From Paenibacillus sp. FSL K6-3182 (GTDB lineage Bacteria; Bacillota; Bacilli; Paenibacillales; Paenibacillaceae), in NCBI RefSeq assembly GCF_037976325.1, contig NZ_CP150265.1, positions 131,001 through 195,000 on the forward strand: a stretch of DNA of 64,000 nt. The letters are read 5' to 3'. Every line of letters starts with the position of its first letter. Position 1 is the stretch's first letter. Made by a program: the position numbers and the translations under genes. The notes below the pieces were generated by a model. It had not been told where the DNA came from. It searched no databases and saw nothing but the letters and a program-made list of their open reading frames with translations. This document shows positions 1 through 64,000 of this stretch, piece by piece.

Positions 1-2
1 CG

Positions 3-885
3 ACAGGGGTAGCAGGAGCAACAGGTGTAACGGGCTCCACAGGAGCAACAGGAGCTGAAGGCGTAACAGGTGCGACAGGAGTAGCAGGAGCAACGGGTGT
101 AACGGGCTCCACAGGAGCAACGGGAGCTGAAGGTGCAACAGGTGCGACAGGGGTAGCAGGAGCAACGGGTGTAACGGGCTCTACAGGTGCGACAGGTGTA
201 ACGGGCTCCACAGGTGCAACAGGAGCTGAAGGTGTAACAGGTGCGACAGGAGTAGCAGGAACAACGGGTGTAACGGGCTCCACAGGAGCAACAGGAGCTG
301 AAGGTGTAACAGGTGCGACAGGAGTAGCAGGAGCAACGGGTGTAACGGGCTCCACAGGAGCAACAGGAGCTGAAGGTGTAACAGGTGCGACAGGGGTAGC
401 AGGAGCAACGGGTGTAACGGGCTCCACAGGAGCAACAGGAGCCGATGGTGTAACAGGTGCAACAGGAGCTGAAGGTGTAACAGGTGCGACAGGAGTAGCA
501 GGAGCAACGGGTGTAACGGGCTCCACAGGAGCAACAGGAGCCGATGGTGTAACAGGTGCAACAGGAGCTGAAGGTGTAACAGGTGCGACAGGGGTAGCAG
601 GAGCAACGGGTGTAACGGGCTCCACAGGAGCAACAGGAGCTGAAGGTGCAACAGGTGCGACAGGGGTAGCAGGAGCAACAGGAGCTGAAGGTGTAACAGG
701 TGCGACAGGAGTAGCAGGAGCAACGGGAGCTGAAGGTGCAACAGGTGCGACAGGGGTAGCAGGAGCAACAGGTGTAACGGGCTCCACAGGAGCAACGGGA
801 GCTGAAGGTGTAACAGGTGCGACAGGGGTAGCAGGAGCAACAGGAGCGACGGGTGCCACAGGTTCCACAGGAGCCACCGGTGCTG
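3..885 (+). repeat. 72-bp tandem repeats encoding Gly-X-Thr collagen triplets
   Basis: The marker GGGCTCCACAGG or a close variant recurs about ten times. Successive spacings are mostly 72 bases, with shorter or longer steps (27, 90, 108 and 162 bases) where units were deleted, inserted or lack the marker. Near-identical units at DNA level point to recent expansion by slippage or recombination, so copy number is likely to vary between strains, and it may be wrong in a short-read assembly. Confidence 0.9.
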
Positions 886-1295
886 AACCTACGGCTGATT
901 CTAGTTATGCTGGCAATACGACAGGTGCAATTATCGCTGTTGTGCTCGGAGGAACGAATGTACCTCTCCCGAGCTCACAAAACCTTAGCCCTAATATTAC
1001 CGTCAATGGACTTAATGATACCTTCACAGTTGTTAATGCAGGCAGATATTATATCACTTATCAGATCAATATCACGGCTGCCTTACTTCTTAGCACTCGT
1101 CTGGTGATTAATGGTACAGCGAATCTTGCTTCTACCGTGGCTCCAGTTCTAAGCGTATCAAGCTTTAATAATGATGTCATTGTTACTTTGACAGCAGGCA
1201 GTACCATAACGCTTCAAATGTTTGGATTATTAGGAGCAGCAACGCTGTTAGGCGGCGGAGCGGGTGCGGCTTTGACCATCATTCGGGTTAGTTAA
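3..1295 (+). CDS. Collagen-like repeat surface/exosporium-type protein, 3' part (start lies before the window)
   Basis: The open frame enters from the left edge and stops at 1295. Residues encoded up to about 885 are pure Gly-X-Y collagen triplets, dominated by [12 protein letters not shown] and GVA, built from a 24-residue (72-base) unit with small variants. About 135 non-collagen residues follow, rich in beta-strand-forming stretches, resembling the C-terminal trimerisation head of BclA-type exosporium proteins (C1q/TNF-like fold). Proteins of this type form hair-like filaments on spores or cell surfaces, and their Thr residues are often O-glycosylated. A glycosyltransferase gene follows at 1371, which fits that role. 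The N-terminus, with any signal or exosporium leader, is outside the window. Family assignment of the C-terminal head is by sequence feel, not by search. Confidence 0.85.
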
Positions 1296-1370
1296 TAAAG
1301 CAGAAGTAACAGGACAATGGCATGAGAATATGATGTATCAATCTAATTGACTCGTGGGAGTGTGGTTTCG

Positions 1371-2477
1371 TTGATTTCCATCAGCTTGTGCCTCATTGTC
1401 AAAAATGAAGAGAAAACGCTCGGTCGATGTCTAGCTTCCATGAAAGATATCGCTGATGAGATTATTATTGTGGATACGGGTTCTACGGATTTAACGAAGC
1501 AGGTTGCGAGCGAGTTTACCGATCGCATCGAGCATTTTACATGGATCGATGATTTTGCGGCAGCTCGCAACTATGCTTTTTCTTTAGCAACCAAATCCCA
1601 TATTATGTGGCTGGATGCAGATGATATTTTGAAGGAAATCGATCAGCAGAAACTGCTGGCGCTAAAGCAAAATGTAGATCCTGCCGTCGACTCCATATCT
1701 ATGGAATACCACTTGGCGTTTGATGAATTCGGTAATGTAACTTCAAAGCTAAGACGAAACCGAATTGTAAAAAAATCGCGGGCTTTCAAATGGATTGGTC
1801 CGGTTCATGAATACCTTGAAGTTTACGGGGATATATTGAGCAGCGATATCGCCGTAACCCATAGCAGTATACATCATGACAGTGATCGCAATTTGAACAT
1901 TTATGAGAAACGACTGGCTAAAGGGGAAATCTTTTCTCCGCGCGATTTATTCTATTATGCCAATGAACTTAAGGACCATGGGAAATATGAGGCTGCTATA
2001 AGGTATTACGAAAAATTTCTTGCGACGGGCAAAGGATGGATTGAGGATAACATTGCTTCCTGCGGCAGGCTTGCGGATTGCTACAGTGAGCTTAATGAAG
2101 TACGCAATGTGGTCGATTCGATCTTCCGCTCTTTTCATTACGACAAGCCTCGTCCGGAATTTTGTTGCCGCCTCGGTTATTATTTCTTAAAGCGTCAAGA
2201 GTATAAGCTGGCAATTTATTGGTATAAATTAGCGCTCAGCACAGAGAAGCCGGAACAGAACTGGGGCTTTGAGAATTTAGCTTGTTCTACATGGCTGCCG
2301 CAGCTTCAGCTATGCGTTTGTTACGATGGCATAGGTGATTACGAAGCTGCGTACGATCATAATGAAAAAGCAGCACAATTTAGGCCGATGGATGATCGCA
2401 TTTTGGCAAATCGTGATTATTTGAACAAACGCTTAGGAAAGAAAACAATTGAGATTAGTCTAGAACCCACAACTTAA
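1371..2477 (+). CDS. Family 2 glycosyltransferase with C-terminal TPR-like repeats
   Basis: The protein opens with ISLCLIVKNEE, typical of GT2 enzymes, followed by DTGSTD (nucleotide-sugar binding) and a DADD motif that serves as the metal-binding DxD site. The second half is helical and tetratricopeptide-like, with recurring Tyr/Ala-rich helices such as KYEAAIRYYEKFL. This architecture is common in Bacillales glycosyltransferases that modify surface proteins or peptides. The open frame extends upstream to 1347, but the TTG at 1371 follows GGGAG by about 11 bases and gives the usual family N-terminus; a GTG at 1362 is an alternative. It lies about 75 bases after the collagen-like gene on the same strand, so it may glycosylate that protein. 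The acceptor is inference. Confidence 0.85.
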   Translation: MISISLCLIVKNEEKTLGRCLASMKDIADEIIIVDTGSTDLTKQVASEFTDRIEHFTWIDDFAAARNYAFSLATKSHIMWLDADDILKEIDQQKLLALKQNVDPAVDSISMEYHLAFDEFGNVTSKLRRNRIVKKSRAFKWIGPVHEYLEVYGDILSSDIAVTHSSIHHDSDRNLNIYEKRLAKGEIFSPRDLFYYANELKDHGKYEAAIRYYEKFLATGKGWIEDNIASCGRLADCYSELNEVRNVVDSIFRSFHYDKPRPEFCCRLGYYFLKRQEYKLAIYWYKLALSTEKPEQNWGFENLACSTWLPQLQLCVCYDGIGDYEAAYDHNEKAAQFRPMDDRILANRDYLNKRLGKKTIEISLEPTT

Positions 2478-2544
2478 TGGGTAACAGAGCGAATTTCTAA
2501 GATCGGATGAGGATTATTATTTCAACTGAATATAATTAAACAAC

Positions 2545-2583
2545 AAGATTTCTTCCCGTCAGTTTGGGAGGAAATCTTTTTTT
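2545..2583 (+). terminator. Rho-independent terminator after the glycosyltransferase gene
   Basis: A 13-base stem with one mismatch (2545-2557 pairing with 2566-2578) is followed by a run of T residues. It ends the collagen-like/glycosyltransferase transcription unit. Confidence 0.8.
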
Positions 2584-2612
2584 GTTAGTTCAGCATATTT
2601 CTCTTCGCACTA

Positions 2613-2664
2613 TTGACATCGCCTATGAGCGAGTGTATATTATATTTTATAAAATTAAATTGTA
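2613..2664 (+). promoter_or_regulatory. SigA promoter with OhrR-like operator upstream of ohr
   Basis: TTGACA at 2613-2618 and TATATT at 2636-2641 are separated by 17 bases. Overlapping the expected start point, TAAAATTAAATTGTA (2650-2664) differs by one base from the half operator bound by the peroxide-sensing repressor OhrR in B. subtilis. This suggests induction of ohr by organic peroxides. No ohrR gene is in the window. The leader to the ohr start is about 220 bases, unusually long. Confidence 0.6.
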
Positions 2665-2740
2665 TAAAACACAAAATCTTCACTGCACCAAATTGCATAA
2701 GGAGAATAGAGAAGGCTCTCTTTGGCAATAAGAAAACAAG

Positions 2741-2833
2741 ATGTTATTTCAAGTAACGGAGGTTAAATACAAGGCCATTGTCGATAAGGTGCTTTTTCAT
2801 GAGGAGCTTCAAGGTCTAAAGCTTGCAAAGTAA
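2741..2833 (+). pseudogene. Possible 30-codon remnant of an ABC-transporter ATPase N-terminus in the ohr leader
   Basis: The stretch from 2584 to 2870 has no full gene. It contains a short frame starting MLFQVTEVKYKAIVDK and ending at TAA 2831-2833. The opening LFxVxxVKYKxI resembles the first residues of small ABC ATPases of the YjkB/FetA kind, but nothing after that matches a nucleotide-binding domain, and there is no good ribosome site. It may be a fossil inserted between the promoter and ohr, or chance. Weak evidence. Confidence 0.2.
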
Positions 2834-2870
2834 CGTTTAAACTAAAATAAAAACCTAAACGGAGGAATTA

Positions 2871-3287
2871 ATGATGCAAAACTTATATACAGCTACGGTA
2901 ACGGCAACAGGTGGAAGAGATGGCAAGCTTGTTTCAAGCGATAATATTTTGAATGTAGATGTGAGAGCCCCTAAAGAGCTTGGAGGAGTCGGTGGTGCAA
3001 CGAACCCAGAGCAATTGTTTGCAGGAGGTTACGCAGCTTGCTTCGAGAGTGCTCTTAACGTTGTGTGCCGGATGAAGAAAATTAAAGTGGAGAAAACCGA
3101 AGTAACCGCTCATGTTACGCTTGGTAAGGATGCAGATGGCGGATATGAGCTGGCTGTGAAGCTGGATATTGCGCTTGAGGGCGTTGAAGCAGACGTAGCG
3201 AAGGAATTGGTCGAAGCCGCTCATCAGGTATGTCCGTATTCTAGAGCAACTAGAGGCAACATTAATGTAGAACTCAATCTTCTTTAA
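2871..3287 (+). CDS. ohr: Organic hydroperoxide resistance protein, Ohr/OsmC family
   Basis: A 138-residue protein of normal Ohr length. It reduces organic and fatty-acid hydroperoxides in the cytoplasm using a reactive cysteine pair. Visible catalytic residues are Cys57 (in AACFES) and Cys121 (in VCPYSR), with Arg16 and Glu47 near the expected positions of the residues that activate the peroxidatic cysteine. A GGAGG at 2861-2865 precedes ATGATG; the first ATG has 5-base spacing, and the second (2874) has a better 8-base spacing. It is a single gene, probably OhrR-controlled through the operator at 2650-2664, and ends at a bidirectional terminator shared with the convergent racemase gene. Confidence 0.93.
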   Translation: MMQNLYTATVTATGGRDGKLVSSDNILNVDVRAPKELGGVGGATNPEQLFAGGYAACFESALNVVCRMKKIKVEKTEVTAHVTLGKDADGGYELAVKLDIALEGVEADVAKELVEAAHQVCPYSRATRGNINVELNLL

Positions 3288-3312
3288 TCTAAAATAGTAC
3301 AAGCCCAAAGCA

Positions 3313-3347
3313 CAAAAAAAATCCGGAGAATGATCTCCGGATTTTTT
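3313..3347. terminator. Bidirectional terminator between ohr and the racemase gene
   Basis: A perfect 9-base stem ATCCGGAGA/TCTCCGGAT (3321-3329 with 3334-3342) has a T run on its right for the plus strand and an A run on its left, which acts as a T run for the minus strand. It therefore ends both ohr and the minus-strand cluster that finishes at 3357. Confidence 0.85.
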
Positions 3348-3356
3348 GTAATGCTC

Positions 3357-4070
3357 TTATTTCGCGATGGTTTGTTTGCCCGACAGCTCAATAGATCTTT
3401 GTACAAGCACCGTCATTGCATCTACACAAAAGGCTGCGACGTCTTTTTGGATCGGTATGCAGGATAATTCCGTGCATGCGATGATCACACACTGGCACTC
3501 ATCCTGCACGAGCAAGTGGTTAATGATGCCTTCAAACTCAGAAGGCTCAACAGGCAAATTACGTTTGACCTTGTTGTAGATAATGTCCATCACATGCTCC
3601 TGAATGGCTTCTTCAGGCTCGTGAAGGTGCATATTATACTGATTGCAGCCATGACGATACACGCCGCTGCTAACCGTTCCATTTGTAGCTAGAATACCAA
3701 TCTTGCAGTGTTCTCCAAAGGTGTCATGGATCTTTTTCAGCGTCTCATCCACCATGTTGATTATATTTATGCTTGTCATTTGCTGCATATCATTATAGAA
3801 ATAATGCGACGTATTGCAAGGAATCGCAATATTAGATACGCCTGCTGCCTCAAGGATTTTGAAATCTTTAGCAACCGCTTTGAGAAACAACTCGCCTTTG
3901 TTTTCTAATATGACACCTGTTCGATCTGGCAAAGTGGCATGATTGAGAATGACGATATCAATATGCTCTTGATCACGGTCTGCTGCCGTTTGCTCGATAA
4001 TCATATCGAAAAATACGGATGTTGCTTTTGGGCCCATCCCGCCTATGATGCCTAAGCTTTTAGCTTCCAT
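3357..4070 (-). CDS. Aspartate/glutamate racemase family protein (RacX/RacD-like)
   Basis: A 237-residue protein with the two-cysteine signature of cofactor-independent amino acid racemases: Cys85 in IPCNTSH and Cys199 in ACTELS, with the family opening GIIGGMGP. These enzymes interconvert L- and D-aspartate (or glutamate) by two-base catalysis in the cytoplasm. It is the last gene of a five-gene minus-strand run (9867 to 3357), 46 bases after the papain-fold protein gene. In enterococci and lactococci an aspartate racemase sits beside a D-aspartate ligase and supplies D-Asp for the peptidoglycan cross-bridge. The same pairing occurs here, which suggests D-Asp as the product. Substrate is inference. 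Confidence 0.85.
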   Translation of the reverse strand: MEAKSLGIIGGMGPKATSVFFDMIIEQTAADRDQEHIDIVILNHATLPDRTGVILENKGELFLKAVAKDFKILEAAGVSNIAIPCNTSHYFYNDMQQMTSINIINMVDETLKKIHDTFGEHCKIGILATNGTVSSGVYRHGCNQYNMHLHEPEEAIQEHVMDIIYNKVKRNLPVEPSEFEGIINHLLVQDECQCVIIACTELSCIPIQKDVAAFCVDAMTVLVQRSIELSGKQTIAK

Positions 4071-4115
4071 TGCCTCAACCTACTTTTAATGAAGTGTTTA
4101 ATTGAAATGATTTAG

Positions 4116-5180
4116 TTATTCAACGATCATAGCATGGCTTCCCATTGCGTCATAGCTGTTAAAAAAAGTGTCTGCATCGTAAGTAACTTGTCCTTTTAAC
4201 GGATTCATTACATGTACTTTACCATCTTCATATCCATTTAGGACAACAACGTGCAAATTAATAGGAGCTGAATAATATTCACCAGTATCACTGAAATACC
4301 AAGCGTAATTCATTTTTGGCGGCGTGAGATCAAGCGTAATCCAAGTTACGACAGGAATCCCTTTATTAAGCTGCTCGATGATTTCCTCTCGCGTGCTGCC
4401 GCTAATATCTGAAGTACTGTTGCTGCGCCCTGCGACATCAAAATACAAGTTAGCCGCCTCCACGATAGGAGGTGCAAAGCTGAAAAATCCGCCTTTTAAC
4501 GACCTAGGTTCGCCAGCGTATGATTTATAGGGATCAGGCCCATACAATTTATTGTTTTTGGTGATAAAAGCTTGCTTCGGCAAATAATTATCCGACATTT
4601 CTGTTTTGGTAACGTCATATCCGTAATAATTGAGTACCGCGGTTAATGAAGTAATTTCACAGCCGTTAGGCAGCTCAGGCTTCTGCATAATGGTATCGAC
4701 ATCGATATAAACCTTCTTAATGTTAACGGAGCCATCAGCTGCCCGCTCATAATCCTTCACATATTCAAACGTTTTGTTGGTGGTTGTCAGCTCTTGTGCA
4801 GGGCCGTTAACCGCTATTTGATGCTCTTCCTCCGACAGCTGATAAGGCCTGCCGACCTTCTGTTGTTTTATCTTATAGCTGGTACCGTAATCGAGCAGAA
4901 TAGATGTTGCTTTACCCATTTCGTCTGTTGTCATGGTGCCGATAACCGATCCGCTATTAGCAGCGGTTATTGTAAATACAGCATCTTTAATTGGCTGCTG
5001 CGTTGCTTCGTCTTTGCTTATTATTGTAATTGTTCCTTGCTCTATTTCTGGAGTAGGGGCAGTCGTTGGTGTAGAATCGACTTTCTCATTGAATACAGGT
5101 TTTGCATCTTCTTTCGTAAACAATGTATAAATAAAAAATATAATACCCAATAACACCAGGAGCTTGATCATTCTTTTCAT
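4116..5180 (-). CDS. Membrane-anchored protein with SpaA/Cna-B-like domain and C39-type papain-fold peptidase domain
   Basis: A 354-residue protein with a single N-terminal membrane segment (about residues 5-20, short cytoplasmic MKRM), a Thr/Pro-rich spacer, a prealbumin-like domain (about 48-125, beginning GTITIISKDEAT), and a C-terminal peptidase_C39_2-like domain. Putative catalytic residues are Cys in ELPNGCEIT, His in NLHVVVLNGY and Asn in VMNPLKG. The arrangement places it outside the membrane. AAAGGAG lies 8 bases before the start. It sits between the AsnB-like and racemase genes (gaps 84 and 46 bases), so it may act on the product of the cluster, for example trimming a wall peptide. 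That role is a guess; the related B. subtilis protein YvpB is also of unknown function. Confidence 0.72.
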   Translation of the reverse strand: MKRMIKLLVLLGIIFFIYTLFTKEDAKPVFNEKVDSTPTTAPTPEIEQGTITIISKDEATQQPIKDAVFTITAANSGSVIGTMTTDEMGKATSILLDYGTSYKIKQQKVGRPYQLSEEEHQIAVNGPAQELTTTNKTFEYVKDYERAADGSVNIKKVYIDVDTIMQKPELPNGCEITSLTAVLNYYGYDVTKTEMSDNYLPKQAFITKNNKLYGPDPYKSYAGEPRSLKGGFFSFAPPIVEAANLYFDVAGRSNSTSDISGSTREEIIEQLNKGIPVVTWITLDLTPPKMNYAWYFSDTGEYYSAPINLHVVVLNGYEDGKVHVMNPLKGQVTYDADTFFNSYDAMGSHAMIVE

Positions 5181-5263
5181 GTTGGTGGCTCCTTTACTTT
5201 ATAGCCGTAATAGTTATGCGACAGTGTGTAACGAGCAGGCAGCCGGTGGCTGCCCTATGCCTG

Positions 5264-7111
5264 TTACGCTTGCTCGAAGAACGTCTTATGCCATATAAGG
5301 AACACATACACTGTCCAAATGTATCTAGCGTAGTTCTGCTTGCCTGAATAATGCGAATCCAGATATTTCATCAGCTCATCGGTATGAAAGAACAGCTTCG
5401 CTCGGTCCGAGAGAAACATGTCCTTAACGAGCTTATAATATTTCTCCTGTCTTAGCCAGTGCCTAATAGGTACAGGAAAACCAACCTTTGGTCGATTCGC
5501 CCATTCATCGGGAAGTACTTCCTTCGCAGCTGTACGCAGTGCATACTTCGTATTGCTTGGATGTACACGAAGATCAGTCGGCAGCTTGGAAGCCAGGTCC
5601 ATAACCATTTTGTCTAAAAATGGAACTCTCAGCTCAATAGAATGGGCGAGGCTCATTTTGTCTGCCTTAAGAAGAATATCTCCCGGAAGCCAAAGCTTCA
5701 GATCGAGATATTGCATTTTGGTTATATCATCTTTGCCCCGCACTTGATCATATACAGTCTTCGTAATGCTTTGTACGGATGGTCCTTGCTTATATTCGTC
5801 CTTCAATACGGCTAAGGCATCAGCTTCTTCAAACACATGCGCTTGACCGATAAAACGTTCCTCAACCCGCTGTCCGCCTTTTACGACAAAGGAGGTGATT
5901 CTGTTTTTGGACAGCTTGCCGCTTAATAATGATAACGGCCGCCTGATTGCAAACGGAAGCTTCTTGTATTTTTTCATCGCTGGTGTCGTATCGTACCAAT
6001 CATAACCGCCGAAAATTTCGTCTGCGCCTTCTCCAGAGAGCACCACGGTCACATGCTTGCTCGCAAGCTCTGCTAGGAAATAGAGGGGCACGGAGGAAGG
6101 GTTGGACTGCGGTTCATCCATATGGTACTGAATCGTTGGCAGCATCTTGAAGCACTCATCCGCTGAAACCAGTCGTTTATAGTTTTCGATGTTTAAAATT
6201 TCTGACAAATCCTCTGCGAGGTTCGTCTCATTAAAGTTGCCTTCATAATCCTCAAAGCCGACGGAAAATGTTTTGTTTGGTTTTAGCAATGCGGTAATAT
6301 AACTGGAATCAATGCCTCCGGACAAAAAAGACCCGACCGGCACATCGCTAATTTGGTGATAGGCGACTGTTTCTTTTACTGTGCTTTTAATTTGGTTGAC
6401 GTAATGGGACAGGCTGTTCGGTTCTTCTGCAAAGTTAACGTCCCAATAAGGCTTCACTTCCAGCTTGCCTTGTTTGTAAAGCATATAGTGACCAGGCTTC
6501 AGCTTGTACACGCCTTTAAAAAACGTTTCATCAAGCACGGAGTATTGAAAGGTCAGGTAAGGCTTGAGCGCATCCTTGTTCAGCTCTTTGCGGAAGGCAG
6601 GCTGCTTTAAGAAAGCTTTGATTTCAGAGCTGAATAAGAAGGAATTATCCGTTGTGTTTTGTGTATAATACAACGGCTTTATGCCAAAGAAATCCCTGGC
6701 GAGAAACATCGTTTCCGTATTCGTATCCCATATCGCAAAAGCAAACATGCCTCGTAACTTCTGAAGCAGCGAGGTTCCATACTCTTCATAAGCATGAATG
6801 ATAACCTCGCTGTCCGTATGGCTAACAAAGGTATGCCCGCACTGAATCAACTCTTCACGCAGCTCTTGATAATTGTAGATTTCTCCATTAAATACAAGAA
6901 CACAGCTTTTATCCTCGTTGTAAATCGGTTGGCTGGCTTCTTCAGACATATCTATAATTTTGAGGCGTCTAAACCCTAAAGTTACTTCCTCATCTGAATA
7001 GATACCGCCACTATCGGGACCTCTATGAACGATCATATCCATCATGTCTTTAATAATGGCTACTTGATCAACGTCGGGACGACTATCTGCAAAACCTACA
7101 AAACCGCACAT
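5264..7111 (-). CDS. asnB: AsnB-type glutamine-dependent amidotransferase (asparagine synthase family)
   Basis: A 615-residue protein with an N-terminal Ntn glutaminase domain (nucleophile Cys2 in MCGFVG; HRGPD, FNGEIYN) and a C-terminal synthetase domain with the PP-loop SGGIDSS and SGEGADE. It uses glutamine and ATP to amidate a carboxylate. Length and motifs match B. subtilis AsnB, whose known job is to amidate meso-diaminopimelate in peptidoglycan precursors, and AsnO. It lies 40 bases after the MurE-like gene and before the secreted peptidase gene. In this setting the substrate could be a wall peptide or a D-Asp side chain (giving D-Asn) rather than free aspartate. The family call is firm; the substrate is inference. 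Confidence 0.9.
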   Translation of the reverse strand: MCGFVGFADSRPDVDQVAIIKDMMDMIVHRGPDSGGIYSDEEVTLGFRRLKIIDMSEEASQPIYNEDKSCVLVFNGEIYNYQELREELIQCGHTFVSHTDSEVIIHAYEEYGTSLLQKLRGMFAFAIWDTNTETMFLARDFFGIKPLYYTQNTTDNSFLFSSEIKAFLKQPAFRKELNKDALKPYLTFQYSVLDETFFKGVYKLKPGHYMLYKQGKLEVKPYWDVNFAEEPNSLSHYVNQIKSTVKETVAYHQISDVPVGSFLSGGIDSSYITALLKPNKTFSVGFEDYEGNFNETNLAEDLSEILNIENYKRLVSADECFKMLPTIQYHMDEPQSNPSSVPLYFLAELASKHVTVVLSGEGADEIFGGYDWYDTTPAMKKYKKLPFAIRRPLSLLSGKLSKNRITSFVVKGGQRVEERFIGQAHVFEEADALAVLKDEYKQGPSVQSITKTVYDQVRGKDDITKMQYLDLKLWLPGDILLKADKMSLAHSIELRVPFLDKMVMDLASKLPTDLRVHPSNTKYALRTAAKEVLPDEWANRPKVGFPVPIRHWLRQEKYYKLVKDMFLSDRAKLFFHTDELMKYLDSHYSGKQNYARYIWTVYVFLIWHKTFFEQA

Positions 7112-7150
7112 GTGGAATACCTTTCATTAACTTTATTGTTTTAAGCGCAG

Positions 7151-8620
7151 TCACATCGTTTTTAATTTGATTTCCCTGACGATTTCCGATTCATTAAATG
7201 GGATTTCCGTTTTCCCAATAATTTGCGACGTTTCATGACCTTTGCCGGCAATGAGAATGACATCGTCTTTTCTGCTGATATCAATGGCAAAAGCAATAGC
7301 GTCTCTCCTGTCGATAACGGCCTCATAAGCTCCGTTATAAGCTTCGACTCCTTCAATAATTTCCCTAATAATCAGGTTATTATCCTGCTCCTTGGGATTA
7401 TCAGAGGTGATTACGGAAAAATCAGCAAATGTAGCGGCTACCTTAGCCATCGCTCTACGTTTCTCTGTGCCTGATTCCCCATCAGATGCGTAAACGCCGA
7501 ACACGAGAATGATTTTGCCTTTGGTAAAAGGCCGGATTGTTTTTAATGCCTTCTCTAGGCTGTCCTCGGTATGAGCAAAATCGACGATGATCTTCGTATC
7601 CTCATCTTGATAGACAACTTCCAGCCGGCCTTTAATGCCCTCAACAGCCAAAATGCCGTCTGCGATTTGCTGTAGCGTAAATTGATTGCAATAAGCCGTT
7701 GCAATAGCGGCTAGACTATTATATACGTAGATCGTCCCAGGCAGGTTTACTTTAATTGCGATGCTGCCCTTTGGCGTATTTACATTATAAGTCGTATAGT
7801 CGGCATAATAAGTAATATCCGTCGCGTAAATGTCAGCTTCCTGCTCAATGCCATAAGTAACCAGCTTTGGGCCTTTATGCTGCAATCGGTCAATGAGGAT
7901 ACGGCCAAATTTATCATCTGCATTAATAATGTTAAAGTCCGTCGTCATGTCGAACAGCAAAGCCTTCGCTTCGAAATATTCCTCCATCGTATGGTGAAGC
8001 TCCAAATGATCCGGCGTTAGATTTGTGAAAATGCCAGTTTTGAAGCTGGAATGAGCAACGCGTTTCAAATTGAGCGCATGCGAAGAAACCTCCATGACGC
8101 AATGCTTCATATGTGATTCAATCATATCGGCGAAGATTCGTTGCAAATACAGCGATTCCGGCGTCGTATTTTTGTTTTGAATCAGCTTGTCGCCGATAAC
8201 TGTGCCGATCGTGCCGATAATTCCGAGGGCTGTCCCCGTTTGCTCGAATATAGATTTTAGAAAATATGTGGTCGATGTCTTCCCGTTTGTTCCAGTGATG
8301 CCGAGAAGATTCATTTGCTCAGTCGGGCGATGATAGAAGTTTGCAGATACCAGGGCGAGCGCCTCACGCGTGTCGTTAACTTGCAGTACCGTTATTCCTG
8401 CTGGCACATGAACATCCTTCTCCACAATAACGACGGTCGCACCAAGTGCGATTGCTTTTTCGATGAAATGGTGTCCATCAACCGAAAAGCCCGTTATAGC
8501 GACAAATACGCCATTGGCTGAAGCTTCCCTCGAATCAAAGGCAATGGAGCTTACTTCAATATGCAAATCGCCTTTCACGAGCGTGTAATCCAGATCTTTC
8601 AGTAAGGAGGTCAATAACAT
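7151..8620 (-). CDS. MurE-like ligase (UDP-MurNAc-tripeptide synthetase family), divergent paralogue
   Basis: A 489-residue Mur ligase with an N-terminal UMAG-binding domain, P-loop GTNGKTS (110-116), the probable carbamoylated Lys219 (EAKALLF), VDFAHT (347-351) and C-terminal GKGHE (459-463). MurE adds the third residue to UDP-MurNAc-L-Ala-D-Glu. Meso-diaminopimelate enzymes carry DNPR; here residues 407-410 are DNPK, and the usual GCGGDRD stretch is replaced by GVYASDGES (375-383). This suggests a changed amino-acid specificity and a paralogue rather than the housekeeping murE, which is normally in the division/wall cluster. GGAG precedes the ATG by 8 bases. It is 42 bases downstream of the ATP-grasp gene and 40 upstream of the AsnB-like gene. 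Confidence 0.82.
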   Translation of the reverse strand: MLLTSLLKDLDYTLVKGDLHIEVSSIAFDSREASANGVFVAITGFSVDGHHFIEKAIALGATVVIVEKDVHVPAGITVLQVNDTREALALVSANFYHRPTEQMNLLGITGTNGKTSTTYFLKSIFEQTGTALGIIGTIGTVIGDKLIQNKNTTPESLYLQRIFADMIESHMKHCVMEVSSHALNLKRVAHSSFKTGIFTNLTPDHLELHHTMEEYFEAKALLFDMTTDFNIINADDKFGRILIDRLQHKGPKLVTYGIEQEADIYATDITYYADYTTYNVNTPKGSIAIKVNLPGTIYVYNSLAAIATAYCNQFTLQQIADGILAVEGIKGRLEVVYQDEDTKIIVDFAHTEDSLEKALKTIRPFTKGKIILVFGVYASDGESGTEKRRAMAKVAATFADFSVITSDNPKEQDNNLIIREIIEGVEAYNGAYEAVIDRRDAIAFAIDISRKDDVILIAGKGHETSQIIGKTEIPFNESEIVREIKLKTM

Positions 8621-8661
8621 ACGATCAGCTCCATTCTATTACCTATTACTATTTTCGCAGG

Positions 8662-9867
8662 CTATCTTCTTAGAAGCTTTTTCGTAAGCTTGCCACCGAT
8701 GATAGCCGCATAGGAAAAGGCTGGTTTCGGGTCCTTCCAATCCCAGATCGCATAAGCTTTCGGTTTAAACAAGGATACGAATACTTGCTTCCAAGTCAAT
8801 TGACCCGTCTTGATGTAATCGCGAACAGCAAGCATGTCCTCATATCCGTACCAGAAAACACGGTTCGTATTCTCTTTGACGGCTTTGGGAGGCACAAGGT
8901 TGCCGCCAGTTAACTCTTGGTAAGTAATCCATGGAATATTTACCCCAACTCGGTACAGCAGGTTGTTCAGGTTGGTAATCCGGCAATTGACTTCGATTAA
9001 ATAAAAACGGCCAGTTTCGGCGTCTTTTTTGAATTCAATCTCCGCGAAGCCTTTCCATTTCATCTTCTCTAGAAAAGGAGCTCCGATATCGAACAGCTCT
9101 TGTACGTATCTCTGTCCTGTATACACGGATGCGCCGAAGTTAATCGGATATTGGCGGAATTTTTGACAAGTGACCCAGTGAGTGACCTTTGAATCTTGGT
9201 TTAAATACGCGTCGAACGTATACATATGATCGTCGAAACCTGGGATGATACGCTGTACGATGACTTCCAAGCTCGCTTCCTTCGCTTTGGCCAGCGCTTG
9301 TTCGAGCTCAGCGCGGCTATGTACCTTAAAGAGCTTGCGTCTAAACTTGGCAACGAAGGATGGAGAATCTGTTGGTTTGACGATACAAGGATATTTAATG
9401 ATTTCGTCGATCTTCTCAAAAAAACGATCTTCGTCTACACGGACCGTTTCGGGAACAGCTACGCCATTTTCTAGAGAAAGGCGCTGCAGCACTTCTTTAT
9501 TCATCATATCCGAGTATATGCCCGGAATGTCTTGTGGTATGAGATAGTGTTCTCTAAGCTCTTCCAAATGCTCATCGATAACCTCAAGATAAGAATCGTG
9601 GCATGGAATAAGGACAGGAGGAGCGCTTTGCTTGCGGGCATATTCCTTCAAGAAACGAATGAACGCTGCCGTGTCTTCTTTATAATGAGGAGAGATTAGT
9701 CTCTCAGACGTATATTTTGAATCGGCGCCATAGGTATCTTTAGTCGAATAATCTACGGCAACCGTATGTACACCGTTAATGCCTAGGCAACGAATGGTGC
9801 TTAAACCTATATAATAATTACAACCCAAAATTACTGCTTTATTATTCACAAAGGCACATCCCGACAT
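8662..9867 (-). CDS. ATP-grasp carboligase, D-aspartate ligase-like
   Basis: A 401-residue protein. The N-terminal part (about 1-110) resembles the carboligase group that includes enterococcal D-aspartate ligase (VLIPCHDSY, EELREHYLIP), followed by an ATP-grasp core with KYPCIVKPTDS, EVIVQRIIPG and the metal-binding FYLIEVNCRITNLNNL near residues 285-300. D-aspartate ligase activates D-Asp with ATP and joins it to the side-chain amine of the third residue of the wall peptide. It is the first gene of the cluster, with an aspartate racemase at the other end. The ATG at 9867 has no proper ribosome site; a GTG at 9849 with GGGA upstream is an alternative that fits the family N-terminus better. 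Substrate is inferred. Confidence 0.8.
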   Translation of the reverse strand: MSGCAFVNNKAVILGCNYYIGLSTIRCLGINGVHTVAVDYSTKDTYGADSKYTSERLISPHYKEDTAAFIRFLKEYARKQSAPPVLIPCHDSYLEVIDEHLEELREHYLIPQDIPGIYSDMMNKEVLQRLSLENGVAVPETVRVDEDRFFEKIDEIIKYPCIVKPTDSPSFVAKFRRKLFKVHSRAELEQALAKAKEASLEVIVQRIIPGFDDHMYTFDAYLNQDSKVTHWVTCQKFRQYPINFGASVYTGQRYVQELFDIGAPFLEKMKWKGFAEIEFKKDAETGRFYLIEVNCRITNLNNLLYRVGVNIPWITYQELTGGNLVPPKAVKENTNRVFWYGYEDMLAVRDYIKTGQLTWKQVFVSLFKPKAYAIWDWKDPKPAFSYAAIIGGKLTKKLLRR

Positions 9868-10399
9868 CCTAATTTATGTTCATTTCCCTGTATTACGACT
9901 AATGTTTTAAATAATTTTACTTCATACTTTCTTATAATACAAATGGATTTATCCTCATAATAGCTACAAAGATGTGGAGGATTTGGACCAAATCCGAGGC
10001 GCATGCTGCCGCTTAAAACAGCTTCTTTAACAGCCGTTTTTTCTGGCATTCGACACCATTACCCGTAAATCGCTGAAACCATTTATCGGATTTTTTAACA
10101 TTAAAGCACTTGATGAGCGTTATTAGCATATTTGTGATTTTATTAACATTTTTCAATTATTCATATATATGTATATTTTACTATTCTATATTTAACGCAA
10201 GTAACTTTTTCCATATATTGATCGATTTTACTAGTTAAAAAGAACTAGAAATTGGATAAAATAACTTCATTTTGTCGAATAATGCCCGAAAATTGTCTAC
10301 GTTCGTCGACAAGTTTTTACAAACTCCTTATTGCTCTACGAGTATAATAGAAGCATTACCACACGAGTGCTAGATAAGGAGCGTGCCCCGAAGCGAGCT
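9868..10399. other. AT-rich intergenic region with several Spo0A-box-like sites
   Basis: No convincing gene lies between the ATP-grasp gene and the Spo0E-like gene, which point away from each other. A 67-codon minus-strand frame (9846-10049) is open but lacks a ribosome site. The region is very AT-rich at 10100-10260 and carries three Spo0A-box cores (see separate entry) and a TATAAT at 10343-10348 that could serve the Spo0E-like gene. Confidence 0.6.
10049..10311. promoter_or_regulatory. Three Spo0A-box-like sites
   Basis: The core TGTCGAA of the Spo0A binding site occurs at 10273-10279 on the plus strand and at 10049-10055 on the minus strand. TGTCGAC, one base off, is at 10305-10311 on the minus strand. 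They lie between a Spo0E-like phosphatase gene and the start of the D-Asp-ligase-like cluster, so Spo0A could control either or both. Binding is inferred from sequence alone. Confidence 0.45.
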
Positions 10400-10594
10400 A
10401 TGGACAAAAAACACTTGCTTAAACAATTGCAGTCGTTGCGGCTAAAGCTTCATGAAATAGCCGAAGCGCGCGGCAGTCTGACAGATCCGGATGTTCTAGC
10501 GATTAGCGAAGAGGCCGATCAACTAATTGTTGCGTTACAGCATATACAAAGAAACGAGCTAACACATATTACGATACGCCGCGACGATATGTAG
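10400..10594 (+). CDS. Spo0E-like aspartyl-phosphate phosphatase
   Basis: A small helical protein of 64 residues from ATG 10400; the frame is open from 10331, with TTG 10331 and GTG 10367 as longer options. It has the Spo0E pattern LxxLRxxLHEIAxxxGSLTDPxVLxISEEAD, where SEEAD stands in for the usual SQELD active-site motif. Spo0E-type proteins dephosphorylate Spo0A and delay sporulation. AAGGAG at 10376-10381 is 18 bases before ATG 10400, too far to be ideal, so the exact start is uncertain. Spo0A-like boxes upstream suggest feedback control. It converges on tadA with only 6 bases between stops. The change of the conserved Leu-Asp pair to Ala-Asp could alter activity. Confidence 0.72.
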   Translation: MDKKHLLKQLQSLRLKLHEIAEARGSLTDPDVLAISEEADQLIVALQHIQRNELTHITIRRDDM

Positions 10595-10600
10595 AGAATA

Positions 10601-11086
<486 letters not shown>

Positions 11087-11128
11087 TTATTCATTATACA
11101 ACGAACAAATATTCCGTTGTTAACATGT

Positions 11129-11222
11129 CGTGGATAACATTGTGGATAACTATCATGATATACACATAAATACTCACAATTTATTCAGAGCTGTGCACAG
11201 TAATTGTGGATATTGTGTATAA
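11129..11222. promoter_or_regulatory. Cluster of DnaA boxes between tadA and the sensor kinase gene
   Basis: Matches to TTATNCACA on the minus strand are at 11141-11149 (perfect TTATCCACA) and 11214-11222 (perfect TTATACACA). One-mismatch sites are at 11129-11137 and 11205-11213 on the minus strand and at 11158-11166 on the plus strand. Five boxes in under 100 bases is far above chance. Without dnaA or dnaN nearby this is more likely a DnaA regulatory or titration site than the origin. Confidence 0.65.
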
Positions 11223-11253
11223 GTTGTTAATAAAAACGTTTTTGTGTAAAAGG

Positions 11254-13092
11254 ATGTGTCATTCATTGTCAATAAAGATGAAATTTTCAGTCTTGATCAC
11301 GCTTATCGTTTTGACGTTTTTTATATTCCAGCACATGCTTAGCGAGTATTCGATGATTCAAAGCATGCGTGAGCAAGCAAAACGAGCGATGCACGATACT
11401 TCCATGCATGTGGCGAACACATTTTCCTCTTACGAGAAGAAGTCAGGTTCAGGCTATATCTTTCCGGAGAAGGATCGCTCAGGCCCTGGGCATATCTTTG
11501 ATATCGTAAAAACATTAAATCCAAATATAAATGAAATTACAGTATTTGAGCAAGATACGTTGGCTGTTCGTTACGGTACTTACACGTATTTGGATTCGAA
11601 TAGCGATCAATCTATTATAACCGATGTGAAGAAAACAGGTTTTGAGCTTCGAAAGATGGAGATCAACGGAAAATGCTATTTTAGAAGTTATTATTATACG
11701 AAGCAGATGGGCAACTACATTATAAGTGTCGTTTATGACAGTAAGGGAATTAATGATCTTATCGCGCAGAAGCGAAATGATTCATTTATTTATACGGGCA
11801 TATCGATGGTGCTCGTCCTCTTTATTAGCTATTGGCTGGTAGGAGTAATGATTAGACCTTTAAAAGATATATTATGGAAGGTTAACGAGGTTTCATCTGC
11901 AAGGTTTCAACAGCCGATTCGAATTAAACGCAAGGATGAATTCGGCTTGCTGGCTCTTAAGGTCAATGCGATGTCGCAAAATCTAAGTATATATATGAAC
12001 AAGCTGCGCAGAGCGTTTGAGGAAAACCGCCGGATGAAGGAGCATTTGGAGTCATTTATTAACCACACGAGCGATGCGATTCATCTTATTGATTTGGATG
12101 GTAAGGTTATTCAAGTAAACCGTGCTTTCGAGCTGCTCTTTGGTTATGAGGAAGAAGAAGCAATTGGTCTCATTAATCCTATTCTTCCCGACTCTCATCA
12201 TGCAGAGATGAGGGATATGTTAAACCAGATCTTGTCGGGCAAAGTACTGCCAGCTCAGGAAACGATACGAATGACGAAGCTTGGAGAGCTGATACCTGTA
12301 AGTGTAACCATATCGCCAATTCGTGATTCGGACGGAACGATTCGTGCCTTTGCCAGCATTTCAAGAGACATGAGGAGCCGTAACAAAATGGAAGAGCTGC
12401 TGCGAAGGTCGGAGAAGCTGACGACAGTAGGGCAGCTAGCAGCAGGCGTAGCCCATGAAATTCGCAACCCGCTGACGACGCTGCGCGGTTTCCTGCAGCT
12501 CCAGCAGGAGAGTAAGAAGCTGGCGCTTTCCCACGTAACGCTTATGTTATCGGAGCTTGACCGGATCAATCTCATTGTTGGCGAGTTTCTCATTCTAGCG
12601 AAGCCGCAAGCGACGAGGTTTGTTACCAAGGACATACGGGATGTACTGCAAGATGTTATTGCGTTAATGAACAGTGAGGCACTTCTTCATAATATCGAGT
12701 TTTGTGTTACTCTAACCGATGATTCTTGCTTAATTTCATGTGAAGAAAATCAATTGAAGCAAGTTTTTATTAATTTGCTGAAAAATGCGATTGAAGCGAT
12801 GCCAAATGGTGGACGAATCCATATTCATATTAACCATAAACGGGAATACATTTCGATCACGATAACGGATGAAGGAATGGGCATCCCGGACGATATGATA
12901 CCGAAAATTGGAGATCCCTTTTTTACAGCGAAGGAAACGGGCACAGGGCTCGGCATTATGGTTAGTCAGCGTATTATTAACAGCCACCGCGGAACGATGG
13001 ATATTAAAAGCCAGGTTAATGTCGGAACAACGATACATTTGCTGCTGCCAGCTTTGAAAGAAACACGGGAGAGCGGTATACTGGAAGCATAA
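11254..13092 (+). CDS. Sporulation-type sensor histidine kinase (sensor-HAMP-PAS-HisKA-HATPase)
   Basis: Counting from the longest frame (TTG 11206, 628 residues): membrane segment about 26-46, an extracellular sensor region of about 150 residues, a second membrane segment 194-216, HAMP 217-270, PAS about 283-390, HisKA with phospho-acceptor His417 in GVAHEIRNPL, and an ATPase domain with NLLKNAIEA, DEGMGIP and GTGLGIMVSQ. The H-box (LAAGVAHEIRNPLTTLRGFLQL split across 411-432) is that of KinB/KinC-type kinases feeding the Spo0 phosphorelay, and spo0F is in this window at 54739. Start is uncertain: ATG 11254, TTG 11266 and ATG 11278 are all possible and none has an ideal ribosome site. The upstream DnaA boxes suggest a link to replication. 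Confidence 0.85.
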   Translation: MCHSLSIKMKFSVLITLIVLTFFIFQHMLSEYSMIQSMREQAKRAMHDTSMHVANTFSSYEKKSGSGYIFPEKDRSGPGHIFDIVKTLNPNINEITVFEQDTLAVRYGTYTYLDSNSDQSIITDVKKTGFELRKMEINGKCYFRSYYYTKQMGNYIISVVYDSKGINDLIAQKRNDSFIYTGISMVLVLFISYWLVGVMIRPLKDILWKVNEVSSARFQQPIRIKRKDEFGLLALKVNAMSQNLSIYMNKLRRAFEENRRMKEHLESFINHTSDAIHLIDLDGKVIQVNRAFELLFGYEEEEAIGLINPILPDSHHAEMRDMLNQILSGKVLPAQETIRMTKLGELIPVSVTISPIRDSDGTIRAFASISRDMRSRNKMEELLRRSEKLTTVGQLAAGVAHEIRNPLTTLRGFLQLQQESKKLALSHVTLMLSELDRINLIVGEFLILAKPQATRFVTKDIRDVLQDVIALMNSEALLHNIEFCVTLTDDSCLISCEENQLKQVFINLLKNAIEAMPNGGRIHIHINHKREYISITITDEGMGIPDDMIPKIGDPFFTAKETGTGLGIMVSQRIINSHRGTMDIKSQVNVGTTIHLLLPALKETRESGILEA

Positions 13093-13137
13093 GCACAGAT
13101 CGGGCTTCTAACGGAAATGTAAGAGGAGGGATTCTCG

Positions 13138-13914
13138 TTGAAGCAGGAATCTTCTGTAGATGGTTCATGGCAAAAAGAGAACGTGCTTCATGATGCTTCA
13201 GGCTACAGCGCCTTACTCGTAGGAGCCACTGGTTTGATCGGAGCAGCTTTGCTGCGTCAGCTGCTTCGTGATCCGCTGGTGACGATGGTAACCGTTATTG
13301 TAAGGCGGCCGCTAGAGACGAAAACTTTGGGCAGCGCAAATGAGCTCTCCAAACTGAATATGATCGTTATCTCCTTTGAGGATTTGGATCAAACGCTGGA
13401 GCAGGTACATGCAGACGTCGTATTTTGTACGCTTGGCACGACGATCAGGGTGGCGAAGACGCAAGAAGCCTTCCGCAAAGTAGATTACGAATATCCGCTC
13501 ACGCTTGCCAGGTTTGCAGAACGAACGAATGCTTCTTTATTTTCTATCGTGACGGCTATGGGGGCTTCCTCCAGCTCGAAAATATTTTACAGCAGAGTGA
13601 AAGGGGAACTGCAGGATGCGATTGCTAAGCTGAGCATTCCGCTAGTTCAAGTGTTCCAACCTTCGCTTCTGCTAGGCGAAAGACCGCAGGCTCGACCTGG
13701 TGAAGCGTTTGGAGCTGTCGTTTCGAAAGGGCTGCAATTTGCGATGGTTGGTCCGCTGCGCAAGTATCGGCCGATTAAGGGCGAGGATGTAGCTTTGGCA
13801 ATGAGAAGAGCGGCGGGACAAGCTGGACAAATGAAGGCAGCAAGCAAGTCATCGATGATTCAATATTATTCATCGGACAAAATTGCCGACTTGGCATTAC
13901 ATACAACGGGGTGA
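13138..13914 (+). CDS. NAD(P)-binding oxidoreductase, TIP30/YraR-like SDR fold
   Basis: A 258-residue Rossmann-fold protein: LLVGATGLIGAALLRQLL (about 26-43) is the glycine-rich dinucleotide site, and FCTLGTTI, VTAMGASSSSKIFYSRVKGE and VFQPSLLLG are typical of the atypical short-chain dehydrogenase group containing human HTATIP2/TIP30. Substrate is unknown. The TTG start at 13138 has a strong AGAGGAGGG 7 bases upstream. It is 45 bases after the kinase gene, and its stop is 7 bases before the rluF start, so the three may be cotranscribed. Confidence 0.8.
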   Translation: MKQESSVDGSWQKENVLHDASGYSALLVGATGLIGAALLRQLLRDPLVTMVTVIVRRPLETKTLGSANELSKLNMIVISFEDLDQTLEQVHADVVFCTLGTTIRVAKTQEAFRKVDYEYPLTLARFAERTNASLFSIVTAMGASSSSKIFYSRVKGELQDAIAKLSIPLVQVFQPSLLLGERPQARPGEAFGAVVSKGLQFAMVGPLRKYRPIKGEDVALAMRRAAGQAGQMKAASKSSMIQYYSSDKIADLALHTTG

Positions 13915-13921
13915 AGCAGCT

Positions 13922-14623
13922 TTGAGAATCAATAAGTTTATTAGTGAAACAGGTTATTGCTCCAGACGTGAGGCGGATAAGCTCGTAGACAGCGGACGTG
14001 TTACGATCAATGGAGAAAAGGCACAGCTCGGCAGCCAAGCTGAAATAGGTGACGATGTACGTGTTGATGGCCGCAAAATTGGCGAGCAAAAAAATCATGT
14101 TTATATTGCGCTTAATAAGCCGGTAGGCATTACCTGTACAACCGAGCTTCATATTAAAGGCAATATTGTTGATTTTGTTGGTCATGAGGAGCGTATCTTC
14201 CCGATCGGGAGGCTGGACAAGGATTCGGAGGGATTAATTCTTCTCACGAATGACGGTGATGTCGTCAATCCGATTCTACGCTCAGAAGGCAAGCATGAGA
14301 AAGAATATTTGGTCACAGTAGATAAACCGATGACAGAAGCGTTCTTAAAAGGAATGGCAAGCGGAGTTCATATTCTAGGCAGCATGACACTGCCATGTGT
14401 TGTAACAAGAGTGACGGACCGCGTATTCCGCATTATTTTAACGGAAGGCCGCAATCGTCAAATTCGTAGAATGTGCGAAGCATTCGGTTATCATGTTCGG
14501 AGACTGCAGCGGCAGCGTATTATGAACATCCAGCTCGGCGGTCTTCATGTTGGCAAATGGCGTGATTTGAGCGAAGCCGAGAAGGCGACTTTGTTCGAAA
14601 CATTAAGCTATGAGCCGGTCTAA
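13922..14623 (+). CDS. rluF: 23S rRNA pseudouridine synthase, RluF-like
   Basis: From TTG 13922 the protein has 233 residues: an S4 RNA-binding domain (1-55, MRINKFISETGYCSRREAD) and a pseudouridine synthase domain with catalytic Asp99 in GRLDKDSEG. The stretches HEKEYLVTVDKP, EGRNRQIRRMCEAFGY and RIMNIQLGGL are those of RluF, which modifies U2604 in 23S rRNA in E. coli. The frame is open further upstream to 13883, but that would overlap the preceding gene; GGGGTGA precedes the TTG at a good distance. It ends before a strong bidirectional terminator. Confidence 0.88.
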   Translation: MRINKFISETGYCSRREADKLVDSGRVTINGEKAQLGSQAEIGDDVRVDGRKIGEQKNHVYIALNKPVGITCTTELHIKGNIVDFVGHEERIFPIGRLDKDSEGLILLTNDGDVVNPILRSEGKHEKEYLVTVDKPMTEAFLKGMASGVHILGSMTLPCVVTRVTDRVFRIILTEGRNRQIRRMCEAFGYHVRRLQRQRIMNIQLGGLHVGKWRDLSEAEKATLFETLSYEPV

Positions 14624-14650
14624 GCAGGAAACATTCATTCGTATAACGAC

Positions 14651-14698
14651 AAAAAAACCTGAATCACACGCTTAGGGCGAGTTGATTCAGGTTTTTTT
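14651..14698. terminator. Bidirectional terminator between rluF and motB
   Basis: A 16-base stem (14651-14666 with 14683-14698) has seven A residues at the left and seven T residues at the right, so it works on both strands and separates the convergent rluF and motAB units. Confidence 0.9.
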
Positions 14699-14699
14699 A

Positions 14700-15533
14700 T
14701 TATGGTTTTTTCACATTTAATTGCTGGGCATTTGTGACATCGGCGTACGTATGAATGATCGAAACCTCTACACGACGGTTTTTGGATTTGCCTGCAACCG
14801 TCTCGTTGTCGGCAACAGGGCGATACTCTCCGTAACCGATAGCGCTAAAGCGCTCAGGTTTCAGTTGTTTATTTTCGAGCAAGACGTCCAAGAAACGAAT
14901 CGCCCTCATAGAGCTCAAATCCCAGTTTGATTTAAATTGGTAAGTCGAGATCGGCGTTGTATCGGTATGACCGGAAACGATGACCTCGTAATCAGGATAC
15001 TGCTGCAGCATTTTGCTGATCGCAACGGCAAGCTCCTTCGATTCAGGCTTAACGGTTGCTTGTGCCGGTGCAAATAATGCGTTGTCGCTAATCGTAATCA
15101 TCAGCTGTGAGAGATTTAGCTTCGTCTCAAGATCAGATGTCAGGCCGTTCTTCTGAATATAGGCATCTACTTTTTTCTTTAGATCCTCGAGATCCTTCTG
15201 CTCCTGCTTAATAAGTTCCTCGCGAGCTTTCTCTTCAGCAGATTGATTTTTGTTGACATCCTTGTCGGGAAGCTTGCCGCCTTCTTCTTTTTGCTTCTTC
15301 CCGTCATCCTCGCCGCTTTTCACAGCGGACGTTTCGGTTAGAATACCGCTGCCAGTGCTGAGTGCTAAACTAAATGCTTTCGACATTTCTTCAAACTTCT
15401 TTACGTCGACGGAGTTCATGGAGTACAACACGATAAAGAGTGCTAGCAGCAGGGTGAGCAAATCGGCGTAAGGAATGAGCCATGATTCATCCACATGCTC
15501 CTCGTGTTCTTCATGTCTATGCTTTCTGCTCAA
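14700..15533 (-). CDS. motB: Flagellar motor stator protein MotB
   Basis: A 277-residue protein with one N-terminal membrane helix carrying the proton-binding Asp24 (PYADLLTLLLALF), a charged Lys/Glu-rich linker (about 70-130) and a C-terminal OmpA-like peptidoglycan-binding domain with VSGHTDTTPI and GYGEYRPVADN. It anchors the MotA4-MotB2 stator to the wall and conducts the protons that drive the flagellum. Its start overlaps the end of motA by 17 bases, which implies translational coupling. Confidence 0.95.
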   Translation of the reverse strand: MSRKHRHEEHEEHVDESWLIPYADLLTLLLALFIVLYSMNSVDVKKFEEMSKAFSLALSTGSGILTETSAVKSGEDDGKKQKEEGGKLPDKDVNKNQSAEEKAREELIKQEQKDLEDLKKKVDAYIQKNGLTSDLETKLNLSQLMITISDNALFAPAQATVKPESKELAVAISKMLQQYPDYEVIVSGHTDTTPISTYQFKSNWDLSSMRAIRFLDVLLENKQLKPERFSAIGYGEYRPVADNETVAGKSKNRRVEVSIIHTYADVTNAQQLNVKKP

Positions 15534-16320
15534 CGGCGCCTTCCTCCTTTTCCCTCATCTTCAATCTTTCTGTAGGTGTAAGGAAAACAGATAGCTTCTG
15601 ATTAATAGCGATCGTTGATACGCCGGATTGAATAGAAAGAAGGCCTTCCACCATCATAAGACGGATTTGAATTTCTTTCTTAGACATGCGCTTCAGTTTA
15701 TTAGCAATAGGATGCCATAATACATAACCTGTAAAGATACCAAGAAGTGTTGCGATAAAAGCTCCTGCGATGGCATGTGCTAGTTTTCCCATATCGCTCA
15801 TATCAGCAAGTGCGGCAACGAGGCCGACAACTGCTCCGAGTACCCCAAGTGTAGGGGCATATGTACCTGCTTGCGTAAAAATAAGTGCCCCCGCTTTGTG
15901 GCGGTCTTCTGTTGCGGCAATATCCTCAAGTAAAACATCGCGTACAAAATCTTGGTCATTTCCGTCAATAATCATACGCATGCCGTTACGAAGAAATGTA
16001 TCTTCAATCTCGTCAACTTTTGCTTCAAGAGCGAGCAAACCCTCGCGACGTGTAATGGAAGCCCATTCCATGAAGCGCTGAATCAGCTCATCACGCATAG
16101 GCAGCTTTTGCTCAGTGAACACCATTTTGAATAGTTTACCGACTTTGGATAGCTCGGACATCGGGAAGGCGATCATGACGGAGGCTATAGTTCCCAAAAT
16201 AATAATCATAAAAGCAGCTGGATTTGCAAGAGAGGACAGGTGTGCTCCCTTTAAAACCATGCCTCCAAGTACAGCGACTAATCCTAGCACCAAACCAATA
16301 ATTGTTGAATTTTTCATCAT
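15517..16320 (-). CDS. motA: Flagellar motor stator protein MotA
   Basis: From ATG 16320 the protein is about 267 residues with four membrane segments, the Pro-containing PTLGVLGAVVGL motif in the third and the cytoplasmic loop with charged residues that contact the rotor. It forms the ion channel with MotB. A longer frame starts at 16347, but GGGGTG just upstream of ATGATG at 16320/16317 marks the start. A SigD-like promoter lies upstream (16364-16391). There are no other flagellar genes in the window. Confidence 0.93.
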   Translation of the reverse strand: MMKNSTIIGLVLGLVAVLGGMVLKGAHLSSLANPAAFMIIILGTIASVMIAFPMSELSKVGKLFKMVFTEQKLPMRDELIQRFMEWASITRREGLLALEAKVDEIEDTFLRNGMRMIIDGNDQDFVRDVLLEDIAATEDRHKAGALIFTQAGTYAPTLGVLGAVVGLVAALADMSDMGKLAHAIAGAFIATLLGIFTGYVLWHPIANKLKRMSKKEIQIRLMMVEGLLSIQSGVSTIAINQKLSVFLTPTERLKMREKEEGAVEQKA

Positions 16321-16363
16321 ACACCCCGTCCAATACATTTTCGACATTTCTCTACTTCTTATA

Positions 16364-16391
16364 TTATCGACAAATGGGTATTCTGAAGTTA
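16364..16391 (-). promoter_or_regulatory. SigD-like promoter of motAB
   Basis: On the minus strand GTCGATAA (16364-16371) matches the SigD -10 GCCGATAA at seven of eight bases. TAAC (16388-16391) is one base off the TAAA -35, with 16 bases between. It lies about 45 bases upstream of motA, as expected for motility genes. Confidence 0.5.
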
Positions 16392-16498
16392 GAGTATATG
16401 GAATGATTTAAGGCGAATGCGTTAAAAAATGATAAAATGCGGTAGAATAGTAGAGAGATATGTACAAAAAATGACGATAGCAAAGGTGGTATACGCAA

Positions 16499-16792
16499 AT
16501 GGGCGTAAGACATGCAAGAGAATATTCAGATATATTGAAGGATTTTACAGCAGCTGTGGCTGAAATTGAGAATAGCTATACTTTTTTTGAAATGGAGCCT
16601 GATGAATGGGCTCAGCTGCCTGTAAGCGATCGGCATGAAGTGATGGAGGCTTTGGCGGATGATGTTTTCTTTGGGCTAGGAGAGAATCCGGTCATTGAGG
16701 TAGGCAGCGGTGTCATTACGTATAATAGCAAACATCACATCATAGAGGTTTCACAAGACGATAAGGTGACCCAAATCATTAGATTGATATAA
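16499..16792 (+). CDS. Conserved-looking small hypothetical protein
   Basis: A 97-residue acidic, soluble protein with no recognised domain. AAAGGTGG lies 8 bases before the ATG. The first half is helical and Glu/Asp-rich (EMEPDEWAQLPVSDRHEVMEAL), the second half beta-like (IEVGSGVITYNSKHHIIEVS). It is divergent from motA with about 180 bases between starts. I do not recognise the family. Confidence 0.65.
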   Translation: MGVRHAREYSDILKDFTAAVAEIENSYTFFEMEPDEWAQLPVSDRHEVMEALADDVFFGLGENPVIEVGSGVITYNSKHHIIEVSQDDKVTQIIRLI

Positions 16793-16796
16793 GCAT

Positions 16797-16853
16797 TCGA
16801 CATAAAACTTCATATAAGTAGTGCTCCTGTCGGATCTTTACATTTTATGTCGA
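16797..16853. promoter_or_regulatory. Inverted repeat containing Spo0A-box-like cores before the EAL gene
   Basis: TCGACATAAAA at 16797-16807 is repeated in inverted form at 16843-16853 (11 of 11 bases). The arms contain TGTCGAA on the minus strand (16796-16802) and TGTCGAC on the plus strand (16848-16854). There is no T run, so an operator or RNA hairpin is more likely than a terminator. It lies 70 bases before the EAL-domain gene. Confidence 0.4.
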
Positions 16854-16923
16854 CTCTATTACAATGTTATTCAATACAACATGACATATAATTTGACATT
16901 GATCTAACATAGAGGAGAACGAC

Positions 16924-18162
16924 ATGAATGAGTGCTCATCATCGTTGCTGTTGCCGAAAGCGCTTGAATTGGATGGTGAAACATTAGCTGCATTTTATCA
17001 GCCCATTATAGCGATGGATACAAGACGCATTATGGGTTACGAGGTGCTTGCTCGAGCTGTAAAGGGTGATTCCGTGAGGAGTCTTGGACCTTTCTTCTGC
17101 AATGAGCAAATTCCAGAAGAGGACCACATTATTGTGGACCGGGTACTGCGGGAGCAAGCATTCTCGAAGCTGGCTTCAATGGAAGAACAGCAGCCGATGT
17201 TATTCATTAATTTGAAGCCGTCTTGGATTTATCGGTATGAGGAGATTGGCGAGCTCTACACGTTGTCGCTGCTTGATAAGTACGGAATAGACCCGAAACG
17301 AATTGTCATCGAGATAACGGAGGAAAGCTTCCAAGGTTCCATGGATAGGCTTCGTTCTGTTGTCGACATATACCGGGCAAGGGGTTGTTTCATTGCAATC
17401 GATGATGTAGGCAGTGGTTTTAGCAATACGGATCGGATTGCTCACATTCAGCCTAACCTGCTCAAAATCGATATTCATATGATTAAGAAAAGCGCGACTC
17501 ATGACGGTTATTTCGGCGTGCTGCGATCCTTCTCTGATTTAGCAGAGCAAATTGGAGCTTCGCTCCTCGTCGAGGGAGTGGAGACAAGGGAGGACTTAGC
17601 TCGCGCAATTCAGGCAGGCGCCCGTTACGTCCAAGGCTATATGTTTGCAAGGGCAGAGCCGGAGTTTCGTGAGCCTGCTTGTTTTGCATCTCTAATTGAA
17701 GCGGAGCTTGATCAGCATCTGCTGCATTTCGTTGGAACTGAACGCTATTGGCAGCGGCAATCGGAGAAGCTGGCAGAGCAGTGGGTTGCGCTTGTTCAGG
17801 AGACGCGTTACCTGGATCATGAGGATGATTGGATAGAGGGGCTGCTTCCCGAGCTTTACGACCATTGCATTCGGGTTTATTTGTGCAATGAGAGCGGTAT
17901 TCAGCTCTCATCCAACTATTATCGCGATGCGGACAAGGCTTGGAGGCGAGAGGAGCAATACCGCGGTGCCAACTGGTGTTGGCGTCCCTATTTTGTTCCT
18001 AATCTCGTCCAGCTCAATGAGCATCGACGTGCAATCGTTTCGCGCGCCTATACTGATCTCGATTCTCACGCATGGATTAGAACCGTATCTGTTCTAGCAG
18101 CGCCTGGTCTTATTTTACTTATGGATTTGAGGGATTCTGAGCGCGGAGCCCAGCGTCGTTAA
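16924..18162 (+). CDS. ykuI: YkuI-like cyclic-di-GMP phosphodiesterase (EAL plus C-terminal sensor domain)
   Basis: A 412-residue cytoplasmic protein. Residues about 20-255 form an EAL domain with the signature in the form EVLAR, NLKPSW, EITEES, IAIDDVGSGFSN, LLKIDIH and LLVEGVET, so the acidic metal ligands and catalytic set appear complete. Residues about 270-405 match the PAS/Cache-like C-terminal domain of B. subtilis YkuI, giving the same length (about 407). It would degrade c-di-GMP, or bind it. GAGGAG is 6 bases before the ATG. Its stop overlaps the convergent GNAT gene by 4 bases. B. subtilis YkuI binds c-di-GMP but has shown little hydrolysis, so activity is uncertain. Confidence 0.88.
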   Translation: MNECSSSLLLPKALELDGETLAAFYQPIIAMDTRRIMGYEVLARAVKGDSVRSLGPFFCNEQIPEEDHIIVDRVLREQAFSKLASMEEQQPMLFINLKPSWIYRYEEIGELYTLSLLDKYGIDPKRIVIEITEESFQGSMDRLRSVVDIYRARGCFIAIDDVGSGFSNTDRIAHIQPNLLKIDIHMIKKSATHDGYFGVLRSFSDLAEQIGASLLVEGVETREDLARAIQAGARYVQGYMFARAEPEFREPACFASLIEAELDQHLLHFVGTERYWQRQSEKLAEQWVALVQETRYLDHEDDWIEGLLPELYDHCIRVYLCNESGIQLSSNYYRDADKAWRREEQYRGANWCWRPYFVPNLVQLNEHRRAIVSRAYTDLDSHAWIRTVSVLAAPGLILLMDLRDSERGAQRR

Positions 18163-18683
18163 CGTGCGGCTGCTGGCTCATAAACCATACAATGGCATTC
18201 GGCAAAGCCAGTGGGAGTAGACCGTGCATAGGTGTCTGTTATATGGAAACCGGCTTGTTCATAAACGCGCATCGCACGAATATTCCAAGTAAGCACCTCC
18301 AAATCAATTTCGTTTTGAGGGGTGCGCCTTATTGCCTCTGCGACAATGAGACGTGTGAAGGCAAGGCCGAGGCCTTTACCGCAAAGATCAGGCCGCAATC
18401 CGAGACCGAGCCGCGTTACGCCTGTTAAAGGAAAAAACTGCGCGAACCCAATGAGCGCAGACTGAGCGTCTAGGACAGCCATATATTGGGCAGCACGAAG
18501 GACGGAATCGCCAAATTCGATTTCGTCTTTTTTCATTTGCTCCCAATCCGGCCAGTTATAAACATCAAATGGAGCCTCGTAGCGCCAGCCGCATAGTTGC
18601 TGTGCATGGACGGTTTCGAGCGGGCATATGGTCATATCGCCTTCATCTCGATTATAATGAATAGAGCTTTGATGGCTTGTCAT
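18159..18683 (-). CDS. GNAT family N-acetyltransferase
   Basis: A 174-residue GNAT protein with the acetyl-CoA-binding loop in PDLCGKGLGLAFTRL (R/Q-x-x-G-x-G/A) and the C-terminal NIRAMRVYEQAGF typical of RimI/RimJ-like members. Substrate is unknown. GGAGGT is about 8 bases before ATG 18683. It is a single gene, convergent with the EAL gene and divergent from the MFS transporter gene. Confidence 0.85.
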   Translation of the reverse strand: MTSHQSSIHYNRDEGDMTICPLETVHAQQLCGWRYEAPFDVYNWPDWEQMKKDEIEFGDSVLRAAQYMAVLDAQSALIGFAQFFPLTGVTRLGLGLRPDLCGKGLGLAFTRLIVAEAIRRTPQNEIDLEVLTWNIRAMRVYEQAGFHITDTYARSTPTGFAECHCMVYEPAAAR

Positions 18684-18799
18684 TTTTTTTTACCTCCGCT
18701 TGAAAAAAAGTAGCTGAATAGAGCGAATGTCGAATGAAATAGGTTTATTATAACAGATAGGCGTGCGTTGATCGCGCGTAAATAAGGAGAAGCATCAAA

Positions 18800-20035
18800 A
18801 TGAAGAAGTTGATCTGGCTAGGCTGCTTGTCATATTTAGTCATCGGCGTTGCCCATGTTGTGGGCGGATCTATCTTGGAACAGCTCATTGCTCATTATGG
18901 TTTAACCTATAAAGATGGCGGGCAATGGATTATGAATCAATTCCTCGGGTTCCTGGTGGGTGTTCTGTTAGCGCCATCTATTACTTCGAGAGTTGGAAAA
19001 AGAGGCGCAGTACTGATTGCGATGGGCGTACTGACGCTCAGTGAGGCGGCATACAGTTTGCTGCTGCCATGGGGCTGGATGCTCGCGATTGCTCCGCTTG
19101 CGGGTCTTGGCTTTGGGATGACGGAAGCGGTCGTCGGCGCAATGATTATTGATATGGCAAAAAACGGCAAGGCATCGGCAATGAGCCGATTGGAAACCTT
19201 TTTTGGCGTTGGCGCATTGTTGATTCCAATTGCAGCGGCTTATCTGATTCAGCATAGCATATGGCAGGTTTCCTTTCCGATTCTGGCAGCGATGTCAGGC
19301 ATCACCTTTGTTCTCTGGCTGACGATGTCCTTTGGAGAGCTGGATGATGAGCTTGGTATAGTTGCTCGAACACCGGAAGTGAAGGAAGGCCTTTCGAATG
19401 AGTTGGAAGGATTGCAATCCACTCGCGGATCTGTCTTTTTTGGCTATCCGCGCAAAGCACTTCCATTTCTCTTGTTATCGGCTTTATTTTTTATGCTTTA
19501 TGTAGGAATGGAAATGAGCTTCTCCAACTATCTGCCTTCTATTCTCATCGTTCGTTCAGGCGTAGGAGAATCCAGTGCGGCAGCGGTGCTCAGCTTGTTC
19601 TGGGGAACAATGGTGCTTGGGCGTCTATTTGCGGGGCTGCTGGCTGATCGAATGGGTTATTCGCGTTATTTGCTTATTGCTACAGCAGGCGCCTCGGTCG
19701 TTTTTGTTTTAATGGCTGTTATGGGTCAGCTTAGCTGGATGCTTGCCTTTGTCGCACTTAGCGGATTGTTCTTCTCGGGTATATTCGGTATCGCTCTTGT
19801 TTATGCCAATGAGCTCATTCCAGGTATGACGGAGAGGACAACGAGTTTGCTTGTAGCATTCGGCGGGCTTGGAGGAGCGATTTTTCCGCGTTTGACTGGC
19901 TGGATAATGGATCAGTACAACGTGCAATCTACGTTATGGTATATAAGCAGCTTAGTTATACTGATGCTGCTTCTGCTAGCGGCGATGCTCCTGCTCGGAA
20001 GAAAACAAGTTCACAGCGTACGATCCAAGGCTTAA
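18800..20035 (+). CDS. Major facilitator superfamily transporter
   Basis: A 411-residue protein with about 12 hydrophobic helices and the MFS loop motif GRLFAGLLADRMGYSR between helices in the second half. A central loop (about residues 185-220) separates two six-helix halves. The substrate cannot be told from sequence; sugar or drug efflux are both possible. AAGGAG lies about 9 bases before the ATG. It has its own terminator. Confidence 0.85.
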   Translation: MKKLIWLGCLSYLVIGVAHVVGGSILEQLIAHYGLTYKDGGQWIMNQFLGFLVGVLLAPSITSRVGKRGAVLIAMGVLTLSEAAYSLLLPWGWMLAIAPLAGLGFGMTEAVVGAMIIDMAKNGKASAMSRLETFFGVGALLIPIAAAYLIQHSIWQVSFPILAAMSGITFVLWLTMSFGELDDELGIVARTPEVKEGLSNELEGLQSTRGSVFFGYPRKALPFLLLSALFFMLYVGMEMSFSNYLPSILIVRSGVGESSAAAVLSLFWGTMVLGRLFAGLLADRMGYSRYLLIATAGASVVFVLMAVMGQLSWMLAFVALSGLFFSGIFGIALVYANELIPGMTERTTSLLVAFGGLGGAIFPRLTGWIMDQYNVQSTLWYISSLVILMLLLLAAMLLLGRKQVHSVRSKA

Positions 20036-20054
20036 ATGAACTACAAATTATAAA

Positions 20055-20095
20055 AAACCTCCACATTCGCTGTTTCAAAGCGGGTGTGGAGGTTT
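20055..20095. terminator. Terminator between MFS gene and photolyase gene
   Basis: An 11-base perfect stem AAACCTCCACA/TGTGGAGGTTT (20055-20065 with 20085-20095), with an inner CGC/GCG pair, has A-rich and T-rich flanks on either side and so serves both convergent genes. Confidence 0.8.
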
Positions 20096-20131
20096 ATTTA
20101 TTATTAAACGTGTTATTCTAAATGTTTTCAG

Positions 20132-21475
20132 CTATTTAAGAATGGTTTTGTATACCTCTATGGCGCGCGCGCGTGATGCTTTCAAGTCGACGATGGCACC
20201 GCTTTGCGGCTGATGAATCTCTTTGTCTGTCAAATGATTCAAATGAGGCAGCCAGCGCCTAATATAGCTGCCGCTAGGATCATGCGTCTGTGACTGAGTT
20301 GCGGGATTCATGATGCGGAAGTAAGGCGCTGCGTCATACCCGAGTGAAGAGCACCACAGCCAACCGCCGCGATTAAGCGTGTTGTCATAATCGCTTAAGT
20401 GAAGGCGGAAATATTGTTCGCCAAGCGTGAAGGGACATAGCAGATTTTTAGTTAAAAACATAGCTGTTACCATTCGCAAGCGGTTGGGCAGCTCACCTGT
20501 ACGATTGAGCTGCGTCATGGCCGCATCAATGATTGGAATGCCGGTGGCAGCTGCAGCCCATGCTTCTAGATGAGCATCTGAGAGCTTGGACATATCAGCG
20601 AGCTGCTCGTAACGAAAAAAATCATCATGATACATCGCTTGATATAAATAAAAATCACGCCATGCCAGCTGCCTTACCCATGATTCAGACCCCGGAAGCC
20701 CTTGGGTCATTTCGTAGGCTTGGCGGGCGGAGATGGCGCCCGTATTAAGGAAACGTGCAAGCTGGCTTGTATGATCGTCGGCATAAGCGTCCCTGCTCTC
20801 CGAATAAGAGGCAAGGCGTTCTCGTACGAACCGTTCCAGCTTGGATAATCCTTTGGACGATCCTTGCACGTTTGTGCCGCCTAGGGCGCATGAAACGGAT
20901 TCGGGCAAAGCGAAGGACAACGCAACCTTGGCATTAATTTCGCTTAAGGTAGCAAGCTCATGAATCGTCGTTTCACTCATTGGGCTATAGCACTCCAGCA
21001 TAAAGCTGCTCCACTTGCGATAAAAGGGTGTGAAAACCTTGTATGGCTCCATTTTTCGAGCAAATGCCGGGAAAGCATCTAGATCAGCAAGAGGTGAATC
21101 GGCAATAGACATCCAGCGGCGGCCAAGGCTGCGTGTGATTAGCCCAAGCTGCTCATCTCGCTGCCGTGAGTAAGGCGTATAGTCTGTATGAACAATAACC
21201 TCATCAATAGGATGCTCATGCAGCAGTGCTTCGGTGATCGCAGCAGGATTACCATAAAGCACATGCAGTTCCTTTCCTGCATTAGAATAGCTGTGCAGAA
21301 GCGAGGCGGCTTGCGCCATGAAATTTCGACCGCTATGACTAGTTAAACGGCCATCTCCTGTAATAACGGGATCTATGATTAGCAAATGAATGCCTTGTTT
21401 CTCTTTTTTCTTCAAATAATCAAAAGCGCGCAAATCTGCAATACGCAAATCCTTGCGGTGAATAAACAAATACAT
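20132..21475 (-). CDS. phr: Deoxyribodipyrimidine photolyase (cryptochrome/photolyase family)
   Basis: A 447-residue flavoprotein. An N-terminal alpha/beta domain (1-130, FIHRKDLRIADL) binds the antenna pigment, and a helical FAD domain holds TSQLARFLNTGAIS, WVRQLAWRDFYLY, TGIPIIDAAMTQL, NRLRM and LNRGGWLWCSSLGYDAAPYFRIMNP. It repairs UV cyclobutane dimers with blue light. The open frame extends to 21553, but AAGGAG 9 bases before ATG 21475 and the usual N-terminus fix the start. The normal GWMHNRLRM is TGELPNRLRM here, so the DNA-contacting tip differs somewhat from well-studied enzymes. Confidence 0.93.
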   Translation of the reverse strand: MYLFIHRKDLRIADLRAFDYLKKKEKQGIHLLIIDPVITGDGRLTSHSGRNFMAQAASLLHSYSNAGKELHVLYGNPAAITEALLHEHPIDEVIVHTDYTPYSRQRDEQLGLITRSLGRRWMSIADSPLADLDAFPAFARKMEPYKVFTPFYRKWSSFMLECYSPMSETTIHELATLSEINAKVALSFALPESVSCALGGTNVQGSSKGLSKLERFVRERLASYSESRDAYADDHTSQLARFLNTGAISARQAYEMTQGLPGSESWVRQLAWRDFYLYQAMYHDDFFRYEQLADMSKLSDAHLEAWAAAATGIPIIDAAMTQLNRTGELPNRLRMVTAMFLTKNLLCPFTLGEQYFRLHLSDYDNTLNRGGWLWCSSLGYDAAPYFRIMNPATQSQTHDPSGSYIRRWLPHLNHLTDKEIHQPQSGAIVDLKASRARAIEVYKTILK

Positions 21476-21633
21476 CAGTGATAGCTCCTTCCATAAGCGC
21501 AACAGTGAACGGCCGCATTCCAGCTGGAATGAAACAGCAAAGCCGCAAGTCATTTGTCGTCAGAGGACAAAAAACTGCGGCTTTGCTAGATGAGTCTACC
21601 CGTTCAATCCTCAAGAAGAGGGATTAGGTTGCT

Positions 21634-22110
21634 CTATTTTACGTCAACGTTGGCTTGGTATGAATCAGCATCCATGATACGACGAGCAGTTACATATCGT
21701 CCCTCATAGTACTCGGAGTTAAGTTTGTCAGTTACAACGCCTCTGCTCGAGGATGAATGTACAAACTTTCCATCTCCAATGTAAATGCCAACATGGGATA
21801 CGGCGCTATTATTGCCGCCAACTGTGTCGAAGAACACAAGATCTCCCGCAATGAGGTCAGCCTTAGCGACCTTTGTACCTTCTTTTGCTTGCGAACCAGA
21901 AGTACGTGAAAGCTCAATGCCCATTTTCTCGAACACATAGCTCGTGAAGCCGGAGCAATCAAAACCTTTCGACGACGTTCCGCCGCTTTTGTACGGAGTG
22001 CCAATAAGATCATTAACAATTCCGTTCAATTTTGAGTCAGCGAAAGCGCTTCCCGCTTGAAAAGCGAGCACGAGAACGAGACCCAGGATTAATGCGGTAA
22101 TCTTCTTCAA
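21634..22110 (-). CDS. Secreted NlpC/P60 peptidoglycan endopeptidase
   Basis: From TTG 22110 the protein has 158 residues: a signal peptide (about 1-24, ending SAFA-D) and one NlpC/P60 domain with catalytic Cys52 (FDCSGFTS), His106 (SHVGIYIGDG) and third polar residue His118. It cleaves the D-Glu/diaminopimelate bond of wall peptides. There is no separate wall-binding domain. AAGGAG lies 8 bases before the TTG; an ATG at 22128 is in frame but contains that ribosome site. Its leader is a c-di-AMP riboswitch, so expression should respond to the nucleotide that reports on wall and potassium status. Confidence 0.93.
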   Translation of the reverse strand: MKKITALILGLVLVLAFQAGSAFADSKLNGIVNDLIGTPYKSGGTSSKGFDCSGFTSYVFEKMGIELSRTSGSQAKEGTKVAKADLIAGDLVFFDTVGGNNSAVSHVGIYIGDGKFVHSSSSRGVVTDKLNSEYYEGRYVTARRIMDADSYQANVDVK

Positions 22111-22130
22111 TTGTGAAACTCCTTCCAATG

Positions 22131-22255
22131 CCGACGAGGTTAGCTGTGGGGTTCGGTTGAAGGCTCCCTATGATTCCTCGGGCGTTTGAAAAAAACTCAA
22201 ACGTCGGAATCAATTCACCCAAAGTGGTTCCCCCGTATCCCAATAGGGAATTAGG
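22131..22255 (-). ncRNA. Cyclic-di-AMP riboswitch (ydaO/yuaA type)
   Basis: On the minus strand the leader carries the hallmark segments in order: CGGGGGAACCA, TTTGGGTGAATT, AGGGAGCCTTCAACC and CCCCACAGCTAACCTCGTCGG, ending just before the ribosome site of the NlpC/P60 gene. This is the conserved core of the ydaO riboswitch, which turns expression off when c-di-AMP is bound and frequently controls wall hydrolases and potassium transport. Exact ends are approximate. Confidence 0.92.
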
Positions 22256-22322
22256 CAGTTTTTTTATTGCTTTGAGAAATATTCGATTATTTTCAATGAT
22301 CTCCTGCCTTTAGTGGCAATTT

Positions 22323-22351
22323 CTAATAATTCTCATGTAACCTTTTGACAA
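22323..22351 (-). promoter_or_regulatory. Candidate SigA promoter of the riboswitch-NlpC/P60 unit
   Basis: On the minus strand TTGTCA (22346-22351) and TATTAG (22323-22328) are 17 bases apart, about 70 bases before the riboswitch core. Confidence 0.4.
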
Positions 22352-22684
22352 TTTTCTTCGTTAAACCGTTCTTTCTGTAATATAAACACGCCATAGTAGT
22401 GCTTTCTAACTAAATACATGGAGTCAATTTCATTAATTATGTGGATGTTGTGTAAAATATACCGATTTGTCCTTTAGGCGCTATATCGCAAGGACTAGCT
22501 TAAAGTGCCGTAAACGGCGGTATTTCACTATTTTGCTCCTAATAAATTAGAAAAATCTCATCTATATCACTCGTGAATAAGCGTAGATTCAGACAGCCTA
22601 GCTGCTGCTCCAGATAGAGCGGCAGAAATAGACAAAGGAGGCTGTTCATGAGAACAGCCCCCTTTGGGCAATCGAAAAAAAGTT
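22352..22684. other. Intergenic region with a hairpin after the stalk-domain gene
   Basis: No gene is seen here. At 22634-22665 a 14-base stem with one mismatch (AAAGGAGGCTGTTC/GAACAGCCCCCTTT) probably ends the minus-strand gene at 22685, though its T run is weak. The rest is AT-rich with no clear signal. Confidence 0.5.
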
Positions 22685-23269
22685 TTATTTTGCAGTAACG
22701 ATTTTTTCAGAAATGAGCTGTGGATCGTTGTTTTTTTGCTGCATCCAAAACTGTACCTTGTATTTTCCAGCATTTTTAAAATCGTAGGAAACGAGCTTGG
22801 AGCTGAACCAAAAGGTGTCTTTTTCGACGAACTCTTTAAAATCATCATCATCCTGGCTGCGGCTGTCGATTGTCGTTTCCTTATCATTAGGATCAACGAT
22901 GGTCACTTTGAACTCTGAAATCGCCATATTCAAATTATCGATTTGCGCTTGCACTAAAAATTTCTGAACACTGCCTTTATCAACCTGTCCGAACATAGCT
23001 CGCTTCTCGTTCATTAGAAACATATGCACATTGGGCTTTTGAATAATGAGCTTCTTATCACTGCTCTTCCATTGGACGAAGGCTTGGAGGCTGTCGCTTA
23101 AAGAACGAATACTAATATAAACCTTATCATCCACAACGACAGCATCGTCAGTGGATTGCTTATTATTATAAAGGAGCGTTACCTTCTGAAATAGTTTGTC
23201 TGCTGCAACCAATGAACCGCCCGATAAGAGCAATACCATGGATATAATAACTAGTTTTTTACGCATCAT
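22685..23269 (-). CDS. Secreted protein with copper-amine-oxidase N-terminal-like (stalk) domain
   Basis: A 194-residue protein with a signal peptide (about 1-23), a stalk-like segment resembling the N-terminal domain of copper amine oxidase seen in many Paenibacillus exported proteins (YISIRSLSDSLQAFVQWKSSDKK split about 51-73), and a C-terminal beta-rich region (KYKVQFWMQQKNN). Function is unknown. The start is ATGATG at 23269/23266 with GGGGGA upstream. It is a single gene between two terminators. Confidence 0.72.
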   Translation of the reverse strand: MMRKKLVIISMVLLLSGGSLVAADKLFQKVTLLYNNKQSTDDAVVVDDKVYISIRSLSDSLQAFVQWKSSDKKLIIQKPNVHMFLMNEKRAMFGQVDKGSVQKFLVQAQIDNLNMAISEFKVTIVDPNDKETTIDSRSQDDDDFKEFVEKDTFWFSSKLVSYDFKNAGKYKVQFWMQQKNNDPQLISEKIVTAK

Positions 23270-23345
23270 TTGTGAATATCCCCCATTTTTGATTTTCTTT
23301 CAGTTATTTATACAGAACTGCCATCATTTAGTTGCGGTTAGTTGT

Positions 23346-23388
23346 AAAAAAAACCTCCACACCACAGCAAAGCGTGGAATGAAGGTTT
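23346..23388 (-). terminator. Terminator of the M1 peptidase/membrane protein operon
   Basis: On the minus strand a 15-base stem with two wobble pairs and one mismatch (23374-23388 pairing with 23351-23365) is followed by eight T residues. Confidence 0.75.
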
Positions 23389-23434
23389 ATTTTTGCTTCA
23401 GCATCTAGAGGACGCTGAAGGCTTTTTTGGTTTG

Positions 23435-24250
23435 CTACATTCTTTTCGTTTCCAAAAAGTCATATTGCGCGGCAATCGTCCAAACCTTCATCAGTGTTTG
23501 AATGAGATAATAGCCTTGATGCAGGATAAGTGCAATTAGCCCGGCCCAAAGCATGGAGAGACTTGTCACCACAAGCCCAGCAGCCGCTCCAATCCCCCAC
23601 ATGATGAGCGACACAGCTGCATAGGTGAGGAAATTTTGGAGAGCGTGCCATAAGGAACGGAATATGCTTCCTCCTGATGCAGCGCTGAATTGCATGGCTA
23701 GAAACAGTAGATGCAGTACTGTGCCCCATAGGAGCCATAGAAGGGCTCCAGGGAGCACCGTTTGCAGTAGCTCTGGAATAGAGCCGCTCTCTAGCAGAGC
23801 ATCCAGTGAGCGCGGCAGCACATACCAAGCAGGAGCCACAGATAAAATAACCTCGATCCAGTAAAGCAGAACTACAGGCTTCCAAGCTTTGCGAATGCCT
23901 TCTAGAAATCGTGTCCCTCCATTCGATCTGGACTGATTTAACGAATAGAATAGACCGGCATTGAATAAGGGAGTGATCAGCATTCGGGCAACAAGGAGAC
24001 CGCCCAGCGTCCAGACGTAAGGATTAATGAGATCGGTCTTGAACAGCTGGAATTGTGCTTCGGTCATGAATAGCTGAACGGCTGCTTCTGAAGGAGCGGA
24101 GCTTGGATATCGCCGCAGCAGCGGAGCTACGACCGAATCAATGAAGCGGTAAAGGAAGAACCCCCAGATCAGCTGATAAAGAAATAATAAAACAACAATG
24201 TAAAAATGTTTTACCGCTAACCGCCAGCCTTGCTTCAAATGTATTTTCAT
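23435..24250 (-). CDS. Hypothetical integral membrane protein
   Basis: A 271-residue protein with about six hydrophobic segments (near residues 15-35, 80-100, 125-145, 165-188, 208-232 and 235-255). I recognise no catalytic motif. It is 27 bases downstream of the M1 peptidase gene and ends at the terminator 23346-23388, so the two form an operon; it may be an accessory or permease-like partner of the peptidase. Confidence 0.72.
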   Translation of the reverse strand: MKIHLKQGWRLAVKHFYIVVLLFLYQLIWGFFLYRFIDSVVAPLLRRYPSSAPSEAAVQLFMTEAQFQLFKTDLINPYVWTLGGLLVARMLITPLFNAGLFYSLNQSRSNGGTRFLEGIRKAWKPVVLLYWIEVILSVAPAWYVLPRSLDALLESGSIPELLQTVLPGALLWLLWGTVLHLLFLAMQFSAASGGSIFRSLWHALQNFLTYAAVSLIMWGIGAAAGLVVTSLSMLWAGLIALILHQGYYLIQTLMKVWTIAAQYDFLETKRM

Positions 24251-24277
24251 CGTTTATCGCTCCTTGAACGCAATTAC

Positions 24278-26293
24278 TTACCAGCTCAGCGACCCGAGCA
24301 GTCCTTCAATTAGTTGGACAACGCCGAGGCTCCATCTCGTGCGTTTATCCTCTGGCAGCTGAGCCTGCATGTAGTTGTTAATGAGCTTATTATCAAGCAC
24401 ATTGCTGTTGTTTGGGTCAACGACTGCCCATTCAAGCGGAGCGGAATGCAGCTGTTTATATTGCATATGGGATTCCTGAGTATCCCAAAGCTTTGTTATT
24501 TTGGTGCCGTCAGTAAACTTCATCAACACTTTTATCTCGCCATTGCTGCCGCCGTTTTTCTTAATGAGTACAACAGATTCATACATCTCAGCACCATCTT
24601 GGGTGACTGGGCGTACATGAATCGATTCGATCGAAAAGTCGGCCATTTTGTTGCCGTAGACATATTGGCTGAAATAATCATTCCATTTCGTTTTTGTTAC
24701 CTGTTCGACAACACGCTGGAAGTCTGCTGTCGATGGATGCTTGAACTTATACTTTTGGAAATAGGTTCGCAATATTTTTTGCATCGTTCTGGAGCCGACC
24801 TGATTCTCGATACCAATGAGCACCAGCTTTGCCCTCAGATATACATTCTCGGCATATTGCGAGTGGCTGGCGTATGACCAAGATTGCTGCTTGAGCGGAG
24901 CAGGGTTGGTCATATAGCTCGCTTCCATGCGCAAATTCGGCTCCAAGCCGTATGCCGTCTCCATTACTTTATCCTCGGCATAGGACGTAAACCCCTCGTC
25001 CAGCCATGCCTCCTCGAATTCATTAGAGGCGACCATTCCGTACCAATATTGATGGCCAATCTCATGAACGACCGTACGTTCAAGATCGTAGCCTGGGTTA
25101 TCATTTTCTGCAGCGAAAGCGGTTATGAGTGTTGGATACTCCATGCCGCCAGCTCCGTTCGCTCCTTTGGGCGGAACGACGATCGACAGCGTACTGTAAG
25201 GATATTCACCATACCACTTGGCGTAGCTTGAGAGTGCGGACTTGGCTGCATGCATGTAGCGATCCTTAAGGTCAGCATGCGCAGGATCAAGATACAGCTT
25301 AATGCGCACACCGGGAATGCCGGTATCTGAATAAGCAGTCTCTTCATAAACGAAGTCTGGTGAGGCCGACCAAGCAAAATCATGAATATCATCAGCATAA
25401 AACTGGTAAATCTTTGTTGCTTCCTTGATCTCGATAGGCTTTGTTTGGAAGCCCGTTGCAGCGACGGTGTAGTTCTCAGGCACATTAATCCGAACGCTGT
25501 ATATGCCGAAGTCGCTGTAGAACTCAGAATTGCCATGATACTGATGGACATTCCAGCCCTCAGCTGTACGTCCGCGCATGCCGGCTGTCTCATATACAGC
25601 GAGCTTTGGAAACCACTGCCCAGCCATCACGAAGTTGCCGGAATAGCCCATTCTTGCGAATACCTCTGGGAGCTTCACCTCGTAGCTCATTCGCAGCGTT
25701 ACGGAGGTGCCGGGAGCGATAGGCTCCGGCAAGCGGATTTTGGCCAAAGTAAAATCATTGGCATTGCCATCGTCAGGTTGTACATATTGAAGACGTGGCA
25801 GAAGGCTCTCACCGTTCAGCGTTTCTAACGTAAGCAGGTTCATATAGCCTTGGCTATTGGTTGTTGCTTTGTCCTGGCGCAGCTTGCCGCCGGATTCTTT
25901 CATAAACGTGGTTTTGCCCGATTGAAACGCGTTCGGGTACAGATGGAAATAGAGCTCGGACACTGTTTTTTTGCCAGGGTTAGTCCAAGTTACGGTTTGC
26001 TCACCGTTCAGCTGCTTTGCATCATTCGTTAAATGCACGTTGATATGGTACTCAACGACACGTTTGCTCAGCTCTTGCGGTTTAGGTGTGATGACCGTAT
26101 TCGGCTCCTGCACGGCAGGCGGCTTGACCGACTTTTGGGCAGGCGCTAGTGCTTGCTTGGCGTTAGCGGCGGGGGCGAAAGCATAAGTATATTGGGATTG
26201 CCAAGCAGTCCCGAAGTCATGCTGCATCGATATACCGAGCAGCGCGACTGCGAGTATTACGAGTAAAATTCGTTTGAAATAGCGTGGAGTCAT
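24278..26293 (-). CDS. M1 family zinc metallopeptidase, membrane-anchored
   Basis: A 671-residue protein from ATG 26293, with GGGAGG upstream; the open frame runs to 26317 but those codons contain the ribosome site. It has an N-terminal membrane anchor (about 9-24), an aminopeptidase-N-like beta domain, the exopeptidase-like GANGAGGMEYP motif and a zinc site HEIGH (410-414) with Glu433, giving HExxH-x18-E. It probably trims peptides on the outer face of the membrane. It heads a two-gene operon with the membrane protein at 23435. Confidence 0.9.
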   Translation of the reverse strand: MTPRYFKRILLVILAVALLGISMQHDFGTAWQSQYTYAFAPAANAKQALAPAQKSVKPPAVQEPNTVITPKPQELSKRVVEYHINVHLTNDAKQLNGEQTVTWTNPGKKTVSELYFHLYPNAFQSGKTTFMKESGGKLRQDKATTNSQGYMNLLTLETLNGESLLPRLQYVQPDDGNANDFTLAKIRLPEPIAPGTSVTLRMSYEVKLPEVFARMGYSGNFVMAGQWFPKLAVYETAGMRGRTAEGWNVHQYHGNSEFYSDFGIYSVRINVPENYTVAATGFQTKPIEIKEATKIYQFYADDIHDFAWSASPDFVYEETAYSDTGIPGVRIKLYLDPAHADLKDRYMHAAKSALSSYAKWYGEYPYSTLSIVVPPKGANGAGGMEYPTLITAFAAENDNPGYDLERTVVHEIGHQYWYGMVASNEFEEAWLDEGFTSYAEDKVMETAYGLEPNLRMEASYMTNPAPLKQQSWSYASHSQYAENVYLRAKLVLIGIENQVGSRTMQKILRTYFQKYKFKHPSTADFQRVVEQVTKTKWNDYFSQYVYGNKMADFSIESIHVRPVTQDGAEMYESVVLIKKNGGSNGEIKVLMKFTDGTKITKLWDTQESHMQYKQLHSAPLEWAVVDPNNSNVLDNKLINNYMQAQLPEDKRTRWSLGVVQLIEGLLGSLSW

Positions 26294-26399
26294 TGAACGT
26301 TTCCCTCCCGTTGACAAGCATCTACAGCATGTATATGTTTGCTTTTCGATGATTATTAGCTAAAATGGAATTATTGTATCGGGGAAGGTGTGAATACGC

Positions 26400-26924
26400 A
26401 TGACGGAAGAACAAGGGCAGTCGGCTGAGCCGGTAAAGAAAGAAAAGAAATCACTGTCGCTCAACGTAGTGAGCAGCAAACAACATAAAGGTTTTGGAGC
26501 AGGAACGATCGATTTGAGCGCGGTATCCTGTGTTATTATTGATGATGGCGTTGCTTATATTGATGTTGGCGCTATGCATGCAAAGAGTAAAGTAGAGCGT
26601 GGCATTAAGTTTACGCCTAACAAAGAGGATACTCCGAACGGTCGTCAATGCTGGATCGTATGGGTAGCGGTTGACCGCAATGAAGAAGGTTCCTATTACG
26701 CGGGCGCTACGGCATGCGAGATGCTGATTGATTCCGAGGCGCGTCGCGGGTGGAAGCTTCTCCCGGATCACGTGAACAAGCTGGATCAATCACTCAAACG
26801 CCGCTATAACTTGTCCGAGCTTGGCGATGTCGATAAATCGGCGCTTCGCAAGCTGCTTGTGGAGCATAATCTTGAGTGGTGGGATCGCTCCCCAGATGAG
26901 CTTAAGCAAGCTTTGAACGTATAA
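26400..26924 (+). CDS. ywhD: YwhD family protein
   Basis: A 174-residue soluble protein that I recognise as YwhD, conserved in Bacillales and of unknown function. It has a Lys/Glu-rich N-terminus, a beta-rich core (VVIIDDG-like strand pairs, GRQCWIVWVAVDR) and a C-terminal helical part with EWWDRSPDELKQAL. In B. subtilis ywhD precedes pbpG, speE and speB; here pbpG is at 36179 and speE at 43214, so the order is kept but other genes lie between. GGAAGG precedes the ATG. Confidence 0.85.
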   Translation: MTEEQGQSAEPVKKEKKSLSLNVVSSKQHKGFGAGTIDLSAVSCVIIDDGVAYIDVGAMHAKSKVERGIKFTPNKEDTPNGRQCWIVWVAVDRNEEGSYYAGATACEMLIDSEARRGWKLLPDHVNKLDQSLKRRYNLSELGDVDKSALRKLLVEHNLEWWDRSPDELKQALNV

Positions 26925-26974
26925 CAGCTGGCGTTATTAGCAGCAGATTGAGTTTATTGTGAATTTTGGATGAG

Positions 26975-27018
26975 AACCTCATCGTTCGTAGGCTAGTCCT
27001 ATCGAATGATGAGGTTTT
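26975..27018 (+). terminator. Terminator after ywhD
   Basis: A 14-base stem with one mismatch (26975-26988 with 27003-27016) is followed by a short T run. Confidence 0.65.
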
Positions 27019-27123
27019 CCGCGTTGATAGAGGCTGATAAAGCATTAGAAAAATTTTTTGGCAGCAAGTGCAGGGTATGCGGGACAAGCTGGCGTCTATT
27101 AGATTGGGAAGGAGGGGAGCGAC

Positions 27124-27681
27124 ATTCAAGACGAGGATTGGATCAGAGAGGTACAGAAGGGCGGGCCCGAGCATTTTGGTCCTTTTGTACAGGCATATGG
27201 TCCTTATATATATAGAACAGTCTTCGCAGTGCTTCGTTCACCGCATGATGCGGAGGATATTACACAGGAAGTGCTGCTGCAAATTTATCGCTCCCTTCCG
27301 GATTGTCGATTGGATGGGCTCAAAACATGGATTACCCGTATTGCCGTCAATCGAGCGATCGATTTCAAACGCAGCCGTGCACGAAAGCCAGAGGAGCTAA
27401 TGGATAGCGAAGCGATGTCTGAAAAAGTACATGAAGAACTTGTGTCTGCTCCTGCTGCAGAAACATTAGCCATCGAACAGGCGGATAGGCAGCAGATACG
27501 AGAGCGAGTTGATGAAATGCCGGAAAACTATCGTGAAGTCATAACCGCTTATTATATGGAAGACAAGTCATATGAACAAATCGCAGCCGAAACTGGACTA
27601 GAACGCAAAAGCGTAGAGTCCAGGCTGTACCGTGCAAGAGGCTGGATGAAGCGCCATTTTCGGAAGGAGGACTTCGAATGA
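27124..27681 (+). CDS. ECF-type RNA polymerase sigma factor with an apparent ATT start
   Basis: The frame encodes region 2 (EHFGPFVQAYG, AEDITQEVLLQIYRSL) and region 4 (MPENYREVITAYYMEDKSYEQI split, KSVESRLYRARGWMK) of an ECF sigma factor. The first ordinary start codon is GTG 27229, which would remove half of region 2 and has no ribosome site. An in-frame stop at 27100 limits the N-terminus. The only good position is ATT 27124, placed 8 bases after a perfect AAGGAGG (27109-27115), giving 185 residues, the usual ECF size. ATT initiation is known for infC but is rare. Its stop overlaps the anti-sigma start (ATGA). The signal it responds to is unknown. Confidence 0.85.
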   Translation: MQDEDWIREVQKGGPEHFGPFVQAYGPYIYRTVFAVLRSPHDAEDITQEVLLQIYRSLPDCRLDGLKTWITRIAVNRAIDFKRSRARKPEELMDSEAMSEKVHEELVSAPAAETLAIEQADRQQIRERVDEMPENYREVITAYYMEDKSYEQIAAETGLERKSVESRLYRARGWMKRHFRKEDFE

Positions 27682-28241
27682 TGATTGAGCATATCTCTTC
27701 TGATCAAATGTCCCGTTACGTAAACGACAGACTGGTTGATTCTGAGCGTATACCGGTTGAGCAGCATTTGGCTGCTTGCGACTTCTGTTTGCAGCTGTTC
27801 GTCATTGCGATTGAAACAGCTGAGGGCGAGATGCAGCGGGCAGATTCTCATTTAACGACCCCGCTGCCTAACATGGAGCAAATAGAGAAGCGTGTCGTGG
27901 AGCAATTGATGATGGAGCAGGAACATGATCATAGAGAAGTCGGGCCACATGTTGTGACGAGTACTATACAAGAGAAGCCTCGCCGCCTGCGGACATGGCT
28001 TCAGCATCCGGTAACACACTACACCATTGCAGCTTCGATTACGCTGCTGCTGCTTGCCAGCGGGACTTTTGCCTCCTTCTCACAGAAGCTGGCTCAGCTT
28101 GATATGAATGAGAATAAACAGCAGGATATAAGGCCGAATCCGCCAGCGGCGACAGGTGGACATTCCGAATCTTGGTCAGACAGAATGGTTGATCAAACGG
28201 GGTCGTGGCTCGATGGCTTAAAAGCATCTCGATTTAGATAA
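27678..28241 (+). CDS. Anti-sigma factor with zinc-finger (ZAS-like) domain
   Basis: A 187-residue protein with an N-terminal HxxxCxxC motif (HLAACDFC, about residues 33-40) as in zinc-binding anti-sigma domains, one membrane helix (about 119-135), and a short extracellular C-terminus. It would hold the ECF sigma factor at the membrane until a signal arrives. ATGATG at 27678 overlaps the sigma stop by 4 bases, and GGAGG lies 7 bases upstream. Together with the two membrane proteins that follow it forms an envelope-stress-type operon. Confidence 0.85.
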   Translation: MMIEHISSDQMSRYVNDRLVDSERIPVEQHLAACDFCLQLFVIAIETAEGEMQRADSHLTTPLPNMEQIEKRVVEQLMMEQEHDHREVGPHVVTSTIQEKPRRLRTWLQHPVTHYTIAASITLLLLASGTFASFSQKLAQLDMNENKQQDIRPNPPAATGGHSESWSDRMVDQTGSWLDGLKASRFR

Positions 28242-28272
28242 ATGAAAAACGATGATAGAAGGGAATGAATCA

Positions 28273-29451
28273 ATGATGAATAAAAGCCCGTTAGCGGCGT
28301 TCTTTCTTTCTTTTTTACCTGGCGTAGGACATGCCTATGCAGGTCGCCCAGTACGTGCGGTTTTGTACGGGGGAGCTTTCTTTGGTTCGATAGGATTGTG
28401 TATTCTATTTGGATTAATGGGCGGGTATATGGAGGATACAGTTTATATCTTTTTGTTTTTTATAGCGGCGATGGCGGGAATCATTAATATGATTGATATG
28501 GTCATCTTCCTGTTGCTAGGCAAGGGATTGCCGTCAGGCGCTGCTAACCAGCATCCATTCGCGCATCCTGCTGATCATTTCTCGCCAGGCTTTGTTCCTT
28601 TGGAGCAGGAGCGCCAGCGCGAGAAATCGCGTACCATCATGTTCTCTCTGATTCCGGGTCTAGGGCATATGAATATGGGGCTTATGCAGCGGGGCATTAC
28701 CTTTCTCATTTCCTTCATTGGCTGGTTTGCGATTATCGTCTTCTTAGGCACGATAACGCACAGGGCAGAGCTGCTCGTGTTTCTTTTGGCGCTTCCCGTT
28801 ATTTGGATATACAGCATGTTTGACGCAATCAGCCAGCTGCATGCCAAGCAGCGCGGGGAGCATGTGGCGGACCGTGCAATATTTGAGGATATGGAATCGT
28901 ACATCGCCTCTGGGCGTAAAAGCAAAGTGCTGGCTATCGCGTTAGCTATTTTTCCAGGTGCAGGACATCTGTATCTAGGTTTGCAAAAACGCGGACTGCA
29001 GCTAATGGGCGGTTTTCTTCTCGCCGTCTATATTATGGACAATTTGCGCTTGTCGCTGTTTTTTTTCCTGCTTCCGCTGTTCTGGTGCTTTGCTTTCTTC
29101 GATGCGCTGCAGCAGACGTCTCGTTATGAGCGTCAGGAGCTTACCGATGAACCGGTATTGACGCAGCTTGTCCCTTATCAGCGCTGGTTTGGTTTTGGGC
29201 TGCTGGGATTCGGCGTTTATTACTTGCTCGATCGTGTAGCTGTAGAGGTTACTTCTCATTTCTCAAGGGAGCTTTATTCCCAATACATGCAAATTAAATA
29301 TATGATACCAACGGCTGTTGTCGCATTTATTATGATTATTGTAGGCATGCGTCTAGCTTTCGGAAGCAAGGCATCTCCGGTAATGAGCAAAGGTAAACCG
29401 CCAGAGCTTCATAAGCCGGTGCCAAGAAAGTACGAGGAGGATTCGCATTGA
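28273..29451 (+). CDS. Polytopic membrane protein with three PGxGHxYxG repeats
   Basis: About 392 residues. The same motif occurs three times, each leading into a hydrophobic hairpin: FLPGVGHAYAG, LIPGLGHMNMG and IFPGAGHLYLG, each followed within a few residues by a basic residue (RPVRA, MQRG, QKRG). This is a tandem triplication of a small TM2-like unit, followed by two more membrane segments and a basic C-terminus. The frame is open from 28252, but GAAGGGAA before ATGATG 28273 marks the start. It is in the sigma/anti-sigma operon and overlaps the next gene. Function is unknown. Confidence 0.75.
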   Translation: MMNKSPLAAFFLSFLPGVGHAYAGRPVRAVLYGGAFFGSIGLCILFGLMGGYMEDTVYIFLFFIAAMAGIINMIDMVIFLLLGKGLPSGAANQHPFAHPADHFSPGFVPLEQERQREKSRTIMFSLIPGLGHMNMGLMQRGITFLISFIGWFAIIVFLGTITHRAELLVFLLALPVIWIYSMFDAISQLHAKQRGEHVADRAIFEDMESYIASGRKSKVLAIALAIFPGAGHLYLGLQKRGLQLMGGFLLAVYIMDNLRLSLFFFLLPLFWCFAFFDALQQTSRYERQELTDEPVLTQLVPYQRWFGFGLLGFGVYYLLDRVAVEVTSHFSRELYSQYMQIKYMIPTAVVAFIMIIVGMRLAFGSKASPVMSKGKPPELHKPVPRKYEEDSH

Positions 29452-30137
29452 ACACCAACACGGTAAATATGGCTGAACCGTCTGTCAATCAACCATCAGG
29501 CGTTCGCACTTGGCGCGTCGGCTCATTATCCATGGGCGTGACACTGATTCTCGTGGGGACAGCATTAGCTGTCTCTCTATGGCAGGACATGGAGGCTTAC
29601 GAGGTGCTCGTGTGGGTCGCACCCGTCGTTTTCATTATGCTTGGAGCGGAGCTGCTGCTTTACTTGAAGTTTTCTAGCAGTGCGCGTACTATCGTTCGTT
29701 ATGACTGGATGAGTGTCTTTTTTGTAGGAATGGTTGGAACAGCCAGTCTCGGGCTTGCACTGCTCATGTCAACGGGCTTGTTCGATGAGCTGCAGCGAGG
29801 GCTGCAAATGTCGCAGCGTTCAGCATTCGTGGAAACGAAGAAAATAGGGGTGCCTGCTGATATTAAGAAGATTGTTGTGCACACCTTGGATGGCGTGACG
29901 CTTGAGCATACGGAAACACGTGAGCTTAAGCTGTTTGGCCAAATTCGTTATTGGTCATCCGAGAAGTATGAGCGATTGGACAATAAAATGCTGAAAACCG
30001 ATGTTGTTGGCTCAACGATGTATGTCATGATTGGTTCCGTCGATCACCGGGACGGCGGCCTCATCTCAGACACGGTCAGCCAGGAGCTGACATTAATTGT
30101 ACCGAAGGATGTAGAGGTTGTGGAACAGGGGCGTTAG
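29448..30137 (+). CDS. Membrane protein with C-terminal beta-rich extracytoplasmic domain
   Basis: A 229-residue protein with three hydrophobic segments (about 25-45, 53-72 and 89-108) and a C-terminal domain of alternating beta strands (about 125-228) that looks like the LiaF/DUF4097 type. The TTG start at 29448 overlaps the previous stop, with GAGGAGG upstream. It is the last gene of the ECF operon, ending at terminator 30151-30195. LiaF-like proteins modulate envelope-stress signalling, which would suit this operon; that is inference. Confidence 0.7.
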   Translation: MNTNTVNMAEPSVNQPSGVRTWRVGSLSMGVTLILVGTALAVSLWQDMEAYEVLVWVAPVVFIMLGAELLLYLKFSSSARTIVRYDWMSVFFVGMVGTASLGLALLMSTGLFDELQRGLQMSQRSAFVETKKIGVPADIKKIVVHTLDGVTLEHTETRELKLFGQIRYWSSEKYERLDNKMLKTDVVGSTMYVMIGSVDHRDGGLISDTVSQELTLIVPKDVEVVEQGR

Positions 30138-30150
30138 TAGCGGAATTGGA

Positions 30151-30195
30151 AAAGCAGCTTGAAGCGGGATGTTCTCGCTTTAAGCTGCTTTTTTT
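30151..30195 (+). terminator. Terminator of the ECF sigma operon
   Basis: A 16-base stem with one mismatch (30151-30166 with 30176-30191) is followed by a T run to 30195. Confidence 0.85.
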
Positions 30196-30222
30196 AAGAG
30201 AGGGGATATGAGGAGATGTCGT

Positions 30223-31242
30223 TCATTGCTGTACTTCAATGGGCAACTTACTCAATACCTCTTGAAGAGGAGCTAGGACACGATAAGAGCCGCGAAGAGG
30301 TATATAACCTAACTTGCGATTAATGCTGAGAATAGGTGCATTTGTTGAGTCATTATCTGTACGGATATATGCGGCTTGATGCTGCTGAGCAAGCTCAATC
30401 GCTTTGAGCTTTAAAGCAAAAGCAATCTTTCTGCCGCGATAAGCTCTGCTTACGCCGGTATATTCATGATACATCCCGTTTGTTTGTGGATTAAGCAGGA
30501 CATTAGTAACCCCTACGAAGCGGTCGCCGTCAGCCGCGATAATCACTTGCTCAGGCGCATAGCCGTCTACTTTCAAATACCATTTGCGCCATTCGACGAA
30601 ATCAGGGACTTCACCAAGATAACCGGGAATGTCCACCAGCGTTTCTTTATAGATCTCATACAGCTTCTGTTCGCTTTCTTCACCGGGTTCATCGGCAAGC
30701 GTTAGGAAGCGCAGCGCCCCAAGGTCTGGCATGCTTGGAAATTGTGGTTGTTGCGCTCCATCATGTTCGCCAAGTGTAAGGACGGACTGGAAGGCATGGC
30801 GTTCAATTACAAAAGCATGTCGCTTTGCAAACTGAATCGCATCCTCATTATCGTCCCATACTTCAGTAATGAGCGTAGAAGCGCCGATTTTCAAAGCCCA
30901 TTTTCCAATGTGAGCTAAAAGCAATTGGCCGATTCCCTGCTTGCGATAAGGCTCTGATACGACAAGCGTATTGCATAAGTAGCCAGGCTCTGTCCAAGGC
31001 GCCCGCCAGGTCCAGGCGTAGCCAACAATATCGCCTTGCTCGTTTACTGCAACCTGCCGCTCACGATCGTATCCGGCAAGCAGTCCGTTCTCATCCATCC
31101 ATGTATGTCCAATCTCATAAAGCTTCTTATCTGCATCATGCAGGTTCTCAGCAGTCGTCGGTTCTGACCACACTTGATTAAGCAATTGTGCAAGCTGCTC
31201 GTAGTCCTCTGGCAGCTGCAAGGGGCGTAGTGTAATGGACAT
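30223..31242 (-). CDS. GNAT acetyltransferase with two tandem domains
   Basis: From ATG 31242 (GAGGTGGG upstream; frame open to 31257) the protein has about 339 residues. The first GNAT domain (about 1-160) shows VSEPYRKQGIGQLLLAHI, and the second (about 170-330) shows SRAYRGRKIAFALKLKAIELA with NAPILSINRKLGY. This tandem arrangement resembles the mycothiol synthase-like or MarR-linked double GNATs, but the substrate is unknown. It is a single gene, convergent with the ECF operon. Confidence 0.85.
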   Translation of the reverse strand: MSITLRPLQLPEDYEQLAQLLNQVWSEPTTAENLHDADKKLYEIGHTWMDENGLLAGYDRERQVAVNEQGDIVGYAWTWRAPWTEPGYLCNTLVVSEPYRKQGIGQLLLAHIGKWALKIGASTLITEVWDDNEDAIQFAKRHAFVIERHAFQSVLTLGEHDGAQQPQFPSMPDLGALRFLTLADEPGEESEQKLYEIYKETLVDIPGYLGEVPDFVEWRKWYLKVDGYAPEQVIIAADGDRFVGVTNVLLNPQTNGMYHEYTGVSRAYRGRKIAFALKLKAIELAQQHQAAYIRTDNDSTNAPILSINRKLGYIPLRGSYRVLAPLQEVLSKLPIEVQQ

Positions 31243-31353
31243 GGCGTCCCACCTCATCTTTCGTTTCGGTATTCATATAAGATGATTATGGCACGGATGA
31301 AGCAGCCCTAGATAGGGAGAGTTTGACTATAAGCATTAAATAACAAACGAAAA

Positions 31354-31392
31354 AAAGCTGTGCCAAAGTCAGAGAGACTTTGGCACAGCTTT
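31354..31392 (-). terminator. Terminator of the qoxABCD operon
   Basis: A perfect 17-base stem (31354-31370 with 31376-31392) has an A run on its left that gives a T run in the minus-strand transcript, just after qoxD. Confidence 0.85.
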
Positions 31393-31412
31393 ATATTTAT
31401 TCATATTGCCGA

Positions 31413-31751
31413 TTATGAAGCGACGGCAACGGCATTGTAAGTCATAATCCATACAGAACCTGCGACGATCGTCAGCAAAATAACGAGGCCGAATATAAGC
31501 GCCATCAGGTTGAATCGAGGTTTCTCCTCATCCCTTATGTGCATAAAGAAGATAAGCTGAACAGCAAATTGCAGAACTGCCGTCACAAGGATGAGCAGGG
31601 TTGCAGCTTTTTTGCTGAGCAGGTCATTCATTACTACGACAAGCGGAATGATTGTCAGAATGATGGAGAATAGGAAGCCGATCACATAAGACTTCATCGA
31701 TCCGCCGTGGGACCCGTGTGCGTCCTGCGAATGTGTGTTATGGTTTTCCAT
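31413..31751 (-). CDS. qoxD: Cytochrome aa3 quinol oxidase subunit IV
   Basis: A 112-residue protein with three membrane helices, matching the small subunit IV of haem-copper quinol oxidases (FFMHIRDEE motif), which helps assemble the CuB site. The N-terminus (1-20) is His-rich (HNTHSQDAHGSHGG). It starts one base after the qoxC stop and ends the operon. Confidence 0.9.
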   Translation of the reverse strand: MENHNTHSQDAHGSHGGSMKSYVIGFLFSIILTIIPLVVVMNDLLSKKAATLLILVTAVLQFAVQLIFFMHIRDEEKPRFNLMALIFGLVILLTIVAGSVWIMTYNAVAVAS

Positions 31752-31752
31752 C

Positions 31753-32394
31753 CTACATCACCCCCATCAAATAAACGATTGAGAATACGAAAATCCATAC
31801 GACGTCCAGAAAATGCCAGTACAAGCTGATGATGCCTATTTTGCGCTTCGTAACGGGTGTAATGCCGCGGCGTCTAATCTGAAGAATCAGTGCAATCATC
31901 CAGACTAAGCCGAGCGATACGTGAAGTCCGTGTGTGCCGACGAGAACGAAGAAGGCTGACCAGTAGGCACTCGTTCCGATATTAGCGCCTTCGTGCACCA
32001 AATGCATGAACTCATTTACTTCAAGATAGATAAATGAAGCGCCGAGCACTGCTGTAATGGCGAGCCAAAGTATAAGGCCGCGCTTGTTGCCTTTGTTCAT
32101 TTCAAGAACGGCTATACCGCTTGTAAAGCTGCTTGTCAGTAGAATGAAGGTAGAAATGATAATACCGTTCATCTCAAGCAATTCGGCACCTGTCGGTCCG
32201 CCGTCAGTGTTGAGACGGAGGACGACATAGGTTGCAAATAACGTACCGAACAAAATAACGTCGGTTATAAGAAACAGCCAGAAGCCGAACATTTTCATCG
32301 ATTCTTGATCGTGATGATCGTCATGGTGACCGCCGCCGTGTCCAGCGCCGTGTCCGCCATGCGCTCCTGCTGGAGTGGAAACTGCATGTGCCAT
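31753..32394 (-). CDS. qoxC: Cytochrome aa3 quinol oxidase subunit III
   Basis: A 213-residue protein with five membrane helices typical of subunit III of quinol oxidases (VGTHGLHVSLGLVWM, YWHFLDVVWIFVF). The N-terminus is strikingly His/Gly-rich (HGGHGAGHGGGHHDDHHDQ, about 12-30). The start codon overlaps the qoxB stop (TAATG). Confidence 0.93.
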   Translation of the reverse strand: MAHAVSTPAGAHGGHGAGHGGGHHDDHHDQESMKMFGFWLFLITDVILFGTLFATYVVLRLNTDGGPTGAELLEMNGIIISTFILLTSSFTSGIAVLEMNKGNKRGLILWLAITAVLGASFIYLEVNEFMHLVHEGANIGTSAYWSAFFVLVGTHGLHVSLGLVWMIALILQIRRRGITPVTKRKIGIISLYWHFLDVVWIFVFSIVYLMGVM

Positions 32395-34364
32395 TATTTT
32401 GTCCCCCTTAACGCTGCTTCCGTACGTTCAATCTCATCCACCGGAATGTAATAATCGGTATCGTAAGAGAACGAACGAACAAGCATACATACGGCTACGC
32501 CGACTAGACCTGGTATGGCCATCCATAGCCAATCCCATACGAAGCCGAAGCCTGCAATAAACCAGCAGATCGACATAATGAATGGAATACCTGAATTTTT
32601 CGGCATATGAATCGGTTCAAGCGGCGCAAGTGGTTTAGCAGGCTGACCATTCGCAATGCGCTGCTTTTCTTCCCACCACTCGTCTTGGCTAGTAACCTGT
32701 GGCAAGCGAGCAAAGTTATAGAGCGGCGCAGGTGATGGAATCGACCATTCTAGCGTACGGCCATCCCATGCATCGCCATCCTTTTCTTTCTTGAAAAACT
32801 TGATGCTGTGAGCGATTTGCCATACTTGGAAAATAAACGCGATACCCATCAAGAATGCTCCAACAGTAGAGACGACGTTCAAAGGCTGCCAGCCCATATC
32901 GAAGTCATATTCGTTGAAACGACGCGTCATACCCATTAAGCCAAGTGCGTATTGCGGCATGAAACAAACATAGAAGCCGATGTTCCAGAACCAGAATGCC
33001 CATTTGCCAAGACCTTCATGCAAACGGAAGCCGAACATTTTTGGCCACCAGTAGTAAAGGCCTGCGAAGTAACCGAACACAACGCCGCCAATAAGCACCT
33101 GATGGAAATGCGCGATCAGGAAGTAACTGTTGTGGAACTGGAAGTCAGCAGGTGCGACAGACAAGAGCACCCCGGTCATCCCACCGACAACGAAGCAGGG
33201 AATAAATGCTACCGTCCACATCATTGGAGTCGTAAACCTAATTCGGCCTCGATACATCGTAAACAGCCAGTTGAATATTTTAACCCCGGTCGGTATTGCG
33301 ATAATCATCGTAGTCAAAGCGAAGAAAGCATTGACGTTGGCGCCTGAGCCCATTGTGAAGAAGTGATGCGCCCATGTAAAGAAGGAGAAGAAGCTGATCG
33401 ACATAAGCGCGAATACCATTGACTTATAACCGAACAATTTTTTCTTCGAGAAAGCCGAAACAATTTCAGAGAAAATACCAAAAGCCGGCAAGATAACAAT
33501 ATATACTTCAGGATGTCCCCACATCCAGATGAGGTTGATATACATCATCGGGTTGCCCCCGCCGTCGAGCGTAAAGAAGTGAGCACCCAGATAACGGTCG
33601 ATGAACAATAGGAACAAGGTAACAGTCAAAATTGGGAATGCGAAGATAATAGTTACACATGACGACAAAACAGACCATACGAACATCGGCATTTGCATGA
33701 GCTTCATGCCTGGTGCACGCATTTTTAGAATCGTAACGATAAAGTTAATACCTGTAGCCAATGAACCGATACCTGAGATTTGAATACCCCATATATAGAA
33801 GTCCTGTCCGAGTCCCGGACTTCCTGACAGCTCAGAGAGCGGCGGATAAGCGAGCCATCCAGCATCAGGTGAACCGCCGATAATGAAGGAAACGTTAAAC
33901 AGCATGGCACCGAAGAAGAACATCCAGAAGCTAAGGGAGTTCAAGAACGGGAATGCAACGTCGCGGGCACCAATTTGCAGTGGAACGACGATATTGAATA
34001 AACCGAACATAAGCGGCATCGCCATAAACAAAATCATGATTACGCCGTGCGTCGTAAAGATTTGGTTATAGTGATCCGGCTGCAAAAACTCCACTTCAGG
34101 AGCTGCGAGCTGAACACGCATGAGCAGCGCATCAACGCCGCCGCGGAATAGCATAAGAATAGATGCGATGATATACATAATACCGATCTTCTTATGATCG
34201 ACGCTGGTCAGCCATTCCGTCCAAAGCCAGCGCCATTTTTTGAAAAAGGTAAGCGTGAATATAATCGCCACAACCGACAGGCCGATGGATACTTGAGCCC
34301 CTAAAATAAGCGGATCGCCTGTGACGAAAAATTCGGACGCGAAATCTTTAATTTTGTCTAACAT
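32394..34364 (-). CDS. qoxB: Cytochrome aa3 quinol oxidase subunit I
   Basis: A 656-residue catalytic subunit with the haem-copper ligands: TTHGVIMILFMAMP (low-spin haem His), WGHPEVYIVILP (CuB His and the cross-linked Tyr), THHFFT-like AHHFFTMG (CuB His pair) and HFHQVLIGG (haem ligands). The sequence closely follows B. subtilis QoxB (DEFFVTGDPLILGAQ type N-terminus). It reduces O2 to water and pumps protons. AGGAGG lies 8 bases before ATG 34364; the open frame continues to 34394. Confidence 0.96.
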   Translation of the reverse strand: MLDKIKDFASEFFVTGDPLILGAQVSIGLSVVAIIFTLTFFKKWRWLWTEWLTSVDHKKIGIMYIIASILMLFRGGVDALLMRVQLAAPEVEFLQPDHYNQIFTTHGVIMILFMAMPLMFGLFNIVVPLQIGARDVAFPFLNSLSFWMFFFGAMLFNVSFIIGGSPDAGWLAYPPLSELSGSPGLGQDFYIWGIQISGIGSLATGINFIVTILKMRAPGMKLMQMPMFVWSVLSSCVTIIFAFPILTVTLFLLFIDRYLGAHFFTLDGGGNPMMYINLIWMWGHPEVYIVILPAFGIFSEIVSAFSKKKLFGYKSMVFALMSISFFSFFTWAHHFFTMGSGANVNAFFALTTMIIAIPTGVKIFNWLFTMYRGRIRFTTPMMWTVAFIPCFVVGGMTGVLLSVAPADFQFHNSYFLIAHFHQVLIGGVVFGYFAGLYYWWPKMFGFRLHEGLGKWAFWFWNIGFYVCFMPQYALGLMGMTRRFNEYDFDMGWQPLNVVSTVGAFLMGIAFIFQVWQIAHSIKFFKKEKDGDAWDGRTLEWSIPSPAPLYNFARLPQVTSQDEWWEEKQRIANGQPAKPLAPLEPIHMPKNSGIPFIMSICWFIAGFGFVWDWLWMAIPGLVGVAVCMLVRSFSYDTDYYIPVDEIERTEAALRGTK

Positions 34365-34426
34365 GAGGGGTCCTCCTAAAAGTTTGTGGCACAAACTCGC
34401 CTCTTAAGCATTTGCTTGAAAGCGGG

Positions 34427-35425
34427 TTAATGACCCGCATGAATATGAGCATTTAAATCTGGTTTGCTTTTCGTTTCTTTTTGCGTCTCAGACGTATCCG
34501 CTGTAATGGATTCTTTATCCGTTCCTGCGGCGGGCTCTGTTGCGGCTCCACCATGATGCTGGTGAGCGCTGCCGTCGCCTTTTACATATTGCGTTACAAT
34601 TTTATTGAACAATCCTTCAGGGAAGCTGGAGAACAACTGCACATTAGAAGGACCTGGTTCAGTAAGCTTCTCGAACCCTTCCATTGTCAGTTCAGGCGAC
34701 GATGCTTTAACCTCGCTTACCCAAGCTTTATAGTCCTCTTCAGACGTAGCATCCACCTTGAATGTCATTTTGGCAAAATCTTTTCCTGTGAAGTTAGCAC
34801 CGGAGCCATAATAGCTGCCTTGCTCATCAGCCTGTAGGAATAAGGTCATTGCCATCCCTGACATGGAATAAATTTGTCCGCCGAGTTGTGGAACCCAGAA
34901 GGAGTTCATCGCCGTATCCGATGTTAACTGGAATCTAATCGGCGTATCTTCAGGAATCTTCAAATAGTTGACGGTCGCAATATCCTCTTCTGGATATTTA
35001 AACAACCATTTCCAATCAAGTGAAGTAACCTGAATCGTAATTGGCGCCTTAGCCGACTCAATCGGTTTGGAAGGCTCGAGCGCATACGTGTATTTGACGG
35101 TGACTATAGCAAGAACAAGGATCGCTACAATCGGAATACTCCACCAGGTAATCTCTAGCTTCGTGCTGTGCTCCCAGTTAGGCTTATAGGAAGCTTTACT
35201 GCCGGGCTTATCACGGTACCGCCAGACGATAACAGCTGTCAGGATAAGTACGGGCACGATAATAACCGCACACAGAATGGTTGAAAAATAAATCAAATCT
35301 TTCTGAGACTCGCCGATTGGCCCTTTCGGATCGAGCACGATGAATTGCTCGCCGCAGCCGGAAAGCATAACGGCCATTAGCATAATCAGTGCGGGTGTCA
35401 GCATACGAAGAAACGGTCTCATCAT
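34427..35425 (-). CDS. qoxA: Cytochrome aa3 quinol oxidase subunit II (lipoprotein)
   Basis: A 332-residue protein with a lipobox (LSGCGEQ, Cys near 25), two membrane helices and a cupredoxin domain. The CuA-binding cysteines of cytochrome c oxidases are absent (FWVPQLGGQIYSMSGM), which marks it as a quinol oxidase subunit. VLDPKGPIGESQKDLI is the QoxA signature. The C-terminal tail (from about 275) is an extra His- and Ser/Thr-rich extension (HQHHGG, HIHAGH). GAGGAG lies 8 bases before ATGATG. First gene of qoxABCD. Confidence 0.95.
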   Translation of the reverse strand: MMRPFLRMLTPALIMLMAVMLSGCGEQFIVLDPKGPIGESQKDLIYFSTILCAVIIVPVLILTAVIVWRYRDKPGSKASYKPNWEHSTKLEITWWSIPIVAILVLAIVTVKYTYALEPSKPIESAKAPITIQVTSLDWKWLFKYPEEDIATVNYLKIPEDTPIRFQLTSDTAMNSFWVPQLGGQIYSMSGMAMTLFLQADEQGSYYGSGANFTGKDFAKMTFKVDATSEEDYKAWVSEVKASSPELTMEGFEKLTEPGPSNVQLFSSFPEGLFNKIVTQYVKGDGSAHQHHGGAATEPAAGTDKESITADTSETQKETKSKPDLNAHIHAGH

Positions 35426-35712
35426 CAGTTCAACTCCTCAAAATTACTGCTTACGACTACAATAGCAGATCCACAAGGTAATAACTGCGGGGTTAACAAT
35501 TACGTCAATAATTCGTCTTTATTCTGTAATAGAAAGTTCACGGCTTAGACAACTGTTAGATTTAGGAGCGTTCAGACAGTGAATTGTTCTTACATATAGT
35601 AACTTTACCCAAATAAAATTGTTTTGTCCCAGTAAAAGCAAATAGACAGTCGCATCTGGTCATTGACCGAATGTGACTGTCTATTGGTTAAGAGTGATGA
35701 AGTTAATTTTAA
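35426..35712. other. Intergenic region upstream of qoxA with a terminator hairpin
   Basis: No gene is seen. On the minus strand TTGACG is followed 17 bases later by GTTATT, a weak candidate promoter for qoxA. At 35641-35685 an 11-base perfect stem AATAGACAGTC/GACTGTCTATT with an inner GGTCATTGACC is the terminator of the small membrane protein gene that ends at 35713. Confidence 0.5.
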
Positions 35713-35997
35713 TTATTGAGGCTCGTTAAAATCCTTTGACGACTGGTCTTGGTTAAGGCGTGCATGAACAAGTCCGATTGCTGTGCCAATAACGTAAATA
35801 TGAACGCTGCCGATTAGGAATCCGATGCCGACCATAAGTCCAACATTTTTATCGCTGAAATGGCTTAAGTTAATGAGGCTGAGTAGAACGCCAATAGATA
35901 AAACGATCCAAGAGATGGCAGTCATTGCCTTTACGAGGCGCTTGACATCTGATTTAGAAGGCTGAATGTTGCTGATTGTTGCGGTTTTTGTTGTCAT
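35713..35997 (-). CDS. Small two-helix membrane protein
   Basis: A 94-residue protein from ATG 35997 (GGGAGTG upstream) with two hydrophobic helices (about 25-45 and 55-78) and hydrophilic ends. I do not recognise the family. It is a single gene between pbpG and the qox operon with its own terminator. Confidence 0.65.
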   Translation of the reverse strand: MTTKTATISNIQPSKSDVKRLVKAMTAISWIVLSIGVLLSLINLSHFSDKNVGLMVGIGFLIGSVHIYVIGTAIGLVHARLNQDQSSKDFNEPQ

Positions 35998-36137
35998 ATT
36001 TAACACTCCCGATCAATTGTAAGTGTTTTCTTATCCTTACTATACCACAACATCGAGGTTTTGTTCAAAGAAAATTCACTTTTTGATCATAAGTTGGACA
36101 AAAATGCGCAAAGATCACGGTTGGTTCATTATTGGAA

Positions 36138-36173
36138 GGAACAGCAGCCCTCCTCATTAAAGGAAGGCTGCTG
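36138..36173 (-). terminator. Hairpin after pbpG
   Basis: A 15-base near-perfect stem (AACAGCAGCC ... GGCTGCTGTT) lies just past the pbpG stop. There is little T run, so termination may be weak. Confidence 0.5.
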
Positions 36174-36178
36174 TTTGT

Positions 36179-38290
36179 TTAGTCTGTCCACCAGCGTTTC
36201 AAGTCATTCCACCAAGAGCGTCGTCCTGCTGTACCAGATCCATTTTGAGTGGCGTCACTGTCGTTATTTCCTGCACCCGCAGGCTCGCCGCATACATCAG
36301 TCGGCTCCGTTCCGCTGATGAAGGTTTCTAATCGTCTGTGCGGACAGCTGCTTTCTGCAAGCTTGCCGCTTGTCGGATCGATATACACGTTCACGATGCC
36401 TTCCGGAATCGGGAAAATCTTCGGCGGTATGGCAGTCAGCGCTTGCTCCGTAAATTTTGCGAAAATGGGAGCAGCGCGGTAAGCCTCGGCAACGGTTAAT
36501 TTGCGATCCTTATCGTAACCTACCCACACTGCTGTCGCTAGTTCAGGCGTATACCCAACGAGCCATGCATCTGTTGGGGTCGTACCCGTCTTGCCTGCTA
36601 TCGGCCGCTTAATAATAGAAGATACGCGGAAACCTGTTCCGCCTTCTTCAAATACACTCTCCATTAAACTGGTCATAACATAGGCTTCGGCTGGGGTGAT
36701 GGCTTGCACTGATTTTTGTTTCGCTTCATATAATACCTGTCCCTTGCGATCCTCAATGCGGAGAATCGCAACCGGCTCCATGTGGATGCCGCCGTTTGCG
36801 AAAGTGCCAAATGCAGAAGCCATTTCGAATGGGCTGACTGGAAAGGTGCCAAGCGCAAGTGAAGGGACCGGCTTCATCGGACTTTCAATTCCCAGCTTCT
36901 TTGCCGTTTCAATAACTTTATCAGCTCCGACGGTCATGATGGTGTTAACCGCATAAATATTGTCCGAGCTGGCCAGCGCCTGTCTCATATCAATCAGCTC
37001 ATTCAAATACTTGTCACCGTAGTTGCGCGGTTCATACGTCTTCCGTCCCTCATCATAAGTGAATACAGTTGGTTCACTTTTATAACGGGTAACAGGTGAC
37101 ATAAAACCACTTTGCAAGGCGGTTAAATATAAGAAAGGCTTAAAGGAGGAGCCGGGTTGGCGCGTCTTTGCAAACACTCGATTATATTGGTTGTTCTTAT
37201 AATTTCTTCCGCCAACCATCGCTTTGATATATCCGGTGCGCGGGTCTATAGCAATGAGCGCCGCCTGCTGCTCAGAGTTTTCGGGAAAGCCCTTTGCAAT
37301 GACCTCTTCAGCCGTTGCTTGCGCGGACGGATCAAGCGTTGTATAGATGGTAATTCCGCCCTCATTCAGCAAATGTTCATTAATACCTAGCTTGTCGACA
37401 GCAATATACCTGATATAATCGCGAAAATAAGGCGCAAACCCTTCCTGGTCGCCAGAGCCAAGTGTCTGGAAGCTCAGCATTTCCTTATAAGCGGCATCGG
37501 CCTGCTCGGATGTAATTGAGCCGCCTTCAAGCATCGCCTGTAAAATAGTAAGCTGGCGGTCCTTTGCATTCTTCATGTTAAGGTACGGCGAATAATACTT
37601 AGGGCCCTTCGGAATGCCGGCAAGCATCGCGCTTTCTGCAAGCGTGAGCTCGGAAGCGTGTTTATTGAAGTACATCATCGCCGCTGCTTCAATACCATAG
37701 GAGCCGTGGCCATAATAAATTTGATTCAAATACATGCCCAGAATTTCGTCCTTGGAGTAATTCATTTCAAGCTGAACCGTGTACATCGCTTCCTTCAGCT
37801 TGCGCTGCCAGGTTCGCTCATGCGTCAAATATAGATTACGTGCGAGCTGCTGAGTAAGCGTGCTTGCGCCTTGGCGTGCCGAGAAGCTTTGGACGTTAAC
37901 CATAACGGCTCGCGCCATTCCCTTCATATCGAAGCCGCGATGATCATAGAAGCGGCGATCCTCAATAGCTAAGGTTGCTTCAATTACATAATGCGAAATG
38001 TCGGATAGCTGTACAGAACGGCGGTTCTCTCCAGCATGAAACGTATCGATGACATTGCCATGCAAATCAAGCATTTGAGATGTTTGGCTAATCGCAGTGA
38101 CTGGCAGCGATTGCGTACGTAAGAAGATAAGTGTACCGGCCAAGATGAGTATGAAAAGGGTGAATGCGGCAGCTGCCCATCTCAACCATTTCTTCATTTT
38201 CAGAAATTGGGGAAGGAACCTCTCGGTTATAAATGGAAAAGCAGGCCTGCGGCGCAGCTTACCCTGCTGGTTGGAATTTTTTTTCATGGA
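36179..38290 (-). CDS. pbpG: Class A penicillin-binding protein (transglycosylase/transpeptidase)
   Basis: A 703-residue protein with one N-terminal membrane anchor (about 36-60), a GT51 domain (EDRRFYDHRGFD with the catalytic Glu; GASTLTQQLARNL; EIYYGHG-like NQIYYGHGSYGIE) and a transpeptidase domain with SSFKP, SSDN and KTGTTPTDAW. It polymerises and cross-links peptidoglycan. Position between ywhD and speE matches B. subtilis pbpG (PBP2d, 691 residues, made in sporulation), so that name is favoured. AAGGGAG lies 9 bases before ATG 38290; the open frame extends to 38305. Confidence 0.9.
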   Translation of the reverse strand, partial: SMKKNSNQQGKLRRRPAFPFITERFLPQFLKMKKWLRWAAAAFTLFILILAGTLIFLRTQSLPVTAISQTSQMLDLHGNVIDTFHAGENRRSVQLSDISHYVIEATLAIEDRRFYDHRGFDMKGMARAVMVNVQSFSARQGASTLTQQLARNLYLTHERTWQRKLKEAMYTVQLEMNYSKDEILGMYLNQIYYGHGSYGIEAAAMMYFNKHASELTLAESAMLAGIPKGPKYYSPYLNMKNAKDRQLTILQAMLEGGSITSEQADAAYKEMLSFQTLGSGDQEGFAPYFRDYIRYIAVDKLGINEHLLNEGGITIYTTLDPSAQATAEEVIAKGFPENSEQQAALIAIDPRTGYIKAMVGGRNYKNNQYNRVFAKTRQPGSSFKPFLYLTALQSGFMSPVTRYKSEPTVFTYDEGRKTYEPRNYGDKYLNELIDMRQALASSDNIYAVNTIMTVGADKVIETAKKLGIESPMKPVPSLALGTFPVSPFEMASAFGTFANGGIHMEPVAILRIEDRKGQVLYEAKQKSVQAITPAEAYVMTSLMESVFEEGGTGFRVSSIIKRPIAGKTGTTPTDAWLVGYTPELATAVWVGYDKDRKLTVAEAYRAAPIFAKFTEQALTAIPPKIFPIPEGIVNVYIDPTSGKLAESSCPHRRLETFISGTEPTDVCGEPAGAGNNDSDATQNGSGTAGRRSWWNDLKRWWTD

Positions 38291-38797
38291 GCAGGCTCCC
38301 TTCAATGCAAAACTTCGCTTTTCCTTAGTATGGAAAAACGAAGAACACCCTATTCACGAAGAGGAGCGTAATCGTAAATATTTGTAGAAGGGGATTAGAT
38401 AGTTTTCATTATATAGATTGATATTCGGACTTTATTCAGTAGCGTGGCAAAAGAATGAGCAGCCTGCAGTACAAAAATAATAGGCTTGAAATTAGGATGT
38501 TGACGATAAGGAAAACGCATGATAATCTCTGATTAAAGGTTTAACCACGAATGACGAGCGTTATTTGGTTAAACGTTTAATTGGTTATCATAATCGTAAA
38601 ATAAGGCATGGTACTATGCAAAGATCCATGAACCTTCCTTATTATGCTGCCAAGGGTTCAAAAATTGTTCTATTGAAAGGTGGTGTTGCCTGACATAGTG
38701 GATGACGATTTATGAATGCGTTTACATTATAATCGCACTTATTCAAATCAACGCAGGTAAATGAGCTTCTATTATATGAAAAGGATCGTGATGATTA
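38291..38797. other. Intergenic region with LacI-type operators upstream of the GH87 gene
   Basis: About 500 bases separate the divergent pbpG and GH87 genes. No gene is seen. Two palindromic sites for a LacI-family regulator are at 38533-38544 and 38569-38580 (see separate entry). No clear promoter was identified. Confidence 0.6.
38533..38580 (+). promoter_or_regulatory. Paired LacI-family operators upstream of the GH87 glucanase gene
   Basis: TTAAACGTTTAA (38569-38580) is a perfect palindrome with the central CG of LacI/GalR operators. TTAAAGGTTTAA (38533-38544) differs by one base and lies 36 bases upstream. A related site, AAAACGTTTA, sits just before the lacI gene (41871-41880). Confidence 0.65.
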
Positions 38798-41761
38798 ATG
38801 ACGAATAGCCTTAAGAAACGTCTATCCGTACTCATTATTATGAGTATGGTGCTCACATTCTTCGCGCAGGCACAGACTAGCTATGCAGCTTCTTACGAAG
38901 CGGAGTCGGCTTTACTCTTAGGGGGAGCTGTATACGCGAATGATCATACGGGTTATTCCGGTTCTGGCTTCGTTGGCGGTTTTATAGATGGCAATAAGGG
39001 AAATGCAGCTGCTCAGTTTACAGTAAGCGCGGCAGCAGCTGGGGTTCATAACGTAACCGTGCGGTATGCGAATGGAAATGGCAGTGCGAAGACGTTGAGC
39101 CTATACGTAAATGGTGTCAAAATGAAGCAAACGACGCTGAATGCAACCGCGAATTGGGACAGCTGGACGACCAGCACGGAAGCATTGACGCTCGCAGCAG
39201 GCAGCAATACGATCCGCTACAAATTCGACACGACAGACACAGGAAACGTAAACTTAGACAAAATTGATGTTGAAGCAGTGCCAGCTGGGCCAAACACCCT
39301 TGAAGCAGAAGCGGCGACTCTTACGGGAGGAACAACTATAGCTAACGATCATACGGGCTATACGGGAACCGGATTTGTCGGAGGCTTCACAGATGGCAAC
39401 AAAGGAAGCGCGGCGGTACAATTTGCAGTTACGCCAGCCGCAGCCGGAAGCCGTGAGCTGACGTTCCGATATTCAAATGGAACAGGCAGCGATAAAACAT
39501 TAAGCCTTTATCTGAATGGAACAAAGCTTCGTCAGGTTATGCTTCAAGCTACATCGAATTGGGACACATGGGGCACCAAGCTGGAAGTCGTTACTCTGAA
39601 TGCAGGCAGCAATGCCGTTCGGCTTCAATTTGATACGACGGATTCTGGAAATATCAATTTGGATAACCTCGTTGTAGGTGCTCTTACAACAACGCCGACA
39701 CCAACCCCTACAGCAGCTCCAACTCCAACACCAACCGTGACACCAACGCCTACGCCTACTGTAACACCAACACCAACGCCGGGCACGGGGTTTGTGTATC
39801 AAGCGGAAGATCAATTTTTCTCAGGTGGAGTAACCAAAGCATCGACCTATTTGCAAAACTTTACAAGCGTCGGTGCGAGAGCAATTTTCACCGTTAACCG
39901 GACTGCGGAGGGGAACTCGGCTGTTGAGCTTCGCTACGCAAATGGAACAGGGGCGAGCAAGACGATAAATATTTACGTGAATGGCGTGTTTGTTAAAACA
40001 ACAACACTCTCAGCAACTGGAGGAGCAACCACTTGGGGCAGTCAAAGCGAGACGCTGAGCCTCCGCAAAGGTTTAAATACGATTACGTATCAATATGACA
40101 GCGGAAATAGCGGCGGAATAGCGATCGATTACATTTCCGCAGCAGGTGGAATCAGCTTGGCGGCGCGGGGAGCAACCGTACCTTATCAAGAGCTGGAAGC
40201 GGAGAGCGGCACGACGAACGCTCAGGTGCTTACAGCAAACCGTACTTATTTAACTGTTGAATCAGAATCGTCGGGAAGACGCGCTGTAAAGCTGACATCT
40301 ACTGGGCATTATGTGCAGTGGACAGCGCCACAAGCAGCTAACTCTGTTGTTGTCAGGTATAGTATGCCTGATTCGGCTGGGGGCGGCGGTACGAATGGAA
40401 CACTTAGCCTTTATGTGAACGGAGCTAAAACACAGACACTCAGCCTAACGTCACGTTATGCATGGACGTATGGCGCTTATCCGTACAATGACAATGCTGC
40501 GAACGGCGAAGGACATCGATTTTATGATGAGAGCCGCTTCCTTGTCGGAAACATTCCTGCGGGGGCTACGGTGAAGCTGCAGAAGGATTCTGGCGATACA
40601 GCTTCTTACTATACGATTGATCTTATTAACTTGGAACAAGTAGATGCCGCCTACACAATGCCTGCTAATTTCGTGAGCATTACCTCCTTCGGAGCTGTTG
40701 CGAGCGATGCAGGTGATGATACGCAAGCGATTCGCGACGCTATTGCTAATGCGAAGTCGACAGGCAAAGCAGGCGTGTGGATTCCATTAGGCACCTTCCG
40801 AATGAATGACCGTGTGAATGTGGACGGTATCCATATTCGCGGCGCTGGCATGTGGTACTCTAATTTGCAAGGCACTAACGGGAAAGGCGGCTTTTATGGC
40901 GTAGGCGGTAATGTAACGATTACCGATCTTGCGATTACGGGAGATTCGCTGTATCGGAACGACGGTGCGGACCACGCTGCTTTCGAAGGAAACTTTGGAA
41001 TAGGCTCGCTTATTCAAAATGTATGGATCGAGCATACGAAGGTGGGCTTCTGGCTGCAGTCTGGAACGGACGGTTTATATGTAGTCGGAGGTAAGATTCG
41101 CAATACATGGGCGGATGGAGTAAACCTTCATGGCGGTGTCAAAAATACAACGATCAGCCATTTAAGTGTACGCAATACAGGAGACGACGCCTTCGCGATG
41201 TGGTCGGACGGCTCACCGAATGAGAACAGCATGTTCCGCTATAATATCGCCCAGGTCCCTGTTCTTGCAAATACGTACGCCCTTTACGGCGGCAAGGACA
41301 ACAAGATATGGGATAACATCGGTGCAGACACGGTGACGGCTTCTGCAGGCATCGTGGTCAGTACAAGGTTCAATGCCATTGCATTTAGCGGCACGACTGA
41401 AGTGAAACGAAATACGCTGAACCGTACAGGCGGCTGGGAGCGCAACTGGAACACGAGCTTCGGCGGTTTATGGATCTATGCAGAAAACCAGAGCATTTCG
41501 GCTCCAATCGTTGTCGATAATGTTCAAATTAATGACAGCACCTATGAAGCTGTGAAATTCAGCTACAATCAATCGATAACAAACGTGAGCTTTAATCAAG
41601 TGAATATCAGCGGCGCCGGCACCTATGGGATATTGTTCGATTCCGTTACTGGATCAGGGACGTTTAGCAATGTAACGGTCACAGGGGCTGCATCGGGAGG
41701 GCTATCGAATCCGAATAATCAGTTTGTAATAACTAGAGGTGCAGGCAACAGCGGCTGGTAG
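38798..41761 (+). CDS. Secreted GH87-type alpha-1,3-glucanase (mutanase/mycodextranase-like) with CBM6/35 modules
   Basis: A 987-residue protein: signal peptide (about 1-31), two near-identical carbohydrate-binding modules of CBM6/35 type (about 32-165 and 167-297), a Thr-Pro linker (about 300-328), a third module (about 330-450), another beta domain, and a C-terminal right-handed beta-helix starting ITSFGAVASDAGDDTQAI. Asp773 (WADGVNL) with Asp796 and Asp797 (NTGDDAF) shows the 23/24-residue spacing of the catalytic aspartates known in GH87 enzymes from Paenibacillus and Bacillus circulans. It would hydrolyse alpha-1,3-glucan of fungal walls or dental/biofilm mutan. Operators upstream and an adjacent lacI gene suggest induction by glucan fragments. 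Family call by motif memory, not search. Confidence 0.82.
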   Translation: MTNSLKKRLSVLIIMSMVLTFFAQAQTSYAASYEAESALLLGGAVYANDHTGYSGSGFVGGFIDGNKGNAAAQFTVSAAAAGVHNVTVRYANGNGSAKTLSLYVNGVKMKQTTLNATANWDSWTTSTEALTLAAGSNTIRYKFDTTDTGNVNLDKIDVEAVPAGPNTLEAEAATLTGGTTIANDHTGYTGTGFVGGFTDGNKGSAAVQFAVTPAAAGSRELTFRYSNGTGSDKTLSLYLNGTKLRQVMLQATSNWDTWGTKLEVVTLNAGSNAVRLQFDTTDSGNINLDNLVVGALTTTPTPTPTAAPTPTPTVTPTPTPTVTPTPTPGTGFVYQAEDQFFSGGVTKASTYLQNFTSVGARAIFTVNRTAEGNSAVELRYANGTGASKTINIYVNGVFVKTTTLSATGGATTWGSQSETLSLRKGLNTITYQYDSGNSGGIAIDYISAAGGISLAARGATVPYQELEAESGTTNAQVLTANRTYLTVESESSGRRAVKLTSTGHYVQWTAPQAANSVVVRYSMPDSAGGGGTNGTLSLYVNGAKTQTLSLTSRYAWTYGAYPYNDNAANGEGHRFYDESRFLVGNIPAGATVKLQKDSGDTASYYTIDLINLEQVDAAYTMPANFVSITSFGAVASDAGDDTQAIRDAIANAKSTGKAGVWIPLGTFRMNDRVNVDGIHIRGAGMWYSNLQGTNGKGGFYGVGGNVTITDLAITGDSLYRNDGADHAAFEGNFGIGSLIQNVWIEHTKVGFWLQSGTDGLYVVGGKIRNTWADGVNLHGGVKNTTISHLSVRNTGDDAFAMWSDGSPNENSMFRYNIAQVPVLANTYALYGGKDNKIWDNIGADTVTASAGIVVSTRFNAIAFSGTTEVKRNTLNRTGGWERNWNTSFGGLWIYAENQSISAPIVVDNVQINDSTYEAVKFSYNQSITNVSFNQVNISGAGTYGILFDSVTGSGTFSNVTVTGAASGGLSNPNNQFVITRGAGNSGW

Positions 41762-41775
41762 TATGCAATATAGGG

Positions 41776-41818
41776 GAAGCAGGCGGCTCGCTTGAGCCGG
41801 TTTGCTTCTTCTTTTTTT
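41776..41818 (+). terminator. Terminator of the GH87 gene
   Basis: A long stem with a small bulge (41776-41789 with 41794-41808) is followed by CTTTTTTT. Confidence 0.85.
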
Positions 41819-41870
41819 ATATTTTCGGAGTACAAATTTTAGTGCCTCCACAAATAAGCTATACTATGAT

Positions 41871-41882
41871 AAAACGTTTAAC
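41871..41882 (+). promoter_or_regulatory. LacI-type operator before the regulator gene
   Basis: AAAACGTTTAAC shares the AAACGTTTA core with the operators at 38533-38580 and lies only 13-24 bases before the regulator start, consistent with autorepression. Confidence 0.55.
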
Positions 41883-41894
41883 TCAAGGAGCCGG

Positions 41895-42971
41895 ATGGGC
41901 TTTGAGACGAAAGAGAGCGATAAGAGGATGAAAAATGAAGTAAGCATCGTAGACGTTGCCAAGATAGCTGGTGTATCGATTGCGACGGTCTCTAATGTTA
42001 TTAACGGCAAGGGAAGGGTATCGGGCACAACGAAAGAAAATATCGAGCGGGTAATTATCGAGCTTGGCTACACGCCCAATCTGCCTGCTAGAAATCTAAA
42101 GACTCGGCGTACGCATCTTGTTGGACTGGTCGTACCGATGATGCAGCCTGGGAGGCTGCAGGACAACCCATTTTATTGGGACCTGCTTACAGGTGTAGAA
42201 GAAGGGGCTCGTGATCGCCAATTTCATATTATTTTATCGGGTATTGATGAGAGCACAGAAACATTCACATTCGCCAAGGAGCGTCGATTGGATGGATTAA
42301 TCGTGATGGGGACGAATGAGGGCTCGCAGGCAGTTGATCGCATTGTAAACTTAGGCATGCCTGCCGTCTTTATTGATAGCTACTTGAAGCGGGAGGATCT
42401 ATATCAAGTTAATTTAGAGGACAGAAAAGGAAGCTATCGCGCGATTCGTTATTTAATCGACCAAGGACATCGACGAATTGCGCTTTTAATTGGAGATATT
42501 CCGCTTGAGCGCATCACATATTACGGTGTTTTGCATGAGCGATGGTTAGGCTATAAGGATGCGCTGGCAGAAGCGGGTATTCCATACGACCAAACCTTAA
42601 TGATCAGGCTCCCGACATCGCTAGAAGGTGGCTATTGCGCTGCGGATCAGCTCATCAAGCTTGCGGACGTGACGGCGATTTTCTCGTTTTCGGATGTAAG
42701 TGCGATGGGCTTGCTTAAGCGGCTGCGAGAACTCGGCAAAAAGGTGCCGGAGGACTATTCGGTAATTGGCTTTGACAATTTGTCCATCTCTAGTTTTACT
42801 TCGCCTGCGCTAACGACCGTCTCTCAAAATATTTTGGAGAAAGGGCAGGAAGCGATCCGCATGCTGCTCGATCAGATTGATGGCAACCCTGTTCAGGAGA
42901 GGTGCAAGGCATTGCCGGTAGAGCTGATCATACGTGAGACGACAGGCTGCGTGAAGCTGGCAAATGATTGA
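41895..42971 (+). CDS. LacI/GalR family transcriptional regulator
   Basis: About 358 residues. The N-terminal helix-turn-helix (VSIVDVAKIAGVSIATVSNV split, hinge GYTPNLPARNLKTRRT) is followed by a periplasmic-binding-protein-like sensor domain (LVGLVVPMM ... VIGFDNLSISSFTSPALTTV). The frame is open from 41802; ATG 41895 has AAGGAG just 4 bases upstream, and ATG 41928 is the other candidate. The operator-like site at 41871-41882 suggests self-regulation, and the same motif upstream of the GH87 gene suggests that gene is its main target. The effector is probably a sugar released from alpha-glucan. Confidence 0.9.
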   Translation: MGFETKESDKRMKNEVSIVDVAKIAGVSIATVSNVINGKGRVSGTTKENIERVIIELGYTPNLPARNLKTRRTHLVGLVVPMMQPGRLQDNPFYWDLLTGVEEGARDRQFHIILSGIDESTETFTFAKERRLDGLIVMGTNEGSQAVDRIVNLGMPAVFIDSYLKREDLYQVNLEDRKGSYRAIRYLIDQGHRRIALLIGDIPLERITYYGVLHERWLGYKDALAEAGIPYDQTLMIRLPTSLEGGYCAADQLIKLADVTAIFSFSDVSAMGLLKRLRELGKKVPEDYSVIGFDNLSISSFTSPALTTVSQNILEKGQEAIRMLLDQIDGNPVQERCKALPVELIIRETTGCVKLAND

Positions 42972-43014
42972 GAAGGACGTTATATAAAAGAACAGGTATG
43001 ACCTTCTCAAGATG

Positions 43015-43053
43015 AACAAAGGCTGTCCCATGTTATGTGGAGCAGCCTTTGTT
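43015..43053 (+). terminator. Hairpin after the lacI gene
   Basis: An 11-base perfect stem AACAAAGGCTG/CAGCCTTTGTT (43015-43025 with 43043-43053) lies after the regulator. The T run is short. Confidence 0.55.
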
Positions 43054-43145
43054 GTGAAACAGCATCTACATATCGTACGGAAAATCAGGATATTATACTT
43101 AATAAAATCTTTGAAAAACGTTAATGCACGGATTGTCTAGAGTAC

Positions 43146-43174
43146 TTGTAGTGATTTAATAATTTTACTATAAT
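43146..43174 (+). promoter_or_regulatory. SigA promoter of speE-speB
   Basis: TTGTAG (43146-43151) and a perfect TATAAT (43169-43174) are separated by 17 bases, about 40 bases before speE. Confidence 0.7.
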
Positions 43175-43213
43175 ACAGGTTGAACGATTGAAGGAAAGAA
43201 GGGATTTAACACC

Positions 43214-44041
43214 ATGGAATTGTGGTATACGGAAAAACAAACAGATAGCTTCGGCATAACGGCGAAGATCACTAAGACTTACGTTAATGAACAAACAGAT
43301 TTTCAACAGCTTGATATGATCGAAACGGAAGAGTTTGGAACGATGCTTGTTCTCGACGGTATGGTTATGACCACGGTTAAGGATGAGTTCGTTTACCACG
43401 AAATGGTTGCGCATCCTGTACTTTTCACGCATCCGAATCCGGAGTACGTGCTTGTTGTTGGCGGCGGAGACGGCGGCGTTATTCGTGAAGTAATGAAACA
43501 TCCGAAGGTGAAGAAGGCAGTTCTTGTCGACATCGACGGTAAAGTAATCGAGTACTCCAAAAAATACTTGCCATCCATCGCTGGCGAGCTCGACAACCCG
43601 CGTGTTGAAGTGCTTGTAAACGACGGCTTTATGCATATTCATGATCATAAAAACACCTATGACGTTATTATGGTTGATTCCACTGAACCGGTTGGCCCTG
43701 CGGCAAACCTATTTACGAAGGGCTTCTACCAAGGCATCTACGAAGCATTGAAAGAAGACGGTATCTTCGTTGCTCAAACGGACAACCCTTGGTTTAAAGC
43801 GGACCTGATCCAAAGCGTAAACAAAGACGTGAAGGAAGTATTCCCGATCGTTCGTGTATATGGCGCGAACATTCCTACTTACCCAAGCGGTCTGTGGACG
43901 TTCACAATGGGCAGCAAAAAACACGATCCTCTTGCTGTTGATGAGACAGCAATTCCAGAAATTGATACAAAATATTACACGCCTCGTCTTCACAAAGCAG
44001 CATTCGTGCTTCCTAAATTTGTTGAAGATCTTGTGAAGTAA
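43214..44041 (+). CDS. speE: Spermidine synthase (polyamine aminopropyltransferase)
   Basis: A 275-residue enzyme with an N-terminal beta domain and a Rossmann-like domain. GGGDGG (83-88) binds decarboxylated S-adenosylmethionine, [16 protein letters not shown] and [10 protein letters not shown] hold the acidic active-site residues, and [10 protein letters not shown] follows. It transfers an aminopropyl group to putrescine. AAGAAGGGA precedes the ATG. It is 38 bases before speB in the conserved speEB operon, which makes putrescine from agmatine and then spermidine. Confidence 0.96.
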
Positions 44042-44079
44042 CAAGCGGCTACGCTTCAGGAAAGAGAGGGACATACCTC

Positions 44080-44949
44080 ATGAAATTGGATCAAAAATAT
44101 TCAGGCAATGTCTTCATTTTGAGCTCTGACAACTACGAAGCTTCCAAAGCGGTTATCTACGGCATGCCGATGGATTTCACGGTTAGCTTCCGTCCAGGCT
44201 CCCGTTTCGGCCCTCCTCGCATTCGCGAAGTGTCGATTGGACTTGAAGAATACAGCCCTTACCTAGATCGCAGCCTCGAGGATATTGAATATTTCGATGC
44301 TGGTGATTTGCTGCTTCCTTTCGGAAACGCAGCGCGCAGTCTGGAAATCATCGGCGAATTCGTTCGCGGTGTGCTAGACGACGGTAAAATTCCTGTTGGT
44401 CTCGGCGGCGAACATCTTGTTTCTTGGCCGATCTTCCAAGAGGTGTACAAAAAGTACCCTGATCTTGCGATCATTCACTTCGACGCTCACGCTGATTTGC
44501 GCGAGTCGTATGAAGGCGAGCCATTGTCTCACTCTACGCCGCTGCGCAAAGCAGCTGGTCTTATGGGTGGACAGAACATTTACCAGTTCGGTATTCGTTC
44601 AGGATCGCGCGAAGAGTGGCAATATGCACGCGAGAACATCAACTTCCATCCGTTCGAGGTTTTGGAGCCGCTTAAGAAGGTGCTTCCTGAGCTCGAAGGA
44701 CGTCCAGTTTATTTAACGATCGACATCGATGTGCTTGATCCATCTGCAGCACCAGGTACAGGTACAGCGGAAGCGGGCGGCATTACATCGAAGGAGCTTA
44801 TTGAATCCGTTCATGCCATTGCACGTTCCGGCGTGAACATTGTGGGCTTCGATCTCGTTGAGGTTGCTCCAGCTTATGATCCGACGGAGCAAACGCAAAT
44901 TGTTGCGGCGAAGGTTATTCGCGAGATGCTTCTAGGCTTTTTGAAATAG
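44080..44949 (+). CDS. speB: Agmatinase
   Basis: A 289-residue ureohydrolase with the manganese-binding motifs GGEHLVSWPI, HFDAHADLR and TIDIDVLDPSAAPGTGT. It hydrolyses agmatine to putrescine and urea, feeding SpeE. AAGAGAGGGA is upstream of the ATG. The operon ends with a strong terminator at 44965-45016. Confidence 0.96.
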   Translation: MKLDQKYSGNVFILSSDNYEASKAVIYGMPMDFTVSFRPGSRFGPPRIREVSIGLEEYSPYLDRSLEDIEYFDAGDLLLPFGNAARSLEIIGEFVRGVLDDGKIPVGLGGEHLVSWPIFQEVYKKYPDLAIIHFDAHADLRESYEGEPLSHSTPLRKAAGLMGGQNIYQFGIRSGSREEWQYARENINFHPFEVLEPLKKVLPELEGRPVYLTIDIDVLDPSAAPGTGTAEAGGITSKELIESVHAIARSGVNIVGFDLVEVAPAYDPTEQTQIVAAKVIREMLLGFLK

Positions 44950-44964
44950 TCATTAAATATAGTG

Positions 44965-45016
44965 AAGGCTTCACTGCCAGCGGTCATTTATCCGCGTGGC
45001 GTGAAGCCTTTTTTTT
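44965..45016 (+). terminator. Terminator of speE-speB
   Basis: An outer 10-base stem AAGGCTTCAC/GTGAAGCCTT with an inner GCC/GGC and CGG/CCG extension is followed by eight T residues. Confidence 0.9.
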
Positions 45017-45162
45017 ATTGTAAAAGGGCACTTTGGATTAACAAAATAAATAAATGACAATTCAGAATATTTAAATTAATATATTGTAGGAAAACATTAT
45101 TTCATCTTGTGCTTGCAGCAGAGCATCTTATTAATAGAAAAAGAATGAAGGAGGCGTTTTTG

Positions 45163-47394
45163 TTGGTTAACAAATCGGTGTGGAAGGGTGCTTTAGCTGC
45201 TGCTATTACCGTTAGTCTAGGGGCTATGCCGTTCACGGCAATGGCTGATGCGGGTGCAGGCAATACAGTGCAACTGCGAATTATGGAAACGTCGGACCTG
45301 CACGTGAACATGATGAACTATGACTATTTTGCGGACAAGCCTACTGATGAATATGGGTTCGCGAAGACGGCTACGCTCATCAAGAAAGCGCGGGAGGAAG
45401 CTCCGAACAGTCTATTATTTGATAATGGCGATTTGATACAAGGAAATCCCCTAGGTGATTATGTCGCTACGGTTGATAAGCTGAAGCAGGGCGAGACGCA
45501 TCCGGTGTACAAAGCTATGAATTTGCTTAACTACGATGCAGGCAACTTAGGCAATCATGAATTCAATTATGGCTTATCGTTTCTGGACACCTCGCTCGCG
45601 GGTGCAGACTTTCCTTATGTAAATGCAAACATTTATAAAGTAGATGGAGACAAGGATGAGACGAATGATGTTAATTTGTTTAAGCCTTATCTCATTATTG
45701 ATAAAGAGGTAACAGACAGCAAGGGCGCGAAGCATAAGCTGAAGGTTGGCGTGATTGGATTTGTGCCTCCGCAAATTACAACATGGGACAAAGCTCATCT
45801 AGAAGGCAAGGTTATCGTTAAGGATATTGTCAAAACGGCAGAAAAGTTTGTACCGGAAATGAAAGCGAAGGGAGCGGATATCATTGTTGCGATTCCGCAC
45901 TCGGGCTTTGAAGATATCCCGCAATCAGAGCTCATGGAAAATTCGGTGCTCTATTTAAGCAAAGTTGCTGGCATTAATGCGATTTTGTTCGGACATGCGC
46001 ATAAAGTATTCCCTGACAAATCGTTTGAAGGAAAAACGGGTGTCGATCTCGCCAAAGGAACGATTAACGGAGTGCCTGCGGTTGAACCGGGCTTCTGGGG
46101 AAATAATCTTGGGATTATTGATTTAACACTGGAGAATAAGGATGGGAAATGGGCCGTTGTTGATTCGAAAAGCACGGTTAAGCCTATCTTTGATTCGGTA
46201 AATAAGGTACCTCTTGTAGAAGCTGACAAAGCTGTTGTCGATGCGGTGAAAGAGGATCATGAGCATACGCTGGCGTATGTGCGAGGGCCTGTCGGCAAGA
46301 CGACAGCGTCAATCAACAGCTGGTTTGCTCTTGTTCAAGATGATCCATCCATTCAAATCGTTACGAATGCACAAAAATGGTATGTAGAGAAGCAGCTGCA
46401 GGGAACGGAATATGAAGGGCTTCCTGTTCTTTCGGCAGGAGCGCCGTTTAAGGCTGGCGGCCGCCAAGGACCGAACTATTATACCAATATTCAGGCGGGC
46501 GATATTGCAATCAAGAATGTTGCCGATTTGTATTTGTACTCGAATACTGTGAATGCTGTACTCGTCACAGGAGCGGAGATTAAAGAATGGCTCGAGTGGT
46601 CAGCTGGTCAATTCAAGCAGATCGATGCAGCGAGCACAGAGAAGCAAGAGCTGATCAATTATGATTTTCCAACGTACAACTTCGATGTCATTGACGGTGT
46701 GACCTATCAGATCGATGTTGCACAACCGACGAAGTATGAAGCTGGCGGCGCGCTCAAGAACGAAAGCGCGAAGCGGATCGTTAATTTGCAGTTTGAAGGA
46801 AAACCAATTAAGGCGGATCAGAAATTCGTTGTTGCAACGAACAACTACCGTGCATCTTCTAGCAAATTCGCTAACCCGGACGGCAAACGTATTATCCTTG
46901 CGTCCCCGGATGAGAACCGCCAGGTTGTCATTGACTACATTCGCTCCTTCAAGACGATTGATCCGGCAGCGGATGGCAACTGGTCGCTAGCGGCAATTAA
47001 TGACACCGTGAACGTGACAATCAAGACATCACCGGAAGCAAAGAGTGCAGCGGAAGCGAATAAGTTGACTTCCTACACGGGTGATACAGCTGACGGTTAT
47101 GCAGAATTTAAGCTTAATCTAAGTGCGAAGTCAGTAGTGTTGCCGGTAGAACCAACAAAACCGATAACACCAACAACACCGACGAAGCCGACAGAGCCAG
47201 CTAAACCTGAGAAGCCAACGACTTCTGTTCCAACGACTCCTCAAGCTTCGGTGTATACGGTTAAAGCAGGGGATACTCTTTATGCAATAGCTTTGGAACA
47301 CGGAACGACGTGGCAGAAATTAGCCAGCTACAATAAGCTAAAGAACCCAAATAGAATCTATCCGGGTCAAAGCATAAAGATTCCGGCCAAATAA
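45163..47394 (+). CDS. Secreted 5'-nucleotidase / 2',3'-cyclic phosphodiesterase with C-terminal LysM
   Basis: A 743-residue protein from TTG 45163, 8 bases after AAGGAGG (45148-45154); the open frame reaches back to 45109 but would include the ribosome site. Signal peptide about 1-28 (AMA-D). The metallophosphatase domain shows METSDLHVN, NLGNHEFNYG, AIPHSGFED and FGHAHKVF, and the C-terminal nucleotidase domain shows TGAEIKEWLEWSA and TNNYRASSS. A Pro/Thr/Lys linker leads to one LysM domain (YTVKAGDTLYAIA to YPGQSIKIP), which would hold the enzyme in the wall. It salvages phosphate and nucleosides from external nucleotides. Single gene with terminator. Confidence 0.92.
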   Translation: MVNKSVWKGALAAAITVSLGAMPFTAMADAGAGNTVQLRIMETSDLHVNMMNYDYFADKPTDEYGFAKTATLIKKAREEAPNSLLFDNGDLIQGNPLGDYVATVDKLKQGETHPVYKAMNLLNYDAGNLGNHEFNYGLSFLDTSLAGADFPYVNANIYKVDGDKDETNDVNLFKPYLIIDKEVTDSKGAKHKLKVGVIGFVPPQITTWDKAHLEGKVIVKDIVKTAEKFVPEMKAKGADIIVAIPHSGFEDIPQSELMENSVLYLSKVAGINAILFGHAHKVFPDKSFEGKTGVDLAKGTINGVPAVEPGFWGNNLGIIDLTLENKDGKWAVVDSKSTVKPIFDSVNKVPLVEADKAVVDAVKEDHEHTLAYVRGPVGKTTASINSWFALVQDDPSIQIVTNAQKWYVEKQLQGTEYEGLPVLSAGAPFKAGGRQGPNYYTNIQAGDIAIKNVADLYLYSNTVNAVLVTGAEIKEWLEWSAGQFKQIDAASTEKQELINYDFPTYNFDVIDGVTYQIDVAQPTKYEAGGALKNESAKRIVNLQFEGKPIKADQKFVVATNNYRASSSKFANPDGKRIILASPDENRQVVIDYIRSFKTIDPAADGNWSLAAINDTVNVTIKTSPEAKSAAEANKLTSYTGDTADGYAEFKLNLSAKSVVLPVEPTKPITPTTPTKPTEPAKPEKPTTSVPTTPQASVYTVKAGDTLYAIALEHGTTWQKLASYNKLKNPNRIYPGQSIKIPAK

Positions 47395-47409
47395 TCGATT
47401 CGCATTGAT

Positions 47410-47452
47410 AAAAAGACGTTTTCCGCGTAATCTTAGCGGGAAGCGTCTTTTT
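47410..47452 (+). terminator. Terminator after the 5'-nucleotidase gene
   Basis: Stem AAAAAGACGTTTTCCGC/GCGGGAAGCGTCTTTTT with one mismatch and wobble, ending in T residues. Confidence 0.8.
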
Positions 47453-47552
47453 CTAATACAAACAGAAAATGCGATCGTATGATCAAGGCTAGAATGGGCT
47501 TATAATAAGACGTTATTGCTGCTTTTAAAAATAGATTAGGGGGCTATACGAC

Positions 47553-48062
47553 ATGCGCATTTATTCGTTTCCGCCTGTTATCGATGAGCGATCACGCGTA
47601 CTGATTCTTGGGACAGCACCAAGCGTTAAATCGCTTGAGCATAAGCAATTTTATGGACACCCGCAAAACTTTATGTGGAAAATTATATATCGTTTATTTA
47701 ATGAGTCAGACCCAGACCCTGTGTATGACAACCGTCTCGCATTCTTAAAGGAGCATCGCTTAGCGTTATGGGATGTTATCGAATCTTGCGAGCGCGAAGG
47801 CAGCTTGGATGTGAACATACGTGGAATCGTACCGCAGAAGCTGCCGGAGCTTGTAACCAAATATCCAGAGCTGCGCTGCTTTGCATTTAACGGAAGCAAG
47901 GCATACGATACCTTTCAGAAATTTTATAAAGGGCATGAAAGCTTTCGAAGCATCACGTTACTCAAGCTGCCTTCCTCCAGTCCGATTCCAACTCCGCGTA
48001 TGCGAACGCTCGAAGATCGTGTGGAGGCATGGCGTGAAATCGTACCGTTTGCGACAAGTTAA
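47553..48062 (+). CDS. DNA-deoxyinosine glycosylase (uracil-DNA-glycosylase family 6-like)
   Basis: A 169-residue protein with LILGTAPSVKSLEHKQFYGHPQNFMW near the N-terminus (the substrate-pocket motif of the family, residues 17-42 approximately) and LLKLPSSSPIPT near the C-terminus (DNA-contact loop). Family 6 members remove hypoxanthine arising from adenine deamination. GGGGG lies about 9 bases before the ATG. It is a single gene; the spacing to ywiB is about 75 bases. Confidence 0.82.
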   Translation: MRIYSFPPVIDERSRVLILGTAPSVKSLEHKQFYGHPQNFMWKIIYRLFNESDPDPVYDNRLAFLKEHRLALWDVIESCEREGSLDVNIRGIVPQKLPELVTKYPELRCFAFNGSKAYDTFQKFYKGHESFRSITLLKLPSSSPIPTPRMRTLEDRVEAWREIVPFATS

Positions 48063-48138
48063 CCGGGCTCTAGCGTTGAAATTCGGAGCCTACCTGTATA
48101 TAGTAGTTACATAAGATTAGACTGATAACAGGAGCAAG

Positions 48139-48612
48139 ATGATGGCAGACAGCAGGAAAGTGCGAATTACATTGGAGAGTGTGCAGGATGGAAGCTCGCA
48201 TACTCATGCTTACAAAGGGGATTGGTTCCGCAAGGAGAAATCCATATTTATCCGCTACATCGAGCCGGCAGTGGAAGGCGATACAGAAGCTGGTGAAATA
48301 CGGACACTTATTCGATACCGGCCGGAAGAAATGTCAGTTGTGCGGCGCGGCGCTATAGAATCGGAGCAGCTTTTTGTTCCTGGACATAGGAGAGCTGGCA
48401 GCTATCAATCACAAATGACATCTTTATCGCTTGAAGCAGAAACGCTGCAGCTGCGGCTTCATGCGCCGGGTGAAGATGGTGTAATGAAAGTGATGGACAC
48501 ATTGCCCGATCAGCTTCCTTTTACACTTGAATGGGAGTATGAATTGTACGTTGGTGATCAAATGTCGGGTCGGTTTCATATCTGGCTCCATATACAGGAG
48601 GAACAAAATTAA
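48139..48612 (+). CDS. ywiB: DUF1934 family beta-barrel protein, YwiB-like
   Basis: A 157-residue lipocalin-like all-beta protein of unknown function ([51 protein letters not shown]). ywiB accompanies argS in many Bacillales, and here the two overlap (TAATG at 48612), implying coupled translation. The start is ATGATG with AGGAG upstream; the second ATG (48142) has better spacing. Confidence 0.85.
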
Positions 48613-50291
48613 TGAATGCAAATGTATTAGAGAAGATGTATGAACAAGTCAAAGCAGCGATCGCAGATGCAGCGGTAGCGGCTGGTTTGGCAGCGCGGGA
48701 AGAGCTTCCGGCGTTTGTGCTTGAAGTTCCTAAGGATAAATCGCACGGAGATTTGGCAACAAATGCAGCGATGCAGCTGACGAAGCTGGCGAAGAAGAAC
48801 CCTCGTCAAATCGCTGAGGCGATTATTGCGCATTTGGATACGAAGCAAGCTTCTATTCAAGCAGCGGAAATTGCAGGCCCGGGCTTTATTAACTTCCGTA
48901 TGGATAACAGCTATCTCTATCCGGTTGTGGCTGCAGCGCTTGAAGCGGGAGAAAACTATGGACGTACTTCGGATGGTTCCGGCAAAAGTGTACAGGTAGA
49001 GTTCGTGAGCGCGAATCCTACGGGCAGCCTGCATCTTGGACATGCTCGCGGTGCCGCAGTTGGCGATTCATTGTGCAATGTACTTGATTATGCGGGATAT
49101 GATGTTACGCGCGAATATTATATTAATGATGCGGGCAAGCAGGTGGAGAACCTAGCTGTATCCATTGAAGCTCGTTACCGTCAAGCGCTTGGTCAAGCGG
49201 CGGAAATGCCGGAGGATGGTTATTATGGCGAGGACATCATTGGTTTTGCAAAACTTCTTGTCGAGCAAGAAGGCGATAAGCTGCTGGAATTGCCGGATCA
49301 AGAACGTTTTACGTTTTTCCGCCAGTTTGGCCTTGAGCGGGAGCTAGACAAAATTAAACGCGATCTCGGAAGATTCCGCGTCAGTTTTGACGTTTGGTAC
49401 AGTGAAACAGCATTATACGAGAGCGGACAAGTGGAGCAAGGTCTTGCAACGCTGAAGGCGACAGGGCATGTCTATGAAGAAGAAGGAGCGACATGGCTGT
49501 CTACCATGACTTTTGGCGACGACAAAAACCGCGTGCTCGTGAAAAATGACGGCTCATATACCTATTTGACGCCGGATATCGCATATCATATGGATAAATA
49601 CGGACGCGGCTTCGATCAGATGATCAACATTTGGGGTGCCGATCACCATGGCTATATTCCGCGTGTGAAAGCAGCGATGGAGGCACTGGGCAACGATCCG
49701 AAGAAACTGACCGTGTTAATTGCACAGATGGTCAGCTTGTTCCAGAACGGCGAGAAAATGAAAATGTCGAAGCGTACGGGCAAAGCGGTTACTATGCAGG
49801 ATCTGATGGATGAGGTAGGCATCGATGCGATTCGTTACTTCTTCTCCATGCGGAGCATGGATTCGCATCTTGATTTCGATATGGATTTGGCGATCTCTAC
49901 TTCAAATGAGAACCCTGTGTTCTATGTTCAATATGCGCACGCTCGGATTTGCAGTATTTTCAGGCAAGCGGAGGAACAAGGCATTGTTCTTAAATCCACA
50001 GACTCTATCGATTTCAGCAAGCTGACTGCCGAGGGCGAGTTCGATCTTCTTCGTAAAGTTGGTGAGCTGCCGCAGGAGATCTCTGAGGCTGCAGCACAAT
50101 ATGCGCCTCATCGTCTTATTCGTTATGTATACGAGCTGGCTTCCCAGTTCCACAGCTATTATAGAGCGGAGCGCGTCATCACAGAAGATGCTGAGCAATC
50201 GCAAGCGCGCTTAGCCTTGCTTGGTGCCGTACGTATTGCTATTGCGAACGTGCTTCGTTTGGTCGGCGTTTCTGCTCCAGAACGCATGTAA
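48612..50291 (+). CDS. argS: Arginyl-tRNA synthetase
   Basis: A 559-residue class I synthetase with the N-terminal Add1 domain (1-110), HLGHARGA as the HIGH motif (near residue 140), [10 protein letters not shown] as the KMSKS motif (near 380) and a C-terminal DALR anticodon-binding domain ending [15 protein letters not shown]. It charges tRNA-Arg. GGAGG lies 7 bases before the ATG. Confidence 0.97.
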
Positions 50292-50309
50292 GCTTTGTTT
50301 CATAAAAAT

Positions 50310-50340
50310 AAACCGTGGACTCATACTTTATCCACGGTTT
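50310..50340 (-). terminator. Terminator of the subtilase gene, overlapping its 3' end
   Basis: A perfect 10-base stem AAACCGTGGA/TCCACGGTTT (50310-50319 with 50331-50340). In the minus-strand transcript it is followed by ATTTTTATG. It overlaps the last codons of the S8 gene and lies after argS. Confidence 0.7.
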
Positions 50341-51457
50341 GCATCATACGCATCACGTCAAGCTCGCCGATCGTTCGGCGGGCTTTACTGCCTCTAAGGG
50401 GCTGAACGGATCGTTTAATAATTGTCTTGATCTCGGTAGGCGTAAGTCCCGGCTTATGTGCGAGCAGAAGCGCGATTGCTCCGCTGACATGCGAGGTGGC
50501 CATGGAGGTTCCACTCATTTCATTGTATTTGCCGCGCAGCCATGCGGATACGATTTTGTCGCCAGGTGCGTAAACGTCAATATAGGAGCCTCGATTGCTG
50601 AAAGGTGCAACGCGGCGGAGTTTATTCGTAGCGCCAACAGCAATCGTTTGAGGGTAGCGTGCCGGATAATCAACGGAACGGCGCTTCCCGTCATTGCCGG
50701 AGGAAGCAACGATAATGACACCTGCATTGTGAGCGTTAATGACAGCTCCAAGCAGCGCTTTGCTTTTTGTCTTCATACCGAAGCTCATGTTGATGACGTT
50801 CATGCGATTGCGGATACACCATTCAATACCGAGAATAATGTCGGATACGAAGGCGCTCCCATTATGGTCAAAAGCTTTGACAGGCGAGATTAACGCCCGC
50901 GGGGCTACGCCAATCATGCCCTGTAATTGATTTGCTGCGGCGATGGTACCTGCAATATGTGTACCATGACCGTTATCATCATGAGGGAGCATGCTGCGAT
51001 TGAGAAGGTTGATGCCCCTAGAGAGTGATTGGCGAAGATCTGGATGGCTGAAATCAGCTCCTGTATCGATGACGCCGACTTTGACCCGGTGACCGGTTGT
51101 CGTGCTCCAAGCCAGCGGGGCTTTAATCTGGTTTACACCCCAGGGGATGCCCTTATCTACAATAATCGACTTTTGTGGAGAAGAATGCACGCTGATTTTA
51201 CAATCTTTCTCAATCCAAACACGCCCGGCGAATCGCTCTAATGATTCCTCGGCCGGCAATGTGCAGGCTATTCCAAGAATGCTGGGCATTTGTCTAATGC
51301 TTTTTTGCGGTAAAGATGATGAAGTGACTTTAGGCAATTGCTGTAGGAAGTATCGGTAGTCGCTCGCACGCTGAAAGCGAATGATACGCTTAACAGTCGT
51401 TGTGTCCGTGCGAGCCATCGTATCCTGCAACATACGGATGAAAGCGACGGTGTCCAA
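50321..51457 (-). CDS. Subtilisin-like serine peptidase (S8)
   Basis: From TTG 51457 (GGGAGGGG upstream; open frame to 51484) about 378 residues. The N-terminal 100 residues look like a pro-region, and the peptidase domain has the triad Asp in VIDTGADFSHPDL, His in NGHGTHIAGT and Ser in GTSMATSHVSG, with the oxyanion Asn in ASSGNDG. There is no clear signal peptide, so it may be intracellular or exported by another route. It is a single gene, convergent with argS. Confidence 0.9.
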   Translation of the reverse strand: MDTVAFIRMLQDTMARTDTTTVKRIIRFQRASDYRYFLQQLPKVTSSSLPQKSIRQMPSILGIACTLPAEESLERFAGRVWIEKDCKISVHSSPQKSIIVDKGIPWGVNQIKAPLAWSTTTGHRVKVGVIDTGADFSHPDLRQSLSRGINLLNRSMLPHDDNGHGTHIAGTIAAANQLQGMIGVAPRALISPVKAFDHNGSAFVSDIILGIEWCIRNRMNVINMSFGMKTKSKALLGAVINAHNAGVIIVASSGNDGKRRSVDYPARYPQTIAVGATNKLRRVAPFSNRGSYIDVYAPGDKIVSAWLRGKYNEMSGTSMATSHVSGAIALLLAHKPGLTPTEIKTIIKRSVQPLRGSKARRTIGELDVMRMMQTVDKV

Positions 51458-51917
51458 ACTTGGCTTCCCCTCCCGACGGACCATGCTGAACTATTGTATG
51501 AACGAGCGCTCTATAACGCATGAGCAACTTGCCTTTTTTCACATAATTAGGCTGAAAACCGTGTCAAAAATCGACTGGGGACATACGATGAACAAAGAGT
51601 TCTCAGGGACTCTTACGACCAAGGTGCGTTGCCTCGTGTCATGGCCGGATGGATACAGTCAAAGCGGAAGGACTATCCTTTCGCTTTTTGCATAGAAGTC
51701 CAAGCTATACCGCAGCAGCGTGGTCCGCTTGCTTTTTTGCAGGAAATAGGTTTTACTATACTGTGACTAGCGTAAACGACGGGTGCGAGCCTCTGGCAGT
51801 TACCGATCGTTTTGCGATTAAATGTGAGCGGTGTATAAGAGAATAACGTACACGATCCTTGCATTTTATAGGTAAGAACGAGTACATAAATTGAATGGCA
51901 AGAGAGGATGTGTCCAT
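51458..51917. other. Intergenic region between the subtilase gene and rpoE, with a possible short transcript
   Basis: No large gene is seen. A 35-codon plus-strand frame (51588-51695) has GGGGA 7 bases before its ATG, and a terminator-like hairpin (51661-51689, stem AAAGCGGAAGGA/TCCTTTCGCTTT with one mismatch and TTTTT) overlaps its end. A weak SigA-like pair, TTGCGA 51812-51817 and TATAAG 51834-51839 (16 apart), may serve rpoE. Confidence 0.35.
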
Positions 51918-52490
51918 ATGAGCAGCAGCAATTTCACGTTAAAGCTGGATCCTGAACGTATGAAGGAAATGCCTATGGTCGATTTGGCCTTTGAAGTGCT
52001 GAAAGCGGCTAATACGCCTTACTACTATCGCGATCTAATGATGGAGATCGCTAAAATACGCGGTCTTTCCGCAGACGGAATCAACCAGTTCATCGCCCAA
52101 GTGTATACAGAAATCAACATTGATGGACGTTTCGCTTGCGTTGGCAGCAACATGTGGGGACTGAAACGCTGGTATCCAGTTGAGCGTTCTGAAGATCCTG
52201 TAGGTAATGCGAAGCGTACGCGTATCATTAACGATGATGATGATCTCGAAGATGATGATGTATTTGCGGACGAAGAAGAGGATACTTACGCAGAGGCTGA
52301 AGAAGACTACGATGTATTCGACGAGGACCGCGAGGACTTCGAAGAGGCAGAAGAGGAAGCTGAAGTCGATGAGGAAGTTGGAATCGACGACGAGGAGCTG
52401 GACGAGGAAGAAGTCGACGGTGAACTCGATGCGGATGATGATGAGTCGGATGATGAGGAATTTGAAGACGACGACGAGTCTGACAAGTAA
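51918..52490 (+). CDS. rpoE: RNA polymerase delta subunit
   Basis: A 190-residue protein from ATG 51918 (GAGAGGATG upstream). The N-terminal HARE-HTH domain (about 10-85, MVDLAFEVLKAANTPYYYRD) binds RNA polymerase, and the C-terminal half is a disordered tail almost entirely Asp/Glu, which displaces nucleic acid and speeds recycling. The order rpoE-pyrG-spo0F matches B. subtilis. The tail explains the unusual base composition at 52230-52490. Confidence 0.95.
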   Translation: MSSSNFTLKLDPERMKEMPMVDLAFEVLKAANTPYYYRDLMMEIAKIRGLSADGINQFIAQVYTEINIDGRFACVGSNMWGLKRWYPVERSEDPVGNAKRTRIINDDDDLEDDDVFADEEEDTYAEAEEDYDVFDEDREDFEEAEEEAEVDEEVGIDDEELDEEEVDGELDADDDESDDEEFEDDDESDK

Positions 52491-52625
52491 ATGTTTGCTG
52501 AAAGTATAAGGCGGTTTAAGCACCCAGCTTATCCTCCTTCTTATACTTTTCTGCGGTACGAGCTCTGCTCTATACAGATGGCTTAGTCGTTTGAACTGGC
52601 GTGAGGAATATCCAGTCAGTTTCGC

Positions 52626-52666
52626 TTGACAGTTGCTAGGAGCGCAGAGTAAACTATCTCATGGGC
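52626..52666 (+). promoter_or_regulatory. pyrG promoter with GGGC transcript start
   Basis: TTGACA (52626-52631) and TAAACT (52650-52655) are 18 bases apart, and GGGC starts at 52663, 8 bases past the -10. In B. subtilis the pyrG transcript starts GGGC, and slippage adding extra G residues at low CTP controls attenuation. The same layout is seen here. Confidence 0.5.
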
Positions 52667-52812
52667 TTAAGATTCGGTTAACAAATAACGCATACAAGCG
52701 CAAACGACTCGTTTTCGTCTTTTGACGAGAAGGTCAAGTTTCGCGGTGAAATAGAAGTGGAGCATAACGCATTGCTGATGCTTGCTTGTATTTTTATATA
52801 TGCCAAAAAAGG

Positions 52813-52847
52813 AAAAGTGCCCCGTTGCTACGGGTGTCACTTTTTTT
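52813..52847 (+). terminator. Leader attenuator of pyrG
   Basis: A stem AAAAGTG/CACTTTT extended by CCCG/CGGG is followed by seven T residues, about 150 bases into the leader and 130 before the pyrG start. The CCCC run (52820-52823) in the 5' arm could pair with extra G residues at the transcript start and act as antiterminator when CTP is low. Confidence 0.65.
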
Positions 52848-52959
52848 GTTTGTGAGGGATGGGTCTGTAGGATGCATTCCCACAAATTGGATGGATAGGC
52901 GGAGTGTATCCGCATCCATGTTTATCGAGTAAATGGGCAAACCTAAACATTAACCATAG

Positions 52960-54582
<1,623 letters not shown>

Positions 54583-54646
54583 TATATTGCATTTTTGATC
54601 AATGGCAGATTCTTTAACAACAACAGATAAGTTTTTCTCTTAACGA

Positions 54647-54674
54647 GAAGGATTATATACCCACTTTAGCGAAT
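54647..54674 (+). promoter_or_regulatory. Sigma-H promoter of spo0F
   Basis: GAAGGATTA (54647-54655) and AGCGAAT (54668-54674) are separated by 12 bases and match RnAGGAwww-N12-RnnGAAT, the sigma-H consensus, at all defined positions. spo0F is under sigma-H control in B. subtilis. Confidence 0.7.
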
Positions 54675-54738
54675 ATATTAACGATTATGGAAGAGTTGGC
54701 CATTTTCTGGGTAAACACATTTGCGGGGGGATTTGGAG

Positions 54739-55137
54739 TTGGATAAGAAGAAAGTGTTGATCGTTGATGATCAGAACGGTATTCGCGTATTGCTTATGGA
54801 AGTTTTCAGCAGCGAGGGCTATAATACGTTCCAAGCGTCTAATGGCAAGCTGGCTTTGGAAATCGTCAAGAACGATGCTCCTGATCTTGTTCTGTTGGAT
54901 ATGAAAATTCCCGGCATGGATGGTTTGGAAATTTTAAAGCATGTGAAAGCTATCGACCGAAACATTAAAGTCATCATGATGACCGCATATGGTGAATTGG
55001 ATATGATTAAAGAAGCGACGGATCTCGGGGCATTAATGCACTTTACGAAACCTTTCGACATCGATGAGATGCGAATTGCGGTTAATATGCAGCTGCGAGG
55101 CGGCAACTCCACAAGTCGTTTTGCAATAGGCTCCTGA
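54739..55137 (+). CDS. spo0F: Sporulation phosphorelay response regulator Spo0F
   Basis: A 132-residue single-domain receiver from TTG 54739, 7 bases after GGGGGGA; TTG 54733 and the open frame to 54721 are alternatives. Phospho-acceptor Asp54 ([11 protein letters not shown]), the acidic pair Asp10-Asp11, Thr in MMTAYGE and Lys in FTKPFD are all present, with Asp54 at the same number as in B. subtilis. It takes phosphate from sporulation kinases, such as the one at 11254, and passes it to Spo0B. It lies after pyrG as in B. subtilis and ends in a terminator. Confidence 0.95.
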
Positions 55138-55147
55138 TTTAGCAAAT

Positions 55148-55187
55148 AAACGGTATCGTCTCTTACTTGAAGGCGATGCCGTTTTTT
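55148..55187 (+). terminator. Terminator after spo0F
   Basis: An 11-base stem with one mismatch AAACGGTATCG/CGATGCCGTTT is followed by a T run. Confidence 0.85.
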
Positions 55188-55235
55188 TATTTATTGGCAA
55201 TAGCAAAACAAGCTTTACTATTCCAAGGCTCATTA

Positions 55236-55244
55236 TGTTATAAT
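55236..55244 (+). promoter_or_regulatory. Extended -10 promoter ahead of the fbaA remnant
   Basis: TGTTATAAT is an extended -10 element. It precedes an intact-looking ribosome site (GGAGG near 55273) and the fbaA fossil, so it is probably the old fbaA promoter; it may now help transcribe murA. Confidence 0.45.
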
Positions 55245-55314
55245 GTCTCAGAATGACAAGTCGGACCGAGCTGGAGGAAGAAAGATAACATTTACGAGGA
55301 AGACAGCGATCTTG

Positions 55315-55700
55315 TTAGTTCCTATGAATGAATTTTGCCAGGCGCTTATAGCAAGCGAGAAACAGTAGTCCAGTTCAACACAGACATCAGGGTAATTACA
55401 CAAACGATTGTTGAAGCTGCTAAGGAAGAAAAATCACCGTTTATTTGCAAGGTCAGCGAAAGCGCCTTGAAATATATGGGATTCAATTCACTGCTGCAAT
55501 GGCGTGTGCCGGGGCCAAAAAAAATCTAGTCTTCCAATCGATTTGATTTTGATCATGATTTCAGTTTCAGTATCCCTTTGAGAGAAACATGTTGCTTTTA
55601 CAAATACAATTTCAAGAAAACAAATAGCTAACGCTGATTCGTTGGAACTACGCCAATACTTGACAGCTGTGCGAATTGAGAAGCTGGCTGTTACTAACAA
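55315..55700 (+). pseudogene. fbaA: Decayed class II fructose-bisphosphate aldolase gene (fbaA remnant)
   Basis: One frame at 55315-55365 reads LVPMNEFCQAL, matching the FbaA start LVSMNEFLNKAL. The frame then shifts, and 55335-55529 reads VVQFNTDIRVITQTIVEAAKEE (split), KSPFICKVSESALKYMGF, matching [41 protein letters not shown] of intact FbaA (residues about 18-56). Weaker traces (FDHDFS like LDHGSSF; NYANT like EYAHA) persist to about 55700 through several stops and frame changes, and the last two-thirds of the gene is missing. In B. subtilis fbaA lies exactly here, between spo0F and murA. A functional aldolase is presumably elsewhere in the genome. Confidence 0.8.
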
Positions 55701-55753
55701 AAATCCGTTTGTTCGGAAGTAACAACTATGTGTAATAACAGGAGCAAAGGAAT

Positions 55754-55807
55754 AAACCGCCTCATAACGGCAAGTGGGTTTAACACTCGCTTGCTTTGGC
55801 GGTTTTT
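55754..55807 (+). terminator. Terminator before murA
   Basis: An outer 8-base stem AAACCGCC/GGCGGTTT with an inner GCAAG/CTTGC helix is followed by TTTTT. It probably once ended the fbaA transcript. Confidence 0.75.
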
Positions 55808-55847
55808 CCTTTATTCTCTTCCAATCTACGGGAGGAACTATAATTAG

Positions 55848-57110
55848 ATGGAGAAATTGATGATACGCGGTGGACGGCCGCTTCGCGGTACCGTTCAAAT
55901 CAGCGGAGCCAAGAACAGCGCGGTGGCTCTTGTACCTGCTGCTATTTTAGCAGAATCAGAAGTTGTGTTGGATAATTTGCCTATTATAAGTGATGTAGCT
56001 GTATATAGTGAAATTTTGCAGGAGCTTGGTGCTGTCGTAAAGCGTGACGGCGATATGATGCGCATTGATCCTTCCGCGCTTGTCTCCAAACCGATGCCAA
56101 ACGGCAAAGTGAAATTACTGCGCGCATCCTATTATTTGATGGGGGCAATGCTTGGTAGGTTTGGTGAAGCGACAATCGGAATGCCAGGGGGCTGCAACTT
56201 TGAGCCTAGACCAATTGATCAGCATATTAAAGGGTTTGAAGCACTTGGTGCCACGGTAACTAATGATCATGGATCTATTCGAATTCATGCTGAGCAATTA
56301 CGAGGTGCAAAGATTTACCTTGACGTTTCAAGTGTTGGAGCAACGATTAATATCATGCTAGCTGCCTCGCGGGCCAAAGGAATAACGATTATTGAAAATG
56401 CGGCAAAAGAGCCTGAAATTATAGATGTAGCTACTCTCCTTAATGCCATGGGCGCAAAAATCAAAGGTGCCGGGACTGAGACGATTCGTATTGAAGGCGT
56501 CGATCAGATGCATGGCTGCCGCCATTCCATTATTCCTGATCGAATTCAAGCCGGTACGTATATGATTGCAGCTGCAGCAACGCGCGGCGATGTCCTTATT
56601 GATAATGTTATTCCGAAGCACTTGGAAGCGATGAGCGCTAAGCTTGAAGAGATGGGTGTTCAAGTTATTGAGATGGATGAATCCATCCGTATTATTGGCG
56701 GACCTAATTATTCGTCCATTGATGTAAAGGCACTTGTGTACCCTGGTTTCCCTACGGACTTACAATCTCCAATGACAACCTTGCTTACACAAGCGAATGG
56801 AGTCAGTATTTTAACTGATTATGTATACGGCACTAGATTTAAGCATGTTCCTGAGCTCACTCGCATGGGAGCGGATATTCGTGTTGAGGGCCGTTCAGCT
56901 GTTATTGAAGGCGGCAAGCTGAGTGCTGCAAAAGTTAAGGCTGCTGATTTACGCGCAGGGGCTGCACTTGTTGTCGCTGCTTTGACTGTTGAAGAAGGCG
57001 TTACTGAAATTTCGGGCGTCGAATATATTGACCGAGGTTATGATAATCTAGTAGAAAACTTATGCCGCCTGGGTGCGGAAGTATGGCGTGAAACGGAAGC
57101 CACTTCATAA
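55848..57110 (+). CDS. murA: UDP-N-acetylglucosamine 1-carboxyvinyltransferase
   Basis: A 420-residue EPSP-synthase-fold enzyme with the substrate Lys22-Asn23 (GAKNSAV) and catalytic Cys116 in [13 protein letters not shown], the target of fosfomycin. It adds enolpyruvate to UDP-GlcNAc, the first committed step of peptidoglycan synthesis. The position before rho matches the second murA copy (murAB/murZ) of Bacillales. GGAGG lies about 12 bases before the ATG, rather far. Confidence 0.95.
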
Positions 57111-57233
57111 GGAATAGGACGATGCAGACGCTGTGGAATAGACGGCGTCTAATTCGGCAATGATGGATAATCAATCCTATGATTTTACTAGATATACAAA
57201 ATCATAATGAAAATTAAATAAAGTGGTGAGAAC

Positions 57234-58568
57234 ATGACAGACCTTCAGATCGCAGATCTAGAAGAGATGAAATTGACCGACCTTTATAAATTGGCGAAGC
57301 AATTTCAGGTTCCCTATTACGGAACACTTAAGAAGAAGGAATTAATTTTTGCAATTCTTCGAGCGCAAGCAGAGAAGAGCGGCCTTATGTTCATGGAAGG
57401 CGTCCTCGATATTTTGTCAGAAGGCTTCGGATTTTTACGGCCTATTAACTATTTGCCGAGCAAGGAAGATATTTATATTTCAGCATCACAAATTCGCAGA
57501 TTTGATTTGAGAAGCGGCGATCTTGTTTCAGGTAAATGCCGTCCGCCGAAAGAGAATGAGCGTTATTTTGGTCTATTGCAAGTAAATGCTGTTAACGGCG
57601 AGAATCCGGAAACGGCTTCCGAACGATTGCACTTTCCTGCGCTTACTCCTCTTTATCCAGAAAAGAAGCTAGTGCTTGAGACGACACAGTCGAAGCTTTC
57701 CACTCGAATGATGGATTTGCTTGCTCCTGTAGGACTTGGCCAACGCGGTCTAATTGTTGCTCCTCCGAAGACAGGTAAAACCTTGCTTCTTAAAGAAATC
57801 GCCCACAGCATTTCCGAAAATCGTCCCGATATCAAATTGTTCGTTCTGCTTATTGATGAGCGTCCAGAGGAAGTTACTGATATGCAGCGCTCCGTGAAGG
57901 GTGAAGTTATCGCCTCCACATTTGATGAGCTGCCCGAGAACCATATCAAAGTAGCAGAGCTTGTACTTGAGCGAGCGCTTCGTCTTGTTGAGCATAAGAA
58001 GGACGTTGTCATCTTGATGGATAGTATCACCCGTCTTGCTAGGGCGTATAACTTGGTTATTCCTCCATCTGGTCGTACGCTTAGCGGCGGTATTGATCCA
58101 GCAGCGTTCCACCGTCCAAAACGGTTTTTTGGTTCGGCTCGAAACGTGGAAGAGGGCGGAAGCTTGACTATACTTGCGACTGCGCTGATCGAAACAGGCT
58201 CGCGTATGGATGACATCATTTATGAAGAATTTAAAGGTACGGGCAATATGGAGCTCCATCTAGACCGTAAGCTTTCTGAGCGTCGTATTTTCCCTGCGCT
58301 TGATTTGCGCAGATCTGGAACTAGACGTGAGGAAATGCTGCTTACGAAGGAAGAGCTGGAGAAGGTTTGGGCCATCCGCAGAGGTATGACGGACACGCCT
58401 GATTATGTAGATAATTTCTTGAAGAAACTTAAAGATAGTGAGAACAACGAACAGTTCCTCATGTCTCTTGATACAACAGTTGAAGCGAAGCCGGAGCGGT
58501 CCGGTATAAAGAGCAGTACTACAGCGACCAGCAGGCGTCCAACGCCTAGAACTACGCACGGATCGTAA
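57234..58568 (+). CDS. rho: Transcription termination factor Rho
   Basis: A 444-residue hexameric RNA helicase: N-terminal Rho_N helix bundle (1-50, [15 protein letters not shown]), OSB-fold RNA-binding domain (about 52-120, [14 protein letters not shown]), and the ATPase with [10 protein letters not shown] (P-loop), [10 protein letters not shown] and the R-loop/Q-loop region [21 protein letters not shown]. The C-terminus has an extra Ser/Thr/Arg-rich tail of about 20 residues. GGTGAG precedes the ATG. A small hairpin (57127-57152) lies between murA and rho. Confidence 0.96.
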
Positions 58569-58589
58569 GACCGCAGGAGGGAGAACAAC

Positions 58590-59843
58590 ATGAATCTCGT
58601 ATATGCGGATAAAAACGGAAATGTATTTGACCATCCCGACTTTATAGCTTTGGGAAGAAGCGGCGATATGATTGTCGAAATCATGGAGGAGGAATTAATT
58701 CCACTTCCTAATGGAGCAACTCTTGTTAGCCTGCCTTTTACTAGACCCATTGGTCTTAATCCGAGCACAGGCGAGATGCAGGCATTGCAAGGCGGAGCTC
58801 AAGCAGTCGGCGCATTACTTCCGCAAGGCTTTACTCGTCTATGCTTGCCGGGCTATGTGAAAGCGGACAAGAACGAGAAGCTGCCATTGTTCGGTTATAC
58901 AGCTGTCGTATGGAAAGACGGTAACTTTTATGTAACGGCTGAGCAAAGTGACGATCCTGAAAGATGGGATCCACTTAATTGCGACCGTGGCGAACTAGGT
59001 ATTCAAGTAGAGCGTATTCTTGCTAAATATCCGGATAATCGTCTTTATAAGCATCTGTCGAACTGTGCTCTAGGTTATGAGTGCTTAACCTCTTCCAACA
59101 CATTTCTAGGAAGATGGGAGGGTGCTGTTCCGGTATCGTATTCTTGCAATGCAGGCTGCTTCGGATGTATCTCTGAACAACCTGATGATAGCGGCTTTGT
59201 TGCTCCGCAGACTCGGATGAATTTTAAGCCGACTGTTGATGAGATCGTTGAAATTATGCTTGAGCATTTGCGCGAGCCGGAATCCATCATTAGCTTTGGT
59301 CAAGGCTGTGAAGGGGAACCTTCAACACAAGCTAAAATCATCGTTGAGGCTATGAAGCGTGTTCGCAGTCAAACTTCGCTTGGATACATTAACATTAATA
59401 CGAACGCGGGATTGACTGATTTCATGCGCGCGATTGTTGATGCAGGCCTTAATCTAATGCGCGTAAGTACGATCAGTGCACTTGATGATCATTATAATGC
59501 TTACTATAAGCCTCGCGGCTACAACTTAAAAAATGTTGAGAAGTCTTTGAAATATGCTTCTGACAATGGTGTATATACGTCGATCAACTATTTGATTTTC
59601 CCAGGGGTCACTGACCGTGAGGAAGAAATAGAAGCGATGATTGGATTCGTTAAGCGTACTGGACTAAAACTCATTCAAATGCGCAACCTGAATATCGATC
59701 CTGAAAGCTACTTAGCGATTATTCCTAAGGCACAAGGTGAAATATACGGGATGAAGCAAATGCTTGAAATTTTCCGTGAAGAGCTGCCGGGTGTAGTTAT
59801 TGGCTCTTATACACATGTTCCACCAGCCGCATTACGTCGATAA
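58590..59843 (+). CDS. Radical SAM protein of unknown function with long N-terminal domain
   Basis: A 417-residue protein. The 4Fe-4S site is Cys186, Cys190 and Cys193 (SYSCNAGCFGC), the standard CxxxCxxC, and SFGQGCEGEPS corresponds to the SAM-binding GGE region in altered form. The first 180 residues form a separate domain with additional cysteines (131, 159, 165). The core (NINTNAGL, RVSTISALDDHYNAYYKPRGY) is that of small-substrate or tRNA/peptide-modifying radical SAM enzymes, but I cannot name the substrate. GGAGGGAG lies 6 bases before the ATG, 21 bases after rho, so it is probably cotranscribed with rho. Confidence 0.85.
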   Translation: MNLVYADKNGNVFDHPDFIALGRSGDMIVEIMEEELIPLPNGATLVSLPFTRPIGLNPSTGEMQALQGGAQAVGALLPQGFTRLCLPGYVKADKNEKLPLFGYTAVVWKDGNFYVTAEQSDDPERWDPLNCDRGELGIQVERILAKYPDNRLYKHLSNCALGYECLTSSNTFLGRWEGAVPVSYSCNAGCFGCISEQPDDSGFVAPQTRMNFKPTVDEIVEIMLEHLREPESIISFGQGCEGEPSTQAKIIVEAMKRVRSQTSLGYININTNAGLTDFMRAIVDAGLNLMRVSTISALDDHYNAYYKPRGYNLKNVEKSLKYASDNGVYTSINYLIFPGVTDREEEIEAMIGFVKRTGLKLIQMRNLNIDPESYLAIIPKAQGEIYGMKQMLEIFREELPGVVIGSYTHVPPAALRR

Positions 59844-59896
59844 GTACCTATTAGGTAGTAAATTCGGCTAATATTAACCATATCACTGATTATTCA

Positions 59897-59926
59897 TTGC
59901 AACAGCAAATAAGTTCATGCTATAAT
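59897..59926 (+). promoter_or_regulatory. Promoter of rpmE
   Basis: TTGCAA (59897-59902) and TATAAT (59921-59926) are 18 bases apart, and the -10 is extended (TGCTATAAT). Confidence 0.7.
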
Positions 59927-59987
59927 CCGAGATGTGCGATTTAACTCTGAGTCCGCATGCGATTCAGGGCAGAAAGAGGTGAACGAG

Positions 59988-60185
59988 ATGAAACAAGCTA
60001 TTCATCCGACATACCACATCATTACAGCAACTTGCGCTTGTGGAAATTCCTTCGAGACTGGTTCGGTTAAACCGAGTCTTCGCGTAGAGGTTTGTTCCCA
60101 ATGCCACCCATTCTACACGGGTAAGCAAAAGTTCCTGGATGCTGGCGGCCGTGTCGATCGTTTCAAGAAGAAATACGGTATTTAA
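59988..60185 (+). CDS. rpmE: 50S ribosomal protein L31
   Basis: A 65-residue protein starting at ATG 59988, after GAGGTGAACGAG; the open frame begins earlier at 59934. It starts KQAIHPTYH and carries the zinc-binding cysteines CAC and CSQC, so it is the zinc-containing L31 form. It ends at a terminator whose 3' arm also holds the ribosome site of the next gene. Confidence 0.96.
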
Positions 60186-60226
60186 TCCTACAAATCGTTC
60201 CGCCTTTATTTGGCAGAATACAAGAG

Positions 60227-60266
60227 CCTCCCTCAGCCATCCTATTGGATAGAAGGGAGGTTTTTT
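60227..60266 (+). terminator. Terminator of rpmE, overlapping the ribosome site of the next gene
   Basis: Stem CCTCCCT/AGGGAGG (60227-60233 with 60254-60260) with inner ATCC/GGAT, followed by six T residues. The AGGGAGG arm is also the ribosome site for TTG 60269. Confidence 0.85.
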
Positions 60267-60268
60267 GA

Positions 60269-60697
60269 TTGAATAAACAAACATTCGGTTTGAGTAAACG
60301 ATTTGGTTTATTTCAAATGGCAGCCTTGCTGGCTTGCTTATTTCTGTTGGCCATGACGCTCTCAGGATGTGGGAATGGAAGAAGCAAGCAAGAAAACAGG
60401 CTGAAAACCTACGGTCATGATGGATACATGGGCTATTCCAACAGCAATCCCAATTTACCGAATCGTTATCAGTATCTTAATTATAATGCAGATGGAAAAT
60501 TCATTGAGCAGGTGTTGAAGCCGATTTCCGGCATCGAGCATACGCAAATTTATTTTAACGGTACCGATCTTCATGTGAATGTAAAAGCAAATAAAGCACT
60601 GTCCGACGTTCAAGTCGAAGAGCTGCGAGCAAAGGCCCAGTCGGTCGTTCAATACAATATGCCTCGGTATAAGGTTCATGTAGAAGCCAAAAGGTAG
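60269..60697 (+). CDS. Sporulation-type lipoprotein, YhcN/YlaJ-like
   Basis: A 142-residue protein with a signal sequence and lipobox (LSGCGNG, Cys near 34) and a small C-terminal alpha/beta domain (IEQVLKPISGIEHTQIYFNGTD split, VNVKANKALSDVQ) as in the YhcN/YlaJ spore lipoproteins. It would sit on the outer face of a membrane, perhaps in the forespore. The TTG start at 60269 follows AGGGAGG by 8 bases, and that ribosome site is part of the rpmE terminator. Confidence 0.75.
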   Translation: MNKQTFGLSKRFGLFQMAALLACLFLLAMTLSGCGNGRSKQENRLKTYGHDGYMGYSNSNPNLPNRYQYLNYNADGKFIEQVLKPISGIEHTQIYFNGTDLHVNVKANKALSDVQVEELRAKAQSVVQYNMPRYKVHVEAKR

Positions 60698-60727
60698 CCC
60701 TGTCATTCGTCCAATTTCAACCGCGAG

Positions 60728-60756
60728 TTGCGCTTTAGGACGGAATCGGCTATACT
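60728..60756 (+). promoter_or_regulatory. Promoter of the SRP RNA gene
   Basis: TTGCGC (60728-60733) and TATACT (60751-60756) are separated by 17 bases, and the RNA begins about 7 bases later. Confidence 0.75.
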
Positions 60757-60762
60757 TATTTT

Positions 60763-61036
60763 TGCCGTGCTAGATGGGGAGGTAGCGGTGCCCTGTAACT
60801 CGCAATCCGCTGTAGCGAGGTTGAATTCCTACTTGAGGTTATACTGATGTAGGGTCTTGGCACTTGCGAGCAGTGTTGACAGTTGGGTCCTCCGCAATGG
60901 ACGTTTATGAACTTGGTCAGGTCCGGAAGGAAGCAGCCATAAGTAAATTAGTTCATGTGCCGGGGGAGTGCCTGACTCGAGCTGTAGTGCAAGGATGTCG
61001 CCTGGGTCGTATTTATCAGGAGTAGGTGCACGGTAC
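60763..61036 (+). ncRNA. scr: Signal recognition particle RNA, large Bacillus type
   Basis: The RNA starts TTGCCGTGCTA with GGGGAGGTAGCGGTGCCCTG, has the universally conserved domain IV GTCAGGTCCGGAAGGAAGCA (near 60925-60950) and ends GTGCACGGTA, which pairs with the 5' end. Length about 274 bases matches the 271-base scRNA of B. subtilis with its Alu-like 5' domain. It binds Ffh and targets membrane and secreted proteins. As in B. subtilis it lies directly before dnaX. Ends are approximate. Confidence 0.95.
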
Positions 61037-61074
61037 TAAAATTTTCTAATATGATTTGCTAATAGCAAAAGTAG

Positions 61075-61129
61075 CACCTGTGATCGCTGTTCGATGTTTT
61101 TGTCGGAATTAGCGAATGCAGGTGTTTTT
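61075..61129 (+). terminator. Terminator after SRP RNA
   Basis: An imperfect stem CACCTG/CAGGTG with an inner CGCT/AGCG pair is followed by TTTTT. Confidence 0.65.
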
Positions 61130-61356
61130 GTTTTTAAATGTTGTTTTAATAGGGTAAAGTCTTAGCAAAAGAAAGTTTTGCTTGCTACACAGTTGTTGTA
61201 TAATAGGGGAGTAGCAATTGTTTAAAATATAAGAAAGTAAATTATTTTCTATTGCTACACTTATATTTCGCAATGCAAAGCAATTTCAGCGTCTATAAGA
61301 CCGAACGTGCTTTTGCTTATTGTAAATGAAAAGGCAACTTGAAAGGAAAGGTCTGC

Positions 61357-63147
61357 GTGTCACATATCGCTTTATACCGTGCCTGGCGTCCGCAGACGTT
61401 TCAGGACATGGTTGGACAACAGCATATTATTCAAACGCTGCAAAATTCTATACGTGAGCAGCGTGTATCTCATGCTTATCTTTTTAATGGGCCGCGAGGA
61501 ACCGGAAAGACAAGCGCTGCGAAAATATTAGCCAAAGCGGTTAACTGTGAACGTGGTCCGGCTGAAGAGCCTTGTAATGAATGTGATGCTTGCATAGGGA
61601 TTACCGCGGGACATATTATGGATGTAATTGAGATTGATGCTGCATCTAATCGCGGTATTGATGAAATTCGTGATATTCGTGATAAAGTGCGATATGCACC
61701 TTCAGAAGTGCGGTTCAAAGTTTATATTATAGATGAAGTACATATGCTTACGGCCGAGGCATTCAATGCCTTGCTCAAAACATTGGAGGAGCCGCCGGGG
61801 CATGTTATCTTTATCTTGGCGACGACCGAACCGCATAAGCTGCCTGCTACGATTATCTCCCGCTGTCAGCGGTTTGATTTCAGGCAGGTATCGCTTGAAG
61901 AGCAGACGCAGCACTTGCTTAAGATTTGCCGTGAAGAGAGCATACAGGCCGACGAAGATGCGCTTGCTTATATTGCAAGATTGTCAGAAGGCGGAATGCG
62001 CGATGCGATTAGCTTGCTGGAGCAGGTTTCTGCTTTTGCAGGTGATCGCATTACTCTCGACGCGGCAGTAGATGTGACAGGCGGCATGGCTGCTGATCAT
62101 TTCTATCAGCTGGCGGAGGCTGTAAAGGATCGTCATGTAGCAGCAGTTATGCCGCTCGTGGAAAGCTTGATGCAAGCCGGCAAAAGTGCGGACAAATGCA
62201 TGGAAAACTTAATTTATTATTTCCGTGATTTGCTTGTTATGAAGCTTGCTCCGCAGGGCGGCGCAGTAACAGAGAGGATCGTTGATCCTGAACGCTTCAA
62301 AATGATGGCCGAGGCCTTCACTCCAGAGCGATTGTTCGCTATGATTGATACGTTGAACCGTTATCAAGTGGAGCTTAAGCATGCCTCGCAGCCTCAAACC
62401 TTGTTTGAAGTAGCGCTTATGAAGCTTTGCACGTTAAATGACGAGCAATCGTCAGGCGGAGCGGCTTCTGCAAGTACAGCAACTTCAGCATCAAGCAGCG
62501 GACAATCAGCTGAAGTAGGACGTTTGCGTCAGCAGATTGAGGCATTGGAGCGTAAACTAGAGCAAGCGATTCAAAATGGAGTAGGTAGCGGGAACAGCGC
62601 TTCTTCGGCTGACAGTGCGGCCAGCAAGCAAGCAGCACGTACTAATGCGGTTCGCAGTTCATTCGGCGGCTCAGGCGGCATAGTACGGTCTTCAGTCAAG
62701 CTTGATCCGTACCTGGCAACAGCAGGCAGTCCAGAATTCAATCAGTTCAGAATGAAGTGGAACGATGTGCTGCAGGGTGTGAAGGACGCTAAGATTACGG
62801 TCCATGCTTGGCTAAAAGACGGTGAGCCGGTTGCTTCTGCTGACGATGCCATTCTCGTCGCATTCAAGAATACGATGCACCGAGAAACGACCGAGAAGCC
62901 GGCCAATCGCGAGATTATTGAGAAAGTCATGCATGATGTGCTCGGCGGTTCATTCCGTATTGTTACGGTTATGATGAAGGACTGGCAGGCGGCAGCGGCA
63001 CAAGGCGCTAGTACGCAGAAGAGCGAGACGCTTCAGCTTGAGCCCGAATCTTCTGCATCACCACAAGCTGCAAGTCGGCCGGTATGGGTGGAAGAGGCCG
63101 TCAAACTTTTTGGTGAAGATTTAGTAGTAGTGAAGGATAAAGATTAA
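61357..63147 (+). CDS. dnaX: DNA polymerase III subunit gamma/tau
   Basis: A 596-residue clamp-loader subunit starting at GTG 61357 (GGAAAGG upstream; frame open to 61339). Walker A GPRGTGKTSA, zinc-binding cysteines CERGPAEEPCNECDAC, DEVHMLT (Walker B) and sensor region ATTEPHKLPATIISRCQRF are present. Residues from about 375 are a Ser/Ala/Gln-rich tau-like linker and C-terminal domain. A TATAAT at 61199-61204 may be its promoter. It loads the beta clamp and ties the polymerase to the helicase. Followed by ybaB and recR as in other Firmicutes. Confidence 0.96.
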   Translation: MSHIALYRAWRPQTFQDMVGQQHIIQTLQNSIREQRVSHAYLFNGPRGTGKTSAAKILAKAVNCERGPAEEPCNECDACIGITAGHIMDVIEIDAASNRGIDEIRDIRDKVRYAPSEVRFKVYIIDEVHMLTAEAFNALLKTLEEPPGHVIFILATTEPHKLPATIISRCQRFDFRQVSLEEQTQHLLKICREESIQADEDALAYIARLSEGGMRDAISLLEQVSAFAGDRITLDAAVDVTGGMAADHFYQLAEAVKDRHVAAVMPLVESLMQAGKSADKCMENLIYYFRDLLVMKLAPQGGAVTERIVDPERFKMMAEAFTPERLFAMIDTLNRYQVELKHASQPQTLFEVALMKLCTLNDEQSSGGAASASTATSASSSGQSAEVGRLRQQIEALERKLEQAIQNGVGSGNSASSADSAASKQAARTNAVRSSFGGSGGIVRSSVKLDPYLATAGSPEFNQFRMKWNDVLQGVKDAKITVHAWLKDGEPVASADDAILVAFKNTMHRETTEKPANREIIEKVMHDVLGGSFRIVTVMMKDWQAAAAQGASTQKSETLQLEPESSASPQAASRPVWVEEAVKLFGEDLVVVKDKD

Positions 63148-63171
63148 ATTCTAATGATGAGGTGAATGGTA

Positions 63172-63483
63172 ATGAACAATATGAACCAAATGATGAAGCA
63201 AGTGAAAAAGATGCAAGATCAAATGATGAAGGCTCAAGAAGAGTTGGAAACAAAGACAGTTGAAGGAACAGCGGGCGGCGGAGTAGTAACTGTATCTGCG
63301 AACGGCCATAAGAAGCTTCTTAGCATTACGATTAAACCTGAGGCTGTAGATCCGGAAGATGTCGAAATGCTGCAAGATCTTGTCCTTACAGCTGTTAACG
63401 ATGCGCTAACTAAAGTGGATGATCTAGCGAATAAGGATATGGGTAAATTCACAGGCGGAATGAAAATTCCAGGATTGTTCTAA
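63172..63483 (+). CDS. ybaB: YbaB/EbfC family nucleoid-associated protein
   Basis: A 103-residue protein from ATG 63172 (GAGGTGAATGGTA upstream; frame open to 63166), with a Met/Gln/Lys-rich first helix, [14 protein letters not shown] core and C-terminal GGMKIPGLF typical of the family. It binds DNA as a dimer. It lies 24 bases after dnaX. Two hairpins separate it from recR. Confidence 0.95.
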
Positions 63484-63510
63484 GAAGCAGTATTGCTTCT
63501 GTTTGAAATA

Positions 63511-63595
63511 AAAGAAAGTATATTACGTGTATACTTATCTTTTATTTTTCCGTCAAAGCTGCTTCAGTGTCCAGGGGACACTGAAGGCGTTTTTT
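63511..63595 (+). terminator. Two hairpins between ybaB and recR
   Basis: The first (about 63511-63545) is an AAGTATA/TATACTT stem with A- and T-rich flanks. The second is a perfect 11-base stem CTTCAGTGTCC/GGACACTGAAG (63562-63572 with 63576-63586) followed by GCGTTTTTT. Together they should end most dnaX-ybaB transcription before recR. Confidence 0.7.
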
Positions 63596-63619
63596 GCTTG
63601 AAAGGAGCTGTACCCAGTT

Positions 63620-64000
63620 TTGTATTACCCAGAACCGATAGCGAAGTTAATTGATGCTTTTACGCGATTACCGGGTATTGGACCCAAAACGGCCGCCCGT
63701 CTGGCGTTTCATGTTCTTCGAATGAAGGAAGACGACGTCATTGATTTTGCGAAGGCGCTAGTAAGCGTTAAGCGCAATTTGTTCTATTGCTCGGTTTGCT
63801 GCAATATAACCGATACAGATCCATGTAGAATCTGTCAGGATAAATCACGTGACAACTCCATCATATGTGTTGTTCAAGAATCTAAGGATCTTGTTGCGAT
63901 TGAGCGTATGAAGGACTTCCAAGGCCATTATCATGTGCTTCAAGGCGCAATCTCGCCTATGGAGGGCATCGGTCCAGACGAAATTCGTATCGCTGAGCTG
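63620..64000 (+). CDS. recR: Recombination protein RecR, 5' part (cut by window end)
   Basis: The frame starts at TTG 63620, after AAAGGAG 12 bases upstream, and remains open to the right edge (127 codons). It has the helix-hairpin-helix [14 protein letters not shown], a four-cysteine zinc finger (CSVCC ... CRICQD) and the start of the Toprim domain ([15 protein letters not shown]). RecR works with RecO and RecF to load RecA at gaps. Confidence 0.95.

Follow-up and report, generated by a model that had tools for sequence, protein, structure and literature searches.

A candidate accessory operon for an alternative, D-aspartate-bearing wall peptide beside the canonical diaminopimelate pathway of a Paenibacillus genome

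Peptidoglycan types, defined by third residue and bridge, serve as taxonomic hallmarks and are generally regarded as fixed within a genus. Halobacillus has an L-Orn-D-Asp wall, D-Asp is the bridge residue in both Halobacillus and Ornithinibacillus, and Lysinibacillus sphaericus has a Lys-D-Asp vegetative wall and a diaminopimelate (DAP) cortex. Cyanophycin synthetase unites Mur-type with ATP-grasp ligation; a relative of AsnB serves in the NAGGN pathway. According to excerpts of one source, the D-Asp cross-bridge of Lactococcus, Enterococcus faecium and Lactobacillus depends on AslA/Aslfm, RacD and AsnH, and the asnB1 gene of L. plantarum adjoins murE, its product amidating the meso-DAP of the main wall (PMC4155827). 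Excerpts of other sources give an A4beta wall for the genus Ornithinibacillus (PMC4062624) and a Lys-Asp wall for Lysinibacillus (PMC6971209), and list Paenibacillus walls as A1gamma (PMC11382707). Among the papers listed by literature searches, none was seen to describe the five-gene set reported here or to assign the L-ornithine- and D-Asp-adding enzymes of A4beta walls.

In the window (the whole 64,000-nt stretch that was analysed), we recovered all five genes of the initial annotation's one-strand cluster at the positions it gave. They are co-directional and closely spaced, with gaps of 41, 39, 83 and 45 bases from the ATP-grasp gene to the racemase gene:

9902..9961, minus strand: 60-base upstream element, from a comparison of the 10 closest Paenibacillus-type loci
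8662..9867, minus strand: ATP-grasp carboxylate-amine ligase, 401 aa, weak Pfam match (PF07478)
7151..8620, minus strand: second MurE (MurE2, class A), PF08245/PF02875/PF01225, nucleotide/ATP residues retained, third-residue pocket altered
5264..7111, minus strand: AsnB/AsnH-like glutamine amidotransferase, PF00733 plus GATase
4116..5180, minus strand: C39-like papain-fold protein with a SpaA/prealbumin domain, PF13529 plus PF17802
3357..4070, minus strand: two-Cys PLP-independent aspartate-type racemase, PF01177
3316..3347, minus strand: terminator-like hairpin, 14 pairs plus T tail, 3' of the racemase gene (terminator scan)

The hairpin agrees with the terminator annotated at the cluster end; the scan overall returned 7 sites against a shuffle mean of 7.8, that is, no excess over shuffles. 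Pfam confirmed the domains of MurE2 (all three Mur domains), AsnB, the racemase and the C39 protein, and matched the ATP-grasp protein weakly (E 1.2e-7). The ATP-grasp gene may start at the GTG at 9849, because homologues begin there.

We consider it reasonably likely that the operon encodes an accessory route to an alternative peptidoglycan precursor, and it would probably build a second, chemically different, D-Asp-bearing wall peptide beside the ordinary wall. The racemase would convert L-Asp to D-Asp, and MurE2 would put onto UDP-MurNAc-L-Ala-D-Glu a third residue that replaces, or differs in form from, the meso-DAP of the dcw MurE (for the class A enzyme of the window, Orn or some other diamino acid, or else a form of DAP). 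The ATP-grasp ligase would then couple D-Asp to the side-chain amine of this residue, the AsnB-like enzyme would amidate D-Asp to D-Asn, and the membrane-anchored C39 protein would work outside on the modified peptide. We infer all substrates and products of this scheme from the observed gene content, gene order, pocket residues, co-occurrence and tree groupings.

The grouping of the genes is not due to chance, because in the 80 named ATP-grasp loci a Mur ligase adjoins the ATP-grasp gene 78 times (77 on the same strand within 500 bases downstream, 1 divergent) and an Asp-type racemase does so 74 times. Because the 80 loci were the best-scoring among 201 relatives, the counts cover close kin only. 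Co-occurrence in other genomes, which the initial annotation had called for, is thus found. The full same-strand order of the window recurs in 24/80 loci. AsnB (31/80) and C39 (28/80, one of these matches, L063, spanning the N-terminal part only) are optional and travel together, and the conserved unit is three genes (ATP-grasp, Mur ligase and racemase) and not the five originally proposed as a pathway. A further small gene, encoding a RELRLS protein, occurs at 42/80 loci; it was not found in the window's genome in a search run without a positive control, none of 5 copies matched a Pfam family above cut-off, and its predicted model (pLDDT 83.5) had no PDB match at E<=0.001. The distribution is patchy, which counts against the accessory-pathway reading: 13/25 same-genus genomes gave a match at >=60%, and 2/398 genomes in the class at >=50% in a survey scoring at most four candidates per genome. 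A plasmid search gave 73 matching records, one at 60-80% identity and 72 below 60%.

MurE2 and its relatives fall into two classes, assigned by identity to the window protein over (class A) or under (class B) 50%. The E. coli-aligned residues S28, T157, T158, S184, R192 and K224, which we take to be the UDP-MurNAc/ATP residues of MurE, are retained in 36/36 class A and 42/42 class B proteins. This retention, 78/78 for all six, argues against a product outside the wall, such as a free or polymeric peptide serving as osmolyte, storage or secreted polymer. We regard such a product as improbable; it is favoured by weak matches to the cyanophycin synthetase model (TIGR02068, 116.4 bits against a cut-off of 850) and to an N-acetylglutaminylglutamine amidotransferase model (413.5 against 570.1), and by the many halophiles among the carriers. 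Cyanophycin-type and NAGGN-type peptide synthesis were rejected as identities, the scores lying far below cut-off; unlike in the fused cyanophycin synthetase, the ATP-grasp and Mur genes are separate. Also at odds with a non-wall product are the extracytoplasmic C39 partner and the neighbourhood in P. nanensis and P. paeoniae, where a divergent operon beside the core encodes AsnB, an Asl-clade ATP-grasp, FemAB and C39. The same AsnB, ATP-grasp and C39 matches were obtained in P. sp. 1011MAR3C5.

Two sources describe R416 as the DAP determinant of MurE (PMC4432595, PMC3060825). This position is Arg in the genome's own dcw MurE, a canonical DAP-type enzyme, and in 13/13 other canonical MurE, which were picked by their GGDRD motif and not by R416 (their R389 is thus given by construction). 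It is Lys in 36/36 class A and Val in 42/42 class B proteins, a change that, together with the retained nucleotide residues, is central to the accessory-pathway reading. Position 389 is Arg in only 2/36 class A proteins, which have a loop three residues longer, so class A lacks the Arg pair at 416 and 389 of meso-DAP-specific MurE. Class A nevertheless keeps D413, N414 and E468, and position 416 stays positively charged, so a DAP-like third residue may still fit, which speaks against the accessory-pathway reading. This leaves a rather unlikely alternative in which the DAP wall is kept and decorated, MurE2 adding meso-DAP or a DAP form on which D-Asp/D-Asn is hung (A4gamma-like or as a side-branch). 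It draws on those residues and on G464, on the DAP-ligase model NF001126 (531.7 against a cut-off of 373; the Lys-ligase model NF010628 gave 336.8, below its cut-off of 536 bits), and on the Ala or Gly that Lys-type-looking MurE have at 416. The window motif is DNPK, and the class A K-motif is unlike those of the five Lys-type-looking enzymes inspected (DDPA, DDPG or DNPA), which come from genomes with Asl-clade ATP-grasps and whose Lys type is presumed. Four Lactobacillales MurE (L174, L175, L177, L178) were missed by the motif filter and had their motifs read separately. Weighing against a decorated DAP wall are the unconserved 389 position with its longer loop, the canonical DAP MurE already supplied by dcw, and the exchange of class A with the ornithine-associated class B at least nine times in a quick ATP-grasp tree.

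Class B occurs in genera with ornithine walls and also in Chryseomicrobium and Psychrobacillus; no canonical MurE was found at E<=1e-60 in one Chryseomicrobium-genus genome. Its third residue is most likely L-ornithine, giving an L-Orn-D-Asp, A4beta-type wall. Halobacillus holds further MurE paralogues able in principle to add ornithine, a point against the accessory-pathway reading. One of these, a DDLN/DDRN paralogue, was weighed as another candidate ornithine enzyme. It occurs in 6/7 Halobacillus plus Sediminibacillus, but no copy was seen in H. locisalis G046, and f13 genomes without class B have it too.

The ATP-grasp protein has the fold of the Aslfm/AslA-type D-aspartate ligases. In a 41-row tree, built with long-branch warnings from the program, the window copy, its paralogue and 14 cluster ATP-grasps formed one 16-row clade separated by a 100/100 branch from a 20-row set with the Asl proteins, and the window copy stood apart from named D-Asp ligases; with E. 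faecium P0227 it shares 27% identity across 254 aa. Other ATP-grasp groups cover more of its length than the E. faecium Asl clade does. One query for a solved structure of the Asl family gave no match at E<=0.01. The enzyme thus appears to belong to a clade apart from the Enterococcus/Lactobacillus D-Asp ligases and not to the E. faecium-type clade; grouping with unrelated carboligases, named at the outset as evidence against the idea, is therefore partly what we see, and it tells against the accessory-pathway reading. We still predict that the enzyme couples D-Asp to the amine on the side chain of the third UDP-MurNAc-peptide residue. It is present in 22/22 Halobacillus-genus genomes (62-66% identity) and, with class B MurE, in all three Ornithinibacillus among the 80 loci; other carriers, including Paenibacillus, are listed as DAP-walled.

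In the racemase both Cys are conserved, as are R48 and K164 of the archaeal enzyme 1jfl, residues to which we presumptively assign their roles in PLP-independent aspartate racemase. On the cysteate racemase (CuyB) model NF052483 it scored 185.2, just below the cut-off of 190, and was not accepted as a cysteate racemase; 3/3 relatives tested (L039, L088, L097) lay above it. These scores, together with the position of the ATP-grasp outside the Asl clade, would suit a wall pathway whose ligase uses D-Glu, D-cysteate or an L-amino acid, which we judge highly improbable. The model does not set the two kinds far apart, because a RacD-type racemase next to an Asl-clade ligase also scores 168. R48/K164 are kept, which likewise weighs against another acid. 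Moreover, no close ATP-grasp was found in four Chryseomicrobium/Psychrobacillus genomes in the class survey, as expected because D-Glu bridges are probable there.

The AsnB-like protein is predicted to amidate D-Asp. It has the glutamine-hydrolysing Asn-synthase architecture with an N-terminal Cys (TIGR01536, 540.2 against 267.1) expected of an AsnH/AsnB wall amidotransferase, and clusters with AsnB proteins next to D-Asp ligases (starred for 2/3 such rows), its best identity to these being 50%, whereas the other full AsnB of the genome reaches 29%. The C39-like protein (PF13529 at 92.5 bits) has an N-terminal hydrophobic, membrane anchor-like stretch followed by the SpaA/prealbumin domain. 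Aligned with 3erv, it keeps Cys and His at the positions we assume to form the catalytic triad, the third being Asn, and it is predicted to be an extracytoplasmic enzyme working on the modified wall peptide.

The upstream element is nearly invariant in the 10 loci compared, while the preceding DNA varies. By eye it contains a sigma-A-like TTGTAT-17-TAAAAT at 9914-9942 (8/12 matches; absent from the promoter-scan list). Comparison by eye with what we take to be the sporulation sigma consensus gave no convincing site. A pattern search with <=3 mismatches located the 27-base core at a single genomic site, and therefore no regulon sharing it was seen.

The original proposal, that a DAP-walled organism has an alternative route to wall peptide, thus holds up well as a prediction, shorn of its five-gene, E. 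faecium-type form, because a DAP-type dcw MurE coexists with a second MurE of altered pocket, the racemase keeps its key residues, AsnB groups with its D-Asp-ligase-linked kin, FemAB and a classical D-Asp-ligase homologue adjoin the cluster in two relatives, and the ATP-grasp occurs throughout Halobacillus. Against it, no class A genus with a known D-Asp wall was found here, Paenibacillus walls being listed as A1gamma. If the proposal is true, a wall chemotype could be acquired just as other accessory traits are, and might even be switched. The core genes also turn up in bacteria noted for D-Asp-type wall chemistry, and candidates can be named for L-ornithine and D-Asp addition in A4beta walls. 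More tentatively, DAP-walled spore formers and Clostridia might possess a second wall chemistry that is both portable and switchable, its third residue being Orn or some other diamino acid, or else a form of DAP, and bearing D-Asp/D-Asn. The ligases would then make up a new clade of D-Asp ligases, the two MurE classes would swap in place, and class B would be the L-ornithine-adding MurE so far missing for A4beta walls; the cell could alter the covalent chemistry of its wall, perhaps at a developmental stage or as protection from wall hydrolases.

Among known systems, the AslA/Aslfm pathway shares an Asp racemase, an ATP-grasp ligase and an AsnB-like amidase that groups with the window copy, but the window has a ligase of another clade, a dedicated second MurE and an extracytoplasmic C39 partner, and clusters of its type lie in spore formers that have a DAP wall and a canonical MurE as well. 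The A4beta genera Halobacillus and Ornithinibacillus have the same ATP-grasp family, a MurE-type ligase and a racemase in the same order; their MurE is class B, however, their clusters hold no close AsnB or C39, and the Halobacillus racemase lies on a different branch (in a tree without the genome's best PF01177 match, L165). In L. plantarum an AsnB-type amidase likewise adjoins MurE, but there main-wall meso-DAP is amidated and neither racemase nor ATP-grasp is involved. Finally, L. sphaericus is also a single organism encoding two wall peptide types; its D-Asp type is the main wall, whereas in the window organism DAP would be the default and the second type accessory.

All five genes proposed in the initial annotation as a cluster are present on the minus strand between 3357 and 9867, separated by gaps of 39-83 bases:

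8662-9867, minus strand, ATP-grasp protein
7151-8620, minus strand, MurE-like ligase (MurE2)
5264-7111, minus strand, AsnB-like amidotransferase
4116-5180, minus strand, C39-like protein
3357-4070, minus strand, Asp/Glu racemase
3316-3347, terminator-like hairpin at the end of the five-gene cluster

The ATP-grasp gene may start at the GTG at 9849, because homologues start there. Upstream of the operon lies a 60-base element (9902-9961) that hardly differs among the 10 relatives compared, unlike the DNA preceding it; its core is a single site in the host genome (7.56 Mb in one contig). Elsewhere in the window, 181-1295 is highly repetitive, ends in a short C-terminal domain and resembles a gene for a surface protein of the collagen-like (BclA) type.

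The predicted model of the ATP-grasp protein (pLDDT 86) matches a carbamoyl-phosphate-synthase-like protein and the PurK, biotin carboxylase and PylC folds; it shows an ATP-grasp ligase fold, which does not show the substrate. A same-clade paralogue (51-52% identity) is encoded at 825740-826927 of the genome (locus L021, 9211-10413), near nucleoside-metabolism genes and without a Mur ligase, a racemase or any other cluster partner. The ATP-grasp protein was found at ≥60% identity in 13 of 25 same-genus genomes and at ≥50% in 2 of 398 genomes of the class, the host being included in both counts; two matches, in genomes G009 and G051, contain an internal stop. The ATP-grasp cluster is an accessory trait.

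Named bacterial and archaeal genomes were scanned, and 80 loci, the best 80 of 201 relatives, were compared. These 80 carriers include Paenibacillus, Cohnella, Bacillus-type genera, Halobacillus, Virgibacillus, Oceanobacillus, Ornithinibacillus and Clostridia, the near relatives of the cluster being Paenibacillus for the most part. Among these best 80, a Mur ligase adjoins the ATP-grasp gene in 78 and a racemase is present in 74; AsnB (>60% identity) occurs in 31. C39 was detected at 28 loci, and at 27 of these the match covers the C39 domain. AsnB and C39 were gained or lost jointly on a quick ATP-grasp tree: in 8 independent pairs, C39 tracked AsnB in a mean of 5.7 and never in the reverse direction (sign test, p 0.03-0.06). 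A small protein of ~60-110 residues with an invariant RELRLS core (e.g., 13667-13963 of locus L088) was found in 42 of the 80 loci, in 41 of them ≤300 bases downstream of the racemase gene. Most aligned copies have a coiled-coil-like tail, and the five copies tested gave no Pfam family above the cut-off. A search of the host genome did not find this protein, a possible sixth component of the cluster.

The cluster Mur ligases fall into class A, the window's type (36 loci, 55-99% identity to the window's ligase), and class B (42 loci, 28-34%). Positions matching the UDP-MurNAc/ATP residues S28, T157, T158, S184, R192 and K224 of E. coli are invariant in both. In the third-residue pocket, class A has K at R416 (36/36) and retains D413, N414, G464 and E468; R389 is not conserved (R in 2/36), and the loop there is three residues longer. 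Class B retains R389 (42/42), with V at R416 (42/42), K, N or H replacing D413, and D replacing E468. Two papers give Arg416 as required for meso-DAP choice (PMC4432595; PMC3060825). R416 is present in the genome's dcw MurE and in 13/13 other canonical MurE. Five MurE from genomes with ATP-grasps of the Asl clade (the classical D-Asp ligases) have DDPA, DDPG or DNPA, as opposed to DNPK in class A, and are probably of the Lys type. The Mur class switches at least 9 times on the quick ATP-grasp tree; the two classes therefore replace each other in place.

Further Mur ligases were also seen: a second MurD-like ligase beyond the dcw cluster of its genome (locus L023, 6712-8043), and scattered MurE paralogues in Halobacillus halophilus with odd pockets DQPG, DDLN and DHPG (loci L136, L137 and L138). 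In Bacillus sp. FJAT-29790, a second, canonical-type MurE adjoins AsnB (locus L142, 8265-11758), a pair like asnB1-murE of L. plantarum.

A close ATP-grasp was found in 22/22 genomes of the H. halophilus genus, and class B lies above the murE cut-off in 7/7 Halobacillus genomes examined; the Halobacillus wall is L-Orn-D-Asp. Among 16 genomes examined of group f13, 4 carry class B but showed no close ATP-grasp: three from genus g19 (one being Chryseomicrobium, with a protein identical to P0242) plus G168, whose proteins are 85-87% identical to Psychrobacillus proteins. Chryseomicrobium has an L-Orn-D-Glu wall, and wall ornithine is reportedly present in Bacillus psychrotolerans (now Psychrobacillus) and B. 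psychrodurans. In one g19 genome, searched at E≤1e-60, class B and a DDRN-type MurE alone were detected, with no canonical MurE. The three Ornithinibacillus among the best 80 loci have class B, ATP-grasp and racemase; this genus has an A4beta wall (PMC4062624), and Tetzosporium has L-Orn-D-Glu (PMC5786688). Setting genus wall types against gene content, class B therefore tracks ornithine and the ATP-grasp tracks D-Asp, within the limits of the available wall data. DAP-walled genera carrying both are the accessory case. The cluster is most likely an accessory pathway for a predicted alternative wall precursor bearing D-Asp/D-Asn.

The named D-Asp ligases, E. faecium P0227 among them, form a clade separate from the window's ATP-grasp. 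Next to the core, P. nanensis and P. paeoniae each have a divergent operon that encodes AsnB, an Asl-clade ATP-grasp, FemAB and C39; P. sp. 1011MAR3C5 has the same AsnB, ATP-grasp and C39 matches. The window's racemase has the aspartate racemase 1jfl as its nearest PDB relative and retains the R48 and K164 positions. The window's AsnB shares 50% identity with that of one Asl-racemase operon, as against 29% with the other full AsnB encoded in the genome, and in the AsnB tree it groups with two of the three Asl-operon AsnB (starred support) and weakly with the third.
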